From assembly GCF_029871205.1 (NCBI RefSeq), contig NZ_SSOJ01000142.1:1-64000 (forward strand): a stretch of 64,000 nt of DNA. The letters run 5' to 3'. The DNA is from Pseudomonas sp. BN417 (GTDB lineage Bacteria; Pseudomonadota; Gammaproteobacteria; Pseudomonadales; Pseudomonadaceae). Shown here one piece after another: positions 1-64,000 of the stretch. Numbering within the stretch: position 1 is the stretch's first letter; the number at the start of each line of letters is the position of its first letter. The position numbers were made by a program, and so were the translations under genes. The notes under the pieces are model-generated. The model searched no databases. It saw only the letters and a program-made list of their open reading frames with translations, and was not told the origin of the DNA.

Positions 1-488
1 TGGTCGGCCAGCGTTCCAACAATGGCTGGGTCATCTGGTTCAGCCTGATCCTGGCCCTGGTGCTCAGCGTCGGGCCGTTGCCCAGCTTCATGGAGATAGG
101 CCGGCCGCTCTGGCTGGCGCTGTTCCTCACCTACTGGACCCTCGCCCTGCCGCACCGCGTCGGCATGACCACCGCCTGGTTGCTGGGCCTCGCGGAGGAT
201 GTGCTCTACGGCACGCTGCTCGGGCAGAACGCCCTGATCCTCGCCTTGATCACCTTCCTGGTGCTGACCCTGCACCAGCGTCTGCGCATGTTCCCCATGT
301 GGCAGCAGTGCCTCGTGTTGCTCGTGGTTTTCGGCCTGGCCCAGCTGGTACAGCTGTGGCTCAATGCCCTTACCGGTAATCGTCCCCCGACCCTGGTCTT
401 CCTGCTGCCCGCACTGGTCAGCGCGCTGCTCTGGCCTTGGGTATACGCCGCCCTGCGCGGTACGAGTCGCCGCCTCAACGTCAATTGA
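1..488 (+). CDS. mreD: MreD, rod-shape-determining membrane protein (start cut by one base)
   Basis: This is an integral inner-membrane protein that works with MreB and MreC in the elongasome to keep the rod shape. The frame is open from the window edge. Bases 1-2 are TG followed by GTC GGC, so an ATG whose A lies one base outside the window would give a 162-residue protein, the usual MreD size; that start is inferred. Hydrophobic helices are visible at about residues 9-25, 35-52, 56-90, 97-118 and 125-150. Its place directly before maf and rng matches the mreBCD-maf-rng order of pseudomonads. Confidence 0.93.
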   Translation, partial: VGQRSNNGWVIWFSLILALVLSVGPLPSFMEIGRPLWLALFLTYWTLALPHRVGMTTAWLLGLAEDVLYGTLLGQNALILALITFLVLTLHQRLRMFPMWQQCLVLLVVFGLAQLVQLWLNALTGNRPPTLVFLLPALVSALLWPWVYAALRGTSRRLNVN

Positions 489-539
489 TCGGCTTGCGGC
501 CATGTCGCAAGCCTCTGTCTTCGACAGGGAGAAGTCCGC

Positions 540-1130
540 ATGGCCACGCTGTACCTGGCTTCGGGGTCGCCGCGCCGGCGCGAATTGCTGGCGCAGATCG
601 GCGTCCCCCATGTCACCCTGATCGCCTCCATCGATGAAAACGCTTTGCCCGGCGAGGCTGCGTCCGCCTATGTCGAACGCCTGGCCCGGGAGAAGGCCCT
701 GGCCGGCCTCGCGAGCCTGGAGCAGCCCTACGGCGCCTGCGTGCTGGGCGCCGATACCGCCGTGGTGCTGGATGGCCGCATCCTCGGCAAGCCGGCCGAC
801 CGCGCGGACGCCATGGCCACTTTGGCACTGCTTTCCGGCCGCGAGCATGAGGTGCTCACCGCCGTCGCCCTGGCCGATGCTTCGCGCTGCGAGGCACGGG
901 TGGTCAGCAGCCGGGTGCGCTTCCGCGCCATTCCCCCTGCCGAACGTGAAGCCTACTGGGCCAGCGGCGAGCCCGCCGACAAGGCGGGCAGCTACGCTAT
1001 CCAGGGGCTGGGCGCGGTATTCGTCAGTCACGTGCAGGGCAGTTATTCAGCGGTAGTGGGATTGCCGCTGCTGGAAACGGCGGAGATGCTCGCCGGGTTC
1101 GGCATTCCTTGTTGGCAGCACCTGGGATAG
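540..1130 (+). CDS. maf: Maf/YhdE-type nucleoside triphosphate pyrophosphatase
   Basis: This 196-residue protein belongs to the Maf family, whose YhdE subgroup hydrolyses dTTP, UTP and modified pyrimidine triphosphates to monophosphates. The N-terminal signature [12 protein letters not shown] (residues 6-17) forms the phosphate-binding loop. GADT (70-73) supplies the catalytic Asp72, and LGKP follows at 82-85. An AGGGAGAAG ribosome site precedes the ATG. The gene sits 51 bases after mreD and 9 bases before rng, so it is probably cotranscribed. The YhdE-like specificity rests on family position next to mreD and rng and was not tested. Confidence 0.93.
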
Positions 1131-1139
1131 GTCAACGGC

Positions 1140-2597
1140 ATGAGCGAAGAGATTCTGATCAATATCACGCCGATGGAATCGCGCGTGGCGGTAGTCGAGA
1201 ACGGTGTGCTGCAAGAGGTACATGTCGAGCGCACGCAGCGCCGCGGCATAGTCGGCAACATCTACAAGGGCAAGGTGGTGCGGGTGCTGCCGGGCATGCA
1301 GGCAGCCTTCGTTGACATCGGCCTGGACCGCGCGGCGTTCATCCACGCCTCGGAAATCAGTACCCGAGAAGGCAGTGCGGTGGAGAGCATCAGCGCCCTG
1401 GTGCACGAAGGCCAGGCCCTGGTGGTGCAGGTCACCAAGGACCCCATCGGCAGCAAGGGGGCGCGCCTGACCACCCAGCTGTCGATTCCTTCGCGTTACC
1501 TGGTGTACATGCCGCGCACCAGCCATGTGGGCATTTCCCTGAAGATCGAGGACGAAGCCGAGCGCGACCGCCTCAAGCAGGTGGTGGCCGACTGCATTGC
1601 CACCGAGGGCATCGAGGAGGCCGGCGGCTTCATCCTGCGTACCGCCGCCGATGGCGCCCGCGCCGACGAGATCCTCGCGGACATCCGCTACCTGCGCCGC
1701 CTGTGGGAGCAGATTTCCGCGCAGATGCAAACCGCCCCCGCGCCGTCGGTCATCTACGAAGACCTCAGCCTGGCCCTGCGCACCCTGCGCGACCTGGTCA
1801 ATCCGCGCATCGAGAAAATCCGCATCGATTCCCGGGAAACCTTCCAGAAGGTCACCCAGTTCGTCGACGAACTGATGCCGGAAATCGCCGACCGCCTGGA
1901 GCACTATCCCGGCGAGCGGCCGATCTTCGACCTCTACGGCGTCGAGGACGAAATCCAGAAGGCCCTGGAGCGCAAGGTGCTGCTCAAGTCCGGCGGCTAC
2001 CTGATCATCGACCCCACCGAGGCGATGACCACCATCGATGTCAACACCGGCGCCTTCGTCGGCCACCGTACCCTCGAAGAGACCATCTTCAAGACCAACC
2101 TCGAGGCCGCCACCGCCATCGCCCGCCAGCTGCGCCTGCGCAACCTGGGCGGGATCATCATCATCGACTTCATCGACATGGAAGATGAAGAACACCAGCG
2201 CCAGGTGCTGCGGACCCTGGAAAAGCAGCTGGAGCGCGATCACGCCAAGACCAATATCATCGGCATCACCGAACTCGGCCTGGTGCAGATGACCCGCAAG
2301 CGCACCCGCGAAAGCCTGATCCAGGTGCTCTGCGAGCCCTGTTCCTGTTGCCAGGGGCGTGGCCTGCTGAAGACCGCGGAGACCATCTGCTACGAGATCT
2401 TCCGCGAGATCCTGCGCGAGGCCCGCGCCTACCAGGCCGAAGGTTACCTGGTACTGGCCGATCAGAAGGTGGTGGACCGCCTTCTGGATGAAGAGTCGGG
2501 GAACGTCGCCGATCTCGAGGCGTTCATCGGTCGTCCCATCAAGTTCCAGGTGGAAACCATGTACTCCCAGGAACAGTACGATGTGGTCCTGCTCTGA
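1140..2597 (+). CDS. rng: Ribonuclease G
   Basis: RNase G (CafA) is a cytoplasmic endoribonuclease of the RNase E/G family that matures the 16S rRNA 5' end and degrades some mRNAs. The 485-residue length is typical of RNase G rather than the much longer RNase E. An S1 domain spans about residues 38-125 (GNIYKGKVVRVLPG). The metal-binding catalytic segment TIDVNTG lies near 300, followed by the IIIIDFIDM region. A Cys-rich zinc-link (CEPCSCCQGRG) occurs near residue 400. There is no C-terminal scaffold domain. The gene follows maf by 9 bases and is followed by yhdP after 13. Confidence 0.95.
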   Translation: MSEEILINITPMESRVAVVENGVLQEVHVERTQRRGIVGNIYKGKVVRVLPGMQAAFVDIGLDRAAFIHASEISTREGSAVESISALVHEGQALVVQVTKDPIGSKGARLTTQLSIPSRYLVYMPRTSHVGISLKIEDEAERDRLKQVVADCIATEGIEEAGGFILRTAADGARADEILADIRYLRRLWEQISAQMQTAPAPSVIYEDLSLALRTLRDLVNPRIEKIRIDSRETFQKVTQFVDELMPEIADRLEHYPGERPIFDLYGVEDEIQKALERKVLLKSGGYLIIDPTEAMTTIDVNTGAFVGHRTLEETIFKTNLEAATAIARQLRLRNLGGIIIIDFIDMEDEEHQRQVLRTLEKQLERDHAKTNIIGITELGLVQMTRKRTRESLIQVLCEPCSCCQGRGLLKTAETICYEIFREILREARAYQAEGYLVLADQKVVDRLLDEESGNVADLEAFIGRPIKFQVETMYSQEQYDVVLL

Positions 2598-2610
2598 GGC
2601 GCTGAGCTGA

Positions 2611-5600
2611 GTGGAAGCCTTGGCTCGTGGCTTGATGCGCGCCCTGCGCTGGCTGCTGGCGCTCTGCGCCCTGTGCCTGGTGCTGGCGGCGCTCTACGTC
2701 AGCCTGGGACGCGAGCTGGTGCCGCTGGTGGCCGAGTATCGCCTCGAAGCCGAGACCCGTGCCTCCGCCGCGCTGGGCCAGCCCTTGAAGGTCGGCAGCC
2801 TGGAAGGCCGCTGGCATGGCCTGGCGCCGCTGCTGATCGCCCACGATGTGCGGCTGGGGGAGGGCGACAGCGCCCTGCGCCTGGGACAGGTCCGGGTGAT
2901 ACCCGACGTGCTTGGCAGCCTGATGGCGCGCCAGCCGCGCATCGACCGCCTGGAGCTGGAGGGCGTCCAGCTCAGCCTGCGCCAGGACGAGGCCGGCAAG
3001 TGGCATCTGCGAGGCTTCGCGGCGAGTCCGGACAAACCGCTGCCCGGCCCGCGACAGGTTCGCGACCTGCTGCGGCAGATCGGCCTGGTCTCGGTCCTCA
3101 ACAGCCAGCTCACCCTCGAGCCCCATGGGCAGGCGCCGGCCAGCCTCACCCAGATCAGCCTCAGCCTGAAGGCCGGCGCCAGTCGCCAGCGCCTCGATGG
3201 CCGCCTCAGCCTGCCCGATGGTCAACCACTGGCCATGCGCCTGCGAACCCGGATGGACACTGATGCCTGGCTGCAAAGCGAGGCCGAACTCTACCTCAGC
3301 CTGCCGCAGAGCGACTGGGCGCGCTGGCTGCCGGCCAACCTGACCCGCGAATGGCGCCTGCAACGCCTGCAGGCCGGCGGCGAGGCCTGGCTGGAATGGG
3401 CCAAGGGCAGCCTGCAGCGGGCCGTGGCCCGGCTGCATGCGCCCGAGGTCAGCGGCGCCTATGCCGAGCGCAAACCGGTAGCCTTGGGCAACCTGGGCCT
3501 GAACGCCTACTTCACCCGCACCAAGGAAGGTTTCCAGGTCCTGCTGGACTCCCTGGCGTTGAACATCGGCAAGGAACGCTGGGGCGAAGCCCACATCCGC
3601 CTCGATTACAAGTCTGGGGAGAAGCAGGAGTGGCGGCTCAACGCGGATCGACTGGACGTGGCGCCGCTGCTGCCGGTAGTGAATGCCCTGGTGCCCCTGC
3701 CCGAGCAGGCCGCGGAACTGGTCGCCGGGCTCAGGCCCCGTGGCGCCCTGCGCAACCTGAGCCTGAATTACCGGCCGCAGCAGGAAGGTGCCAAGCGACT
3801 GCAGTTCAGCAGCAACCTGGCCGGCGTGGGGTTCAATGCCTACCGCGGTGCGCCCGCCGTGGAGAATGCCAGCGGCAGCCTGGCGGGCGATCTGCAGCAG
3901 GGCGAATTGCGCCTGGACGCCAATGACTTCGTTCTGCACCTGGATCAGCTCTTTCCGAAGCCCTGGCACTACCGCGAAGCCCGCGCGCGGCTGACCTGGA
4001 GCCTGGATGACACCGCCTTCACCCTGGCCAGCCCCTACATGCGCCTGGTGGGGGAGGAAGGCAACATCGCTGGCGACATGCTGATCCGCCTGATGCGGGC
4101 TCCCGAGGCCGAGGACTACATGGACCTGCGCGTCGGCCTGAGCGACGGCGACGCCCGCTACACCGAGAAGTACCTGCCGACCCGCTCGCCCGGGCTCAAC
4201 CCGGCCCTGGCCAAGTGGCTGAAGGAAGCGATCAAGGGCGGCGCGGTGGATGAGGGCTACTTCCAGTACCAGGGCTCCCTGGCCAAGGGAGCCGACCCGG
4301 AGGCACGTTCCCTCAGCCTGTTCTTCAAGGTGCATGACGCCAGGCTGGCCTTCCAGCCGGGTTGGCCCGAGCTGCGCGAGGCCCGTGGCGATGTGTTCAT
4401 CGAGGATACCGGCGTGCGAGTCAAGGTGCCGGCCGGGCGGATCCTCGACACCCGGGTGAGCGATGCCGAGGCCGAGGTGCCCCATGTGGAGCCCGGCCAG
4501 GTGCCGCACCTGCTGCTGGACGCCAAGCTGGCCAGCAGTTTCCCGGATGGGCTGAAGATCCTCCAGGAAGCACCGATAGGCACCGGCCCCATCTTCGCCG
4601 GCTGGCAGGGCCAGGGTCCGCTGGACGGCAGCCTGAAGCTGGACGTTCCCCTGGAGAAGGGCCACCCGCCCCAGGTGGTGGTGGATCTGCGCACGGCCGA
4701 TGCCCAGCTGAAGATCGCCCGTCCGGAGCTGACCTTGACCCGGCTCAAGGGTGCCTTCCGCTACGACACCGCCAGCGGCCTCAGCTCCCAGGACATCCGC
4801 GGCCAGGTCTTCGGCCGAGAAGTGCGGGCCAGGGCACAGGCCGAGGGCCGCGATGGCAAGGCCCGCTCGCGGATCCTGGCCAACGGCAGCATCACCCTGA
4901 AGGACCTTACCGCATGGCTCGGGGTCACCCAGCCATTGCCGGCCTCGGGTGCTCTGCCCTACAGCCTGAACCTGAGCCTGGATGGCAAGGACAGCCAACT
5001 GAGCATCGATTCCAACCTCAAGGGCCTGGCCGTCGACCTGCCGGCGCCTTACGGCAAGACGGCCGACGAATCCCGCGACACCAGCTGGCGCATGACCCTG
5101 GATGGCGAAGAACGGCGTTACTGGCTGGTCTATGACAAGCTGGCCAGCCTGGCCCTTGCGGCCCCGGTGGGCAAGCTGGATGAGGCGCGTGGCGATCTGG
5201 TGCTGGGGGGCGGTGCGGCCAGCCTGCCGGGCGCCAAGGGCCTGCGCGTGCGAGGTCGAGTCGAAGAACTGGATACCGCGCCCTGGATGGAACTGGCCAG
5301 GCAGTACCTGCCCAAGGAGGGTGTCGAGAAGGCCCGGCTGCTGCGCAGCGCCAACCTGGAAATCGGGCGTTTCAAGGGCTTTGGCCTGAGCCTGGAGAAC
5401 CTCAAGGCGAACCTGGAGCGTTCGGCCAGCGGCTGGAATCTCGGCCTGGATAGCGCCCTGCTCCAGGGCAGTGTTGTGATGGCGGATGCCAAGGGTGTGC
5501 CCATCGTCATCCATATGAAACAGATTCGCCTGCCCGAACCACCGGAAAACGAGGCTGAAGCCGACGCCAAGCCCGACCCGCTGGCCGCAGTCGACCCGCG

Positions 5601-6429
5601 CCAGGTACCGGCGCTGGATGTGCGCATCGATCAGGTGGTGTTGGGCGAATCGCCCCTGGGCGCCTGGTCTTTCAAGGCCCGGCCCGACGCCAAGGGTGTG
5701 GTCTTCAGTGATTTGGACCTCAACCTCAGGGGGTTGAAGGTCGGCGGGAGGGCCGGCTGGGAAGGTGAGGCCGGGAATAGCAGCTCCTGGTACAAGGGCC
5801 GGCTGGAAGGCAAGAACCTGGCGGATGTGCTCAAGGCCTGGAACTTTGCGCCTTCGGCCACCAGCGAGCGCTTCCGCATGGACGTCGACGGGCGCTGGCC
5901 GGGCTCGCCGGCCTGGGTCAGCCTCAAGCGCTACTCCGGCTCACTGGACGCCAGCTTGCACAAGGGCCAGTTCGTCGAGGTGGAGGGCGGCGCCCAGGCC
6001 CTGCGGGTGTTCGGCCTGCTCAACTTCAACTCCATCGGCCGGCGAATACGCCTGGACTTCTCCGACCTGCTCGACAAGGGGCTGGCCTATGACCGGGTCA
6101 AAGGCCTGCTGGTGGGCAGCGAGGGCCGTTTCGTAACCCGCGAACCGATCAAGCTCGAAGGGCCTTCCAGCGGCCTGGAGCTGGACGGCACCCTGGACCT
6201 GGCCGCCGACCGTATCGACGCCAAGTTGCTGGTGACCCTGCCGGTGACCAACAACCTGCCGCTGGCGGCGCTGATCGTCGGCGCGCCGGCCATCGGCGGC
6301 GCGCTGTTCGTCGTCGACAAGCTGTTGGGTGACAAGGTGGCGCGGTTCGCCAGCGTGCAATACAAGGTCCAGGGCTCCTGGAAGAGCCCGAAGATCACCT
6401 TCGAAAAGCCTTTTGAAAAGCCTCGTTGA
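2611..6429 (+). CDS. yhdP: YhdP, giant AsmA-like envelope protein (DUF3971)
   Basis: This 1272-residue protein belongs to the YhdP/TIGR02099 AsmA-like family. In E. coli, YhdP with TamB and YdbH moves phospholipids from inner to outer membrane. One hydrophobic helix near residues 12-30 anchors the N terminus and the rest is periplasmic, rich in alternating beta-type segments. The C-terminal region (FGLLNFNSIGRRIRLDFSDL, then LDLAADRIDAKL) is the AsmA-like conserved end. The start used is GTG at 2611; an ATG at 2635 is a possible alternative. It lies 13 bases after rng, so it is likely part of the mre-maf-rng transcript. Confidence 0.92.
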   Translation: MEALARGLMRALRWLLALCALCLVLAALYVSLGRELVPLVAEYRLEAETRASAALGQPLKVGSLEGRWHGLAPLLIAHDVRLGEGDSALRLGQVRVIPDVLGSLMARQPRIDRLELEGVQLSLRQDEAGKWHLRGFAASPDKPLPGPRQVRDLLRQIGLVSVLNSQLTLEPHGQAPASLTQISLSLKAGASRQRLDGRLSLPDGQPLAMRLRTRMDTDAWLQSEAELYLSLPQSDWARWLPANLTREWRLQRLQAGGEAWLEWAKGSLQRAVARLHAPEVSGAYAERKPVALGNLGLNAYFTRTKEGFQVLLDSLALNIGKERWGEAHIRLDYKSGEKQEWRLNADRLDVAPLLPVVNALVPLPEQAAELVAGLRPRGALRNLSLNYRPQQEGAKRLQFSSNLAGVGFNAYRGAPAVENASGSLAGDLQQGELRLDANDFVLHLDQLFPKPWHYREARARLTWSLDDTAFTLASPYMRLVGEEGNIAGDMLIRLMRAPEAEDYMDLRVGLSDGDARYTEKYLPTRSPGLNPALAKWLKEAIKGGAVDEGYFQYQGSLAKGADPEARSLSLFFKVHDARLAFQPGWPELREARGDVFIEDTGVRVKVPAGRILDTRVSDAEAEVPHVEPGQVPHLLLDAKLASSFPDGLKILQEAPIGTGPIFAGWQGQGPLDGSLKLDVPLEKGHPPQVVVDLRTADAQLKIARPELTLTRLKGAFRYDTASGLSSQDIRGQVFGREVRARAQAEGRDGKARSRILANGSITLKDLTAWLGVTQPLPASGALPYSLNLSLDGKDSQLSIDSNLKGLAVDLPAPYGKTADESRDTSWRMTLDGEERRYWLVYDKLASLALAAPVGKLDEARGDLVLGGGAASLPGAKGLRVRGRVEELDTAPWMELARQYLPKEGVEKARLLRSANLEIGRFKGFGLSLENLKANLERSASGWNLGLDSALLQGSVVMADAKGVPIVIHMKQIRLPEPPENEAEADAKPDPLAAVDPRQVPALDVRIDQVVLGESPLGAWSFKARPDAKGVVFSDLDLNLRGLKVGGRAGWEGEAGNSSSWYKGRLEGKNLADVLKAWNFAPSATSERFRMDVDGRWPGSPAWVSLKRYSGSLDASLHKGQFVEVEGGAQALRVFGLLNFNSIGRRIRLDFSDLLDKGLAYDRVKGLLVGSEGRFVTREPIKLEGPSSGLELDGTLDLAADRIDAKLLVTLPVTNNLPLAALIVGAPAIGGALFVVDKLLGDKVARFASVQYKVQGSWKSPKITFEKPFEKPR

Positions 6430-6485
6430 AGCGAGCAAGCGCTGCTTGGGTTAGCATGCATTCCATGCCTAGCGCGGAGATTCAG

Positions 6486-7340
6486 ATGTCCCTTGCCGTG
6501 ATTCAGATGGTCAGCCAGGACGATGTCCTGGCCAACCTCGCCAGTGCCCGGCGCCTGCTGGAGCAGGCCGCCGAAGGCGGCGCTCTTCTCGCGGTGCTGC
6601 CGGAAAACTTCGCCGCCATCGGCCGCCGCGACCTGGCCAGCCAGGGCCGCGCCGAGGCCGACGGCCAGGGACCCATCCTGCCTTGGCTGCGCCAGGCGGC
6701 GCGCGACCTGAAACTGTGGATAGTGGCCGGCACCCTGCCGCTGCCGCCCGACGACCGGCCGCAGGGGAAACCCAATGCCTGCTCGTTGCTGATCGATGAG
6801 CAGGGCGAGCGGGTGGCGCGCTACGACAAGATCCACCTGTTCGACGTCGATGTGGCCGACAACCGCGGCCGTTATCGCGAGTCCGACGACTATGCCCACG
6901 GCGCCCGGGTGGTGGTGGCCGATACCCCGGTGGGCCGGCTCGGCCTGACCGTCTGCTACGACCTGCGTTTCCCCGAACTCTACGGCGCCCTGCGCGAAGC
7001 CGGCGCCGAACTGATCAGCGCGCCTTCGGCCTTCACCGCCGTCACCGGCGCCGCGCACTGGCAGGTGTTGGTGCGCGCGCGGGCCATCGAAACCCAGTGC
7101 TACCTGCTGGCGGCCGGACAGGGCGGTATTCATCCGGGGCCGCGCGAGACCTTCGGGCATTCGGCGATAGTCGATCCCTGGGGCCGGGTGCTGGCCGAGC
7201 AGGCCCAAGGTGAGGCCGTGCTGCTGGCCAGTCGTGATGCCAGGGAGCAGGCGGCCATCCGCCAACGCATGCCGGTGAGCACCCACAGACGATTCTTGAC
7301 GCCGGCCACTCCCGGGCCGGCGCGTACGGAGAAGTTATGA
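6486..7340 (+). CDS. Carbon-nitrogen hydrolase, Nit/YbeM type (probable deaminated glutathione amidase)
   Basis: This 284-residue member of the nitrilase superfamily shows the full Glu-Lys-Cys triad: Glu40 in LPENFA, Lys115 in YDKIHLF and Cys157 in [10 protein letters not shown]. The family cleaves amides. The Nit1/YbeM branch removes the amide from deaminated glutathione, a metabolite-repair reaction. The start is set at the ATG at 6486 because GGAG lies about 7 bases upstream and the sequence MSLAVIQM begins the fold; in-frame codons back to 6426 lack family sequence. Its stop overlaps the tldD start as ATGA, indicating coupled translation. The exact substrate is an inference. Confidence 0.88.
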
Positions 7341-8779
7341 GCGACCTCTTGTTAACCGTCAGCGAGCACCTGCTGGCGCCCGGCGACCTCAGCATCGAGC
7401 AGTTGCCGGCGATCCTCGGCGAACTCGCCGGTCCCGGCATAGATGCCGCCGACCTGTACTTCCAGGGGCAGATTTCCGAGTCCTGGGTGCTGGAGGACGG
7501 CATCGTCAAGGAAGGCAGCTTCCACCTCGACCAGGGTGTGGGCGTGCGCGCCCAGTCCGGCGAGAAGACCGGCTTCGCCTACAGCAATGCCATCACCGCC
7601 GATGCCCTGCGCCAGGCGGCGCGTGCCGCGCGCTCCATTTCCCGGGCCGGGCAGGAAGGGCGAGTGCAGGCCTTCGCCAGCCCGCAGGTGACCCGGTTGT
7701 ACGATTCCAGCAGCCCGCTGGATGTGATCAGCCGCGCCGAGAAGGTGGAGCTGCTGAAGAGCGTCGACTCCGCGACCCGTGCCCTGGACCCGCGCATCAA
7801 ACAGGTCACCGTGAGCATGGCCGGGGTCTGGGAACGCATCCTGATCGCCGCCAGCGACGGCAGTCTGGGTGCCGATATCCGCCCGCTGGTGCGCTTCAAC
7901 GTCAGTGTGATCGTCGAGCAGAACGGCCGGCGCGAACGCGGCGGCCATGGCGGCGGCGGGCGCACCGACTATCGCTATTTCCTGCAGGAAGACCGCGCCA
8001 TGGGCTATGCCCGCGAAGCCCTGCGCCAGGCCCTGGTGAACCTGGAAGCGGTGCCGGCACCGGCCGGAACCCTGCCGGTGGTGATGGGCGCGGGCTGGTC
8101 CGGCGTGCTGCTGCACGAGGCGGTGGGTCATGGCCTGGAAGGCGACTTCAACCGCAAGGGCAGCTCGGCCTACAGCGGCCGCATGGGCGAGAAGGTCGCA
8201 TCCAGTCTCTGCACCATCGTCGACGACGGCACCCTGGCCTATCGCCGCGGCTCCCTCAGCATCGATGACGAAGGCACGCCGACCCGCTGCACCACGCTGA
8301 TCGAGAACGGCATACTCAAGGGCTACATGCAGGACAAGCTCAACGCTCGCCTGATGGGCGTCGCCCGTACCGGCAACGGACGTCGCGAGTCCTACGCCCA
8401 CCTGCCGATGCCGCGCATGACCAACACCTACATGCTGGCCGGCAAGAGCGACCCGCAGGAGATCATCGCCTCGGTGGAGCGCGGCCTCTACTGCGCCAAC
8501 CTGGGCGGTGGCCAGGTGGATATCACCAGCGGCAAGTTCGTCTTCTCCACCAGCGAGGCCTACCTGATCGAGAACGGCAAGATCACCACGCCGGTGAAAG
8601 GCGCCACGCTGATCGGCAACGGTCCCGAGGCCATGAGCCGGGTATCCATGGTCGGCAACGACCTGGCACTGGACAGCGGCGTCGGGACCTGCGGCAAGGA
8701 CGGACAGTCGGTGCCGGTGGGCGTGGGCCAGCCGACACTGAAGATCGATGCGATCACGGTAGGCGGGACGGGGGCCTGA
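7337..8779 (+). CDS. tldD: Metalloprotease subunit TldD
   Basis: TldD pairs with TldE (PmbA) to form a heterodimeric zinc protease that degrades unfolded peptides, matures microcin B17-type peptides and affects CcdA turnover. The 480-residue protein has the divergent zinc motif HExxxH at residues 260-265 ([13 protein letters not shown]), which belongs to TldD and not to its partner. The start overlaps the previous stop (ATGA). The partner gene pmbA lies 0.7 kb downstream beyond the oppositely oriented darP. Confidence 0.96.
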
Positions 8780-8797
8780 TGACGGCCCCCGGAAGGA

Positions 8798-9319
8798 TCA
8801 GCGCAAGCCGCGCTTGGCTTCGTCCAGGTCGCGGATGTACTTGAACACCTTGCGCGCGGCGGCCGGCGGTTTGTTGTGGGCCGCCTCGTGCTGGGCATGA
8901 CGGATCAGGCCGCGCAGGTGCTGGCGGTCGGTATCCGGGTATTCGACGACAAAGCTCTCCAGGGCAGCGTCGCCGCCCTCGATCAGGCGGTCGCGCCAGC
9001 GCTCCAGGGCGTGGAAGCGCTCGTTGTACTCGCGGGTGGAGCTGTCGAGCTGGTCGACCAGGCCGATGATGGCCTCGATATCCTGCTCGCGCATGAGCTT
9101 GCCGATGTACTGGAGGTGCCGTTTGCGGGCAATGTGCGCCTTGTGTTTCGGGGCCTCCGCCAGGGCCCGTTGCAGGGCGTCGGTCAGCGGCAGCTTGGCC
9201 AGCACGTCGGGCTTGAGGGTGGTCAGGCGCTCGCCGAGGTCCTGCAGGGCATGCAGTTCGCGCTTGATCTGGGATTTGCTCTTCTCTCCGGAGAAGTCGT
9301 CGTCGAGGAATTCAGACAT
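8798..9319 (-). CDS. darP: Ribosome biogenesis factor DarP (YjgA, DUF615)
   Basis: This 173-residue charged helical protein is of the DUF615 family. E. coli YjgA/DarP associates with late 50S precursors and helps 50S assembly. It begins with the acidic segment [21 protein letters not shown] and continues with long amphipathic helices, as in the family. It lies on the minus strand between tldD and pmbA, convergent with tldD (18 bases apart) and divergent from pmbA. A short GC-rich inverted repeat without a T-run lies between the two stops (8771-8789). Confidence 0.92.
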
Positions 9320-9462
9320 GGGGGTGGTCCAATGGGAAACGCCGCCATGATAACCAGTCGGGGCCGCCTTGTCCGGCCCGGCTGGCGCCGCCAGAGGGCG
9401 GTACGTGCGGCGAGGCGCCCAATGCGTCCGCCGCGTCTCGGATTTTCTGAACTGGAGTGGCT

Positions 9463-10809
9463 ATGAGTGAAGTAGAAGTGGTCGGCCCGGAAGCATTGCC
9501 GGAACTGCAGGCGCGGGTCGAGCGCATCCTCGCCGAAGCCCGGCGCCAGGGCGCAAGCGCCTGTGAGGTGGCTGTTTCAGTGGAGCAGGGATTGTCCACC
9601 ACCGTTCGCCAGGGCGAGGTGGAAACAGTCGAATTCAACCGTGACCAGGGGTTCGGCATCACCCTCTACGCCGGGCAGCGCAAGGGCTCGGCCAGCACTT
9701 CGGCGAGCGGCGAAGACGCCATTCGCGAGACAGTGGCGGCGGCCCTCGCCATCGCCAAGCATGCCTCCGAGGACGACTGCGCCGGTCTGGCCGATGCGGC
9801 GCTGATGGCCCGCGACCTGCCGGACCTCGACCTTTACCACCCCTGGTCCATCACCCCCGAGCAGGCCGTGGAGCAGGCGCTGATCTGCGAAACGGCGGCC
9901 TTCGAGGCCGACAAGCGCGTCAGCAAGGCGGACGGCACCACCCTCAACACCCACCAGGGTTGCCGGGTCTATGGCAACAGTCATGGCTTCGTCGGCGGCT
10001 ACGCCAGCACCCGGCACAGCCTGAGCTGCGTGATGATCGCCGAGGCCCAGGGGCAGATGCAGCGGGACTACTGGTATGACGTCAGCCGCATTGGCAGCCA
10101 GCTGGCAGACCCTGTAAGCATCGGCCGGCGCGCCGCCGAACGCACGGCCGCACGCCTGGGTGCCCGGCCGGTACCCACCTGCGAAGTGCCGGTGCTGTTC
10201 GCCGCCGAACTGGCTACAGGCCTGTTCGGCAGCTTCCTTTCGGCCATTTCCGGCGGCAACCTCTACCGCAAGTCATCCTTCCTTGAAGGCGCACTTGGCC
10301 AGCGGCTGTTCCCCGAGTGGCTGTCCATCGACGAGCGGCCGCACATCCCGCGCGCCATGGCCAGCGCCACCTTCGACAACGACGGCCTGGCCACCTATGC
10401 CAAACCGTTCGTGGAGAAGGGCGAGCTGGTGTCCTACATCCTCGGCACCTATTCCGGACGCAAGCTGGGCCTGCCCAGCACCGCCAACGCAGGCGGCGTG
10501 CACAACCTCTTCGTCAGCCACGGCCAGGAAGACCAGGGGGCGCTGCTGCGGCGCATGGGTCGCGGCCTGCTGGTGACCGAGCTGATGGGGCAGGGGCTGA
10601 ACATGGTCACCGGCGACTACTCCCGCGGTGCCGCCGGCTACTGGGTGGAGAATGGCGAGATCCAGTTCCCGGTGCAGGAAGTGACCATCGCCGGCAACCT
10701 CAAGGACATGTTCCGCCAGATACTCGCGGTCGGCAGCGACCTGGAGCTGCGCGGCAACATCCGTACCGGCTCGGTTTTGATCGAGAAGATGACGGTCGCC
10801 GGCAGCTGA
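9463..10809 (+). CDS. pmbA: Metalloprotease subunit PmbA (TldE)
   Basis: This is the second subunit of the TldD/TldE protease. The 448-residue protein shares the two-domain fold but has no HExxxH; at the equivalent place it reads PVLFAAELATGLFG, as expected for the non-zinc partner. The ATG at 9463 is chosen over an in-frame GTG two codons earlier because CTGGAG lies 6 bases upstream. The C-terminal part carries GNLKDMF and the family ending. A strong terminator follows. Confidence 0.95.
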   Translation: MSEVEVVGPEALPELQARVERILAEARRQGASACEVAVSVEQGLSTTVRQGEVETVEFNRDQGFGITLYAGQRKGSASTSASGEDAIRETVAAALAIAKHASEDDCAGLADAALMARDLPDLDLYHPWSITPEQAVEQALICETAAFEADKRVSKADGTTLNTHQGCRVYGNSHGFVGGYASTRHSLSCVMIAEAQGQMQRDYWYDVSRIGSQLADPVSIGRRAAERTAARLGARPVPTCEVPVLFAAELATGLFGSFLSAISGGNLYRKSSFLEGALGQRLFPEWLSIDERPHIPRAMASATFDNDGLATYAKPFVEKGELVSYILGTYSGRKLGLPSTANAGGVHNLFVSHGQEDQGALLRRMGRGLLVTELMGQGLNMVTGDYSRGAAGYWVENGEIQFPVQEVTIAGNLKDMFRQILAVGSDLELRGNIRTGSVLIEKMTVAGS

Positions 10810-10830
10810 GCCAGCCTTCGCCCGGCCTGC

Positions 10831-10858
10831 AAACGCGCCCATTCGGGCGCGTTTTTGT
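10831..10858 (+). terminator. Rho-independent terminator after pmbA
   Basis: A 10-base-pair stem AAACGCGCCC / GGGCGCGTTT with a four-base ATTC loop is followed by a T-rich run. It lies 22 bases after the pmbA stop codon. Confidence 0.9.
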
Positions 10859-10963
10859 TTCCGCCGGATGACAGCTGCGAGCCTAGGGCTGGCGGCAGGG
10901 GCTGCCTGATGATGGTGCTGGATACCGCGCTGGCCTGATATCAGGCCCTGGGGCGGCCCGGAA

Positions 10964-10993
10964 TCATTCGCCTTCGTCAAATCTATCGTTGAC
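10964..10993 (-). repeat. Detached copy of the ptsO 3' end (putative att site, distal)
   Basis: On the minus strand these bases read VNDRFDEGE followed by TGA. On the plus strand, 10974-10993 matches 12690-12709 at 17 of 20 positions, including a 13-base exact core (TCGTCAAATCTAT) and then GTTGA. Upstream of this point (above 10994) the frame no longer resembles NPr, so only the last nine codons are shared. The codons for the last residues differ synonymously from those in ptsO (GAA/GAG, GGC/GGA, TGA/TAA), suggesting two genuine, diverged gene ends. Confidence 0.75.
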
Positions 10994-11086
10994 CGCTTCG
11001 GAAGCCGCGGCTTCTCTGAAAAATGCCAGGAAATTGGGGTTTTACGAGATATTTTCCGTGCATGTAGGTAAGTGTTCCTCCTGGGT

Positions 11087-11103
11087 GTGGACGCAATGTG
11101 GAC
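11087..11103 (+). repeat. Paired GTGGAC repeats, left end
   Basis: GTGGAC occurs at 11087-11092 and 11098-11103, exactly 11 bases (one helical turn) apart and about 94 bases inside the left ptsO-end copy. A matching pair with the same spacing lies at the right end. Such paired short repeats resemble arm-type binding sites of tyrosine integrases, but this role is inferred. Confidence 0.5.
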
Positions 11104-11323
11104 ACTCATGACCACCTGGCTTTGCACTCCATCTCAAATCCTTTCACAACGTGAAGCGCTCCCTGGCCGGCCAAGGCCCAGCAATGGCGCATCTCCACGC
11201 CCTGGTTTCATCTCCTGCGGGATTTCACGCAGCTTTCTATGCGAGGCCCGCCGGCGGGAGGGGGATAAGTCCGTTTCTGTCGGAGATTTTCTGGTCGGAG
11301 CGGATTTTCCGAGCGGCCTTCCT

Positions 11324-11376
11324 TGGTGTGTATGGTGTGTAGGCAGAAGTGTTATTGGTGTGTACCATACACACCA
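11324..11376. promoter_or_regulatory. Operator-like array of four 9-base repeats upstream of hicA
   Basis: The 9-mer TGGTGTGTA occurs as two head-to-tail copies (11324-11332, 11333-11341) and again at 11356-11364. An exact inverted copy TACACACCA lies at 11368-11376. The last two form a perfect 9-3-9 palindrome centred at 11366, 25 bases before the hicA start. HicB antitoxins with ribbon-helix-helix domains bind such palindromes to repress hicAB, so this is the probable operator. Confidence 0.7.
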
Positions 11377-11401
11377 TGGACAGGCCGAAGGGAGGGCGGT
11401 G

Positions 11402-11584
11402 ATGCGAAGTAGAGAGGTGATCGAACTGATAGAGGCGGATGGGTGGTACGAAGTAGAGGTGAAGGGTAGCCATCACCAGTTCAAGCACCCGACAAAGAAG
11501 GGGAGGGTCACGGTTCCCCACCCCAAGAGTGATCTACCAGTGGGAACCGTACATAGCATATTGAAACAAGCCGGCCTCAAGTGA
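11402..11584 (+). CDS. hicA: HicA toxin, mRNA interferase (YcfA-like)
   Basis: This 60-residue protein has the double-stranded-RNA-binding-like HicA fold. HicA toxins cleave or block mRNAs during stress. The catalytic histidine is in KGSHHQF (His24), followed by KHP and the conserved VTVPHPKSDLPVGTVHSILKQAGL ending split over residues 36-59. GGAGGG stands 5-10 bases before the ATG. The gene is AT-richer than its chromosomal neighbours. The antitoxin gene follows after 60 bases. Length, motif and partner all agree with a complete, potentially active toxin. Confidence 0.92.
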   Translation: MRSREVIELIEADGWYEVEVKGSHHQFKHPTKKGRVTVPHPKSDLPVGTVHSILKQAGLK

Positions 11585-11644
11585 GGTCGGTGGTTCCACC
11601 AGAATCGGCCAGTTGCCGGTTCAATCCTTTCCTAGGAGTCGAAC

Positions 11645-12049
11645 ATGAAATTTCCAGTCGTATTGCACAAAGACGCTGATTCGGACTACGGGGTAACCGT
11701 GCCCGATGTGCCTGGCTGCTTCTCCGCCGGTACCACCGTTTCGGAAGCGCTGGAAAACGTCCAAGAGGCCCTGGCACTGCATTTCGAGGGGCTGGTCGCT
11801 GATGGAGAAGAGTTGCCTCAGGCGCAAGAAGTGGATTTCCACATGGGGAACTCTGACTTCGCGGGTGGGGTTTGGGCGGTCGTGGATTTCGACGTAACAC
11901 CCTACTTGGGTAAGGCTGTGCGCTTCAATGCCACCTTGCCGGAGAACCTGCTGCATCGCATCGATGAGCGCGTGAAGCGTGACCACCGATACGCCTCCCG
12001 CTCTGGTTTTCTAGCCACTGCGGCGTTGCGAGAACTGGCGGCGGGCTGA
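11645..12049 (+). CDS. hicB: HicB antitoxin
   Basis: This 134-residue antitoxin of HicA has an N-terminal HicB domain (residues 1-60, with YGVTVPDVPGCFSAG and the helix TVSEALENVQEALALH), a partly degraded RNase H-like fold that binds the toxin. The C-terminal segment (about 92-130, AVRFNATLPENLLHRIDE then SGFLATAALREL) looks like a ribbon-helix-helix DNA-binding domain. This arrangement predicts autorepression through the repeat array before hicA. CCTAGGAG lies just upstream of the ATG. A terminator follows 15 bases after the stop. Confidence 0.93.
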   Translation: MKFPVVLHKDADSDYGVTVPDVPGCFSAGTTVSEALENVQEALALHFEGLVADGEELPQAQEVDFHMGNSDFAGGVWAVVDFDVTPYLGKAVRFNATLPENLLHRIDERVKRDHRYASRSGFLATAALRELAAG

Positions 12050-12064
12050 TCCGCCAAATAAAGG

Positions 12065-12090
12065 AAAGGGCGCCTTCTGGCGCCCTTTTG
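12065..12090 (+). terminator. Rho-independent terminator after hicB
   Basis: AAAGGGCGCC and GGCGCCCTTT form a perfect 10-base-pair stem with a TTCT loop, followed by TTG. It closes the hicAB transcription unit. Confidence 0.85.
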
Positions 12091-12151
12091 TGCGAGAGGA
12101 TCCGGGAAACCGCAGCCGGCTACTATTCCAAGGCTTCGTCCTCAATCTCCC

Positions 12152-12643
12152 AAGTGTAGGAAGGTTGCTACCGGGGCACGCTGGTCCGAGGCTATGGCGC
12201 TGCAGCCGGGCTTGGTGAGGGATGGGAGACTGCACTTCGTTCGTACCAAGTCGGCCAGAAACAGAGCCGTGCCGATCTCTGCTGATCTTCAGACCATGCT
12301 CGAGCAGAACCTGCCTTGGCGCTTGTCCTATTCTGCGACCTACAAAGCGTTCGAGCTTGCGATTGCGGACCTGGAGTTGGGATTGCCGAAAGGGCAGCTG
12401 ACCCACGTGCTGCGCCACACCTTTGCCAGTCACTACATGATGAACGGCGGCGATATCCTCACTCTTCAGCGAGTCCTGGGTCATTCAAACCTGACCATGA
12501 CCATGCGCTATGCCCACTTCAGTCCTAGGCACCTGGCTGAAGTGGTCAATCTCAACCCTCTTGCTGAGGGGCGTGGACACTTTGTGGACGTAGTGCCGAA
12601 AAGTGAAAGCAGGGTGGATACAGATGAATTGGCAGAGGCCTAA
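12152..12643 (+). pseudogene. Tyrosine recombinase (phage-type integrase), 5'-truncated
   Basis: The surviving frame encodes roughly the C-terminal 160 residues of a phage-type tyrosine integrase. The box I arginine is in ATGARWSEA (12168-12193), the beta-hairpin lysine in [11 protein letters not shown], and [10 protein letters not shown] with the second arginine is followed by RVLGHSN. YAHFSP provides the tyrosine nucleophile. The first Met in frame (12194) lies after box I and has no ribosome site, and upstream of about 12152 the family similarity stops, so the arm-binding and core-binding domains are missing. All catalytic residues survive, but a functional recombinase is unlikely. The stop codon is 48 bases from the ptsO att core. 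Confidence 0.85.
12573..12589 (+). repeat. Paired GTGGAC repeats, right end
   Basis: GTGGAC occurs at 12573-12578 and 12584-12589, again exactly 11 bases apart, about 102 bases from the right ptsO-end core. The pair overlaps the last codons of the recombinase frame. No further copy on either strand was seen between the two ptsO-end copies. Confidence 0.5.
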
Positions 12644-12679
12644 GCTGGCTGCGGCCTCTAGCGATTCTCAGGGGGAGAT

Positions 12680-12952
12680 TTACTCTCCCTCGTCAAATCT
12701 ATTGTTGATCAGCTCGATCAGGGCATTGAGGGCATCGTCGTCCTGATCGCCTTCGGTGTGCAGGTGGATGGGCGTGCCCTTGCCAGCGGCCAGCATCATC
12801 ACGGCCATGATGCTCTTGCCGTCCACCAGGCTTTCAGGGGATCGCCCCACCCGGATCTGGCAAGGGAAACGCCCGGCGACGCCGACGAATTTCGCCGCTG
12901 CCCGGGCGTGCAGGCCGAGCTTGTTGATGATGGTGATCTCGCAGGCAGGCAT
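12680..12952 (-). CDS. ptsO: NPr, nitrogen-PTS phosphocarrier (HPr-like)
   Basis: This 90-residue HPr homologue passes phosphate from PtsP to EIIA-Ntr (PtsN) in the regulatory nitrogen phosphotransferase system. The phosphoacceptor is His15 in KLGLHARAA, and the regulatory-serine region is DGKSIMAVMMLAA. The gene lies 15 bases after rapZ, closing the rpoN-hpf-ptsN-rapZ-ptsO cluster. Its last eight codons form the core of the att-like repeat, so the present 3' end may have been supplied by the integrated element while keeping the encoded protein intact. Confidence 0.95.
   Translation of the reverse strand: MPACEITIINKLGLHARAAAKFVGVAGRFPCQIRVGRSPESLVDGKSIMAVMMLAAGKGTPIHLHTEGDQDDDALNALIELINNRFDEGE
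12690..12709. repeat. ptsO-proximal att-like core
   Basis: This is the gene-side copy of the 20-base repeat also found at 10974-10993. It falls in the codons for INNRFDE of NPr. The 13 bases TCGTCAAATCTAT are identical in both copies. Confidence 0.7.
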
Positions 12953-12967
12953 CGCGTTCCAATCCTT

Positions 12968-13825
12968 CTAACTGAGGTCGCGGTGGCGAACCTGGACATT
13001 CTTCAAGCTGGGTTTCAGTGCCGCCCCCAGGCGTTCGGCAAGGTATACCGAACGGTGGTGCCCGCCGGTGCAGCCGATGGCGATAGTGACATAGGCGCGG
13101 TTGCTGGCGGCGAATCGCGGCAGCCATTTGTTCAGGTAACCGAGGATATCCTGATACATCTCCTCGACGTCGGGTTGTCCGGCCAGGTACTCGGCGACGG
13201 CCGGCTCCAGACCGGAATGGTCACGCAGATCGGGCTTCCAGTAGGGATTGGGCAGGCAGCGCACATCGAACACCAGATCGGCATCCACAGGCATGCCGCG
13301 CTTGAAGCCGAAGGATTCGACCAGGAAGGCGGTGCCGGGCTCCGGCTGGTTCAGCAGGCGCAGCTTGATGGTGTCACGCAGCTGGTAAAGGTTGAGGTGC
13401 GTGGTGTCGATCTTCAGGTCGGCAAGATCGGCAATGGGCGCCAGCAACAGCTCCTCGTCCTTGATGGCTTCGGCCAGGGAGCGGTTGTCATTGGTCAGCG
13501 GGTGGCGTCGGCGCGTCTCGGAAAAACGCTTGAGCAGCGTGTCGTGCTCGGCGTCGAGGTAGAGCACATCGCACTTGATATGGCGGCCGCGGGCTTCATC
13601 CAGCAGTTCGGGGAAGCGCAACAGCTGGCTGGGCAGGTTGCGCGCGTCGATGGACACGGCGACCTGGGGTTCCAGCAGCTCGGTATGCAGCAAGGCCCGT
13701 TCGGCCAGCTCGGGAAGCAGGGTGGCGGGCAGGTTATCGATGCAATAGTAACCGTGGTCCTCGAGAACATCGAGGGCGGTACTCTTGCCCGACCCGGAGC
13801 GGCCGCTGACGATAATCAGGCGCAT
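12968..13825 (-). CDS. rapZ: RNase adapter protein RapZ (P-loop nucleotide-binding)
   Basis: This 285-residue RapZ/YvcJ family protein has a Walker A GRSGSGKS at residues 8-15 and a C-terminal domain containing the conserved [10 protein letters not shown] segment. In E. coli, RapZ guides RNase E to the sRNA GlmZ and so controls glucosamine-6-phosphate synthesis. The pseudomonad protein is less studied and may act differently. The gene sits between ptsN and ptsO with 9- and 15-base gaps, so it is in one transcription unit with them. Confidence 0.94.
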
Positions 13826-13834
13826 GGCGAGGCC

Positions 13835-14299
13835 CTAGCGTCCGCTCTGAACGTCCACGACCACCTGGTACAGGCTGGTGCTGTCGGGAGCCTTATGCAA
13901 GCGCTCACGCACATCGCTGCGGTCGAGCATGCTGGCGATCTGCCGGAGCAGTTCAAGGTGCTCATCGGTGGCGGCTTCCGGGACCAGGAGGACGAACAGC
14001 AGGTCCACGGGGGCCCCATCGATGGCGTCGAAATCGACCGGTGCGTCCAGCCGCAGCACAGCGCTGATCGGCGAGTTGCAGCCGGTGAGGCGACAGTGGG
14101 GAATGGCGATGCCGTTGCCGAAACCAGTGGAGCCCAGCTTCTCCCGGGAGACCAGGCTTTCGAAGATATCCTGGTTGTCGAGGTCGGGAAGGTCGCGGGC
14201 GACCAGCTTGGCAATCTGTTCCAGAACGCGTTTTTTGCTGCCCCCCGGCACGTTCACCAGGGAACGGCCGGGGGTCAGGATTTGCTCGAGTCGAATCAT
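13835..14299 (-). CDS. ptsN: EIIA-Ntr, nitrogen-PTS regulatory protein
   Basis: This 154-residue EIIA of the nitrogen PTS is the output protein of PtsP-NPr-PtsN, affecting potassium uptake, carbon/nitrogen balance and sigma-54-dependent genes. The phosphorylatable His68 lies in GNGIAIPHCRL. The start at 14299 gives MIRLEQILTPGRSL, the family N terminus. A GTG nine codons upstream would overlap the hpf stop and adds no conserved residues. No clear Shine-Dalgarno precedes the chosen ATG, suggesting translation coupled to hpf. Confidence 0.92.
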   Translation of the reverse strand: MIRLEQILTPGRSLVNVPGGSKKRVLEQIAKLVARDLPDLDNQDIFESLVSREKLGSTGFGNGIAIPHCRLTGCNSPISAVLRLDAPVDFDAIDGAPVDLLFVLLVPEAATDEHLELLRQIASMLDRSDVRERLHKAPDSTSLYQVVVDVQSGR

Positions 14300-14309
14300 G
14301 GGGAGGGGA

Positions 14310-14618
14310 TCAGCGGGCAGTCGCACCCTGCTGGCGGTTCAATTGCTTTTCCTTGTGCTTGATCAACTGGCGATCGAGCTTGTCGGTGAGCAGGTCGATG
14401 GCTGCGTACATGTCTTCATGCTCCGCGTTGGCTACGACTTCGCCGCCGGCGATGTGCAAAGTGGCTTCGATTTTCTGTTTGAGTTTTTCGACGTTCATTA
14501 TCACCTGTACGTTGGTGATTCGGTCGAAATGGCGCTCCAGACGGTCGAACTTCTCGACAACGTAGTTGCGCAGGGCGTCGGTCACATCCAGTTGATGTCC
14601 ACTGATGTTGACTTGCAT
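14310..14618 (-). CDS. hpf: Ribosome hibernation promoting factor, short form
   Basis: This 102-residue protein is of the HPF/YfiA family, short type, which binds the 30S decoding region and, with RMF, makes inactive 100S ribosomes in stationary phase. The beta-alpha-beta pattern is MQVNISGHQLDVTDALRNYV ... HFDRITNVQVIMNVEK ... ATLHIAGGEVVA. AAGGAG lies 8 bases before the ATG. The gene follows rpoN with an 86-base gap that contains a small hairpin. Confidence 0.94.
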   Translation of the reverse strand: MQVNISGHQLDVTDALRNYVVEKFDRLERHFDRITNVQVIMNVEKLKQKIEATLHIAGGEVVANAEHEDMYAAIDLLTDKLDRQLIKHKEKQLNRQQGATAR

Positions 14619-14639
14619 ACCGCTTTCTCCTTATTGCCC

Positions 14640-14669
14640 GTGTATAAGAGACAGGCTAACGGGCCTGTC
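14640..14669. repeat. Small hairpin in the rpoN-hpf gap overlapping a Tn5-mosaic-end-like sequence
   Basis: GACAGGC (14650-14656) and GCCTGTC (14663-14669) form a 7-base-pair stem. The plus-strand bases 14640-14654, GTGTATAAGAGACAG, match the last 15 bases of the Tn5 mosaic end. The hairpin could act as an mRNA processing or weak attenuation site between rpoN and hpf, but no T-run follows it. Confidence 0.45.
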
Positions 14670-14704
14670 ACCGGAACACTTTTTGGCGTGGGTCAATATC
14701 CGCG

Positions 14705-16201
14705 TCACATCAGTCGCTTTCGTTCGCTGGAAGGCGCTATCCCAAGGGATTCACGATACTTGGCTACTGTGCGACGGGCCACTTGAATGCCCTGTGCCTC
14801 CAGTAAACCAGCGATCTTGCTGTCACTCAACGGCTTTTTCGGATTTTCCGCTGCGACCAGTTTTTTGAGGATGGCGCGGATCGCGGTAGAGGAGCATTCG
14901 CCGCCTTCCGAGGTGCTGACGTGGCTGGAGAAGAAGTACTTCAGCTCGTAGATCCCGCGGGGCGTGTGCATGTATTTCTGGGTGGTCACGCGCGAGATGG
15001 TGGATTCGTGCATGCCCACGGCTTCGGCGATGTCGTGCAGGACCAGGGGTTTCATCGCCTCATCGCCGTACTCCAGGAAGCCGCGCTGGTGCTCGACTAT
15101 CTGAGTGGCCACCTTCATCAGGGTTTCATTGCGGCTCTGCAGGCTCTTGATGAACCAGCGCGCTTCCTGGAGCTGATTGCGCATGAAGGTGTTGTCGGCG
15201 CTGGAGTCGGCACGGCGGACGAAGCCGGCGTAATGCGGGTTGACCCTCAGGCGCGGCACGGCTTCCTGGTTCAGCTCCACCAGCCAGCGTTCGTTGTGCT
15301 TGCGCACTATGACGTCCGGCACCACGTACTCAGGCTCGCTGGCTTCGATCTGCGAGCCGGGGCGTGGGTTCAGGGCCTGGATCAGTTCGATGATCTGGCG
15401 CAGTTCGTCTTCCTTGACCTTCATCCGCCGCATCAGCTGGCTGTAGTCGCGGCTGCCGAGCAGGTCCAGGTAGTCGCCGGCCAGGCGCAGGGCCTCACTC
15501 AGCCAGGGGGTGTCGGCGGGCAGCTGGCGCAGCTGCAGGATCAGGCATTCGCGCAGGTCGCGGGCGCCGATGCCGGCGGGCTCGAACTGCTGGATACGGT
15601 GCAACACCACCTCGACCTCATCCAGCTCGATGCCGAGTTCGGGATCGAAGGATTCGACGACTTCCGCCAGCGATTCCTCGAGGTAGCCGTCGTTGTTGAT
15701 GCAGTCGATCAGGGTGACGGCGATCAGTCGGTCGGTATCGGACATGGGGGCCAGGTTGAGCTGCCAGAGCAGGTGGCTCTGCAGGCTCTCGCCGACCGAG
15801 GTGCGCGAGGTGAAGTCCCACTCGTCGTCATCGTTGCTCGGCAGGCTGCTGGCGCTGGTCTGGTAGACGTCTTCCCAGGCGGTGTCGACGGGCAGTTCAC
15901 TGGGGATGCGTTCGTGCCATTCGCCATCTTCCAGGGCTTCGGCATTGGTCTCGACGCTGGAATCCTGGAAGGTCGATTCCTGGCTGCCGGTGTTGGGCAG
16001 CTGGTCTCCCTCGGCCATCGGATCGGTATTGTCGAAATCGTCGCCATCCTCCTGTCGTTCGAGCATGGGATTGGACTCCAGGGCCTCCTGGATCTCCTGC
16101 TGCAGATCCAGGGTGGACAGTTGGAGTAGGCGGATGGCCTGTTGCAGCTGCGGGGTCATCGTCAGCTGCTGGCCCATCTTGAGGACTAGCGATGGTTTCA
16201 T
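14705..16201 (-). CDS. rpoN: RNA polymerase sigma-54 factor
   Basis: Sigma-54 directs transcription of nitrogen, flagellar, pilus and many other genes with help from AAA+ enhancer-binding proteins. The 498-residue protein shows all parts: the Gln/Leu-rich activator-interacting region I ([22 protein letters not shown]), an acidic region II (about 50-130), the core-binding domain, and the DNA-binding region with the RpoN box [10 protein letters not shown] at residues 475-484. It lies 147 bases after lptB, and a TATAAT hexamer in that gap suggests its own promoter. Confidence 0.97.
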
Positions 16202-16279
16202 GGCAGGGGGCTTAGCACCTTATTCGCCGGCGCTCTCGCGCCATCCACTACAGGGCGCCGGAGCGCCACCAGGAAGCAA

Positions 16280-16285
16280 ATTATA
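16280..16285 (-). promoter_or_regulatory. Candidate -10 element for rpoN
   Basis: On the minus strand these bases read TATAAT, about 80 bases before the rpoN start. No good -35 hexamer is visible at 16-18 bases, so this rests on the -10 element and its position in the 147-base lptB-rpoN gap. Confidence 0.4.
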
Positions 16286-16348
16286 TGCCTGACCTTGAAG
16301 GATTTTCCTAGTTCTCGCAACCCATCTTGTAGGAGACCTCGCGGGAGG

Positions 16349-17074
16349 CTACAAGCGGAACTCGTGGCCCAGGTAGACGTCCTTCACCAGTTGGTTGGCC
16401 AGGATGGCCTCCGCATCGCCTTCGGCGATCAGTTGGCCTTCACTGACAATGTAGGCGGTCTCGCAGATATCCAGGGTCTCGCGGACGTTATGGTCGGTGA
16501 TCAGCACGCCGATCCCCTTGGCCTTGAGATGATGGATGATCTGCTTGATGTCGCCCACGGAGATCGGGTCCACGCCGGCGAACGGTTCGTCCAGCAGGAT
16601 GAATTTGGGCGAGGTGGCCAGGGCGCGGGCGATTTCGACGCGACGGCGCTCGCCGCCCGACAGGCTCATGCCGAGGCTGTCGCGGATGTGGCTGATGTGG
16701 AATTCCTGCAGCAGGCTTTCCAGCTCCTTGCGGCGTCCGGCGCGATCGAGGTCCTTGCGGGTCTCGAGGATCGCCATGATGTTGTCCGCCACGCTCAGCT
16801 TGCGGAAGATCGAGGCTTCCTGCGGCAGGTAGCCGATGCCGGCACGGGCGCGGCCGTGCATGGGCTGGTGGGTGACGTCCTGCTGGTCGATCAGGACGCG
16901 GCCCTGGTCGGCCTTGACCAGGCCGACGATCATGTAGAAGCAGGTGGTCTTGCCCGCGCCGTTGGGGCCGAGAAGGCCGACGATCTGTCCGCTGTCGATG
17001 GACAGGCTGACGTCGCGGACCACCTGACGGCTCTTGTAGCTCTTGGCCAGGTGCTGGGCTTTGAGGGTCGCCAT
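16349..17074 (-). CDS. lptB: LPS export ABC transporter ATPase LptB
   Basis: LptB is the cytoplasmic ATPase that with LptFG extracts LPS from the inner membrane and pushes it along the LptC-LptA-LptD bridge. The 241-residue protein has Walker [10 protein letters not shown] (36-44), signature LSGGE (138-142) and Walker B FILLDEP (158-164), followed by the switch histidine in DHNVRET. It overlaps the lptA stop by one base. The order kdsD-kdsC-lptC-lptA-lptB is the conserved LPS block. Confidence 0.97.
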
Positions 17075-17610
17075 TACTGTGCTTTCTGCTCTTTCTTCTT
17101 CGGCTGGATGACCATGTCGATCCGCGGGCGCGGGGTGCTGACATTGGCGCCGGTAGCGCGGCCCGCATTGACGATCTGGCGCTGGGTGTCGTAGACGATC
17201 TTTTCGCCTTCGAAGGTATTGCCTTCCTGGACCACCTTGGCCTGGTCGAGCAGGATGATGCGCTCGTTGGCGGCAAAGTATTGGATGGTCAGGCCGTAGG
17301 CCTTGACGATCTGCTTGTCCACAGCCGGCTGCTGCTCGTAGTAAGCGGGCTTGCCGACCGAGGTGAAGACCTCGATGTCGCCGTTGGCGTCCTGGGTGAT
17401 GGTGACGGTGTCGCCGGTGATCTTCAGGGTGCCCTGGGTGATCACCACGTTGCCGCGGTACACCGCGACGCCTTGCTTGTCATCGAGCTCGGCGCTGTCG
17501 GCCTGGACGCGAATCGGTTGTTCGCGGTCCGTAGGCAGTGCCCAGGCGGTGGCACTTCCCAGTGCGACGCCCAGGCTGAGCAACAGGGGGAGGGTATTAA
17601 CGAACCTCAT
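17074..17610 (-). CDS. lptA: LPS transport periplasmic protein LptA
   Basis: LptA is the soluble bridge protein that carries LPS across the periplasm. The 178-residue precursor has a Sec signal peptide of about 24 residues ending SATAWA before LPTDREQ. The OstA-like beta-jellyroll follows ([28 protein letters not shown]). The C-terminal tail ends with a Lys-rich KKKEQKAQ. The start codon lies inside the lptC 3' end (14-base overlap), showing translational coupling. Confidence 0.94.
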
Positions 17611-18166
17611 GCTGGCCTCTTACGTTGGACTGCAGGAGCATCCTGCTGTCATTCAAGTACGCTTTCATTCCTTGCGCCGTAGTCACCCCATTGGCCGCCT
17701 CGATTCTAACGGCTTGCTGGGTCTGCGCATATTCCTCATCGGGGAACACGGTCAGTCGGCTGGTTGTCAGGATTGTCGGGCGACCCTTGGCGTCGGTGCG
17801 GGCGACCCTGACCTTGTCGATCAGTTCGACCTGCTTGCCTTCGGGGGCGACCTCGCCGCGCTCGCTCTGCACATGCCAAGGGAAGGCGGTGCCACGGTGC
17901 AGCAGCAGGTCGGGATTGGTCAGCATTGTGACATCAGTGGCCTTGATATGTTCGAGGCGCTTTGCGGTCATTTCGTAGTGGAGCTTGCCGTCGGGCTGGA
18001 ACTGGGTGCTCTTGCCATTTTCCACGTAGAAGTCGATGGCGTTGTCGCTGCCCGCGGCCGGCGTCCGTTCCATGAAGCTCTCCGGACGAATATTCCAGTA
18101 GCCGAGGGCGATGAGCAGCGCGGCGATCGGGGTCAGGGTTAGCGCCAGGCGGAAATTCTTCGACAT
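17597..18166 (-). CDS. lptC: LPS export system protein LptC
   Basis: LptC is a bitopic inner-membrane protein joining LptB2FG to LptA. The 189-residue protein has one N-terminal helix (about residues 7-24, LALTLTPIAALLIALGYWNI) and a periplasmic OstA-like domain (DFYVENGKSTQFQPDGKLHY split over 46-66). It lies 7 bases after kdsC and overlaps lptA by 14 bases. Confidence 0.93.
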   Translation of the reverse strand: MSKNFRLALTLTPIAALLIALGYWNIRPESFMERTPAAGSDNAIDFYVENGKSTQFQPDGKLHYEMTAKRLEHIKATDVTMLTNPDLLLHRGTAFPWHVQSERGEVAPEGKQVELIDKVRVARTDAKGRPTILTTSRLTVFPDEEYAQTQQAVRIEAANGVTTAQGMKAYLNDSRMLLQSNVRGQHEVR

Positions 18167-18173
18167 GGTGGCC

Positions 18174-18698
18174 TCAGAGATACGCGGCTTGGGCCGCTTC
18201 CAGGCTGTCCTGGGCGCGCAGGATCAGCTCGCAGAACTCGCGGGCCGCACCCTCGCCGCCGCGCGCCTGGGTGACGCCATGGGCGTGCTGGCGAACGAAG
18301 GCGTCGGCATTCGCGACCGCCATGCCCAGGCCGACGCGGCGGATCACCGGCAGGTCGGGCAGGTCGTCGCCGAGGTAGGCGACCTGGTCGTGGGTCAGGC
18401 CGAGTTCGGCGAGCAGGCCGTCGAGCACCACCAGTTTGTCCTCGCGGCCCTGGAACAGGTGCTGGATGCCGAGGTTCTGCGCGCGGCGCTCGACCACCGC
18501 GGACTTGCGGCCGCTGATGATGGCGGTACGCACGCCGGCATTCATCAGCATCTTGATGCCTTGGCCGTCGAGGGTGTTGAAAGTCTTGAATTCACCGCCG
18601 TCGGGCAGGAAGTAGAGGCGGCCGTCGGTCAGCACGCCATCGACGTCGAAGACCGCGAGGCGGACGGCCTTGGCGCGGCTCAGGAGTTCGTTGCTCAT
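18174..18698 (-). CDS. kdsC: KDO-8-phosphate phosphatase KdsC
   Basis: This HAD-superfamily phosphatase removes phosphate from KDO-8-P in the synthesis of the inner-core sugar KDO. The 174-residue protein is a C0-type HAD without a cap. The nucleophile motif is FDVDGVLTDG with Asp18 and Asp20, the lysine is in RKSAVV, and the second acidic pair is in YLGDDLPDLPV. It overlaps the kdsD stop by one base and precedes lptC, linking KDO synthesis with LPS export. Confidence 0.95.
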   Translation of the reverse strand: MSNELLSRAKAVRLAVFDVDGVLTDGRLYFLPDGGEFKTFNTLDGQGIKMLMNAGVRTAIISGRKSAVVERRAQNLGIQHLFQGREDKLVVLDGLLAELGLTHDQVAYLGDDLPDLPVIRRVGLGMAVANADAFVRQHAHGVTQARGGEGAAREFCELILRAQDSLEAAQAAYL

Positions 18699-19672
18699 CA
18701 GATCACTCCAGCGCGGGTCAGGTCGTGGATATGCAGGGCGCCGACGGGGCGGTCGGCTTGGTCGACCACCACCAGGACGTTGATCTTGTGGTCGTCCATG
18801 ATTTTCAGGGCTTCGGCGGCGAGCATTTCCGGGCGCACCGTCTTGCCGTGGATCGTCATGACGTCATCGATGCAGGCGTGGCGCACGTCTATGCCTTTGT
18901 CCAGGGTGCGGCGCAGGTCGCCGTCGGTGAAGATGCCGGCGAGCCGGCCGTCCGTTTCCAGCACTGCGGTCATGCCCAGGCCCTTGCGGGTCATTTCCAG
19001 CAGCGCCTCGCGCAGTGGCGTGCCGCGGGCGACGAAGGGCAGGCTGTCACCGCCGTGCATGATGTTTTCCACCTTGAGCAGCAGGCGCCGGCCGAGGGCG
19101 CCGCCCGGATGGGAGAAGGCGAAGTCTTCGGCGGTGAAGCCGCGGGCTTCCAGCAGTGCGATGGCCAGGGCGTCGCCCAGCACCAGGGATGCGGTGGTGG
19201 ACGAGGTCGGGGCGAGGTTCAGCGGGCAGGCTTCCTGGGCGACGCGGGCGTCCAGGTTGGCGGATGCGGCCTTGGCCAGGGGGGAGTCCGGATTGCCGGT
19301 GAGGCTGATCAGGGGGAGGCCCAGGCGCTTGATCAGTGGCAGCAGGGTGACGATCTCGGCGGTCGAGCCTGAGTTGGACAGGGCCAGGACCACATCCACG
19401 CCGGTGATCATGCCCATGTCGCCATGGCTGGCTTCCGCCGGGTGAACGAAGAAGGAGGGGGTACCGGTGCTGGCCAGGGTGGCTGCGATCTTCTTGCCGA
19501 CATGCCCTGACTTGCCCATCCCCACCACCACCACGCGCCCCTCGCAGGCCAGAATCAGTTCGCAGGCGCGAACGAATTCGGCGTCGATGCGCGGCATTAG
19601 CGCGTCGATCGCTTCGCGTTCGAGTTGGATGGTGCGTTGTGCGGACTTGATCAGATCGCTGGATTGGCTCAT
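18698..19672 (-). CDS. kdsD: Arabinose-5-phosphate isomerase KdsD
   Basis: KdsD converts ribulose-5-phosphate to arabinose-5-phosphate, the first step to KDO. The 324-residue protein has an N-terminal SIS domain (about 35-170, with VVVGMGKSGHVGKKIAATLA and the HPAEASHGD loop containing catalytic histidines) and two C-terminal CBS domains (about 205-320). The gene starts the kds-lpt block and is divergent from mlaF with a 231-base intergenic region containing candidate promoters in both directions. Confidence 0.95.
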   Translation of the reverse strand: MSQSSDLIKSAQRTIQLEREAIDALMPRIDAEFVRACELILACEGRVVVVGMGKSGHVGKKIAATLASTGTPSFFVHPAEASHGDMGMITGVDVVLALSNSGSTAEIVTLLPLIKRLGLPLISLTGNPDSPLAKAASANLDARVAQEACPLNLAPTSSTTASLVLGDALAIALLEARGFTAEDFAFSHPGGALGRRLLLKVENIMHGGDSLPFVARGTPLREALLEMTRKGLGMTAVLETDGRLAGIFTDGDLRRTLDKGIDVRHACIDDVMTIHGKTVRPEMLAAEALKIMDDHKINVLVVVDQADRPVGALHIHDLTRAGVI

Positions 19673-19706
19673 GGAGGGCGTGCAGTTGCCGAAGGAAAAG
19701 GCAGCG

Positions 19707-19712
19707 ATTATA
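19707..19712 (-). promoter_or_regulatory. Candidate -10 element for the kdsD-kdsC-lptCAB transcript
   Basis: The minus strand reads TATAAT 35 bases before the kdsD start codon. The -35 region is poor, so confidence comes mainly from the exact -10 and the position in the divergent kdsD/mlaF region. Confidence 0.45.
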
Positions 19713-19786
19713 GCGATAAAGGTGATTTAGCTCACGTGCCAATGCCGTGGAAGCTGTCGCAAAGCTGAACGACGTCTGGTGCGGCC

Positions 19787-19816
19787 TTGGGAGGCGTGCT
19801 GTCGCGGTGATATAGT
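19787..19816 (+). promoter_or_regulatory. Candidate sigma-70 promoter for mlaFEDCB
   Basis: TTGGGA (19787-19792) and TATAGT (19811-19816) are separated by 18 bases. The predicted start of transcription is near 19823, about 80 bases upstream of mlaF. Confidence 0.6.
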
Positions 19817-19903
19817 TCGCGCCTTGTTCGGCCCGTCCTGGGCGGGGTGTCCTGGCATTGGGGTGCGTCGTCTTCAAGGGAGGCTGTATCGCAAGGAGTC
19901 TAG

Positions 19904-20713
19904 ATGAGCGCCGAAAACGCCTATGCCGTGGAGTTGAAGGGGGTTACCTTCAAGCGCGGCACGCGCAGCATTTTCCAAGATGTCGATATCCGTATCCCGC
20001 GCGGCAAGGTCACCGGCATCATGGGACCTTCCGGCTGCGGCAAGACCACGTTGTTGCGCCTGATCGCCGCCCAGCTCAAGCCTTCCAGCGGCGAAGTCTG
20101 GGTCAATGGCCAGAACCTGCCGAAGCTGTCGCGCGCCGACCTGTTCGACATGCGCAAGCAGTTCGGCGTGCTGTTCCAGAGCGGGGCGCTGTTCACCGAC
20201 CTGGATGTGTTCGAGAACGTCGCCTTCCCATTGCGCGTGCATACAAGGCTGCCCGAGGAGATGATCCGCGACATCGTGCTGATGAAGCTCCAGGCCGTTG
20301 GCCTGCGCGGCGCCGTCGAGCTGATGCCGGACGAACTCTCCGGCGGCATGAAGCGCCGCGTGGCGCTGGCTCGCGCCATCGCCCTGGATCCGCAGATACT
20401 GATGTATGACGAGCCGTTCGTCGGCCAGGACCCCATCGCCATGGGCGTGCTGGTGCGACTGATCCGCCTGCTCAACGATGCGCTGGGCATCACCAGCATC
20501 GTGGTTTCCCATGACCTGGCCGAGACCGCGAGCATTGCCGACTACATCTATGTGGTGGGCGATGGCGAGGTGCTGGGGCAGGGTACCCCGGCAGAGCTGA
20601 TGGAATCCGATAACCCGCGTATCCGCCAGTTCATGAAAGGTATACCGGATGGCCCGGTACCCTTCCATTTCCCGGCGCCGGATTACCGCAAAGACCTGCT
20701 GGGGGGGCGCTGA
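19904..20713 (+). CDS. mlaF: Phospholipid transport ATPase MlaF
   Basis: MlaF (Ttg2A) is the ATPase of the MlaFEDB complex, which moves phospholipids between the inner membrane and MlaC to keep outer-membrane asymmetry. In pseudomonads, loss raises sensitivity to solvents and antibiotics. The 269-residue protein has Walker [10 protein letters not shown] (41-49), signature LSGGM (145-149) and Walker B ILMYDE (165-170). Its C-terminal extension ends in [13 protein letters not shown]. The stop overlaps the mlaE start (ATGA). Confidence 0.96.
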
Positions 20714-21510
20714 TGCGCAAGAAGTCTCTGCTCGAGCGGATTCGCCTGCTCGGGCGTTCCGGTCTGGACGTGGTGGAAGCGCTGGGGCGCTCCACCCTGT
20801 TCCTGATGCATGCCCTGTTTGGCCGCACCGGTGTGGGTCAGGGCTTCCACCTGTTGGTCAAGCAACTCTACTCCGTCGGCGTGCTGTCGTTGGCGATCAT
20901 CATCGTTTCCGGCGTCTTCATCGGCATGGTGCTGGCCCTGCAGGGCTACAACATCCTGGTGGACTACGGCTCCGAGCAAGCGGTTGGGCAGATGGTCGCC
21001 CTGACCCTGCTGCGCGAGCTGGGGCCGGTGGTGACCGGCCTGCTCTTCGCCGGTCGCGCGGGCTCTGCCCTGACCGCCGAGATCGGCAACATGAAGTCCA
21101 CCGAACAGCTTTCCAGCCTGGAGATGATCGGCGTCGACCCGCTCAAGTACATCATCGCGCCGCGCCTCTGGGCGGGCTTCATTTCCATGCCGCTGCTGGC
21201 GATCATCTTCAGCGTGGTGGGCATCTGGGGCGGTGCCATGGTGGCCGTGGACTGGCTGGGAGTCTATGAGGGCTCCTTCTGGTCCAACATGCAGAACAGT
21301 GTTGAATTCACCGAGGATGTGCTGAACGGCGTGATCAAGAGCGTCGTGTTTGCCTTCGTGGTGACCTGGATCGCCGTGTTCCAGGGCTATGACTGCGAGC
21401 CGACCTCGGAAGGGATCAGCCGCGCAACGACTAAAACCGTGGTCTATGCCTCGCTGGCCGTGCTGGGGCTGGACTTCATCCTGACCGCTTTGATGTTTGG
21501 AGATTTCTGA
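20713..21510 (+). CDS. mlaE: Phospholipid transport permease MlaE
   Basis: MlaE is the inner-membrane permease of the Mla ABC complex. The 265-residue protein has five to six hydrophobic segments and the conserved central stretch [19 protein letters not shown] followed by [18 protein letters not shown], which couples to MlaF. It starts at the ATGA overlap with mlaF and ends one base into mlaD. Confidence 0.96.
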
Positions 21511-21977
21511 TGCAAATCCGCACCTTGGAAATTGGTGTCGGCCTGTTCCTCCTGGCCGGTATGTTGGCCTTGCTGCTCCTGGCCCTGCGGGTCAGCGGCC
21601 TGTCCTATGGCGCCAGTGACGATACCTACAAGCTTTACGCGCATTTCGACAATATTGCCGGTTTGACTGTCAGAGCAAAGGTAACCATGGCCGGCGTCAC
21701 CATCGGCAAGGTGACCGCCATCGATCTGGACCGTGACAGCTACACCGGGCGGGTCACCATGGAAGTCGAGCAGCGCGTGGACAACCTGCCCGCGGACTCC
21801 ACCGCTTCCATCCTCACGGCCGGTCTGCTGGGTGAGAAGTACATCGGCATCAGTGTCGGTGGCGACGAGGAGCTGCTCAAGGATGGCGGGACCATTCGTG
21901 ACACCCAGTCGGCCCTGGTATTGGAAGACCTGATCGGCAAGTTCCTGCTGAATACGGTCAACAAAGAGAGCAAATGA
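21510..21977 (+). CDS. mlaD: Phospholipid-binding MCE protein MlaD
   Basis: MlaD forms the periplasmic hexameric lipid-channel ring of the Mla complex. The 155-residue protein has one N-terminal membrane helix (about 7-28) and a single MCE domain (YKLYAHFDNIAGLTVRAKV, then GLLGEKYIGIS). Its length is in the normal MlaD range. The start overlaps the mlaE stop and its own end overlaps the mlaC start. Confidence 0.95.
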   Translation: MQIRTLEIGVGLFLLAGMLALLLLALRVSGLSYGASDDTYKLYAHFDNIAGLTVRAKVTMAGVTIGKVTAIDLDRDSYTGRVTMEVEQRVDNLPADSTASILTAGLLGEKYIGISVGGDEELLKDGGTIRDTQSALVLEDLIGKFLLNTVNKESK

Positions 21978-22636
21978 GGATCCGAAACATGTTCAATGCC
22001 CTGCGTAACGGCCTGCTGGTGCTGCTGGCAGCCCTGCCTCTGCTGGCCACTGCTGCACCGAGCGCGCACGAAATCATCCAGAAGACCACCGACCAGTTGC
22101 TGTCCGACCTCAAGACCAACAAGGAGCAGTACCGCAGCGACCCGAGCGCCTTCTACGACTCCCTGAATCGCATCCTTGGACCGGTGGTGGACGCCGACGG
22201 TATCTCGCGCAGCATCATGACGGTGAAGTACTCGCGCAAGGCCACGCCCGAGCAGATGACCCGTTTCCAGGAGAACTTCAAGCGCAGCCTGATCCAGTTC
22301 TACGGCAACGCGCTGCTGGAGTACGACAATCAGAACATCCGTGTGCTGCCCGCCAAGCAGGAAGACCCCGAGCGCACCAGCGTGGGCATGGAAGTTACCG
22401 GTCGCAGCGGCACCATCTACCCGGTTTCCTACACCATGGTGAACGTCAACGGGCAGTGGATGCTGCGTAACGTGATCATCAATGGCATCAATATCGGCAA
22501 GCTGTTCCGCGACCAGTTCGCCGATGCCATGCAGAAGAACGGCAACGACCTGGACAAGACCATCAACGGTTGGGCGGACGTGGTGGCCAAGGCCAAGCAA
22601 TCCGAGGAAGCCAAGCAGGCAACCGGTAATGAGTGA
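21974..22636 (+). CDS. mlaC: Periplasmic phospholipid carrier MlaC
   Basis: MlaC shuttles phospholipids through the periplasm between the outer-membrane MlaA-porin complex and MlaFEDB. The 220-residue precursor has a signal peptide (about 1-26, LVLLAALPLLATAAP) and the MlaC/Ttg2D fold with ILGPVVDADGISRSIM and YTMVNVNGQWMLRNVIINGI split over 140-175. It starts with ATGA overlapping mlaD and its stop overlaps the mlaB start. Confidence 0.94.
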   Translation: MRIRNMFNALRNGLLVLLAALPLLATAAPSAHEIIQKTTDQLLSDLKTNKEQYRSDPSAFYDSLNRILGPVVDADGISRSIMTVKYSRKATPEQMTRFQENFKRSLIQFYGNALLEYDNQNIRVLPAKQEDPERTSVGMEVTGRSGTIYPVSYTMVNVNGQWMLRNVIINGINIGKLFRDQFADAMQKNGNDLDKTINGWADVVAKAKQSEEAKQATGNE

Positions 22637-22937
22637 CGCCCGCATCGAACAGGCCGCGTCAAGCGAGCTGCGCCTGGTCGGTGTACTCGACCACAGCACC
22701 GGCCCGCAACTGCGCGAGACGGGTGGGCAGATGATCCGCGCGAGCAACGGCGCCAGGCTGGTGCTGGACTGCTCGGCGGTGGAGAAGACCAGCAGTGTCG
22801 GTATCGCCCTGCTGCTGGCCTTCATGCGTGACGCCGAGGCCGCCGGCAAGGCAGTGGTGTTTCGCGGATTGCCCGAGGATATGCGGCAGATCGCCGAGGT
22901 TTCCGGATTGACCGAGCTACTGCCCACCGAGGCCTGA
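22629..22937 (+). CDS. mlaB: STAS-domain subunit MlaB
   Basis: MlaB is the small STAS-domain protein that binds MlaF and is needed for assembly and activity of the transporter. The 102-residue protein has the STAS core LRLVGVLDHSTG and LVLDCSAVEKTSSVGIALLLAF, with the conserved serine region TSSVG. The ATG at 22629 overlaps the mlaC TGA. An in-frame extension further upstream would lie inside mlaC and has no STAS sequence. Confidence 0.93.
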   Translation: MSDARIEQAASSELRLVGVLDHSTGPQLRETGGQMIRASNGARLVLDCSAVEKTSSVGIALLLAFMRDAEAAGKAVVFRGLPEDMRQIAEVSGLTELLPTEA

Positions 22938-22949
22938 GCCGGTCCAGCG

Positions 22950-23001
22950 GCCCTCCGTCAGGCCCCGCGTGCGCGGGGTTCGCAGGCGGAGGGCTTTTTT
23001 G
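22950..23001 (+). terminator. Rho-independent terminator after mlaB
   Basis: GCCCTCCG (22950-22957) pairs with CGGAGGGC (22987-22994), enclosing a second hairpin CCCCGCG/CGCGGGG, and is followed by six T residues. It ends the mla operon before ibaG. Confidence 0.85.
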
Positions 23002-23046
23002 TATCATGGCCGACCCGCGCGCGTTGGGCGCCGATTGAGGTTGAGC

Positions 23047-24572
<1,526 letters not shown>

Positions 24573-24661
24573 GTCGCATTTCCGGCCGGCCCGAACAGGG
24601 CCGGCCGGGATCGACCGTGCATCAGGCCCTGAACGGGCCGTAGCCAAGGAAATCCAGTTCC

Positions 24662-25297
24662 ATGCTCACCATCGCGCTGTCCAAGGGCCGCATTCTCGAC
24701 GACACCCTGCCGTTGCTCGCCGAAGCCGGCATCGTACCGACCGAGAATCCGGACAAGAGCCGCAAGCTGATCATCCCCACCACCCAGGAGGATGTGCGCC
24801 TGCTCATCGTTCGTGCCACCGATGTGCCGACCTATGTCGAGCATGGCGCGGCCGACCTCGGTGTCGCCGGCAAGGACGTGCTGATGGAGTATGGCGGCCA
24901 GGGGCTGTACGAGCCCCTGGATCTGCAGATCGCCAAATGCAAGCTGATGACCGCCGGCGCCATCGGCGCACCCGAGCCCAAGGGGCGCCTGCGGGTGGCC
25001 ACCAAGTTCGTCAACGTCGCCAAGCGCTACTACGCCGAGCAGGGCCGCCAGGTTGACGTGATCAAGCTCTACGGCTCCATGGAGCTGGCGCCGCTGGTGG
25101 GGCTGGCTGACAAGATCATCGACGTCGTCGATACCGGCAACACCCTGCGTGCCAACGGCCTGGAGCCCCAGGAACTGATCGCCACCATCAGTTCGCGGCT
25201 GATCGTCAACAAGGCGTCCATGAAGATGCAGCACGCACGCATCCAGGCGCTGATCGAGATCCTGCGCAACGCGGTCGAATCCCGACACCCAAGCTGA
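24662..25297 (+). CDS. hisG: ATP phosphoribosyltransferase, short form HisG
   Basis: This enzyme catalyses the first step of histidine synthesis, joining ATP and PRPP. At 211 residues it is the short form, which lacks the C-terminal regulatory domain and needs the separate subunit HisZ for activity and feedback control. The conserved segments [26 protein letters not shown] and [15 protein letters not shown] (split) are present. HisZ is not encoded in this window. hisD and hisC follow. Confidence 0.96.
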
Positions 25298-25420
25298 CAC
25301 CTTGAGTGCGGCCCTGCGCCGCACGCGCCTATCCGTGTCATAGCCACTATTCTCGGGTGCCCGCACGGTGGGCTTGCTACTCTAGCGGCGCCCGAGCATT
25401 TGCCATTCATGAGGCCCGCT

Positions 25421-26734
25421 ATGACCGCTCCCATCGCTATTCGCCGACTCAATGCCGCTGATCCGGACTTCGCCCGACACCTGGATCATCTGCTGAGCTG
25501 GGAAAGCGTGTCCGACGAAGCGGTCAACCAGCGCGTACTCGACATCATCAAGGCCGTGCGCGAGCGTGGCGATGCAGCGGTGGTGGAGTTCACCCAGCGC
25601 TTCGACGGCGTCCAGGCCACCTCCATGGGCGAGCTGATCCTGCCGCGCGAGCGCCTGGAACTGGCGCTGACCCGTATCACCGCCGAGCAGCGCCAGGCCC
25701 TGGAAACCGCCGCGGCCCGCGTGCGCAGCTATCACGAGAAGCAGAAACAGGACTCCTGGACCTACACCGAGGCCGATGGCACGGTGCTGGGCCAGCAGGT
25801 CACCCCGCTGGATCGTGCCGGCTTGTACGTGCCGGGCGGCAAGGCGTCCTATCCCTCGTCCGTACTGATGAACGCGATTCCCGCCAAGGTCGCCGGCGTC
25901 GCTGAAGTGGTGATGGTGGTGCCGACTCCGCGTGGCGAGATCAACGAGATCGTCCTGGCCGCCGCCTGCGTGGCCGGCGTGGACCGAGTCTTCACCATCG
26001 GCGGCGCCCAGGCCGTGGCGGCGTTGGCCTACGGCACGGAGAGCGTGCCCCAGGTGGACAAGATCGTCGGCCCCGGCAACATCTATGTCGCCACTGCCAA
26101 GCGCCACGTGTTCGGCCAGGTGGGCATCGACATGATCGCCGGCCCCTCGGAAATCCTGGTGGTCTGCGACGGCCAGACCGATCCGGACTGGATCGCCATG
26201 GACCTGTTCTCCCAGGCCGAGCACGACGAGGATGCCCAGGCGATCCTGGTCAGTCCCGATGCGGCCTTCCTCGACAAGGTGGCCGTCAGCATCGACAAGC
26301 TGCTGCCGACCATGGAGCGCGAGGCCATCATCCGCACCTCGCTGCAGAATCGCGGCGCGCTGATCCTCGTTGCCGACCAGGCCCAGGCCTGCCAGGTGGC
26401 GAACCGCATCGCGCCCGAACACCTGGAGCTGTCGGTAGGCGATCCGCAGGCCTGGCTGCCGCAGATCCGCCACGCCGGCGCCATCTTCATGGGCCGCTAC
26501 ACCGCCGAGGCCCTGGGCGACTACTGCGCCGGCCCGAACCACGTGCTGCCCACCTCCGGCACCGCGCGCTTCTCGTCGCCCCTGGGCGTGTACGACTTCC
26601 AGAAGCGTTCTTCGATCATTTTCTGCTCGGCCGATGGTGCGTCCGAGCTGGGCAAGACCGCATCCGTGCTGGCTCGTGGCGAATCCCTGACCGCCCACGC
26701 ACGCAGTGCCGAATTCCGAATCAAGGGGGAGTGA
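25421..26734 (+). CDS. hisD: Histidinol dehydrogenase
   Basis: HisD oxidises histidinol to histidine in two NAD-dependent steps using zinc. The 437-residue protein has [17 protein letters not shown], the [11 protein letters not shown] segment, [11 protein letters not shown] and the zinc/catalytic AEHDEDAQ. The start at 25421 (MTAPIAIRR) has GAGG about 6 bases upstream. An in-frame TTG at 25400 would add seven unconserved residues. It lies 123 bases after hisG and overlaps the region before hisC. Confidence 0.95.
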
Positions 26735-26736
26735 AC

Positions 26737-27789
26737 ATGAGCAAGTTCTGGAGTCCCTTCGTCAAGGACCTGGTGCCCTACGTGCCGGGCGAGCAGCCGA
26801 AGATCGCCAACCTGGTGAAGCTGAACACCAACGAGAACCCCTATGGCCCGTCGCCTAAGGCGGTGGCGGCAATGCAGGCGGAAGTCGGCGACAACCTGCG
26901 CCTCTACCCGGACCCGAACAGCGACCGCCTGAAGCATGCGGTGGCTGACTACTACGGCGTGCAGCCGGGCCAGGTATTCGTCGGCAACGGCTCGGACGAG
27001 GTGCTGGCACACGCGTTCTATGGCCTGTTCCAGCATGGCAAGCCCCTGCTGTTCCCCGACGTGACCTACAGCTTCTATCCGGTCTACTGCGGGCTTTATG
27101 GCATCCCCTTCGAGGCGGTGCCGCTGGACGAACAGTTCCAGATCCGTGTCGAGGATTACGCGCGTCCGAACGGCGGCATCATCTTCCCCAACCCCAATGC
27201 GCCCACCGGCTGCCTGTTGGCGCTGGAGGCCGTGGAGCAGCTGCTCCAGGCCAACCCGGACTCGGTGGTGGTGGTGGACGAGGCCTACATCGACTTCGGC
27301 GGCCAGACCGCCATCGGCCTGGTGGATCGCTACCCCAACCTGCTGGTCACCCAGACGCTGTCCAAGTCCCGCTCCCTGGCGGGCCTGCGGGTCGGCCTGG
27401 CGGTGGGCCATCCGGACCTGATCGAGGCGCTGGAGCGGATCAAGAACAGCTTCAACTCCTATCCGCTGGATCGCATGGCCATTGCCGGCGCGGCGGTCGC
27501 TTTCGAGGACAGGGCCTACTTCGATGAAACCTGCCGCAAGGTGATCGACAGTCGTGAGCAACTGGTGGCCGAGCTGGGCAAGTTGGGCTTCGAGGTACTG
27601 CCCTCGGCTGCCAACTTCATCTTCGCCCGCCACCCGCAGAAGGACGCGGCGGGCATTGCTGCCGGCCTGCGCGAGCAGGGCGTGATCGTGCGGCACTTCA
27701 AACAGGAGCGGATCGCCCAGTTCCTGCGCATCACCATAGGTGCGCCGGAACAGAACCAGGCGCTGGTGGAGGCCCTGGGCAAGCTCTGA
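26737..27789 (+). CDS. hisC: Histidinol-phosphate aminotransferase
   Basis: HisC is a PLP enzyme converting imidazole-acetol phosphate and glutamate to histidinol phosphate. The 350-residue protein has [27 protein letters not shown] and the PLP lysine Lys210 in [14 protein letters not shown]. The start at 26737 has GGGGGA immediately upstream; a GTG two codons earlier overlaps the hisD stop. The adjacent terminator closes the hisGDC unit. Confidence 0.95.
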
Positions 27790-27810
27790 TTACCGCTCAG
27801 GTGTAACGGG

Positions 27811-27846
27811 AAAGCCGAGCGCGGACTTCCGCCTCGGCTTTTTTCT
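27811..27846 (+). terminator. Rho-independent terminator after hisC
   Basis: AAAGCCGAG pairs with CTCGGCTTT and is followed by a T-run, 21 bases after the hisC stop. It may also serve the opposing gene ending at 27854. Confidence 0.88.
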
Positions 27847-27853
27847 TGGGCGC

Positions 27854-28582
27854 CTACTCGTGGTGCGGCGCGCCGAGGAAGGTCAGTGAGCTGAACAGCC
27901 CGTGCTGCTTCACCTGGGGATCATCCTTGGTATCCAGGATGACCTGGGCGGCGATGATATTGAGTCCTGCATTGCGCACCATGATCTTGGCGCGGCCTTC
28001 GGCATCGGTTTTGGCGCTGACGGCGTCGGGCTCGCCACGGTAGTCGCCGATCAGTTCGACGCCTGCCGCGGGCTTGCCATCCAGCAGTACCCGTACCGAC
28101 AGGGGCTTGCCCGGTCCGACTTCGAGCGGATCGGCCTCGGGTACTATCGCCAGCCGCAGGCGCTTGAGCTCAGGCAACTGGGCGCCGGGCTGGTAGAAGG
28201 CCAGGCTGTACTTCCAGGTATGGATGGAGGCGACGGCATTCGGCACCTGTTGCTGGCCCTGGTTGATCCAGGCTTTGTCCGCGGTCTGTGACCAGGGGCC
28301 ATTGTCCAGGGCCACGGCCAGGGTGGCCGGGGCCTTCAGTGGCTTCAGGCGGGCATGGTCGGCCAGGCGCTCGATGGTGACCGGGATCATCCGGCCCTGG
28401 GCATCGGCGGCCCAGGCGCCACTGACCTTCTCCGCCTTGAAGGCATCGTCTTCGGCGCCGTGGCCGTAGATCATTTCGATATTGCCGCGCCGCTGTTCGG
28501 TCCACAGACCGTGGGCCTGGACGTTGCCAATGAACAGGGCGGCGAGGAGGGGCGTGGCGAGGAAGCGTTTGTCGAATCGCAT
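27854..28582 (-). CDS. DUF4198-type periplasmic protein with an N-terminal histidine after signal cleavage
   Basis: This 242-residue secreted protein resembles the DUF4198 family, which is often found beside metal-uptake genes. A signal peptide of 23 residues ends VQA, so the mature protein would begin HGLWTEQ with a free N-terminal histidine. Further histidines are in YGHGAED, SIHTWKYS, KQHGLF and the C-terminal PHHE. The second half (about 150-235) has an Ig-like layout with GKPLSVRVLLDGKPAAGVEL. It lies 12 bases after the TonB receptor gene and is surely cotranscribed with it. Its function is unknown, and a role in metal binding or delivery is inferred from its neighbours. Confidence 0.78.
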   Translation of the reverse strand: MRFDKRFLATPLLAALFIGNVQAHGLWTEQRRGNIEMIYGHGAEDDAFKAEKVSGAWAADAQGRMIPVTIERLADHARLKPLKAPATLAVALDNGPWSQTADKAWINQGQQQVPNAVASIHTWKYSLAFYQPGAQLPELKRLRLAIVPEADPLEVGPGKPLSVRVLLDGKPAAGVELIGDYRGEPDAVSAKTDAEGRAKIMVRNAGLNIIAAQVILDTKDDPQVKQHGLFSSLTFLGAPHHE

Positions 28583-28594
28583 GAGGGTTCCTTT

Positions 28595-30694
28595 TCAGAG
28601 GTCGACGGTGAGGCTGAGACTGAGGTTGCGGGGGTCGCCTGGCATGACCCAGACGCTGTTGTAGGAGCGTTCGTAGTACTTGCGGTCGAACAGGTTGTGG
28701 AGGTTCAGGCCGAGGCTGACGCGCTCGCTGGCCTTGTAGTGGGCGAGCAGGTCGAGGGTGGCGTAGGCGGGCAGCTCGAACTGGCTGCCGGCTTGCCCGG
28801 ATCGGTCGCCGACGTAGTTGAAGGCAGCGCCGAAATCCGAGCCGCGCAGCCGGCCATCCTGGAACTCGTAGACGGCCATCAGGCTGCCGCTGTGCCTGGC
28901 GATGCCGAGCAGGCGGCTGCCCTCGGGGAGGACGTTGTCCCTGGTGACCTCGGCATCGATGTAGGCGTAGGCGCCTATTACCCGCAGCGCCTCGCTGATC
29001 TGGCCGCTGAACTGCAGGTCCAGGCCCTGGCTGCGGGCACGTCCCGTGGCGATGTTCTGCCCGGGGTTGTTCGGGTCGGCAGTGAGCACGTTTTCCTTGT
29101 CGATGTGGAAGATGGCGACAGTGGCGCCCAGACGGCCGTCCAGCAGGTCGAGCTTGAGACCCGCCTCCCTGCCCAGGCCTTGCTCCGGCTCGAATACGGT
29201 GCCCTGGCTACTGATGGCGTTGGGCTTGACCGAGGTAGAGGCGTTGGCGAAGAAGCCGATTTCCGGCGTGAGCTGATAGAGCAGGCCAGCGCGCAACGCG
29301 AGGCTGTCCTTGTCCTGGCGGTTGCGTACGGCGGTGGCGCGGTTCAGGGCGGTCTGCTCGAAGTGATCGAAACGGGCGCCGAGCAGGCCCTTCCAGCCTC
29401 CGCCGAAGTCGATCTGGTCCTGTAGGTTCAGCGCGTGGCTTTCCACCTGTTCGAAGAAGTCGTTGGGGTTGACCAGGGCCGGCTTGGGCTTGCCGTACAC
29501 CGGGTTGTAGATGTCCAGACCGTAGTCCAGGGAGGCGAGGCTCTGCGGGTATTTCTGGCTGTTGCGGTAGTTCTCGTATTCCAGTCCGACGAGGGGCTGG
29601 TGCTGCCAGCCGCCGAGGTCGAAAAGGCCATGCAGCTCAAGTTGGGTGATGCTGTCGTTCCACTCGAAGTCGCGTTGGCGGAAGAAGCGGCTGACCTGGC
29701 TGCCGATCAGGCGCGAGGTTTCCGAGGCGTCGCCCTGGAGGTGGCCTTGGGCGTAGTGGTTGGCCAACCGCAGTTTCCAGACGTCGTTCAGGTGGTGTTC
29801 CAGGCTGGTCTGGAGCAGCTGGTTCCGGTTGCGGATGTCGCCGTCGTTCGGTTCGCCGAGGAAGGTGGAGCGCTTTACCGAACCGAGTTGGTTATCCACA
29901 GCTGGTATGCCGCGGTCGAACACCGAGTCGTTACGGACGAACTCGGTTTCCAGCAGCAGGCGGGTGTCTGCGTCCAACTGCCAGGTCAGTGAGGGGCTGA
30001 CCACCAGACGCTGGTTGCCTGCATGGTCGCGGAAGCTACCGTTGTCCTCCGCGGCCAGGTTGATCCTCGACAGTAGCCGGCCTTCATCGTCCAGGGGCGA
30101 GTTGAGGTCCAGGCTGGTGCGGTAGCGGTCCCAACTGCCGGCACTGGCCTTGAGCCGCGAGAAGGAATCTGGCTGGGGCTTCTTGCTGACGATGTTCACC
30201 GTGCCGCCGGGATCGCCGCGCCCATAGAGACTGGCCGCTGGTCCCTTGAGCACCTCGATGCGCTCGATGCCCGAGGCGTCGGGTGAGCTGTAGCTGCCGC
30301 GGTTGATGGCGAAGCCGTTCTTGTACAGCTCGCCGGTGGTGAAGCCGCGGATGCTGTAGGAGAGGAAGGTGAGGCCGCCGAAGTTGTTCTGCCGCGATAC
30401 GCCGCCGGCGAAATCCAGGGCACGGTCCAGACGGGTGGCGTCGAGATCGTCGAGCACCTGCGCCGGGACCACGCTGATGGCCTGGGGTATGTCGCGGATA
30501 TCGGTATCGGTGCGGGTGGCGCTGGCCGAGCGATTGGCGCGATAGCCCTGCACCGGGCCATCGGCGTTTTCCTGGAGGCGGCTGTCGATCTGGATATCGT
30601 CCAGCAGGAGGGGAAGGGCGGTATCGGCGGCTGTGGCGTCGCCCAGGAAGCTCAGGACCAGGCCGGTGAAGGGGGCCAAATGGGTGGGTTTCAT
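28595..30694 (-). CDS. TonB-dependent outer-membrane receptor
   Basis: This 699-residue TonB-dependent receptor has a signal peptide (about 1-23), a plug domain (about 55-170, DIPQAISVVPAQVLDD, GFTTGELYKNG, IERIEVLKGPAASLYGRGDPGG split) and a 22-strand barrel ending RNLSLSLTVDL. There is no N-terminal signalling domain. By sequence it falls with receptors usually labelled siderophore receptors. However, a palindrome 18 bases before the start matches the Zur rather than the Fur consensus, so zinc (or a zinc-loaded metallophore) is the more likely substrate. The DUF4198 gene follows directly. Confidence 0.9.
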   Translation of the reverse strand: MKPTHLAPFTGLVLSFLGDATAADTALPLLLDDIQIDSRLQENADGPVQGYRANRSASATRTDTDIRDIPQAISVVPAQVLDDLDATRLDRALDFAGGVSRQNNFGGLTFLSYSIRGFTTGELYKNGFAINRGSYSSPDASGIERIEVLKGPAASLYGRGDPGGTVNIVSKKPQPDSFSRLKASAGSWDRYRTSLDLNSPLDDEGRLLSRINLAAEDNGSFRDHAGNQRLVVSPSLTWQLDADTRLLLETEFVRNDSVFDRGIPAVDNQLGSVKRSTFLGEPNDGDIRNRNQLLQTSLEHHLNDVWKLRLANHYAQGHLQGDASETSRLIGSQVSRFFRQRDFEWNDSITQLELHGLFDLGGWQHQPLVGLEYENYRNSQKYPQSLASLDYGLDIYNPVYGKPKPALVNPNDFFEQVESHALNLQDQIDFGGGWKGLLGARFDHFEQTALNRATAVRNRQDKDSLALRAGLLYQLTPEIGFFANASTSVKPNAISSQGTVFEPEQGLGREAGLKLDLLDGRLGATVAIFHIDKENVLTADPNNPGQNIATGRARSQGLDLQFSGQISEALRVIGAYAYIDAEVTRDNVLPEGSRLLGIARHSGSLMAVYEFQDGRLRGSDFGAAFNYVGDRSGQAGSQFELPAYATLDLLAHYKASERVSLGLNLHNLFDRKYYERSYNSVWVMPGDPRNLSLSLTVDL

Positions 30695-30711
30695 CGAGGA
30701 ATCTTATTTCA

Positions 30712-30734
30712 ATAATGTAATAACATAACATTAT
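30712..30734 (-). promoter_or_regulatory. Zur-box-like palindrome upstream of the TonB receptor
   Basis: ATAATGT and ACATTAT form 7-base arms around nine A/T-rich bases. Against the gammaproteobacterial Zur consensus GAAATGTTATA-N-TATAACATTTC, 16 of the 22 defined positions match. Against the 19-base Fur consensus only about 10 match. The site is 18-40 bases before the receptor start codon. Repression by Zur when zinc is sufficient is the predicted effect. Confidence 0.65.
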
Positions 30735-30793
30735 GTAGAGCGAGAATGATTCCTGTCCAGCGCCTCGCGGGATCGATTTGCAGGAGGTGAATG

Positions 30794-30821
30794 AATAACG
30801 GCGCCAGGAGGCGCCGTTATT
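30794..30821 (-). terminator. Terminator after algW
   Basis: A perfect 12-base-pair stem AATAACGGCGCC / GGCGCCGTTATT with a four-base loop lies 6 bases beyond the algW stop. It separates algW from the receptor promoter region. Confidence 0.85.
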
Positions 30822-30826
30822 GGAGG

Positions 30827-31978
<1,152 letters not shown>

Positions 31979-32032
31979 CGAGGGAGAATCCTGAGGGTTG
32001 CTAGGGACGGAGGTGCCCCTTAAGGTGGCGCC

Positions 32033-32038
32033 ATTATA
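32033..32038 (-). promoter_or_regulatory. Candidate -10 element for algW
   Basis: The minus strand reads TATAAT 55 bases before the algW start. The -35 region is not convincing at any spacing between 16 and 18. Confidence 0.4.
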
Positions 32039-32089
32039 CGAGGGCGCCGGCTAAAAACGAGTCGCCCGCAACAGCTTGTGAGGAAAGCC

Positions 32090-32848
32090 ATGGCCATTGC
32101 CCTGAACACTCTGGTGGAGGAGGCGGACGCCTACCTGAATGCCTCGCGCATCCAGGACTACTGCCCCAACGGTCTGCAGGTCGAAGGACGGCCCCAGGTC
32201 AGCCGGATCGTCAGCGGCGTCACTGCCAGCCAGGCCCTGCTGGATGCCGCGGTGGAGGCCGAAGCGGACGTCATCATCGTGCACCACGGCTACTTCTGGA
32301 AGGGCGAGGATCCCCGTGTGGTGGGCATGAAGCAGCGTCGCCTGAAGACTCTGCTGGCCAACGACATCAGCCTGCTGGCCTACCACCTGCCGCTGGACGT
32401 GCATCCCGAGGTGGGCAACAACGTGCAGCTGGCGCGCCAGCTGGATATCACGGTGGAGGGCCCGCTGGAGCCGGACAACCCGCGTACCGTCGGCCTGGTC
32501 GGCTCGCTGGCCGAGCCCATGACCGCCGGCGACTTCGCCCGCCGCGTGCGCGAGGTGCTCGGTCGCGAGCCCTTGCTGGTGGACGGCGAGGGCATGATCC
32601 GCCGGATCGGCTGGTGCACCGGCGGTGGCCAGGGCTACATCGATAACGCCATCGCCGCGGGCGTCGACCTCTACCTGACGGGAGAGGCCTCCGAGCAGAC
32701 CTTCCACAGCGCGCGGGAAAACGGCATCAGCTTCATCGCCGCTGGCCATCACGCCACCGAGCGCTACGGAATTCAGGCACTGGGCGACTACCTGGCCCGC
32801 CGTTTCGCCCTGGAACACCTCTTCATCGACTGCCCGAATCCCGTGTGA
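32090..32848 (+). CDS. Nif3/YbgI-like dinuclear-metal hexameric protein
   Basis: This 252-residue protein of the Nif3/YbgI family (sometimes labelled GTP cyclohydrolase I type 2) has the metal-site motifs VHHGYFWKG (HHG) near residues 64-72, HLPLDVHPEVGNN near 102-114 and the C-terminal AAGHHATERYG. The biochemical role is not settled in the family. The ATG at 32090 is preceded by TGAGGAA. It is divergent from algW and precedes the cysD promoter region. Confidence 0.9.
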   Translation: MAIALNTLVEEADAYLNASRIQDYCPNGLQVEGRPQVSRIVSGVTASQALLDAAVEAEADVIIVHHGYFWKGEDPRVVGMKQRRLKTLLANDISLLAYHLPLDVHPEVGNNVQLARQLDITVEGPLEPDNPRTVGLVGSLAEPMTAGDFARRVREVLGREPLLVDGEGMIRRIGWCTGGGQGYIDNAIAAGVDLYLTGEASEQTFHSARENGISFIAAGHHATERYGIQALGDYLARRFALEHLFIDCPNPV

Positions 32849-32900
32849 GACGGGGCCTGCAGGCATCTATCCCGGCGGCATATCAGTAGATCGTTTCGTT

Positions 32901-32938
32901 CTAACAGCGCTCCTCAATAGAATGAGGGGCTGTGTTAG
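32901..32938 (+). promoter_or_regulatory. Imperfect inverted repeat upstream of cysD
   Basis: A 16-base arm at 32901-32916 pairs at 13 positions with 32923-32938 (TGAGGGGCTGTGTTAG) around a six-base loop, ending 59 bases before cysD. TAGAGT at 32936-32941 could be a -10 element with no clear -35, as is common at CysB-activated promoters. The repeat has no T-run, so a regulator site or a leader hairpin is more likely than a terminator. Confidence 0.45.
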
Positions 32939-32997
32939 AGTGCCGCTTCGTCCACGGCCCGCCGGCCGTCGTATCAGAAAGACCTTCGTGAGTAGCC

Positions 32998-33915
32998 ATG
33001 CTCGATAAACTGACGCACCTGAAACAGCTGGAGGCGGAGAGCATCCACATCATTCGTGAAGTGGCCGCCGAATTCGACAACCCGGTGATGCTCTACTCCA
33101 TCGGTAAAGACTCCGCCGTCATGCTGCACCTGGCGCGCAAGGCGTTCTTCCCCGGCAAGCTGCCGTTCCCGGTCATGCACGTCGATACCCGGTGGAAGTT
33201 CCAGGAGATGTACAGCTTCCGCGACAAGATGGTCGCCGAGATGGGCCTGGACCTGATCACCCACGTCAACCCGGAAGGCGTCGCCCAGGGCATCAACCCC
33301 TTCACCCATGGCAGCGCGAAGCACACCGACGTGATGAAGACCGAGGGCCTCAAGCAGGCGCTCGACAAGTACGGCTTCGATGCGGCCTTCGGTGGCGCCC
33401 GTCGCGACGAGGAGAAGTCCCGCGCCAAGGAGCGCGTCTACTCCTTCCGTGACAGCAAGCACCGCTGGGACCCGAAGAACCAGCGTCCGGAACTGTGGAA
33501 CGTCTACAACGGCAAGGTGAAGAAGGGCGAGTCGATCCGCGTCTTCCCGCTGTCCAACTGGACCGAGCTGGATATTTGGCAATACATCTATCTGGAACAG
33601 ATCCCGATCGTCCCGCTGTACTTCGCTGCCGAGCGCGAGGTCATCGAGAAGAACGGCACGCTGATCATGATCGACGACGAGCGCATCCTCGAGCACCTCT
33701 CCGACGAAGAGAAAGCACGCATCGAGAAGCGCATGGTGCGTTTCCGCACCCTCGGTTGCTACCCGCTGACCGGCGCGGTGGAGTCCACGGCGACCACGTT
33801 GCCGGAAATCATCCAGGAAATGCTCCTGACCCGTACTTCCGAACGCCAGGGGCGGGTCATCGACCACGACGCCGCCGGGTCGATGGAAGAGAAGAAACGC
33901 CAGGGCTATTTCTAA
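32998..33915 (+). CDS. cysD: Sulfate adenylyltransferase subunit 2 (CysD)
   Basis: CysD is the catalytic PP-loop subunit of ATP sulfurylase, making adenosine-5'-phosphosulfate from sulfate and ATP with CysN. The 305-residue protein carries the PP-loop [14 protein letters not shown] near residue 31, [15 protein letters not shown] near 130 and the conserved [13 protein letters not shown] near the C terminus. The cysNC gene follows after 12 bases. The pair supplies activated sulfate for cysteine synthesis. Confidence 0.96.
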
Positions 33916-33927
33916 GGATTCCGCATC

Positions 33928-35829
33928 ATGAGCCACCAATCCGATCTGATCAGCGAGGACATCCTCGCGTACCTGGCCCAGCACGAACGCAAGGAACTGC
34001 TGCGCTTCCTCACCTGCGGCAACGTCGATGACGGCAAGAGCACCCTGATCGGGCGCCTGCTGCACGACTCCAAGATGATCTACGAAGACCATCTGGAAGC
34101 CATCACCCGCGATTCCAAGAAAGTCGGTACCACCGGTGACGACGTCGACCTGGCGCTGCTGGTCGATGGCCTGCAGGCCGAGCGCGAGCAGGGCATCACC
34201 ATCGATGTGGCGTACCGCTACTTCAGCACCGCCAAGCGCAAGTTCATCATCGCCGACACCCCCGGCCATGAGCAGTACACCCGCAACATGGCCACCGGGG
34301 CCTCGACCTGCGACCTGGCGATCATCCTCGTCGATGCCCGCTACGGCGTGCAGACCCAGACCCGCCGCCACAGCTACATCGCCTCCTTGCTGGGCATCAA
34401 GCACATCGTCGTCGCCGTCAACAAGATGGACTTGAAGGACTTCGACCAGGGCGTCTTCGAGGCGATCAAGGCCGACTACCTGCAGTTCGCCGAACGCATC
34501 AAGCTCAATCCCACGTCGATCCACTTCGTGCCGATGTCGGCGCTGAAGGGCGACAACGTGGTCAACAAGAGCGAGCGTTCGCCCTGGTACTCCGGCCAGT
34601 CGCTGATGGAGATCCTCGAGACCGTGGAAATCGCCGGCGACCGCAACGTCTCCGACATGCGCTTCCCGGTGCAGTACGTTAACCGCCCGAACCTCAACTT
34701 CCGCGGTTTCGCCGGCACCCTGGCCAGCGGCATCGTGCGCAAGGGCGACGACGTGGTGGCCCTGCCGTCGGGCAAGGGTAGCCGGGTCAAGTCCATCGTC
34801 ACCTTCGAGGGCGAACTGGAGCAGGCCGGCCCGGGCCAGGCCGTTACCCTGACCCTGGAAGACGAGATCGACGTCTCCCGTGGCGACATGCTGGTGCATG
34901 CCGACAACAGTCCGCAGATCACCGACAGCTTCGATGCCATGTTGGTGTGGATGTCCGAAGAGCCGATGCTCCCGGGCAAGAAGTACGATATCAAGCGCGC
35001 CACCAGCTATGTGCCGGGTTCGATCCCGAGCATCACCCACAAGGTGGATGTGAACACCCTCGAGGAAACCGCTGGCAGCAGCCTGGAGCTGAACGAGATC
35101 GCCAAGGTCAAGGTCAGCCTGGATGCGCCCATCGCCCTCGACGGTTATGAGCAGAACCGCACCACCGGCGCCTTCATCGTCATCGACCGCCTGACCAATG
35201 GCACCGTCGGCGCCGGCATGATCATCGCCGACCCGAAGGCCGGGCGTAACGTCGATGGCCACCACGGCCGTCAGGCCCACGTATCGCCTGAAGAGCGTGC
35301 TGCGCGCTTCGGCCAGCAGCCGGCTACCGTGCTGTTCAGCGGCCTTTCCGGCGCCGGCAAGAGCACTCTGGCCTATGCCGTGGAGCGCAAGCTGTTCGAC
35401 ATGGGCCGCGCCGTTTACGTGCTGGATGGCCAGAACCTGCGCCATGACCTGAACAAGGGCCTGCCGCAGGACCGAGCCGGTCGCACCGAGAACTGGCGTC
35501 GTGCCGCCCACGTCGCGCGCCAGTTCAACGAAGCCGGCCTGGTCACCCTGGCCGCCTTCGTCGCGCCGGATGCCGAAGGTCGTGAGCAGGCCAGGGCGCT
35601 GATCGGCGCCGAGCGCCTGATCACCGTCTATGTCCAGGCATCGCCGCAGGCCTGCCGCGAGCGTGACCCGCAAGGTCTCTACGCTGCCGGCCAGGACAAC
35701 ATTCCCGGCGAGTCCTTCCCCTTCGACATCCCGCTGGATGCCGACCTGGTGATCGACACCCAGTCCATCCCGGTGGAAGAGGGCGTCAAGCAGGTGCTTG
35801 ACCTGCTCCGCAACCGCGGCGCGATCTAA
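33928..35829 (+). CDS. cysNC: Bifunctional sulfate adenylyltransferase GTPase / APS kinase (CysNC)
   Basis: This is a fusion of 633 residues. The N-terminal EF-Tu-like GTPase (CysN) has GNVDDGKST at 31-39, DTPGHEQ near 110 and NKMD near 165, and it drives the CysD reaction. The C-terminal APS kinase (CysC) has its own P-loop GLSGAGKS at 472-479 and [11 protein letters not shown], phosphorylating APS to PAPS. The linked arrangement is the usual one in pseudomonads. A 16-base-pair terminator follows after 9 bases. Confidence 0.96.
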
Positions 35830-35838
35830 ACGGCAAGG

Positions 35839-35874
35839 CAATAAAAAGCCCCGCATTCGCGGGGCTTTTTATTG
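35839..35874. terminator. Bidirectional terminator between cysNC and yhcB
   Basis: A perfect 16-base-pair stem (35839-35854 with 35859-35874), core AAAAAGCCCCGC, closes over an ATTC loop. The A-run and T-run on the two sides allow termination in both directions, and the flanking genes converge. Confidence 0.93.
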
Positions 35875-35919
35875 GCCTGGATTCGGCCGGCCCGGTTGCC
35901 CGGGCCGGCCGCGAAGGCT

Positions 35920-36360
35920 TCAGTACTTGCCTTTGAGGCCGAAGGTCTCGTCCAGGGTGCCGGGCGCGTCCGGAGCCTTGGGGGCGTAGTCCTTGGGCGC
36001 TTCGTTGCTCTTCGGCGGAGTCAGGCGCTCGCGGGGGCTGGCGGCTTCGTCAGCGTGCAGGGCGGCCAGCAGGCGCTGGCGGGTCAGTTCGTCGAGGGCC
36101 AGGCGGCTGGCGCCTTCGGAGAGGTGCTCCTGCACTTCCTGGTAGCTCTGGGTGAGCTTCTTGACCAGGTTGGCGGTGGTGTTGAAGTGAGTGACCACCT
36201 CGCTCTGGTAAGTATCGAAACGTTCCTGCAAGTCATCCAGCTGGCGCTGCGTCCGTGTCGGGGCGGCATTGGGCACCAGGCGGGCGATCAGGAATCCGAT
36301 GCCGATACCGGCGAGCAGGGCGAAGGCTGGTAACAACCAGACGGTGAGCGACTGTTCCAC
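35920..36360 (-). CDS. zapG: YhcB (ZapG)-family cell-division-associated membrane protein (DUF1043)
   Basis: This 146-residue protein has one N-terminal membrane helix (about 5-27, VWLLPAFALLAGIGIGFLIA) and a cytoplasmic coiled coil (about 36-95) with the family stretch FDTYQSEVVTHFNTTANLV. The tail is Pro/Lys-rich. E. coli YhcB/ZapG interacts with division and elongation proteins and limits cell envelope growth. The symbol is by family and the pseudomonad role is inferred. Confidence 0.88.
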   Translation of the reverse strand: MEQSLTVWLLPAFALLAGIGIGFLIARLVPNAAPTRTQRQLDDLQERFDTYQSEVVTHFNTTANLVKKLTQSYQEVQEHLSEGASRLALDELTRQRLLAALHADEAASPRERLTPPKSNEAPKDYAPKAPDAPGTLDETFGLKGKY

Positions 36361-36486
36361 GAGTCCTTCCTCTATAAGCGGCTTTGCTTTACGTTAACGG
36401 CTCGAATCCGCGCTGTATACCGCGACGCAAGCCCTATTGTGCTAATCCAAGACGAGTCGACCCGTCACGGGGTCACGGAGTTTCCC

Positions 36487-37116
36487 TTGTTGATCCGCGA
36501 AAACCCTCTTCTGCTCGATGGCCCCTGCGGCCAGATCGAGGCGCTGCATCTCGATCTGCCCGAGGCCAAGGGCCTGGCGCTGATCTGCCATCCCAATCCG
36601 GTGCAAGGCGGCACCATGCTCAACAAGGTGGTCTCCACCCTGCAACGCACCGCCCGCGACGCCGGCTACAGCACCCTGCGCTTCAACTACCGCGGCGTCG
36701 GCGCCAGCGCCGGCAGCCATGACATGGGCATGGGCGAGGTGGACGACGCCGAAGCCGTGGCCCACTGGTTCCGTGCCCAGCGCCCGGAGCTGCCGCTGAC
36801 CCTGTTCGGCTTTTCCTTCGGCGGTTTCGTCGCCGCCAGCCTGGCCGGCCGCCTGGAGCGCCAGGGCGTTCCGGTTCCGCGGCTGTTCATGGTCGCGCCG
36901 GCAGTGACGCGCATGACCGCGGACAATCCGTTGCCCGAGGGCGGCGAACTGGCGGTGATCCAGCCCGACGCCGACGAAGTCGTGCCCCCGCAGGCGGTGT
37001 ACGACTGGTCCGCCGGCCTCGCGCGCCCCCATGAGCTGCTGAAAGTGGCAGAATGCGGGCACTTCTTCCACGGCAAGCTGACCGATCTCAAGGACCTGGT
37101 CTTGCCGCGTCTCTGA
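36487..37116 (+). CDS. Alpha/beta hydrolase
   Basis: This 209-residue serine hydrolase of the small dienelactone-hydrolase-like type has a [10 protein letters not shown] oxyanion segment, the nucleophile elbow GFSFGG with Ser110, an acidic DADEVVPPQ and the histidine in CGHFFHG. The start is uncertain: a TTG at 36487 has GGAG seven bases upstream and gives the conserved [12 protein letters not shown], while an upstream GTG at 36439 has no ribosome site. The substrate is unknown. It lies 29 bases before trpS. Confidence 0.83.
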
Positions 37117-37145
37117 TTCCGAACGAAGTCCGACAAGCGAACACC

Positions 37146-38495
37146 ATGACCACTCGTATCCTCACCGGCATCACCACCACCGGCACGCCGCACCTCGGCA
37201 ACTACGCGGGCGCCATTCGCCCGGCCATCGTTGCCAGCCGCGCCAGCGACGTCGACTCCTTCTACTTCCTGGCCGACTACCACGCGCTGATCAAGTGCGA
37301 CGATCCGGCCCGAATCCAGCGTTCGCGCCTGGAAATCGCCGCCACCTGGCTCGCTTGCGGCCTGGATACCGACAAGGCGACCTTCTACCGCCAGTCCGAC
37401 ATCCCCGAAATCCCCGAGCTGACCTGGCTGCTGACCTGCGTCAGCGCGAAGGGCCTGCTCAACCGTGCCCACGCCTACAAGGCGTCGGTGGACAAAAACC
37501 TGGAGAACGGCGAAGACCCGGACGCCGGTGTCACCATGGGCCTGTACAGCTACCCGGTGCTGATGGCCGCGGACATCCTGATGTTCAACGCGCACAAGGT
37601 GCCGGTCGGTCGCGACCAGATCCAGCACGTGGAAATGGCCCGCGACATCGGCCAGCGCTTCAACCATTTGTTCGGCGCCGGCCGCGAGTTCTTCACCCTG
37701 CCGGAAGCGGTGATCGAGGAAGAAGTGGCCACCTTGCCCGGCCTCGACGGCCGCAAGATGTCCAAGAGCTACGACAACACCATCCCGCTGTTCGGCAGCG
37801 CCAAGCAGCTGAAGGACGCCATCGCCCGGATCGTCACCGACTCGCGAGCGCCCGGCGAGCCGAAGGACCCGGACAGCGCCCACCTGTTCACCCTCTACCA
37901 GGCTTTTGCCACCCCGGCGCAGCTTGCCGAGTTCCGCGCCGAACTGCTGGCCGGCCTGGCCTGGGGCGAGGCCAAGCAGCGCCTGTTCCAGCTGCTCGAC
38001 AACGAGCTGGGCGAGGCCCGCGAGAAATACCACGCGCTGATCGAGCGTCCGGCCGACCTGGAGGACATCCTCCTCGCCGGCGCCGCCAAGGCCCGCAGGA
38101 TCGCCACCCCCTTCCTCAACGAGCTGCGCGAGGCCGTGGGCCTGCGCTCCTTCCGTACCAGCGCCCAGGGCTCCGGCGAGGCCAAGGCGAAGAAGGCGGC
38201 CAAGAGCGCCCGCTTCGTCAGCTTCCGCGAAGACGACGGCAGCTTCCGCTTCCGCCTGCTGGACGCCGATGGCGAGCAGCTGCTGCTGTCCAGTGCCTTT
38301 GCCGACGGCAAGACGGCGGGGCAGGTCAGCAAGCGCCTGCAATCCGGCGACGAGCTGGACCTGCGGGTGGAGGGCGAGACCTTCGGCCTCTGGCTGGATG
38401 ACGAACAGGTGGCGACCAGCCCGGCCTTCGCCGACGCTTCCGCTCGCGATGCGGCCATCCAGCGCCTGTACGCGGCCCTCGCGCCCCAGGAATAA
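37146..38495 (+). CDS. trpS: Tryptophanyl-tRNA synthetase with C-terminal YegP-like extension
   Basis: This class I synthetase charges tRNA-Trp. The core (1-340) has the HIGH-type motif [10 protein letters not shown] (13-22) and KMSKS at 204-208. At 449 residues it exceeds the usual length of about 330-340. The additional tail (342-449) holds a Lys/Ala linker and two tandem copies of a motif like [20 protein letters not shown] (364-398 and 411-445) that resemble DUF1508/YegP repeats. Long TrpS proteins are, as I recall, normal for pseudomonads, but the tail's function is not known. The ATG at 37146 is taken because the open frame upstream belongs to the preceding gene. Confidence 0.93.
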
Positions 38496-38537
38496 CTGTC
38501 TTTCCAGCGGCCGGCGTTGCCGGCCAATTGCCAATCC

Positions 38538-38571
38538 ACGGGGCAGGCTCTAAAGTACCTGCCCCGTTTTT
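38538..38571 (+). terminator. Rho-independent terminator after trpS
   Basis: ACGGGGCAGG pairs with CCTGCCCCGT and is followed by TTTT, 43 bases beyond the trpS stop. Confidence 0.85.
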
Positions 38572-38590
38572 CGTTGCCTTGCTATCGATC

Positions 38591-39685
38591 ATGACCCCCC
38601 TAGAGCGCTACCAGGCCGATCTGAAGCGGCCGGACTTCTTCCACGATGCCGCGCAGGAAACTGCCGTTCGCCATTTGCAGCGCCTGTACGACGACCTGAT
38701 CGCCGACGACCGCGGCAAGCCCGGGCTGCTCGGCAGCCTCTTCGGCAAGAAGCGTCAGGGCCCGGTCAAGGGCCTGTACTTCTGGGGCGGTGTCGGCCGC
38801 GGCAAGACCTACCTGGTGGATACCTTCTACGACGCGCTGCCCTTCAAGCAGAAGATGCGTACCCACTTCCACCGCTTCATGAAGCGCGTCCACGAGGAGA
38901 TGAAGACCCTCAAGGGCGAGAAGAACCCGCTGACCATCATCGGCAAGCGGTTCGCCGATGAAGCCCGGGTGATCTGTTTCGACGAATTTTTCGTCTCCGA
39001 CATCACCGACGCCATGATCCTGGCCACGCTCCTGGAGGAGCTGTTCAAGAACGGCGTCAGCCTGGTGGCGACCTCCAACATCGTTCCCGATGGCCTCTAC
39101 AAGGACGGCCTGCAGCGCGCGCGCTTCCTGCCGGCCATTGCCCTGCTGAAGGAGCACACCGAGATCGTCAACGTCGACAGCGGCGTCGACTACCGCCTGC
39201 GCGCCCTGGAGCAGGCGGAGCTGTTCCACCATCCGTTGGACGCCGAGGCCGAGGCCAGCCTGAGCAGGAGCTTCAAGAGCCTGTTGCCGGACTGCACCAT
39301 GTCCCAGGAGAACGAGGTCCTCATGATCGAGAACCGCGAGATCCGCGCCGTGCGCGTCTGCGAGGACGTCGCCTGGTTCGAGTTCCGCGAACTCTGCGAC
39401 GGCCCGCGCAGCCAGAACGACTACATCGAGCTGGGCAAGATCTTCCACGCCGTGATCCTCGCCAACGTCGAGCAGATGAACGTGGCCAAGGACGACATGG
39501 CGCGGCGCTTCATCAACCTGGTGGACGAGTTCTACGACCGCAACGTCAAGCTGATCATCTCCGCCGAGGTGGAGCTGAAGGACCTCTACAGCGGCGGCCG
39601 GCTGAACTTCGAGTTCCAGCGCACCCTGAGCCGGTTGCTGGAAATGCAGTCCCACGAGTTCCTCTCCAGGCCTCACAAGCCCTGA
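38591..39685 (+). CDS. zapE: Cell division ATPase ZapE
   Basis: This 364-residue AFG1-type ATPase is homologous to ZapE, which in E. coli joins late in constriction and destabilises FtsZ polymers. Walker A is GGVGRGKT (66-73), Walker B is VICFDEFFVSD, and TSNIVP and the arginine-finger region DGLYKDGLQRARFLP follow. The ATG at 38591 starts the family N terminus MTPLERYQADL; frame upstream of it lies in the terminator. It is convergent with the TPR-like gene. Confidence 0.93.
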   Translation: MTPLERYQADLKRPDFFHDAAQETAVRHLQRLYDDLIADDRGKPGLLGSLFGKKRQGPVKGLYFWGGVGRGKTYLVDTFYDALPFKQKMRTHFHRFMKRVHEEMKTLKGEKNPLTIIGKRFADEARVICFDEFFVSDITDAMILATLLEELFKNGVSLVATSNIVPDGLYKDGLQRARFLPAIALLKEHTEIVNVDSGVDYRLRALEQAELFHHPLDAEAEASLSRSFKSLLPDCTMSQENEVLMIENREIRAVRVCEDVAWFEFRELCDGPRSQNDYIELGKIFHAVILANVEQMNVAKDDMARRFINLVDEFYDRNVKLIISAEVELKDLYSGGRLNFEFQRTLSRLLEMQSHEFLSRPHKP

Positions 39686-39697
39686 GAGCCACACAAG

Positions 39698-39726
39698 AAA
39701 AAGGCTGCCCGAGGGCAGCCTTTTTT
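39698..39726. terminator. Bidirectional terminator between zapE and the TPR-like gene
   Basis: AAAAAGGCTGCCC (39698-39710) pairs with GGGCAGCCTTTTTT (39713-39726) around a two-to-four-base loop. A and T tracts on the two sides fit convergent genes. Confidence 0.92.
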
Positions 39727-39743
39727 GTTCCCGGCGGGCGCAT

Positions 39744-40709
39744 TCAGTTCTGCGCCAGCTTCTGCTCCTGCTGTTTCAGCAGCTTTTGCGCGTGGGCGAC
39801 TTCCAGGGCTTCCATGGCGTTGACCGGCTTGATCGATACCGCCTTCCTTAGGTGCTCCAGCACCTTGGCCTCTTCGTCCTCGCCGTACACGTATTCCAGC
39901 GCGTTGGCATACTCGTAGTGGCCGATGGGCAGGTCGCTGGTGGCCTTGAAGGAGCGGGCGAAGAACTGCTCCATCTTGTCCGGGCTGACCCCGTAGGTCA
40001 TCTTGCCCACCAGCTTGCCGACCCGGCGGATCACGCCGGCCTCATAGCCGCCGTAGAGGGCGAGGGCGAAGGGTTGTTGCGGCTGCTTGGCCAGCAGGGC
40101 GTCCAGTTCCTCGGGAATCTGGCTGGTGTAGCCGCGCTTCAGCACCACCGGTACCGGCAGCTCCTCGCCCAGGCGGGCCTTGGCGTAGGCGCGGCCGAAC
40201 TGGGCGGCGACGTCGGCCTTTACCAGGTCACCGGCCTCGTCGGTGTAGCGGATCACCTCTTCCAGCAAGCGGTGCTTCTCTGTCTGGTCCGGCACGAGGA
40301 ACAGGGCATAGACCACCTGGGCGAACATCGCCGGGACCTGCCCGCCGACGCCCAGGGCCAGCCCCTGCTTCTTGGCCTCGGCGAAGTCGCCGCGGAACAT
40401 CAGGCGCCAGACATCCTGCAGCTTGGTCGCGTAGGCCTCGGCTTCTTCCGGCTTGCCGGTGAAGCCGGTGTTGCTGGTCACGGTCAGTTCCAGGGCCTTG
40501 GGATATTTCGTGGCCATGGTCACCACCCAGTCTGCGTCCGGATAGGGGTAGTCGGGGCCGAAACCGCGGGTCAGGCGTGGCCAGGCCTCGCGCAGCTTGT
40601 CGCCGGAATAGTCATAGGCGGCCTGGTCGTAGGGGAAGGGTTTCCAGTTGTCGTCCGCCACAGCGGTAAGGCTGCAGGCGGCCAGCAGGGCAAGCAGGTA
40701 GCGGCGCAT
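39744..40709 (-). CDS. Secreted helical (TPR-like) protein of unknown function
   Basis: This 321-residue protein has a clear signal peptide (about 1-18, ending LTAVA) and a mature alpha-helical chain. Segments such as YATKLQDVWRLMFRGDFAEAKKQ, FGRAYAKARLGEE and YEYANALEYVYGEDEEAKVLEHLRKAVSI look like degenerate TPR units; the last stretch is the best. A Gln/Lys-rich C terminus follows. It is likely periplasmic. A homologue sits in the same place in other pseudomonads as far as I recall. No function can be assigned. Confidence 0.8.
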   Translation of the reverse strand: MRRYLLALLAACSLTAVADDNWKPFPYDQAAYDYSGDKLREAWPRLTRGFGPDYPYPDADWVVTMATKYPKALELTVTSNTGFTGKPEEAEAYATKLQDVWRLMFRGDFAEAKKQGLALGVGGQVPAMFAQVVYALFLVPDQTEKHRLLEEVIRYTDEAGDLVKADVAAQFGRAYAKARLGEELPVPVVLKRGYTSQIPEELDALLAKQPQQPFALALYGGYEAGVIRRVGKLVGKMTYGVSPDKMEQFFARSFKATSDLPIGHYEYANALEYVYGEDEEAKVLEHLRKAVSIKPVNAMEALEVAHAQKLLKQQEQKLAQN

Positions 40710-40838
40710 GGCGATGGACCTTTTCTTGTTGTCGTCCGTCCACGCCGGGGCTGGCGTGGGCTCGGGGCGTCCCGTTCGGGCATGGGCCGATCATAGGGCG
40801 GTGCGGGCGGGGGCCAACCTATCCTTGGGATGGCCGCG

Positions 40839-41837
40839 TCACTCACCCTTCTGCTGGTACTGGCGGCGGTACTGGTTGGGGGAGAGCTGGGTGTGCTGAC
40901 GAAACAGGCGGGCGAAGAAGCTGGCGTCGTCGTAACCCACTTCGTAACTGATGGTCTTGATGCTCTTGCGGGTGGCGGAGAGCAGGCCCTTGGCCGTTTC
41001 GATGCGTAACCGCTGCAGGTAGTGCAGTGGCTTGTCGCCGGTGGCGGCCTGGAAACGGCGCATGAAGTTGCGGATGCTCATGCCGTGCTCGCGCGCCACA
41101 TCCTCGAAGCGGAACTTGTCAGCGAAGTGCTCTTCCAGCCATTGCTGGATCTGCAGGATGGTCATGTCGTGGTGCAGCTTCTGTCCGCCGAAGCCGATGC
41201 GGCCCGGGGTGTAGCTGCGTTGCACCTCGTAGAGGATGTCGCGGGATACCGCCTGGGCGATGCCGGCACCGCAGAAGCGCTCGATCAGGTAGATGTAGAG
41301 GTCGCAGGCCGAGGTGACGCCGCCGGCGCAATAGAGGTTGTCGGCATCCGACAGGTGCTTGTCCTGGTTCAGCAGCACCCTGGGGAAGCGCTCGGCGAAC
41401 TCGCTGAAGAAGCGCCAGTAGGTGGTCGCCTCCTTGCCGTCCAGCAGGCCGGCCTGGGCCATCCAGAACACCCCGCTGGCCTCGCCGCAGATGACGCTGC
41501 CGGCGGCGTGGCGTTCGCGCAGCCAGTCGCAGACCTGTGGGTAGCGGGCGCGCAGGGTGTCGAAGTCGCCCCAGAAGGTCGGGAGTATGATGATCTGGGC
41601 GTCATCCAGCGGGCCGTCGACGGGGATCCGCACGTCGCTGAAGCTTTCCACCGGCAGGCCGTCCGGGCTCACCAGGCGGATCTGGAAGGCCGGCGTGAGG
41701 CCTTTGCCCTGCAACTTGCCGAAGCGCAGGCTGGCCATGTGGAAGAAATCCTTGGCTTGCATCAAGGTGGAGGCAAAGACACCTTCGATGGCAAGGATGC
41801 TCACCTGTCGAAGGTTGGAGGACTGCACATTGCTCAT
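40839..41837 (-). CDS. GlxA-type transcriptional regulator (DJ-1/PfpI plus AraC HTH)
   Basis: This 332-residue regulator has an N-terminal DJ-1/PfpI-like domain (about 10-190, with GEASGVFWMAQAGLLDG at the nucleophile-elbow position) and a C-terminal AraC/XylS double HTH (about 230-330, FEDVAREHGMSIRNFMRRFQ and TISYEVGYDDASFFARLFRQ). The elbow residue is Glu-Ala-Ser rather than Cys, so the domain is presumably a ligand sensor. Its gene is divergent from the acyl-CoA dehydrogenase, making that gene a plausible target. The ligand is unknown. Confidence 0.9.
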   Translation of the reverse strand: MSNVQSSNLRQVSILAIEGVFASTLMQAKDFFHMASLRFGKLQGKGLTPAFQIRLVSPDGLPVESFSDVRIPVDGPLDDAQIIILPTFWGDFDTLRARYPQVCDWLRERHAAGSVICGEASGVFWMAQAGLLDGKEATTYWRFFSEFAERFPRVLLNQDKHLSDADNLYCAGGVTSACDLYIYLIERFCGAGIAQAVSRDILYEVQRSYTPGRIGFGGQKLHHDMTILQIQQWLEEHFADKFRFEDVAREHGMSIRNFMRRFQAATGDKPLHYLQRLRIETAKGLLSATRKSIKTISYEVGYDDASFFARLFRQHTQLSPNQYRRQYQQKGE

Positions 41838-41986
41838 GAGTTTGTTCTTATTAGGGGAAAGCGGTCATTCAACGGCTGGATCGTCTTATTTTTTGTCCTA
41901 AGTGTCCAGTATGGCCGAAGAGGGGACTGGCCTAGAGTCGGTTGCCTCCGAACCCACACGACCCAAGTGTCATTCAAGGTGATGCC

Positions 41987-43126
41987 ATGATCCCGAGAAC
42001 CCTGTTCAGCTCCGACCACGAACTGTTTCGCGACAGTGTGCGCAAGTTCCTCGAGCAGGAGGCGGTGCCGTATCACCAGCAGTGGGAGAAGGACGGCCAT
42101 ATCGACCGCACGCTGTGGAACAAGGCCGGCGAGGCCGGCATGCTCTGTTCGCACATTCCCGAGGAGTACGGCGGCATGGGCGCGGACTTCCTCTACAGCG
42201 CCGTGGTGATCGAAGAGATCGGCCGCCTCGGTCTGACCGGAATCGGTTTCTCGCTGCACTCCGACATCGTCGCGCCCTACATCCTCCATTACGGCTCCGA
42301 GGCCCAGAAGCAGAGGTACCTGCCCAGGCTGGTCAGTGGTGAACTGGTGACCGCCATCGCCATGACCGAGCCCGGGGCCGGCTCGGACCTGCAGGGGGTG
42401 AAGACCACCGCAGTGCTGGATGGCGACGAGTACGTCATCAACGGCTCCAAGACCTTCATCACCAACGGTTTCCTGGCCGACCTGGTGATAGTGGTGGCCA
42501 AGACCGATCCCAAGGCCGGCGCCAAGGGCACCAGCCTGTTCCTGGTGGAGGCGGACACGCCCGGATTCGCCAAGGGCAAGCGCCTGGAGAAGGTGGGGAT
42601 GAAGGCCCAGGACACCGCCGAGCTGTTCTTCCAGGACGTGCGCGTTCCAAGGGAAAACCTGCTGGGCCAGGCGGGCAAGGGCTTCGCCTACCTGATGCAG
42701 GAACTGCCCCAGGAGCGCCTGACGGTGGGCGTCGGCGCCCTGGCCTCGGCCGAGGCGGCGTTGAACTGGACCCTGGACTACACCCGCGAGCGCAAGGCGT
42801 TCGGCAAGTCCATCTCCGAGTTCCAGAACACCCGCTTCAAGCTGGCGGAGATGGCCACCGAGATCCAGGTCGGCCGCGTCTTCGTCGACCGCTGCCTGGA
42901 GCTGCATCTGCAAGGCAAGCTGGATGTGCCCACTGCGGCGATGCTCAAGTACTGGGGCACCGATCTGCAATGCAAGGTGCTCGACGAGTGCGTGCAGCTG
43001 CACGGCGGCTACGGCTTCATGTGGGAGTACGCGGTGGCTCGCGCCTGGGCGGATGCGCGGGTGCAGCGGATCTATGCCGGCACCAACGAGATCATGAAGG
43101 AGATCATCGCCCGCTCCTTGGTCTGA
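41987..43126 (+). CDS. Acyl-CoA dehydrogenase
   Basis: This 379-residue FAD-dependent acyl-CoA dehydrogenase has the FAD/substrate signatures AMTEPGAGSDLQG (about 124-136) and the C-terminal LDECVQLHGGYGFMWEYAVAR. The common YEGT motif reads YAGT (363-366), so the usual base at that position is absent. As in isovaleryl- and long-chain-type enzymes, Glu243 in LPQERL is the probable catalytic base. Substrate is unknown. The start at 41987 (MIPRTLFSS) is preceded by GGTG and follows the divergent glxA-like regulator by 149 bases. Confidence 0.92.
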   Translation: MIPRTLFSSDHELFRDSVRKFLEQEAVPYHQQWEKDGHIDRTLWNKAGEAGMLCSHIPEEYGGMGADFLYSAVVIEEIGRLGLTGIGFSLHSDIVAPYILHYGSEAQKQRYLPRLVSGELVTAIAMTEPGAGSDLQGVKTTAVLDGDEYVINGSKTFITNGFLADLVIVVAKTDPKAGAKGTSLFLVEADTPGFAKGKRLEKVGMKAQDTAELFFQDVRVPRENLLGQAGKGFAYLMQELPQERLTVGVGALASAEAALNWTLDYTRERKAFGKSISEFQNTRFKLAEMATEIQVGRVFVDRCLELHLQGKLDVPTAAMLKYWGTDLQCKVLDECVQLHGGYGFMWEYAVARAWADARVQRIYAGTNEIMKEIIARSLV

Positions 43127-43140
43127 GCCCGCGATGAATG

Positions 43141-43172
43141 GAAGAAGCCCGGCATTGGCCGGGCTTCTTCGT
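43141..43172. terminator. Bidirectional terminator between the acyl-CoA dehydrogenase and aldo/keto reductase genes
   Basis: GAAGAAGCCCGG pairs with CCGGGCTTCTTC over a six-base loop. The two flanking genes converge on it. Confidence 0.85.
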
Positions 43173-43174
43173 TC

Positions 43175-44212
43175 TCAGGGTGCCGGGTTCGGCTGGTCCT
43201 TGTGAATGGCGGCTATGCCTTCCAGCACCTCTTCGGAAAGCTTCAGCTCGGTGCTGCGCAGGTTCGCCTCCAGCTGCTCCAGGGAGGTGGCGCCGATGAT
43301 GTTGCTGGTCACGAAGGGTTGCGCCGTGACGAAGGCCAGGGCCATCTGTGCCGGGTCCAGGCCGTGCTCCCGTGCCAGTTGCACGTAGCGCGAGCAGGCC
43401 GCCTGGGACTGCGGGTTGGTATAGCGCGTGAAGCGGCTGAACAGGGTGATCCGCGCGTTGGCCGGGCGCGCGCCGTTCTCGTACTTGCCGGAGAGCATGC
43501 CGAAGGCCATGGGCGAATAGGCCAGCAGACCGCATTGCTCGCGGATCGCCACTTCGGCCAGGCCCACTTCGAAGGTGCGGTTGAGCAGGTTATAGGGATT
43601 CTGGATCGATACGGCGCGGGGCAGGCCGAGCTGCTCGGCGAGCTGGAGGAACTTCATGGTGCCCCAGGGGGTTTCGTTGGACAGTCCAATATGGCGGATC
43701 TTCCCAGCCTTGACCTGCTCGCCGAGGACTTCGAGGGTTTCCCGCAGCGGGGTGAAGTCCTGCTCCTGGTGCTGGTAGCCGAGTTGGCCGAAGAAGTTGG
43801 TGCTGCGCTCGGGCCAGTGCAACTGGTAGAGGTCGATCCAGTCCGTCTGCAGGCGTTCGAGGCTGGCGTCCAGGGCGGCGGTGATGTGCTGGCGATTGTG
43901 CTTGAGGGCGCCGCCGCGGATATGGCTGATGCCGTTGCCGGGCCCGGCCACCTTGCTCGCGAGGATCCAGTCGGCGCGATCGCCGCGCTTGGCGAACCAG
44001 TTGCCGATGATGCTCTCGGTGGCGCCGTAGGTCTCCGCCCTCGGCGGTACGGGATACATCTCCGCCGCGTCCATGAAGTTGATCCCGTAGGCCTTGGCGC
44101 GCTCGATCTGGGCGAACGCCTGGGCCTCGGTGTTCTGCTCGCCCCAGGTCATGGTGCCCAGGCAAAGGCGGCTGACCTTGAGGTCGGTGCGGCCCAATTG
44201 GCGGTATTCCAT
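43175..44212 (-). CDS. Tas-like NADP-dependent aldo/keto reductase
   Basis: This 345-residue protein matches the Tas/YajO branch of aldo/keto reductases in length and motifs. The catalytic set is Asp48, Tyr53 (AAEMYPVP) and Lys87 (LASKVAG), with a histidine expected in the LYQLHWPERSTNFFG segment near 124. The NADP region near the C terminus reads TSNIIGATSLEQLEANL. The physiological substrate is unknown. Its start is 276 bases from rplM, divergently placed. Confidence 0.9.
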   Translation of the reverse strand: MEYRQLGRTDLKVSRLCLGTMTWGEQNTEAQAFAQIERAKAYGINFMDAAEMYPVPPRAETYGATESIIGNWFAKRGDRADWILASKVAGPGNGISHIRGGALKHNRQHITAALDASLERLQTDWIDLYQLHWPERSTNFFGQLGYQHQEQDFTPLRETLEVLGEQVKAGKIRHIGLSNETPWGTMKFLQLAEQLGLPRAVSIQNPYNLLNRTFEVGLAEVAIREQCGLLAYSPMAFGMLSGKYENGARPANARITLFSRFTRYTNPQSQAACSRYVQLAREHGLDPAQMALAFVTAQPFVTSNIIGATSLEQLEANLRSTELKLSEEVLEGIAAIHKDQPNPAP

Positions 44213-44297
44213 CGCTGCCTCCTTGGTTCAAGTGAAAGGATGCATGAAATCAGGTTGAAATTTTTCCTGCAATCGGCATAATTCCGCGGCTTTCTTC

Positions 44298-44342
44298 GCG
44301 GGGATGCCTAGCTCGCGGAGGAGGAAGGCGGGGATGCCTAGC
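44298..44342 (+). repeat. Two 15-base direct repeats at 30-base spacing upstream of rplM
   Basis: GCGGGGATGCCTAGC occurs at 44298-44312 and again at 44328-44342. The 30-base period and the position between the aldo/keto reductase and the rplM promoter are notable. No family of repeats was recognised. Confidence 0.6.
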
Positions 44343-44418
44343 CTGCCGAAAGAACCTTTGCCGTAGCGGACGCGCTGACCCGAGCCCCCGATAGCGTCTG
44401 TTTCCGGCTGCCTTGGTC

Positions 44419-44447
44419 TTGCCAGGGCGAGCACTATTCAGTAAGAT
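44419..44447 (+). promoter_or_regulatory. Sigma-70 promoter of rplM-rpsI
   Basis: TTGCCA (44419-44424) and TAAGAT (44442-44447) are separated by 17 bases, a near-ideal housekeeping promoter. Transcription would start near 44454. The short leader contains a small hairpin TCAGGG/CCCTGA (44462-44477), a candidate for L13 feedback control as in E. coli. Confidence 0.78.
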
Positions 44448-44488
44448 CCGCCGTCTTATTTTCAGGGCGGCCCCTGAGGCTATAGCGA

Positions 44489-44917
44489 ATGAAGACTTTT
44501 ACTGCAAAACCGGAAACTGTTAAGCGCGACTGGTACGTCGTCGACGCTGCAGGTCAGACCCTGGGTCGTCTGGCCACCGAAATTGCCAGCCGTCTGCGTG
44601 GCAAGCACAAGCCGGAATACACCCCTCACGTTGACACCGGCGACTACATCGTCGTGATCAATGCCGAGCAGGTACGTGTTACTGGTGCCAAGACCACCGA
44701 CAAGATGTACTACTCGCACTCCGGTTTCCCGGGTGGCATCAAGGAAATCAACTTCGAGAAGCTGATTGCCAAGGCCCCCGAGCGCGTGATCGAGACCGCG
44801 GTCAAAGGCATGCTGCCGAAGAACCCGCTGGGCCGCGACATGTATCGCAAGCTGAAGGTGTACAAGGGTGCTGTTCACCCGCACACCGCTCAGCAGCCCC
44901 AAGAACTGAAGATTTAA
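44489..44917 (+). CDS. rplM: 50S ribosomal protein L13
   Basis: This is a 142-residue L13 of the large subunit, an early assembly protein. It begins [20 protein letters not shown] and carries the family signature region [12 protein letters not shown] and [18 protein letters not shown]. Length equals that of other proteobacterial L13 proteins. rpsI follows after 14 bases in the conserved L13-S9 operon. Codon use is of the highly expressed type. Confidence 0.98.
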
Positions 44918-44931
44918 CGGGATAGTTCATT

Positions 44932-45324
44932 ATGTCGGCGACTCAAAACTACGGCACTGGCCGTCGTAAGACTGCTACCGCTCGCGTCTTCCTGCGTCCG
45001 GGCACTGGCAAGATTTCCATCAACAATCGCACCCTGGATACCTTCTTCGGTCGCGAAACCGCTCGCATGGTCGTGCGTCAGCCGCTGGAGCTGACCCAGA
45101 CCGTCGAGAAGTTCGACATCTACGTCACCGTCGTTGGCGGTGGTGTGAGCGGTCAAGCTGGTGCTATCCGTCACGGTATCACCCGCGCCCTGATCGAGTA
45201 CGACGAGACCCTGCGCAGCCCGCTGCGCAAGGCCGGCTACGTCACTCGCGACGCCCGCGAAGTTGAGCGTAAGAAAGTCGGTCTGCGTAAAGCGCGTAAG
45301 CGTCCGCAGTACTCCAAGCGTTAA
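44932..45324 (+). CDS. rpsI: 30S ribosomal protein S9
   Basis: This 130-residue S9 has a C-terminal tail [12 protein letters not shown] that reaches the P-site tRNA. The N-terminal [15 protein letters not shown] and [15 protein letters not shown] segments are typical. It is translated from the rplM transcript and closed by a strong terminator. Confidence 0.98.
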
Positions 45325-45336
45325 TTCGACGCTTGC

Positions 45337-45375
45337 AAAAAACGCCCAGTTTCTTCGGAGCTGGGCGTTTTTTTA
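45337..45375 (+). terminator. Rho-independent terminator after rpsI
   Basis: AAAAAACGCCCAG pairs with CTGGGCGTTTTTTT over an 11-base loop, 13 bases after the rpsI stop. Confidence 0.93.
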
Positions 45376-45466
45376 TGCGCTGAAAGTTATGCCCTGCGAC
45401 AGCTTGTCGCACGCCCGGATCCCCCGTCATTCAAGGCTTTCGGCCAATTTGTATCCGGCTATTACC

Positions 45467-45495
45467 TTGTCAGCAAAGGGGGTTTTCTTTACCAT
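45467..45495 (+). promoter_or_regulatory. Candidate promoter for petABC
   Basis: TTGTCA (45467-45472) and TACCAT (45490-45495) lie 17 bases apart, about 85 bases before petA. Nothing else was recognised in the 254-base rpsI-petA gap apart from the rpsI terminator. Confidence 0.55.
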
Positions 45496-45578
45496 TTGGC
45501 GAATTTTTTGCGCGGCTCGATTTTTTACTTAGTAGAGGCCTGAACAACAGGCCACAAAAGCTGATGGGAGACGACTGA

Positions 45579-46172
45579 ATGAGCAATGACGGCGTGAATG
45601 CAGGCCGGCGTCGCTTCCTCGTAGCGGCCACGTCCGTGGTCGGTGCGGCGGGAGCGGTGGGGGCTGCGGTCCCGTTCGTGGGGTCATGGCTGCCCAGTGC
45701 CAAGGCCAAGGCCGCGGGTGCACCGGTCAAGGTGAATATAAGCAAGGTCGAGGCCGGCCAGCAGATCATCGCCGAATGGCGCGGTCAGCCGGTGTTCATC
45801 GTGCGTCGTACCGAGGAGATCCTTGCGAATCTCCCGAAGATCCACGACCGCATGGCCGACCCGGAGTCCAAGGTTTCCGTGCAGCCGACCTACGTGGATC
45901 CGGTCAGCCGTTCGATCAAGCCGGAAATCCTCGTCCTGGTCGGTATCTGCACCCACCTGGGCTGCTCGCCGTCCTTCCGCCCGGAAGTCGCCCCGGCTGA
46001 CCTGGGTGCCGAGTGGGTCGGTGGCTACTTCTGCCCCTGCCATGGTTCCCGCTACGACCTCGCCGGCCGTGTCTACAAGGCGCAACCCGCGCCGATCAAC
46101 CTGCCGGTGCCGCCGTATTCGTACGAGACGGATGACGTCATCATCGTCGGTGTGGACCAGGAGAAGGCCTGA
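45579..46172 (+). CDS. petA: Ubiquinol-cytochrome c reductase Rieske iron-sulfur subunit
   Basis: This is the Rieske 2Fe-2S subunit of the cytochrome bc1 complex, receiving an electron from ubiquinol. The 197-residue protein has a Tat-type N terminus (RRRFLVAATS, residues 10-19) that stays as the membrane anchor. The cluster ligands are in CTHLGC (Cys124, His126) and CPCHGS (Cys152/154 region, His155). petB starts at its last base, so the three subunits are coupled in translation. Confidence 0.97.
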   Translation: MSNDGVNAGRRRFLVAATSVVGAAGAVGAAVPFVGSWLPSAKAKAAGAPVKVNISKVEAGQQIIAEWRGQPVFIVRRTEEILANLPKIHDRMADPESKVSVQPTYVDPVSRSIKPEILVLVGICTHLGCSPSFRPEVAPADLGAEWVGGYFCPCHGSRYDLAGRVYKAQPAPINLPVPPYSYETDDVIIVGVDQEKA

Positions 46173-47383
46173 TGAGCAAGTTCATGGAATGGGTCGATGC
46201 GCGCTTCCCCGCGACCAAGATGTGGGAAGACCATCTGAGCAAGTACTACGCCCCGAAGAACTTCAACTTCTTCTACTTCTTCGGTTCGCTGGCACTGCTG
46301 GTATTGGTCAACCAGATCCTCACCGGTATCTGGCTGACCATGAGTTTCACTCCCTCCGCCGAGGAAGCCTTCGCGTCCGTTGAATACATCATGCGCGACG
46401 TGGAGTACGGCTGGATCATCCGCTACCTGCACTCCACCGGTGCTTCGGCGTTCTTCATCGTCGTCTACCTGCACATGTTCCGCGGCCTGCTCTACGGTTC
46501 CTACCAGAAGCCGCGCGAGCTGGTGTGGATCTTCGGCATGCTGATCTACCTCGCCCTGATGGCCGAGGCCTTCATGGGCTACCTGCTGCCCTGGGGCCAG
46601 ATGTCCTACTGGGGTGCCCAGGTGATCATCTCGCTGTTCGGTGCCATCCCGGTGGTGGGCGATGACCTCACCCAGTGGATCCGTGGTGACTACCTGATCT
46701 CCGGCATCACCCTGAACCGCTTCTTCGCCCTGCACGTGATCGCCCTGCCGATCGTCCTGCTCGGCCTGGTCGTGCTGCACATCCTGGCGCTGCACGAGGT
46801 GGGTTCGAACAACCCGGACGGCGTGGACATCAAGAAGAAGAAGGACGAGAACGGCATTCCGCTGGACGGCATCGCGTTCCATCCCTACTACTCCGTGAAA
46901 GACATCGTCGGCGTAGTGGTATTCCTCTTCGTGTTCTGCTTCGTGGTGTTCTTCTTCCCGGAAATGGGCGGTTACTTCCTCGAGAAGCCGAACTTCGAAC
47001 AGGCCAACCCGTTCAAGACCCCTGAGCACATCGCGCCGGTGTGGTACTTCACCCCCTTCTACGCGATTCTCCGTGCGGTACCGGACAAGCTGCTCGGCGT
47101 AATCGCCATGGGCGCTGCCATCGCTGTACTGTTCGTGCTGCCGTGGCTGGACCGCAGCCCGGTGAAATCGATGCGCTACAAGGGCTGGCTGAGCAAGATC
47201 TGGCTGCTGGTGTTCTGCGTGTCCTTCGTCATCCTCGGCGTGCTGGGTGTTCTGGCGCCGACCCCGGGCCGTACGTTGCTGTCGCAGGTGTGCACCACCC
47301 TGTACTTCGCGTACTTCATCCTGATGCCGTTCTACACCAGGATGGAAAAAACCAAACCGGTTCCGGAAAGGGTGACGGGCTAA
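46172..47383 (+). CDS. petB: Cytochrome b subunit of the bc1 complex
   Basis: Cytochrome b carries hemes bL and bH and both quinone sites. The 403-residue protein has about eight membrane helices. The paired histidines are in the helix RYLHSTGASAFFIVVYLHMF and in FFALHVIALP ... LHILALHEVGSNNP, and the PEWY-type Qo motif appears as PVWYF. Start and end overlap petA and petC by one base each. Confidence 0.97.
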   Translation: MSKFMEWVDARFPATKMWEDHLSKYYAPKNFNFFYFFGSLALLVLVNQILTGIWLTMSFTPSAEEAFASVEYIMRDVEYGWIIRYLHSTGASAFFIVVYLHMFRGLLYGSYQKPRELVWIFGMLIYLALMAEAFMGYLLPWGQMSYWGAQVIISLFGAIPVVGDDLTQWIRGDYLISGITLNRFFALHVIALPIVLLGLVVLHILALHEVGSNNPDGVDIKKKKDENGIPLDGIAFHPYYSVKDIVGVVVFLFVFCFVVFFFPEMGGYFLEKPNFEQANPFKTPEHIAPVWYFTPFYAILRAVPDKLLGVIAMGAAIAVLFVLPWLDRSPVKSMRYKGWLSKIWLLVFCVSFVILGVLGVLAPTPGRTLLSQVCTTLYFAYFILMPFYTRMEKTKPVPERVTG

Positions 47384-48162
47384 TGAAAAAGCTATTTGCT
47401 GCATTTGTATTTGCTGCGCTGCCGGCTCTTTCCTTCGCGAGCGGTGGTGAAGTGCATCTGGACAAGGTCGACATCGATCTGACCGACAAGGCTGCCATGC
47501 AGGACGGCGCGCGTACCTTCGCGAACTACTGCATGGGCTGCCACAGTGCCAAGTTCCAGCGCTACGAGCGCGTGGCCAAGGATCTGGGCATTCCCGAAGA
47601 ACTGATGCTGGAAAACCTGGTCCTCACTGGCGCCAAGATCGGCGACCACATGAAGATCGGCATGCAGCCCCAGGACGCCAAGGTCTGGTTCGGTGCGGCT
47701 CCGCCCGACCTGACCTTGGTGGCCCGCGTGCGCGGCACCGACTGGCTGTACAGCTACCTGCGCTCGTTCTACGAAGATCCTGCACGTCCGTGGGGCGTGA
47801 ACAACAAGGTCTTCCCGAACGTCGGCATGCCGAACGTCCTGGTCAGCCTGCAAGGCCGTCAGGTCGTAGGTTGCAAGCAGGTTCAGGTGGTGGAAGACGG
47901 CAAGAAGCAGTTCGATCCGCTGACCGGCGCTCCGCTGACTCATGAAGCGTGCGACCAGCTCACCGTGGTGCCGAAGACCGGCAAGCTGACCGAAGCCGAG
48001 TTCGACGAGAAGGTCCAGAACCTGGTGACCTTCCTCGCTTACTCCGCCAACCCGGTCAAGCTGGAAAGCCAGCGCGTCGGTACCTACGTCCTGCTGTACC
48101 TGGCGTTCTTCTTCGTGTTCGCCTACCTGCTCAAGCGTGAGTACTGGAAGGACGTGCACTGA
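47383..48162 (+). CDS. petC: Cytochrome c1
   Basis: Cytochrome c1 passes electrons from the Rieske centre to soluble cytochromes. The 259-residue precursor has a signal peptide ending LSFA near residue 19, the heme site CMGCH (50-54), a PDLTLVARVRG segment, and a C-terminal membrane helix (about 232-250, YVLLYLAFFFVFAYL). In this separate form the petB stop is followed directly by the petC ATG (TAATG), so the start at 47383 is firm. Confidence 0.97.
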   Translation: MKKLFAAFVFAALPALSFASGGEVHLDKVDIDLTDKAAMQDGARTFANYCMGCHSAKFQRYERVAKDLGIPEELMLENLVLTGAKIGDHMKIGMQPQDAKVWFGAAPPDLTLVARVRGTDWLYSYLRSFYEDPARPWGVNNKVFPNVGMPNVLVSLQGRQVVGCKQVQVVEDGKKQFDPLTGAPLTHEACDQLTVVPKTGKLTEAEFDEKVQNLVTFLAYSANPVKLESQRVGTYVLLYLAFFFVFAYLLKREYWKDVH

Positions 48163-48186
48163 TACACTGCTGCACCGTAGTACGAA

Positions 48187-48219
48187 GCGCGCGCCCTTAG
48201 TGGGCGCGCGCGTCTTTTT
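48187..48219 (+). terminator. Rho-independent terminator after petC
   Basis: GCGCGCGCCC and GGGCGCGCGC form a 10-base-pair GC-rich stem followed by GTCTTTTT. Confidence 0.88.
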
Positions 48220-48251
48220 GCCCCTGAATAATCCCGAGTGAGGAGGGCGCA

Positions 48252-48869
48252 ATGGCCGTCACCAACAGGCTGGCCTGTTATTCCGACCCTGCCGACCACT
48301 ATTCCCATCGCGTACGCATCGTGCTCGCCGAGAAAGGTGTCGCTGCCGAAATCATCAATGTCGAGCCCGGACGCTGCCCGCCCAAGCTGGCCGAGGTCAA
48401 TCCCTACGGCAGCGTGCCGACCCTGGTGGACCGTGATCTGGCGCTCTATGAGTCGACCGTGGTGATGGAGTATCTCGAAGAGCGCTACCCCCATCCGCCA
48501 TTACTGCCGGTCTATCCGGTGGCTCGCGCCAACAGCCGCCTGCTCATTCACCGCGTGCAGCGCGACTGGTGTTCGCTGGTGGATCGTATCCTCGATCCTC
48601 GCAGCAAGGACGCCGACAAGGCCCTGGCGCGCAAGGAGCTGCGCGAGAGCCTGACCGGCGTATCGCCGTTGTTTGCGGACAAGCCCTACTTTCTGAGCGA
48701 AGATTTCAGTCTGGTGGACTGCTGCCTGTTGCCGATACTCTGGCGCCTTCCCCTGTTGGGCATCGAGCTGCCGCGGCCGGCCAAGCCCCTTCTGGACTAT
48801 ATGGAGCGGGCCTTCGTTCGGGATTCCTTCCGAGCCAGCCTGTCCGACGTCGAACGCGACATGCGCTGA
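48252..48869 (+). CDS. sspA: Stringent starvation protein A
   Basis: SspA is a glutathione-transferase-like protein without enzyme activity that binds RNA polymerase and regulates stress and virulence genes. The 205-residue protein has the thioredoxin-like N domain ([24 protein letters not shown] region, [19 protein letters not shown]) and an all-helical C domain. sspB follows after 10 bases. In pseudomonads, SspA influences stress adaptation and alginate production. Confidence 0.95.
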
Positions 48870-48879
48870 GGAGACCAAG

Positions 48880-49308
48880 ATGAACTCCAGTCGCCCCTAC
48901 CTGGTTCGTGCTCTCTACGAGTGGATAGTCGACAACGACTGCACGCCCCACCTGTTGGTCAATGCCGAGCATGCGGGTGTGCAGGTGCCGACGGGCTATG
49001 CCAATGACGGCCAGATCGTGCTCAATGTATCGCCCAGCGCCGTGCGCCACCTGCACATGGACAACGAGGCCGTGAGCTTCGAAGGACGCTTCGGTGGTGT
49101 GGCTCACAGCCTCTACATCCCGTCGGCGGCGGTCATGGCCATCTATGCCCGGGAGAATGGCCAGGGCATGGTCTTCGATCTTGAGCCGCCATTGTCGGAC
49201 GACGAGCCTGGCCCCGAGGGCGACGGCCCGTCCGGTGGCGAGCCGCCGAGTTCGGGAGGCGACCCCTCGCGTCCCAGCGGCAGGCCCAGCCTGAAGGTGG
49301 TCAAGTAA
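48880..49308 (+). CDS. sspB: ClpXP protease adaptor SspB
   Basis: SspB tethers ssrA-tagged peptides to ClpXP. The 142-residue protein has the SspB fold (YLVRALYEWIVDNDCTPHLLV, GYANDGQIVLNVSPSAV region) followed by an acidic Pro/Gly-rich linker (about 105-133). It ends in SLKVVK, which matches the ClpX-docking tail LRVVK of E. coli SspB. It is cotranscribed with sspA. Confidence 0.96.
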   Translation: MNSSRPYLVRALYEWIVDNDCTPHLLVNAEHAGVQVPTGYANDGQIVLNVSPSAVRHLHMDNEAVSFEGRFGGVAHSLYIPSAAVMAIYARENGQGMVFDLEPPLSDDEPGPEGDGPSGGEPPSSGGDPSRPSGRPSLKVVK

Positions 49309-49341
49309 CAAAAAAGGCGATCCAGTGGATCGCCTTTTTTG
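49309..49341. terminator. Bidirectional terminator between sspB and the BON-domain gene
   Basis: AAAAAAGGCGATC pairs with GATCGCCTTTTTT directly after the sspB stop. The opposing gene ends 16 bases beyond it. Confidence 0.92.
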
Positions 49342-49356
49342 TGCCTGTCGGATCGG

Positions 49357-50489
<1,133 letters not shown>

Positions 50490-50505
50490 TCAGTGGGGCG
50501 ACCGA

Positions 50506-50874
50506 TCAGGTGTCGAAGGCGTTCTTCAGCCAGGTCAGTCGCGGGGGCGAATCGCCGTCCATTGCTTCGACGGCAATCACATCAAATCGACAAGGGTATC
50601 TTGCCCAGCGGGATTCCTGCTGGAGGAACTGCTGGGCGGCGTAAGCCAGTTTTTCGCGCTTGCGGGCATCGACGCTCTCGAGGGCGCCGCCCCAACCGGC
50701 ATGACGCCGATAGCGGACTTCGGCGAATACTACTGTATCGCCGTCGAGCATGACCAGATCGAGCTCGCCGCGCCGGCACAGCCAGTTCTGCGACAGCAGG
50801 CGCAGTCCATTTGCTTCGAGATGAGCGCGGGCAAGGGCTTCCGCCGCCTGCCCGCGGCTGCGGGCGTCACTCAA
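50506..50874 (-). CDS. yraN: YraN-family protein (UPF0102, predicted nuclease fold)
   Basis: This 122-residue protein of the UPF0102 family has a PD-(D/E)XK-like layout: RGQAAEALARAHL, then RRGELDLVMLDGDTVVFAEVRYR near 45-66. The family's biological role is unknown. The start is inferred as TTG at 50874: it overlaps the lpoA stop as TTGA and gives the usual family length. The frame stays open far upstream, but there it runs through lpoA codons and has no YraN sequence. Translational coupling to lpoA is likely. Confidence 0.82.
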   Translation of the reverse strand: MSDARSRGQAAEALARAHLEANGLRLLSQNWLCRRGELDLVMLDGDTVVFAEVRYRRHAGWGGALESVDARKREKLAYAAQQFLQQESRWARYPCRFDVIAVEAMDGDSPPRLTWLKNAFDT

Positions 50875-52682
50875 GAGTCGCTGTCTTTCAGTCGCTGTAC
50901 CTGGCCATCGCGGAACTCGGCCCAGGGCAGCTGGCGCTCGATGCGGCGGGCGGGATTGAGGCTGAGGCGGCCGGACAGACCGTCCACCTGGGTGTCCGGT
51001 AGGGCCTTCAGCTGCGCCAGGCGCGGTGCCAGGCGGTAGGCGTCGGCGCCCATGGCGTAGAGCCGGCCCAGGCTGCCGCCGGCCTGCGGCCATTGGCTGC
51101 CCACCTGCTGGCGCAGCGGATCGTCGCCATTCAGCAGCCAGGGGGTCTCGCAGAAGCGGATGCCGTTCAGGTCCTGGTACTGGGTCTGGTCGTTGCCTGC
51201 GGCATAGAGGTGCGAAGTGGAGTAGACCGGCACGTCGCCCGCGTACTGGAAGGCCAGGGTCGGCTTGATCTGCTGGGCCTGCTGCGGCGTTGCCGCAAGG
51301 AAGATGAAGTCGACGTCCTGGCGGCGTGCTGGCTGTGCGGCCACCGGCACGCCCAGGGTGCCTTGCAGGCGCTTGGCGCGGGCTTCGCTCTGGCGCAGCT
51401 GGAACAGGTCGGCGATCTGCTGGGCCAGGGCTACCGGCTGGTCGACGTGTTCGGCGGCGATCAGGCGGCCGCCAGCGGCCTGCCAGCTCTGCTGGAAGGC
51501 GCTCAGCACGCGGTCACCCCATTCGCCGCGAGGGACCAGGGCAACGGCGCTGCGCATGCCGTCGGCCCAGGCGCGCCGAGCGACCTCGCGGGCTTCGTCC
51601 TCGGCGGCGAGGCCGAACTGGAAGAGCTGCGCCGGGGCTTCCTGGCCGGCGTCGCTGTAATTCAGGGCCAGGGTGGTGATGGGCAGCTGCTCGCGGGTGC
51701 TGAGCTGCTTCACCAGCGGCTTCTCCAGCGGGCCGACCACCAGTTGCACGCCGTCGGCCTGGGCCTGGCGGTAGAACTCGTCGATGGAGGTCAGTTTCGA
51801 GCTGTCGTAGAGGGCAATGGCCGGTTGTGGCTGGCCGGATTGCTTGGCCTGGTAGTGGGCGGCCAGGAAGCCGTCGCGCAGGGCGCGGGACACCGAAGCG
51901 AGCTGGCCTTCCTGGGGCAGCAGCAGGGCGATCTTGGTCAGCGGCTGGCCGGCGATCTCCTTCAGCTTGGTCAGGGGCTCCGGCAGCTGCTTGGCCGCGG
52001 GGTGGTCGGGATTCCGGGCGCGCCAGTCGTCGATGGCGGCCTGCTGTTGTTCCAGGGTGGAGGAGGTCTTGGTCAGGCGGGCCAGCTCGAGCCAGCCGGC
52101 CAGGTCGTTGTCGCCACCGCCTTGCAGTTGCTCCAGCGGCAGGCTGGAGACCAGGCCCCAGATGGCTTCGTGGTTGGCGTTGGCCGCGTTTCCGCTCAGC
52201 AGCGGGGCGATGAACACGCGCTCGCGGGCAGCGGCGAGGTTCTGGCCGTCGGCCTCCAGGGCGCGAGCGCGGACCAGCTGGGTGCGTACCTGCTGCTCCA
52301 CCGGCAGTTCGGCCAGGCGCTCCAGGCTCGGATGGCTCAGGGCCTTGAGGGCGCTCTTGGGCTGGTTGCGGGCCATGGCCAGCTCGGCGGCCAGGGTGCT
52401 GGCGAATATCTGCTGGGCGGGCTTCAGGCCTTCCAGCGGGATCTGCTCCAGGATGCGTGCCGAGCGGCCAATGTCCTGCTGCTGGTAGGCGAGGTCGGCG
52501 GCGGACAGGCGCAGCAGGACCGCTTCCTCCGGCTCGGCTTCGCTGGCCTGCTGCAGCAACTGCTCGATGCTGGCCTCAGGGGTGCGGGGCAGTTCGCCGA
52601 GGCTGGACGAGGGCGAGCTGGCGCAGGCAACCAGCAGGCCGGCGAGGCAGAGGGCGGAGAGCGGACGCAGGCAAGCGATCAT
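50871..52682 (-). CDS. lpoA: Penicillin-binding protein activator LpoA
   Basis: LpoA is an outer-membrane lipoprotein that reaches through the periplasm to activate a class A PBP. The 603-residue precursor has a lipobox LVAC with Cys20. The N-terminal region (to about 250) is TPR-like, rich in Ala/Leu/Gln helices, and the C-terminal half is a periplasmic-binding-protein-like domain (KIALLLPQEGQLASVSRALRDGF and VVGPLEKPLVKQL). It is divergent from rsmI and heads the lpoA-yraN-gmhA-dolP unit. Confidence 0.93.
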   Translation of the reverse strand: MIACLRPLSALCLAGLLVACASSPSSSLGELPRTPEASIEQLLQQASEAEPEEAVLLRLSAADLAYQQQDIGRSARILEQIPLEGLKPAQQIFASTLAAELAMARNQPKSALKALSHPSLERLAELPVEQQVRTQLVRARALEADGQNLAAARERVFIAPLLSGNAANANHEAIWGLVSSLPLEQLQGGGDNDLAGWLELARLTKTSSTLEQQQAAIDDWRARNPDHPAAKQLPEPLTKLKEIAGQPLTKIALLLPQEGQLASVSRALRDGFLAAHYQAKQSGQPQPAIALYDSSKLTSIDEFYRQAQADGVQLVVGPLEKPLVKQLSTREQLPITTLALNYSDAGQEAPAQLFQFGLAAEDEAREVARRAWADGMRSAVALVPRGEWGDRVLSAFQQSWQAAGGRLIAAEHVDQPVALAQQIADLFQLRQSEARAKRLQGTLGVPVAAQPARRQDVDFIFLAATPQQAQQIKPTLAFQYAGDVPVYSTSHLYAAGNDQTQYQDLNGIRFCETPWLLNGDDPLRQQVGSQWPQAGGSLGRLYAMGADAYRLAPRLAQLKALPDTQVDGLSGRLSLNPARRIERQLPWAEFRDGQVQRLKDSDS

Positions 52683-52717
52683 TTATCGGTCCCGATACTC
52701 GTTGAAAGAAAGACGCG

Positions 52718-52773
52718 ATTGTACCCAAGGCCCGGGTGGGGCGCGATGTCGGTCCTGTGAATAGGGATACAAT
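52718..52773. promoter_or_regulatory. Divergent promoter region between lpoA and rsmI
   Basis: TACAAT is found on the minus strand at 52718-52723, 36 bases before lpoA, and on the plus strand at 52768-52773, 31 bases before rsmI. Both are good -10 matches, but neither has a clear -35, so these are candidates only. Confidence 0.4.
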
Positions 52774-52803
52774 GCGCGCTTTCAGTCCTTTCCGAGGTGC
52801 CCA

Positions 52804-53676
52804 GTGACCCTTTCTTCCGCCTCCGGCAGCGCTCCCGGCACCCTCTACGTGGTGGCGACGCCCATCGGCAACCTGGACGACATCAGCGCCAGGGCCCTGC
52901 GGGTGCTGCGCGAGGTGGCGCTGATCGCCGCCGAAGACACCCGGCACTCGATCCGCCTGCTGCAGCACTTCGGCATCGAGACGCCGCTGGCGGCCTGTCA
53001 CGAGCACAACGAGCGCGACCAGGGCGGGCGCTTCCTGGCGCGCTTGCAGGCGGGCGACGATGTGGCGCTGATTTCCGACGCCGGCACACCGCTGATTTCC
53101 GATCCGGGTTTCCATCTCGTGCGCCAGGCGCGCGCGGCCGGGGTTTCCGTGGTTCCGGTTCCCGGCGCCTGTGCGCTGGTCGCGGCGCTGTCGGCCGCCG
53201 GCCTGCCGTCGGATCGCTTCATATTCGAGGGTTTCCTGCCGGCCAAGGCCAATGCTCGCCGTGGCCGTCTGGAGCAGATAAAGGAAGAGCCGCGCACCTT
53301 GATCTTCTACGAAGCGCCGCACCGTCTGCTGGAATCCCTGGAGGATATGCGCGAGGTGTTCGGCGGCGATCGCCTTGCGGTGCTGGCCCGAGAATTGACC
53401 AAGACCTTCGAGACCTTGAAGGGCGCGCCGTTGGGCGAGTTGTGCGGCTGGGTCGCCGCGGACTCCAATCAGCAGCGAGGCGAATGCGTCGTGCTGGTGG
53501 GTGGCTGGCAGGCCCCGGAAGGCGAGGGCGCCCTGAGCGCGGAGGCGCTGCGGGTGCTCGACCTGCTGCTGGGGGAGTTGCCCCTCAAACGTGCCGCTGC
53601 CCTGGCGGCGGAGATCACTGGCGTACGCAAGAATCTGCTCTACCAGGCGGCTCTGGAGCGGCAGGGCGATTCCTGA
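52804..53676 (+). CDS. rsmI: 16S rRNA 2'-O-ribose C1402 methyltransferase RsmI
   Basis: RsmI methylates the 2'-O of C1402 in the 30S decoding centre. The N4 methylation of the same base is made by RsmH, encoded 1.2 kb downstream. The 290-residue tetrapyrrole-methylase-type protein has [17 protein letters not shown] near the N terminus, AAEDTRHS, and [19 protein letters not shown] split over 83-102. GTG at 52804 is the start, with CCGAGG 5-10 bases upstream. Confidence 0.94.
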
Positions 53677-53678
53677 GC

Positions 53679-53707
53679 TTGTTCTTCCGGCCGCCTGCCG
53701 TTAACCT
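53679..53707 (+). promoter_or_regulatory. Candidate rnpB promoter
   Basis: TTGTTC (53679-53684) and TAACCT (53702-53707) are 17 bases apart and place the start of transcription at about 53715, exactly where the RNase P RNA begins. Confidence 0.6.
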
Positions 53708-53715
53708 TGGCGGCA

Positions 53716-54072
53716 GAGAGTCGATCGGACAGTCGCTGTCTCATTTCGTTCGTCGATTATGAGAGGGAGGAAAGTCCGGGCTCCATAGGGCGGAGTGCCA
53801 GGTAACGCCTGGGAGGCGCAAGCCTACGGAAAGTGCCACAGAAAATAACCGCCTAAGCGCGTAAGCGCCGGTAAGGGTGAAAAGGTGCGGTAAGAGCGCA
53901 CCGCACGACTGGTAACAGTTCGTGGCTAGGCAAACCCCACTCGGAGCAAGACCAAATAGGAATCCATGGCGCGGCCCGCGTCGGATTCGGGTAGGTTGCT
54001 AAAGGCTGTCAGTGATGGCAGCCGTAGATGAATGACTGTCCTCGACAGAACCCGGCTTACAGATCGACTCTC
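53716..54072 (+). ncRNA. rnpB: RNase P RNA, bacterial type A
   Basis: This is the catalytic RNA that removes the 5' leader from pre-tRNAs. Conserved parts are visible in order: GAGGAAAGTCCGGGCTCC in P4/J3-4 (53764-53781), AGGGTGAAAAGGTGCGGTAAGAGCG (around 53874-53900), CACTCGGAGCAAGACCAAATAG near 53938-53960, and GAACCCGGCTTACAG at the 3' side, which carries the GGC/CCA-facing region. The 5' end GAGAGTCGAT (53716-53725) pairs with ATCGACTCTC (54063-54072) as helix P1, fixing the ends. It lies between rsmI and mraZ as in other pseudomonads. Confidence 0.97.
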
Positions 54073-54287
54073 TACTTCTTTCCCTCCGCTTTAGCTGCGC
54101 AGCGTTCTCTTCCCTGCCGTCGAAATACCGAAAAGATCTTACTCTTAACAATTCACTTTAAGTTTGAAGTTCAGTTCGCTGTAAGTACTGGATTTTGCTC
54201 TGCCTTTGTCCCTGCGAAACCTTCCAAAACCCCGCCAATCCCTCGCTAAATTGCCGTCCTGTAAGGAATTTTCCCCTTTTTCCTGCC
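54073..54287. other. Non-coding spacer between rnpB and the mraZ promoter
   Basis: This pyrimidine-rich, relatively AT-rich spacer has no convincing gene or family motif. Open frames here lack ribosome sites. The 3' processing region of rnpB probably lies in the first bases, but no clear intrinsic terminator was found. Confidence 0.6.
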
Positions 54288-54317
54288 TTGACGGTGGGGC
54301 TGGCGCATTTCTATAGT
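54288..54317 (+). promoter_or_regulatory. Promoter of the mraZ (dcw) cluster
   Basis: TTGACG (54288-54293) and TATAGT (54312-54317) are 18 bases apart. The predicted start near 54324 lies directly at the first MraZ repeat, 68 bases before mraZ. Confidence 0.8.
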
Positions 54318-54322
54318 GTGCG

Positions 54323-54352
54323 GAAGTGGAGCGAAGTGGGTAGAAGTGGGAC
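54323..54352 (+). promoter_or_regulatory. MraZ-binding repeats
   Basis: Three perfect-phase 10-base direct repeats follow the promoter: GAAGTGGAGC, GAAGTGGGTA and GAAGTGGGAC. MraZ proteins bind tandem TGGG/GTGG-type repeats with about one-turn spacing in the mraZ leader, so autorepression of the whole division and cell wall cluster is expected. Confidence 0.82.
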
Positions 54353-54391
54353 TTACTGGCAAGGAAAGCCAATCAAAGGGGGAGCGCAGCC

Positions 54392-54847
54392 GTGTTTCGC
54401 GGAGCCAACGCCATCAGTCTCGACGCAAAGGGGCGACTCGCGATGCCAAGCCGGTATCGTGATGAGCTCATGACGCGTTGCGCTGGGCAGCTCATCGTGA
54501 CCATCGACGCTGTCGACGCCTGTTTGACTGTCTATCCCCTGCCTGAATGGGAGCTCATCGAAGCCAAGCTGCGAGAGTTGCCTTCCCTGCGCGAGGAAAC
54601 TCGTCGCCTGCAACGTCTGCTGATCGGCAATGCCGTGGACCTGGAGCTTGATAGCGCAGGTCGTTTTCTCGTTCCGCCGCGCCTGCGTGAGCACGCCGGG
54701 CTGGACAAGCGGGCAATGCTGGTTGGCCAACTGAACAAATTTCAACTGTGGGATGAGGATGCCTGGAACGCGATTTCCGAGGCTGATCTCATGGCAATCA
54801 AACAACCCGGCGGCCTGCCGGACGAACTACGTGACCTAATCCTGTGA
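54392..54847 (+). CDS. mraZ: Transcriptional regulator MraZ
   Basis: MraZ is an AbrB-fold DNA-binding protein that forms rings and represses its own operon. The 151-residue protein has two SpoVT/AbrB domains, [23 protein letters not shown] at the N terminus and a second at about 75-120 ([22 protein letters not shown]). GTG at 54392 is the start, with GGGGGAG about 9 bases upstream. The stop overlaps the rsmH GTG. Confidence 0.96.
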
Positions 54848-55787
54848 GCGCGACCAGCAGCTTCCGTCATATCACCGTACTGCTCGAAGAGGCTGTGGAA
54901 GGACTCGCCCTGCGCGCGGACGGCTGCTACCTGGATGGCACGTTCGGGCGAGGGGGGCATAGCCGCCTCATCCTCGAGCGGCTTGGGCCCGGAGGTCGCT
55001 TGCTGGGGTTCGACAAGGACCCGCAAGCGATTGCGACGGGGCAAGCTCTGGCGGCCGAAGATGGCCGCTTTGTCATTGTGCAGCGCAGCTTTGCCGAACT
55101 CGGCGATGAGGTGCGCGTACAAGGCCTGGACGGCAAGGTGGACGGCGTTCTGCTCGACCTTGGCGTGTCCTCGCCGCAACTGGATGATCCGGAGCGCGGC
55201 TTCAGTTTCCTCAACGACGGCCCGCTGGACATGCGCATGAATCCCGATCGTGGCCAGAGCGCCGCGCAGTGGATCGCCAGCGCCAGCGAGGAGGAGATCG
55301 CCCGGGTCTTCAAGGATTACGGCGAAGAGCGATTCGCCAAGCGCATGGCCCGTGCCGTGGTGCAGCGCCGTGCCGAGAAGCCTTTCGAGCGTACTGCGGA
55401 CCTGGCGGCCGTGCTGACTGCCGCCAACCCGGCCTGGGAGAAGGGCAAGAACCCCGCGACCCGCGCCTTCCAGGGCATCCGCATCCACGTCAATAACGAG
55501 CTGGGAGACCTGGAGCAGGGGCTGGATGCCGCGCTCGAGGCCCTGGCGGTCGGTGGCCGCCTGGTGGTGATCAGCTTCCATTCCCTGGAAGACCGCATCG
55601 TCAAGCAGTTCATGCGCAAGCACGCCAAGGGCGAGGCCGACAAGCTGCCTCGCGACCTGCCGGTGCGCCACGCAGTCTTCGAGCCGCGCCTGAAGCTGCT
55701 GGGCAAGCCGCAATACGCTTCCGAGGAAGAGCTCAAGGCCAACCCGCGCTCGCGCAGCGCGGTCATGCGCGTGGCGGAGAAGCTACG

Positions 55788-55791
<4 letters not shown>
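54844..55791 (+). CDS. rsmH: 16S rRNA N4-methyltransferase RsmH
   Basis: RsmH (MraW) methylates N4 of C1402 in 16S rRNA. The 315-residue protein has SAM-binding [18 protein letters not shown] (about 31-48), [19 protein letters not shown] and the [10 protein letters not shown] motif. GTG start overlaps mraZ by 4 bases and the stop overlaps the ftsL ATG. Encoded near RsmI, which modifies the same nucleotide. Confidence 0.96.
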
Positions 55792-57807
<2,016 letters not shown>

Positions 57808-57808
<1 letters not shown>

Positions 57809-59271
57809 TGCCCATGCCATTGAACCAGTTACTGCTCCAGGCGCAGAGCGCCACCCTGATTCGTGAACTGACCCTGGACAGCCGCAAGGTACGTCCGGGC
57901 GACCTGTTTCTGGCCGTCCCCGGTGCCCAGCAGGATGGTCGCGCCCATATTGCCGATGCCGTGGCCCGTGGCGCGGTAGCCGTGGCCTATGAGGCGGCCG
58001 GCGCCGAGCATTACCAGGCCGGCAGCGCCGAACTCATCCCGATCAAGGGCCTGGCCGGCCAGCTGTCGGCCATCGCCGGGCGCTTCTATGGCGAGCCGAG
58101 CCGTGCCCTGCGTCTGGTGGGGGTCACCGGCACCAACGGCAAGACCAGTGTCAGCCAGCTGCTGGCCCAGGCCCTCGACCAGTTGGGCGAGCGCTGCGGG
58201 ATAGTCGGCACCCTGGGTACCGGTTTCTACGGCGAGCTGGAAAGCGGCCGCCATACCACTCCCGATCCGCTGGCCGTGCAGGCCACCCTGGCCGGCCTGA
58301 AGCAGGCCGGCGCGCGCGCGGTCGCCATGGAAGTCTCCTCCCATGGGCTGGAGCAGGGCCGTGTCGCCGCGCTGGATTTCGATGTGGCGGTGTTCACCAA
58401 CCTGTCCCGTGACCATCTGGATTACCACGGCTCCATGGAAGCCTACGCCGAGGCCAAGGCACGCCTGTTCGCCTGGCCCGAGTTGCGTGCCCGGGTGATC
58501 AACCTCGACGACCAGTTCGGCCGCCAGTTGGCTGCCGAGTCGCGCGAGTCGCGCCTGTTCAGCTACAGCCTGGAAGACGCCAGCGCCTTCCTTTATTGCC
58601 GTGAAGCCCGCTTCGACGACCACGGCGTGCGCGCCCAACTGGTCACCCCGCAAGGCGAGGGCCTGCTGCGCAGCCCGCTGCTGGGGCGCTTCAACCTGAG
58701 CAACCTGCTGGCCGTGGTCGGCGCGTTGCTGGCCATGGACTACCCGTTGGACGAAGTGCTGCATGTCCTGCCGTCGCTGCAGGGGCCGGTGGGCCGCATG
58801 CAGCGCCTGGGCGGTGACGACAAGCCGCTGGTGGTGGTGGATTACGCCCACACGCCGGATGCCCTGGAGAAAGTCCTGCAGGCCCTGCGTCCCCACGTGC
58901 GTGGCCGTCTGCTCTGCCTGTTCGGCTGCGGTGGCGATCGCGATCGCGGCAAGCGTCCGCTGATGGCGGCCGTGGCGGAACGCCTGGCCGACCAGGTGCT
59001 GGTGACCGACGACAACCCGCGCAGCGAAGAGCCTGCACAGATTTTCACCGACATCCGCCCCGGCTTCGTCGACGCGCAGCAGGTCGAGTTCGTCGCCGGC
59101 CGTGGCCAGGCCATCGCCCAGCTGATCCGCAGCGCCGGCACGGACGACGTGGTGCTGCTGGCCGGAAAGGGCCATGAGGACTACCAGGAGATCGCCGGCG
59201 TGCGCCAGCCCTTCTCCGACCTCGAGGAAGCCGCCAAGGCCCTGGATGCCTGGGAGGTCCCCCATGCTTAA
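57808..59271 (+). CDS. murE: UDP-MurNAc-tripeptide synthetase MurE
   Basis: MurE adds meso-diaminopimelate to UDP-MurNAc-L-Ala-D-Glu. The 487-residue protein has the ATP loop GVTGTNGKTS (105-114) and DDNPR at 401-405, the motif that selects meso-DAP over lysine. A second ATG two codons downstream (57814) is an alternative start. It overlaps ftsI by one base and murF by eight. Confidence 0.96.
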
Positions 59272-60628
59272 ACCCTTCCGCCTGTCGGAACTGCTGGGTC
59301 CGCTGCAGGCCGAGCTGCTGGGTGCCGACGTCGCCTTCACCGGGGTCTCCAGCGACAGCCGCAAGATAGAGCCGGGGCAGCTGTTCGTTGCCCTGGTCGG
59401 TCCGCGCTTCGATGGCCATGCCTACCTCGCCGAGGTCGCCGCCAAGGGCGCGGTGGCCGCCCTGGTCCAGCGCGAAGTGCCGGGTGCGCCGCTGCCACAG
59501 CTGCTGGTGGCCGATACCCGTGATGGCCTGGGGCGCCTGGGCGCATACAACCGTGACGGTTTCACCGGCCGCGTGGCGGCGGTCACCGGTTCCAGCGGCA
59601 AGACCACGGTCAAGGAGATGCTCGCCAGCATCCTCCGTACCCAGGGCTCCGTGCTGGCCACCCGTGGCAACCTGAACAACGACCTCGGCGTACCCCTGAC
59701 CCTGCTGGAGCTGGGCGCCGGGCACGACAGTGCGGTCATCGAGCTGGGTGCGTCCGGTGTCGGCGAGATCCTCTACACTGTCGGCCTTACCCGGCCCCAG
59801 GTCGCCATCATCAACAATGCCGGCACCGCCCACGTCGGCGAGTTCGGTGGTCCGGAAAAGATCGTCGAAGCCAAGGGCGAGATTCTCGAAGGGCTGCCCG
59901 CCGATGGCGTGGCGGTGCTCAATCGTGACGACCGCGCCTTCGCCACCTGGCAAGCGCGTGCCGCCGGGCGCAAGGTGCTGAGCTTCGCCCTGAACGACGC
60001 CAGCGCCGACCTGCGCGCCGAGAACCTGGCCCGCGATGCCCGCGGTTGCATGGCCTTCCGCCTCGAGGGCGTGGCCGGTGCGGCGGACATCCAGCTCAAT
60101 CTGTTGGGGGCGCACAACGTCGCCAATGCCCTGGCCGCCGTCGCCGCGGCGCATGCCCTGGGCGTGCCGCTGGTCGGGATCAAGGCCGGCCTGGAAAACC
60201 TGCAGCCCGTCGCAGGCCGCGCCGTAGCGCAGCTCGCGCCCAGCGGCATGCGCGTGATCGACGACAGCTACAACGCCAACCCCGCGTCCATGCTCGCGGC
60301 CGTTGATATACTCGCCGGCTTTTCCGGCCGCACCGTCCTGGTGCTCGGGGATATGGGCGAGCTGGGCGAATGGGCCGAGCAGGGCCACCGCGACGTGGGC
60401 GACTACGCCCGCGGCAAGGTCAGCGCACTGTACGCCGTCGGTCCGCTGATGGCCCACGCAGTCGCTGCGTTCGGTGCCCAGGGCCGCCACTTCGCCGACC
60501 AGGCCAGCCTGATCCAGGCGCTGGTCAGCGAGCAGGACACAAACACCACAATTCTGATCAAAGGTTCCCGTAGCGCGGCGATGGACAAAATCGTCGCGGC
60601 ACTCTGCGGGACGGGGGAGGCTCACTAA
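59264..60628 (+). CDS. murF: UDP-MurNAc-pentapeptide synthetase MurF
   Basis: MurF adds D-Ala-D-Ala to complete UDP-MurNAc-pentapeptide. The 454-residue protein has the ATP loop GSSGKTT at 109-115, [17 protein letters not shown] and [12 protein letters not shown]. The start at 59264 ([10 protein letters not shown]) lies inside the murE 3' end, with GGGAGG 5-10 bases upstream. Earlier in-frame codons are murE sequence in another frame. Confidence 0.95.
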
Positions 60629-60630
60629 TC

Positions 60631-61713
60631 ATGCTGCTGCTGCTCGCTGAGTACCTGCAACAGTTCTATAAAGGGTTCGGCGTATTCCAGTACCTGACCC
60701 TGCGCGGGATTCTCGGCGTCCTGACAGCCCTGTCGCTGTCCCTCTGGCTCGGTCCCTGGATGATCCGCACCCTGCAGATCCGCCAGATCGGCCAGGCCGT
60801 GCGTAATGACGGCCCGCAATCGCACCTGTCGAAGTCCGGCACGCCGACCATGGGCGGCGCGCTGATCCTGACCGCCATCGCCATCAGCACCCTGCTCTGG
60901 GCCGACCTGTCCAACCGCTACGTCTGGGTGGTGCTCGCCGTGACCCTGGCGTTCGGCGCCATCGGCTGGGTGGATGACTACCGCAAGGTGATCGAGAAGA
61001 ATTCCCGCGGCCTGCCGAGCCGCTGGAAGTATTTCTGGCAGTCGGTGTTCGGCATCGCTGCCGCGGTCTTCCTCTATATCACCGCCAGTACCCCGGCCGA
61101 GACCACCCTGATCCTGCCGCTGGTGAAGAACATCGAGATCCCGCTGGGCATCGGCTTCGTGGTGCTGACCTACTTCGTGATCGTCGGCTCCAGCAACGCG
61201 GTCAACCTGACCGACGGCCTCGACGGCCTGGCCATCATGCCCACCGTGATGGTCGGCGGCGCGCTGGGGATCTTCTGCTACCTGTCGGGCAACATCAAAT
61301 TCGCCGACTACCTGCTGATCCCCTACGTTCCGGGCGCGGGCGAACTGATCGTGTTCTGCGCCGCCCTGGTCGGTGCCGGTCTCGGCTTCCTCTGGTTCAA
61401 CACCTATCCGGCCCAGGTCTTCATGGGTGATGTCGGCGCGCTGGCGCTGGGTGCCGCCCTCGGCACCATCGCCGTGATCGTCCGCCAGGAAGTGGTGCTC
61501 TTCATCATGGGTGGCGTGTTCGTCATGGAAACCCTGTCGGTGATGATCCAGGTCGCCTCCTTCAAACTGACCGGTCGTCGTGTGTTCCGCATGGCCCCTA
61601 TCCACCACCATTTCGAACTGAAAGGCTGGCCCGAGCCCCGCGTGATCGTACGTTTCTGGATCATCACCGTAATCCTGGTGCTGGTCGGTCTGGCCACCCT
61701 GAAACTGAGGTAA
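60631..61713 (+). CDS. mraY: Phospho-MurNAc-pentapeptide translocase MraY
   Basis: MraY transfers phospho-MurNAc-pentapeptide to undecaprenyl phosphate, making lipid I at the inner membrane. The 360-residue protein has about ten membrane helices and the active-site motifs DDYRK (near 115), [14 protein letters not shown] (near 190) and [11 protein letters not shown] (near 324). It lies 2 bases after murF. Confidence 0.97.
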
Positions 61714-61719
61714 ACAAGA

Positions 61720-63066
61720 GTGACGCTGATCGCTTCCGACCAGTTCCGCATCGTTGTCGGCCTCGGCAAGAGCGGCATGTCCCTGGTGCGCTTCCTGGCG
61801 CGCCAGGGCGTGTCGTTTGCCGTGGCGGATACCCGTGCGAACCCGCCGGAGCTGGCGACGCTTAAGAGCCAGTTCCCACACGTGGAAGTGCGCTGCGGTG
61901 AGCTCGATGCGGATTTCCTCAGCCGCGCCAGCGAGCTCTACGTGAGCCCGGGCCTTGCCCTGGCCACGCCGGCGTTGCAGGAAGCCGCGCGGCGCGGGAC
62001 CAAGCTCTCCGGCGATATCGAGCTGTTCAGCCGTCATGCCAAGGCGCCGATAGTCGCCATCACCGGCTCCAACGCCAAGAGCACCGTCACCACCCTGGTG
62101 GGCGACATGGCCATGGCCGCCGGCAAGCGGGTCGCCGTGGGCGGCAACCTGGGCACCCCGGCGCTGGACCTGCTGGATGACGCGGTCGAGCTCTACGTGC
62201 TGGAGCTGTCGAGCTTCCAGCTGGAGACCACCGAGCGGCTGAACGCCGAGGTGGCCACCGTCCTCAATGTCAGCGAAGACCATATGGATCGCTACGCCGA
62301 CATGCAGGCCTACCATCTGGCCAAGCACCGCATCTTCCGTGGGGCGCGCCAGGTCGTGATCAACCGCGGCGACGCGCTGTCGCGCCCGCTGGTGGCCGAC
62401 CAGCTACCTTGCTGGTCCTTCGGCCTGAACAAGCCCGACTTCAAGTCCTTCGGCCTGATCGAGGAAGGCGGCGAGAAGTACCTCGCCTACCAGTTCGACA
62501 AGCTGATGCCGGTGCGCGAACTGAAGATCCGTGGCGCCCACAACCAGTCCAACGCCCTGGCCGCGCTGGCCCTCGGCCATGCGGTGGGGTTGCCGTTGGA
62601 ACCCATGCTGGAAACCCTGAGGACCTTCGCCGGCCTGGCCCACCGTTGCCAGTGGCTGCGCGATCTGCGCGGGGTGTCCTACTACGACGACTCCAAGGCC
62701 ACCAATGTCGGCGCGGCCCTGGCGGCCATCGAAGGCCTGGGGGCCGATATCGACGGCAAGCTGGTGCTGGTCGCCGGCGGGGATGGCAAGGGTGCGGACT
62801 TTTCCGGCCTGAAGGCCCCGGTCGCACGCTACTGCCGCGCCGTGGTGCTGCTGGGACGCGATGCCGAGATGATCGCCCAGGCCCTTGGCGATGCCGTGCC
62901 GCAGGTCCGGGTCAAGACCCTGGATGAAGCGGTGCAGCGATGCGCCGAGCTGGCCGAGAGCGGCGACGCCGTGCTCCTGTCGCCGGCCTGCGCCAGCCTG
63001 GACATGTTCAAGAACTTCGAAGAACGCGGGCGGCTGTTCGCCCTGGCCGTGGAGGGGCTCGCATGA
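61720..63066 (+). CDS. murD: UDP-MurNAc-L-alanine:D-glutamate ligase MurD
   Basis: MurD adds D-glutamate to UDP-MurNAc-L-Ala. The 448-residue protein has an N-terminal Rossmann domain (GLGKSGMSLVRFL), the ATP loop GSNAKST at 116-122 (with Ala119 where most Mur ligases have Gly), and the C-terminal SPACASLDMFKNFEERG. Start is GTG at 61720 with AAGAG upstream; its stop overlaps the ftsW ATG (ATGA). Confidence 0.96.
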   Translation: MTLIASDQFRIVVGLGKSGMSLVRFLARQGVSFAVADTRANPPELATLKSQFPHVEVRCGELDADFLSRASELYVSPGLALATPALQEAARRGTKLSGDIELFSRHAKAPIVAITGSNAKSTVTTLVGDMAMAAGKRVAVGGNLGTPALDLLDDAVELYVLELSSFQLETTERLNAEVATVLNVSEDHMDRYADMQAYHLAKHRIFRGARQVVINRGDALSRPLVADQLPCWSFGLNKPDFKSFGLIEEGGEKYLAYQFDKLMPVRELKIRGAHNQSNALAALALGHAVGLPLEPMLETLRTFAGLAHRCQWLRDLRGVSYYDDSKATNVGAALAAIEGLGADIDGKLVLVAGGDGKGADFSGLKAPVARYCRAVVLLGRDAEMIAQALGDAVPQVRVKTLDEAVQRCAELAESGDAVLLSPACASLDMFKNFEERGRLFALAVEGLA

Positions 63067-64000
63067 TTCTGGCCCACCTGCTCGCCGCCCCTTCGCCGCT
63101 GCGCAGCCGCCGCGGCATCGACATCGACTTCCCGCTACTGGCCGGTTGCCTGACGCTGCTCGGCCTGGGGCTGGTGATGATCACCTCGGCCTCGTCGGAA
63201 GTTGCCGCAGCGGCGTCCGGCAATCCGCTGTACCACATGATCCGCCACCTGGTTTACCTGGCCATCGGGCTGAGCGCCGGCGTGCTCACCCTGCAAGTGC
63301 CCATGGCCTTCTGGCAACACCATGGCCCGCGGCTGATGCTGGTGGCCTTCGTCCTGCTGATCCTGGTCCTGCTGCCGGGTATCGGCCGCGAAGTCAACGG
63401 CGCCAAGCGCTGGATCGGCTTCGGCCTGTTCAACCTGCAGCCCTCCGAGCTGGCCAAGCTGTTCACCGTCATATTCATCGCCGGCTACCTGGTTCGCCGC
63501 CAGGACGAGGTGCGCGAGAAGCTCATGGGCTTCATCAAGCCGATGCTGGTGCTGGGCCCCATCGCCGTGCTGCTGCTGGCCGAGCCGGACTTCGGCGCCA
63601 CCGTGGTGCTGGTGGGCTCCTGCATCGCCATGCTGTTCCTCGGCGGGATCAACCTGCTGCGCTTCATTCCCCTGGCCGGTGCGGTACTGGCCGCCGGCGT
63701 GGCGGTGATGACCAGCCAGAGCTACCGGATGCAGCGCCTGACCAACTTCATCGATCCCTGGGCCGACCAATACGGCGCCGGTTACCAGCTGAGCCAGGCG
63801 CTGATCGCCTTCGGCCGCGGTGAATGGTTCGGCGTGGGACTGGGTAACAGCATCCAGAAGCAGTTCTACCTGCCCGAAGCCCATACCGACTTCGTCTTTG
63901 CGGTGCTGGCCGAGGAACTGGGCATGATCGGCGCCCTGGCCACGGTCGCCCTGTTCGTCTTCGTCAGCGTGCGCGCGCTCTATATCGGCCTCTGGGCCGA
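63063..64000 (+). CDS. ftsW: Septal peptidoglycan glycosyltransferase FtsW (3' end outside window)
   Basis: FtsW is the SEDS-family glycan polymerase of the septum, acting with FtsI. The first 312 residues are present. The catalytic-region motif GREVNGAKRWIGFG and LQPSELAKL are seen near 103-130, AEPDFGATVV near 178, and FIDPWAD ... GYQLSQALIAFGRGEWFGVGLGNS near 235-270. At least eight hydrophobic helices precede the window edge. The ATG overlaps the murD stop. Confidence 0.96.
   Translation, partial: MILAHLLAAPSPLRSRRGIDIDFPLLAGCLTLLGLGLVMITSASSEVAAAASGNPLYHMIRHLVYLAIGLSAGVLTLQVPMAFWQHHGPRLMLVAFVLLILVLLPGIGREVNGAKRWIGFGLFNLQPSELAKLFTVIFIAGYLVRRQDEVREKLMGFIKPMLVLGPIAVLLLAEPDFGATVVLVGSCIAMLFLGGINLLRFIPLAGAVLAAGVAVMTSQSYRMQRLTNFIDPWADQYGAGYQLSQALIAFGRGEWFGVGLGNSIQKQFYLPEAHTDFVFAVLAEELGMIGALATVALFVFVSVRALYIGLWA

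Follow-up and report, generated by a model that had tools for sequence, protein, structure and literature searches.

The interval between pmbA and ptsO

The window analysed here is a stretch of 64,000 nt from Pseudomonas sp. BN417 (contig NZ_SSOJ01000142.1), in which the 3' end of ptsO is present twice. The ptsO gene, which encodes NPr, is complete and its protein end is unchanged (12680..12952, minus strand; PF00381, E 1.8e-26). Its own end (12680-12708, minus strand) encodes ELINNRFDEGE-stop, and a detached copy at 10964-10999 (minus strand) encodes EAVNDRFDEGE-stop. The two copies form a direct repeat of 32 nt with 81% identity. With three mismatches allowed, the window contains the core TCGTCAAATCTATNGTTGA at two places and 100 dinucleotide shuffles yielded none, so that the repeat is far beyond chance. 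An earlier note on this DNA had described the two ends and their differing synonymous codons and stop codons, and both are present as it reported; the shared 20-base core is also real, but it matches at 18 positions and not at the 17 counted there. The host flank on the other side consists of pmbA (9457..10809, plus strand; PRK11040 metalloprotease PmbA, E 2e-170), followed by the relic of the end of a host ZIP-family gene (GCLMMVLDTALA-stop; 10900..10938, plus strand), which was recognized by sequence comparison and lies outside the element.

Two genes with intact frames lie between the copies, namely hicA, a toxin gene (11402..11584, plus strand; PF07927, E 1.7e-24), and hicB, an antitoxin gene (11645..12049, plus strand; PF15919, E 3.7e-44), each matching the full profile. 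Their arrangement in one operon fits a HicAB type II toxin-antitoxin system. A 17-nt inverted repeat ahead of hicA (11320..11380; TCCTTGGTGTGTATGGT / ACCATACACACCATGGA, 94% complementary) is likely to be the HicB operator. Next to ptsO, a tyrosine recombinase is represented by its C-terminal part (open frame 12194-12643; PF00589, E 8.2e-14), whose catalytic motifs HVLRH, LGH and MRYAHF align with full-length relatives (HxxR, GH and Tyr region). The whole integrase remnant (12164..12643, plus strand) comprises the catalytic domain only: the arm-binding and core-binding domains are missing, and the match starts at residue 211 of the integrase of Pseudomonas sp. PIC25, to which the fragment is 81-82% identical. 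Identity to the integrases of Pseudomonas (para)aeruginosa PA7 and phage PaBSM-2607-JFK (hereafter JFK) is 78-79%. The integrase stop lies 36 bases from the ptsO stop and 46 from the gene-side core, close to it as the earlier note had said, although not at the 48 bases given.

Pairs of GTGGAC, 11 bp apart and in like orientation, were found on both arms of the element, at 11087..11103 (11087/11098) and 12573..12589 (12573/12584), both on the plus strand. The first pair is also present in JFK (2511/2522) and at the far end of PA7. Both arms of JFK and both of PA7 have such pairs, and in PIC25 they recur on the integrase-side arm. The longer TGTGGAC occurs three times in the element, a count reached by one of 500 simulated sequences. 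These pairs are presumed to be integrase arm sites. A search gave no support for the P2 arm-site consensus in the form that we take it to have, TGTGGACA. The GTGGAC pairs and the intact hicA and hicB are additional to what the earlier note had seen between the copies.

Empty site and displaced tail

The GTDB genus of the window comprises 18 genomes including its own, and the ptsO region was compared in the other 17. To these we added 17 ptsO loci from other genera, out of 20 stretches retrieved, picked near the top of a ptsO ranking of 138 and thus not at random. This integrase had no match in any of the 34 loci. The nearest of the same-genus relatives compared, G016 (1322 of 1350 nt identical in pmbA), has an empty site with a pmbA-ptsO gap of 167 bp. 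Between the window and G016, ptsO differs at eight positions in the first 240 nt and at seven in the last 27 nt, all seven being silent or a change of the stop codon. The detached copy, on the other hand, shows no difference from the G016 empty site over 31 nt (GACGAAGGCGAATGATTC onward). Considering both the concentration of changes in the tail of the gene and the 31-nt identity of the detached copy, ptsO acquired a new tail, and its old one was displaced. The claim of the earlier note that the C-terminal codons of NPr came from an element is thereby upheld for the last codons and the stop.

Past the crossover block, a further 7 nt of the far copy in the window resemble the phage (TAGATTT, against CAGGTTC in G016), an extension that the far copies of PA7 and PIC25 lack. 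A plain crossover with a G016-like attB is not expected to leave such a stretch, which counts against the prophage explanation set out below. It could have arisen by repair of a mismatched overlap, from a host tail that had already changed (reading AATAGATTT) or by later conversion.

Complete prophages at ptsO

The integrase fragment was searched against 348 Pseudomonadaceae genomes, at least 115 of which match it at E 1e-30 or better. Among the matches listed, the two best outside the window, in PIC25 and PA7, adjoin ptsO. Both are full-length frames (379 aa in PIC25 and 371 aa in PA7), and flanking copies of the ptsO end accompany them. In PA7 the far tail, EAVNNRFDEGE-stop, lies at 5,220,853, and the prophage measures 29,625 bp between crossover blocks. 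The far end in PIC25 lies some 100 bp away from pmbA on a separate contig. Over 31 nt, the displaced tail there is the same as the ptsO end of G036, an element-free genome of the same genus as PIC25. The far-end pattern (phage arm plus displaced tail) was retrieved from three of the 348 genomes, once each, and these are the window, PA7 and PIC25, all with an integrase of the ptsO clade beside ptsO; no element-free relative with a detached FDEGE copy was found. A control pattern had no hit among the matches listed in the scan of the 348 family genomes. A point against the prophage explanation is that an intact whole prophage was not seen in the window's own species. The proposal that ptsO is an attachment gene of this recombinase family holds for the integrase clade to which both full-length integrases and the window's fragment belong.

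The ptsO island of PA7 is almost certainly the prophage RGP78, since its position, its integrase end and the identity of its integrase to that of a second prophage fit Table 3 of PMC2809737 and section 6 of PMC12369383. In its entry in PMC2809737, RGP78 is phage-related with an integrase at the left end; the passages on it there and in PMC12369383 do not name its attachment gene. RGP78 and the element of the window have in common the ptsO site and the anatomy of the junctions. They differ in that RGP78 is complete (29.6 kb) and still has a fumC-sodM-ZIP cluster outside it, whereas the window holds a remnant.

Phages carrying the ptsO tail in attP

Two phages encode integrases nearly identical to that of PA7, JFK (OQ849765; 99.7%) and phita81A/2 (PQ758394; 98.6%). 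JFK, a sewage phage of the Peduoviridae with a P2-type capsid gene (PF05125), is colinear with the PA7 prophage and 99.2-99.8% identical to it where aligned; in PIC25, the 9.5 kb seen are colinear with JFK as well. Beside int, JFK holds an uncut attP, GAAGCGGTCAACAACAGGTTTGACGAGGGCGAGTGA, and in both phages attP encodes EAVNNRFDEGE-stop. At the PA7 junctions, the gene carries the right arm of JFK and the far end its left arm. The stretch that attP has in common with the PA7 host site is TCAACAAC, and for the inferred PIC25 pair it is TCAACAA, for which reason the crossover is placed there. The attP pattern was present in no viral contig scanned, which also counts against the prophage explanation, although the four best viral integrase contigs stop 3 bp past the int stop.

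The junctions of the window can be read against these records. The pmbA-side junction (10964..10999, minus strand) joins phage arm GAAGCGGTCAAC, as in JFK, PA7 and PIC25, to the displaced host ptsO tail, the crossover block (10986..10992, minus strand) being TCAACGA in the window and TCAACAA elsewhere. The gene-side junction (12680..12708, minus strand) consists of the phage-supplied last codons and stop of ptsO. A possible hairpin spans the stop codon in this phage-supplied tail (12663-12690); it is also present in PA7 and weak in PIC25. Its z-scores are -1.63 in the window, -1.89 in PA7 and -1.73 in PIC25, where the fold is weak; two empty sites gave -0.23 and +1.11. No T-run accompanies the hairpin and none of the values is individually significant, so that it is suggestive only.

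In the phages, hicAB adjoins attP opposite int, in the same order as in the window. HicA of the window is 73% identical to HicA at the corresponding end of JFK and of the Phitrevirus phi3 (NC_030940), and HicB is 86% identical to phage HicB. JFK and phita81A/2 resemble the window in their ptsO-clade integrase, in an attP with the ptsO tail and in hicAB beside attP; they are, however, whole phages of about 30 kb, of which the window keeps roughly 1.6 kb of the ends, at 69-76% nucleotide identity. phi3 shares the genome plan and hicAB with the window, and the gene order of the latter, with attP between int and hicA-hicB, is that of phi3-type phages. The phi3 integrase, in contrast, is only 60% identical and belongs to a tRNA-Met-associated part of the integrase tree, and no ptsO tail was found in phi3.

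Origin of the element in the window

Both ends of such a phage are recognizable in the window. Positions 10964-12090 correspond to the phage end with attP, hicA and hicB at 69% nucleotide identity, and from 12164-12165 onward the window corresponds to int from residue 211, through att into ptsO, at 75-76%. The phage left-end match thus ends at 12090 and the int match begins at 12164-12165, with the deletion junction between them (12091..12163) and about 28 kb of prophage missing, a figure that presumes an ancestor the size of JFK. No P2 capsid gene was detected in the genome of the window by a PF05125 search, which among 14 control genomes matched in E. coli only. Having no P2-type structural genes of its own, the piece is a P2-like derivative rather than a full member. 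Given the empty site, the replaced and displaced tails, the full prophages in two other genera, the phage attP and the presence of both phage ends, we consider it very probable that a P2-like prophage (Peduoviridae, phi3-type, a relative of JFK) inserted in the last codons of ptsO and that 10964-12709 is what a deletion has left of it. The remnant of an integrated element postulated by the earlier note is therefore real, but is better defined as a P2-like prophage.

By this mechanism, the tyrosine integrase would have recombined a block of 7-8 bp (TCAACAA) in the last ptsO codons with the same block in attP, a crossover chemistry deduced from the aligned sites. attP brings a synonymous ending for ptsO (in the phage, NRFDEGE-stop), which leaves NPr intact, and the native tail of the host was moved to the opposite end of the prophage. 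One later deletion of about 28 kb, presumably a single event, would then have removed most phage genes together with the N-terminal part of int. What remains is hicAB together with the far att, and on the gene side the att preceded by the catalytic domain of the integrase. Since int lacks its N-terminal part, the remnant is presumably unable to excise, and hicAB may have been retained through addiction or simple chance.

The element has no more than hicAB and part of an int today, as would be the case if a small genomic island, a satellite or an integrative toxin-antitoxin module had inserted here and had never been a full phage. This is very improbable: hicAB and int occupy opposite genome ends in JFK and phi3, int is cut at residue 211 so that the present element is not self-sufficient, and the carriers of full-length integrases have phage genomes (whole in PA7, over the 9.5 kb seen in PIC25). 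We rejected the small integrative island on these grounds.

Variation in the pmbA-ptsO interval bears on the proposal of a general hot spot, with fumC-sodM and other genes brought in as cargo by related elements. Among 33 measured element-free loci the interval does range from 52 bp to about 4.2 kb: 23 loci have gaps of 52-422 bp and 10 have gaps of 1.9-4.2 kb (in a further one, L015, the contig ends first). The long intervals, nevertheless, hold the fumC/sodM/ZIP cluster in whole or in part, as do 11 of the 34 element-free loci in all (the 10 with long gaps and L015), none of the 34 has an integrase match, and in PA7 the fagA/fumC/orf/sodM/ZIP cluster is bounded by pmbA and the far att, outside the prophage. 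With the cluster outside the element and no integrase at the element-free loci, a general hot spot was rejected as highly improbable, and fumC-sodM does not indicate one as the earlier note had supposed. The window retains only the last codons of the ZIP gene of the cluster, outside the element. The relic ends just as the intact ZIP gene at locus L012 does, matches the PA7 ZIP end (L038) over 35 bp at 97%, and also remains in the empty locus of G016; it is probably the trace of a deleted fumC-sodM-ZIP cluster. Together with the partial losses of the cluster in other loci, it indicates that an old cluster was deleted.

A local duplication of the ptsO end by slippage, or a gene remnant, with no mobile element involved, could give two near copies 1.7 kb apart, yet its probability is close to nil and it is ruled out by the empty site and by a phage record that holds attP, for the outer part of the far copy equals the G016 empty site and its inner part the phage arm of JFK, PA7 and PIC25, the changed copy is that of the gene, and the DNA between the copies matches phage ends.

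Integrase phylogeny

A tree of 150 integrases was built by a quick method from residue 62 to the end. The fragment of the window, PIC25, PA7/JFK and two viral-contig integrases form one clade (SH-aLRT 99). This ptsO clade sits inside a clade of 16 rows (96), the other 13 of which carry no site label, many of their contigs ending just after int; no tRNA was present in the seven loci of this clade with usable downstream DNA, which were scanned whole. Labels denote the nearest tRNA within 1.5 kb and are not proven sites; in the neighbouring clades, they are tRNA-Thr for 14 of 29 rows (98) and tRNA-Met for 16 of 51 (98), the rest being unlabelled. As judged from these sequences, the 3' end of ptsO is supported as the attachment site of the ptsO clade.

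Other protein genes neighbour integrases of the wider clade. Two of them (L152 and L153) lie 242 and 302 bp from the end of an aminotransferase gene and a third (L063) adjoins the start of an enoyl-CoA hydratase gene, with no tRNA found at any of the three. The far ends of these three elements were not found, and the neighbouring genes are not called attachment sites here.

Exchange of integrase parts between prophages

The second prophage of PA7 (L027) adjoins tRNA-Met. Starting some 1.8 kb past the int stop, it is at least 98% identical to the ptsO prophage (L020/L037) in the 6.2 kb compared, but only 57-71% identical in the int-repressor part. According to the relevant section of PMC12369383, RGP66 and RGP78 have 99% identity apart from their integrases, for which the figure is 59%; the 58.7% measured between the integrases of the two PA7 prophages fits this. 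Both are given as not near a tRNA in their entries in PMC2809737; contrary to that statement, a tRNA-Met neighbour of RGP66 is seen in the PA7 genome.

The two prophages of PIC25 (L019 and L028) have the first 180 nt of int in common (174/180) and are about 90-95% identical over most of the 540 nt before it, and then drop to 60% or less at about codon 61 of int. The border of the arm-binding domain is expected near this codon. The pattern is that of an exchange inside int between a ptsO element and a tRNA-Met element. We regard it as an even call whether P2-like Pseudomonas phages change site by swapping the core-binding and catalytic part of int along with attP while the rest of the phage is kept. 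The swap in PIC25, at about codon 61, would then have kept the arm-binding part and moved the phage from tRNA-Met to the ptsO end (with a spare silent copy in attP) or the reverse. The near-identical prophage pairs of PA7 and PIC25, with their unlike integrases and sites, are material on which to learn which part of the integrase sets the target.

ptsO as an attachment gene

The hallmarks of integration into a gene 3' end were all found at ptsO: an empty site in a relative, a split tail at the far end and a rebuilt gene end. SGI1 reportedly integrates into the 3' end of a protein gene, trmE, the end being rebuilt by the element. Elements of this type (PMC8409611) resemble the ptsO element in that the gene end is rebuilt, but belong to another element class and use another gene. 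No paper on ptsO as an integration site was found in the open-access literature searched. The element is of an ordinary kind, and its attachment gene, ptsO, was apparently unnamed before.

The fumC-sodM cluster beside ptsO should not be taken for phage cargo, and the odd synonymous codons at some ptsO ends are explained by the phage-supplied tails. As attP, attB and both junctions are given to the letter, the recombination is directly testable. ptsO, the NPr gene of the nitrogen PTS, emerges as a phage attachment gene in three genera of the Pseudomonadaceae.
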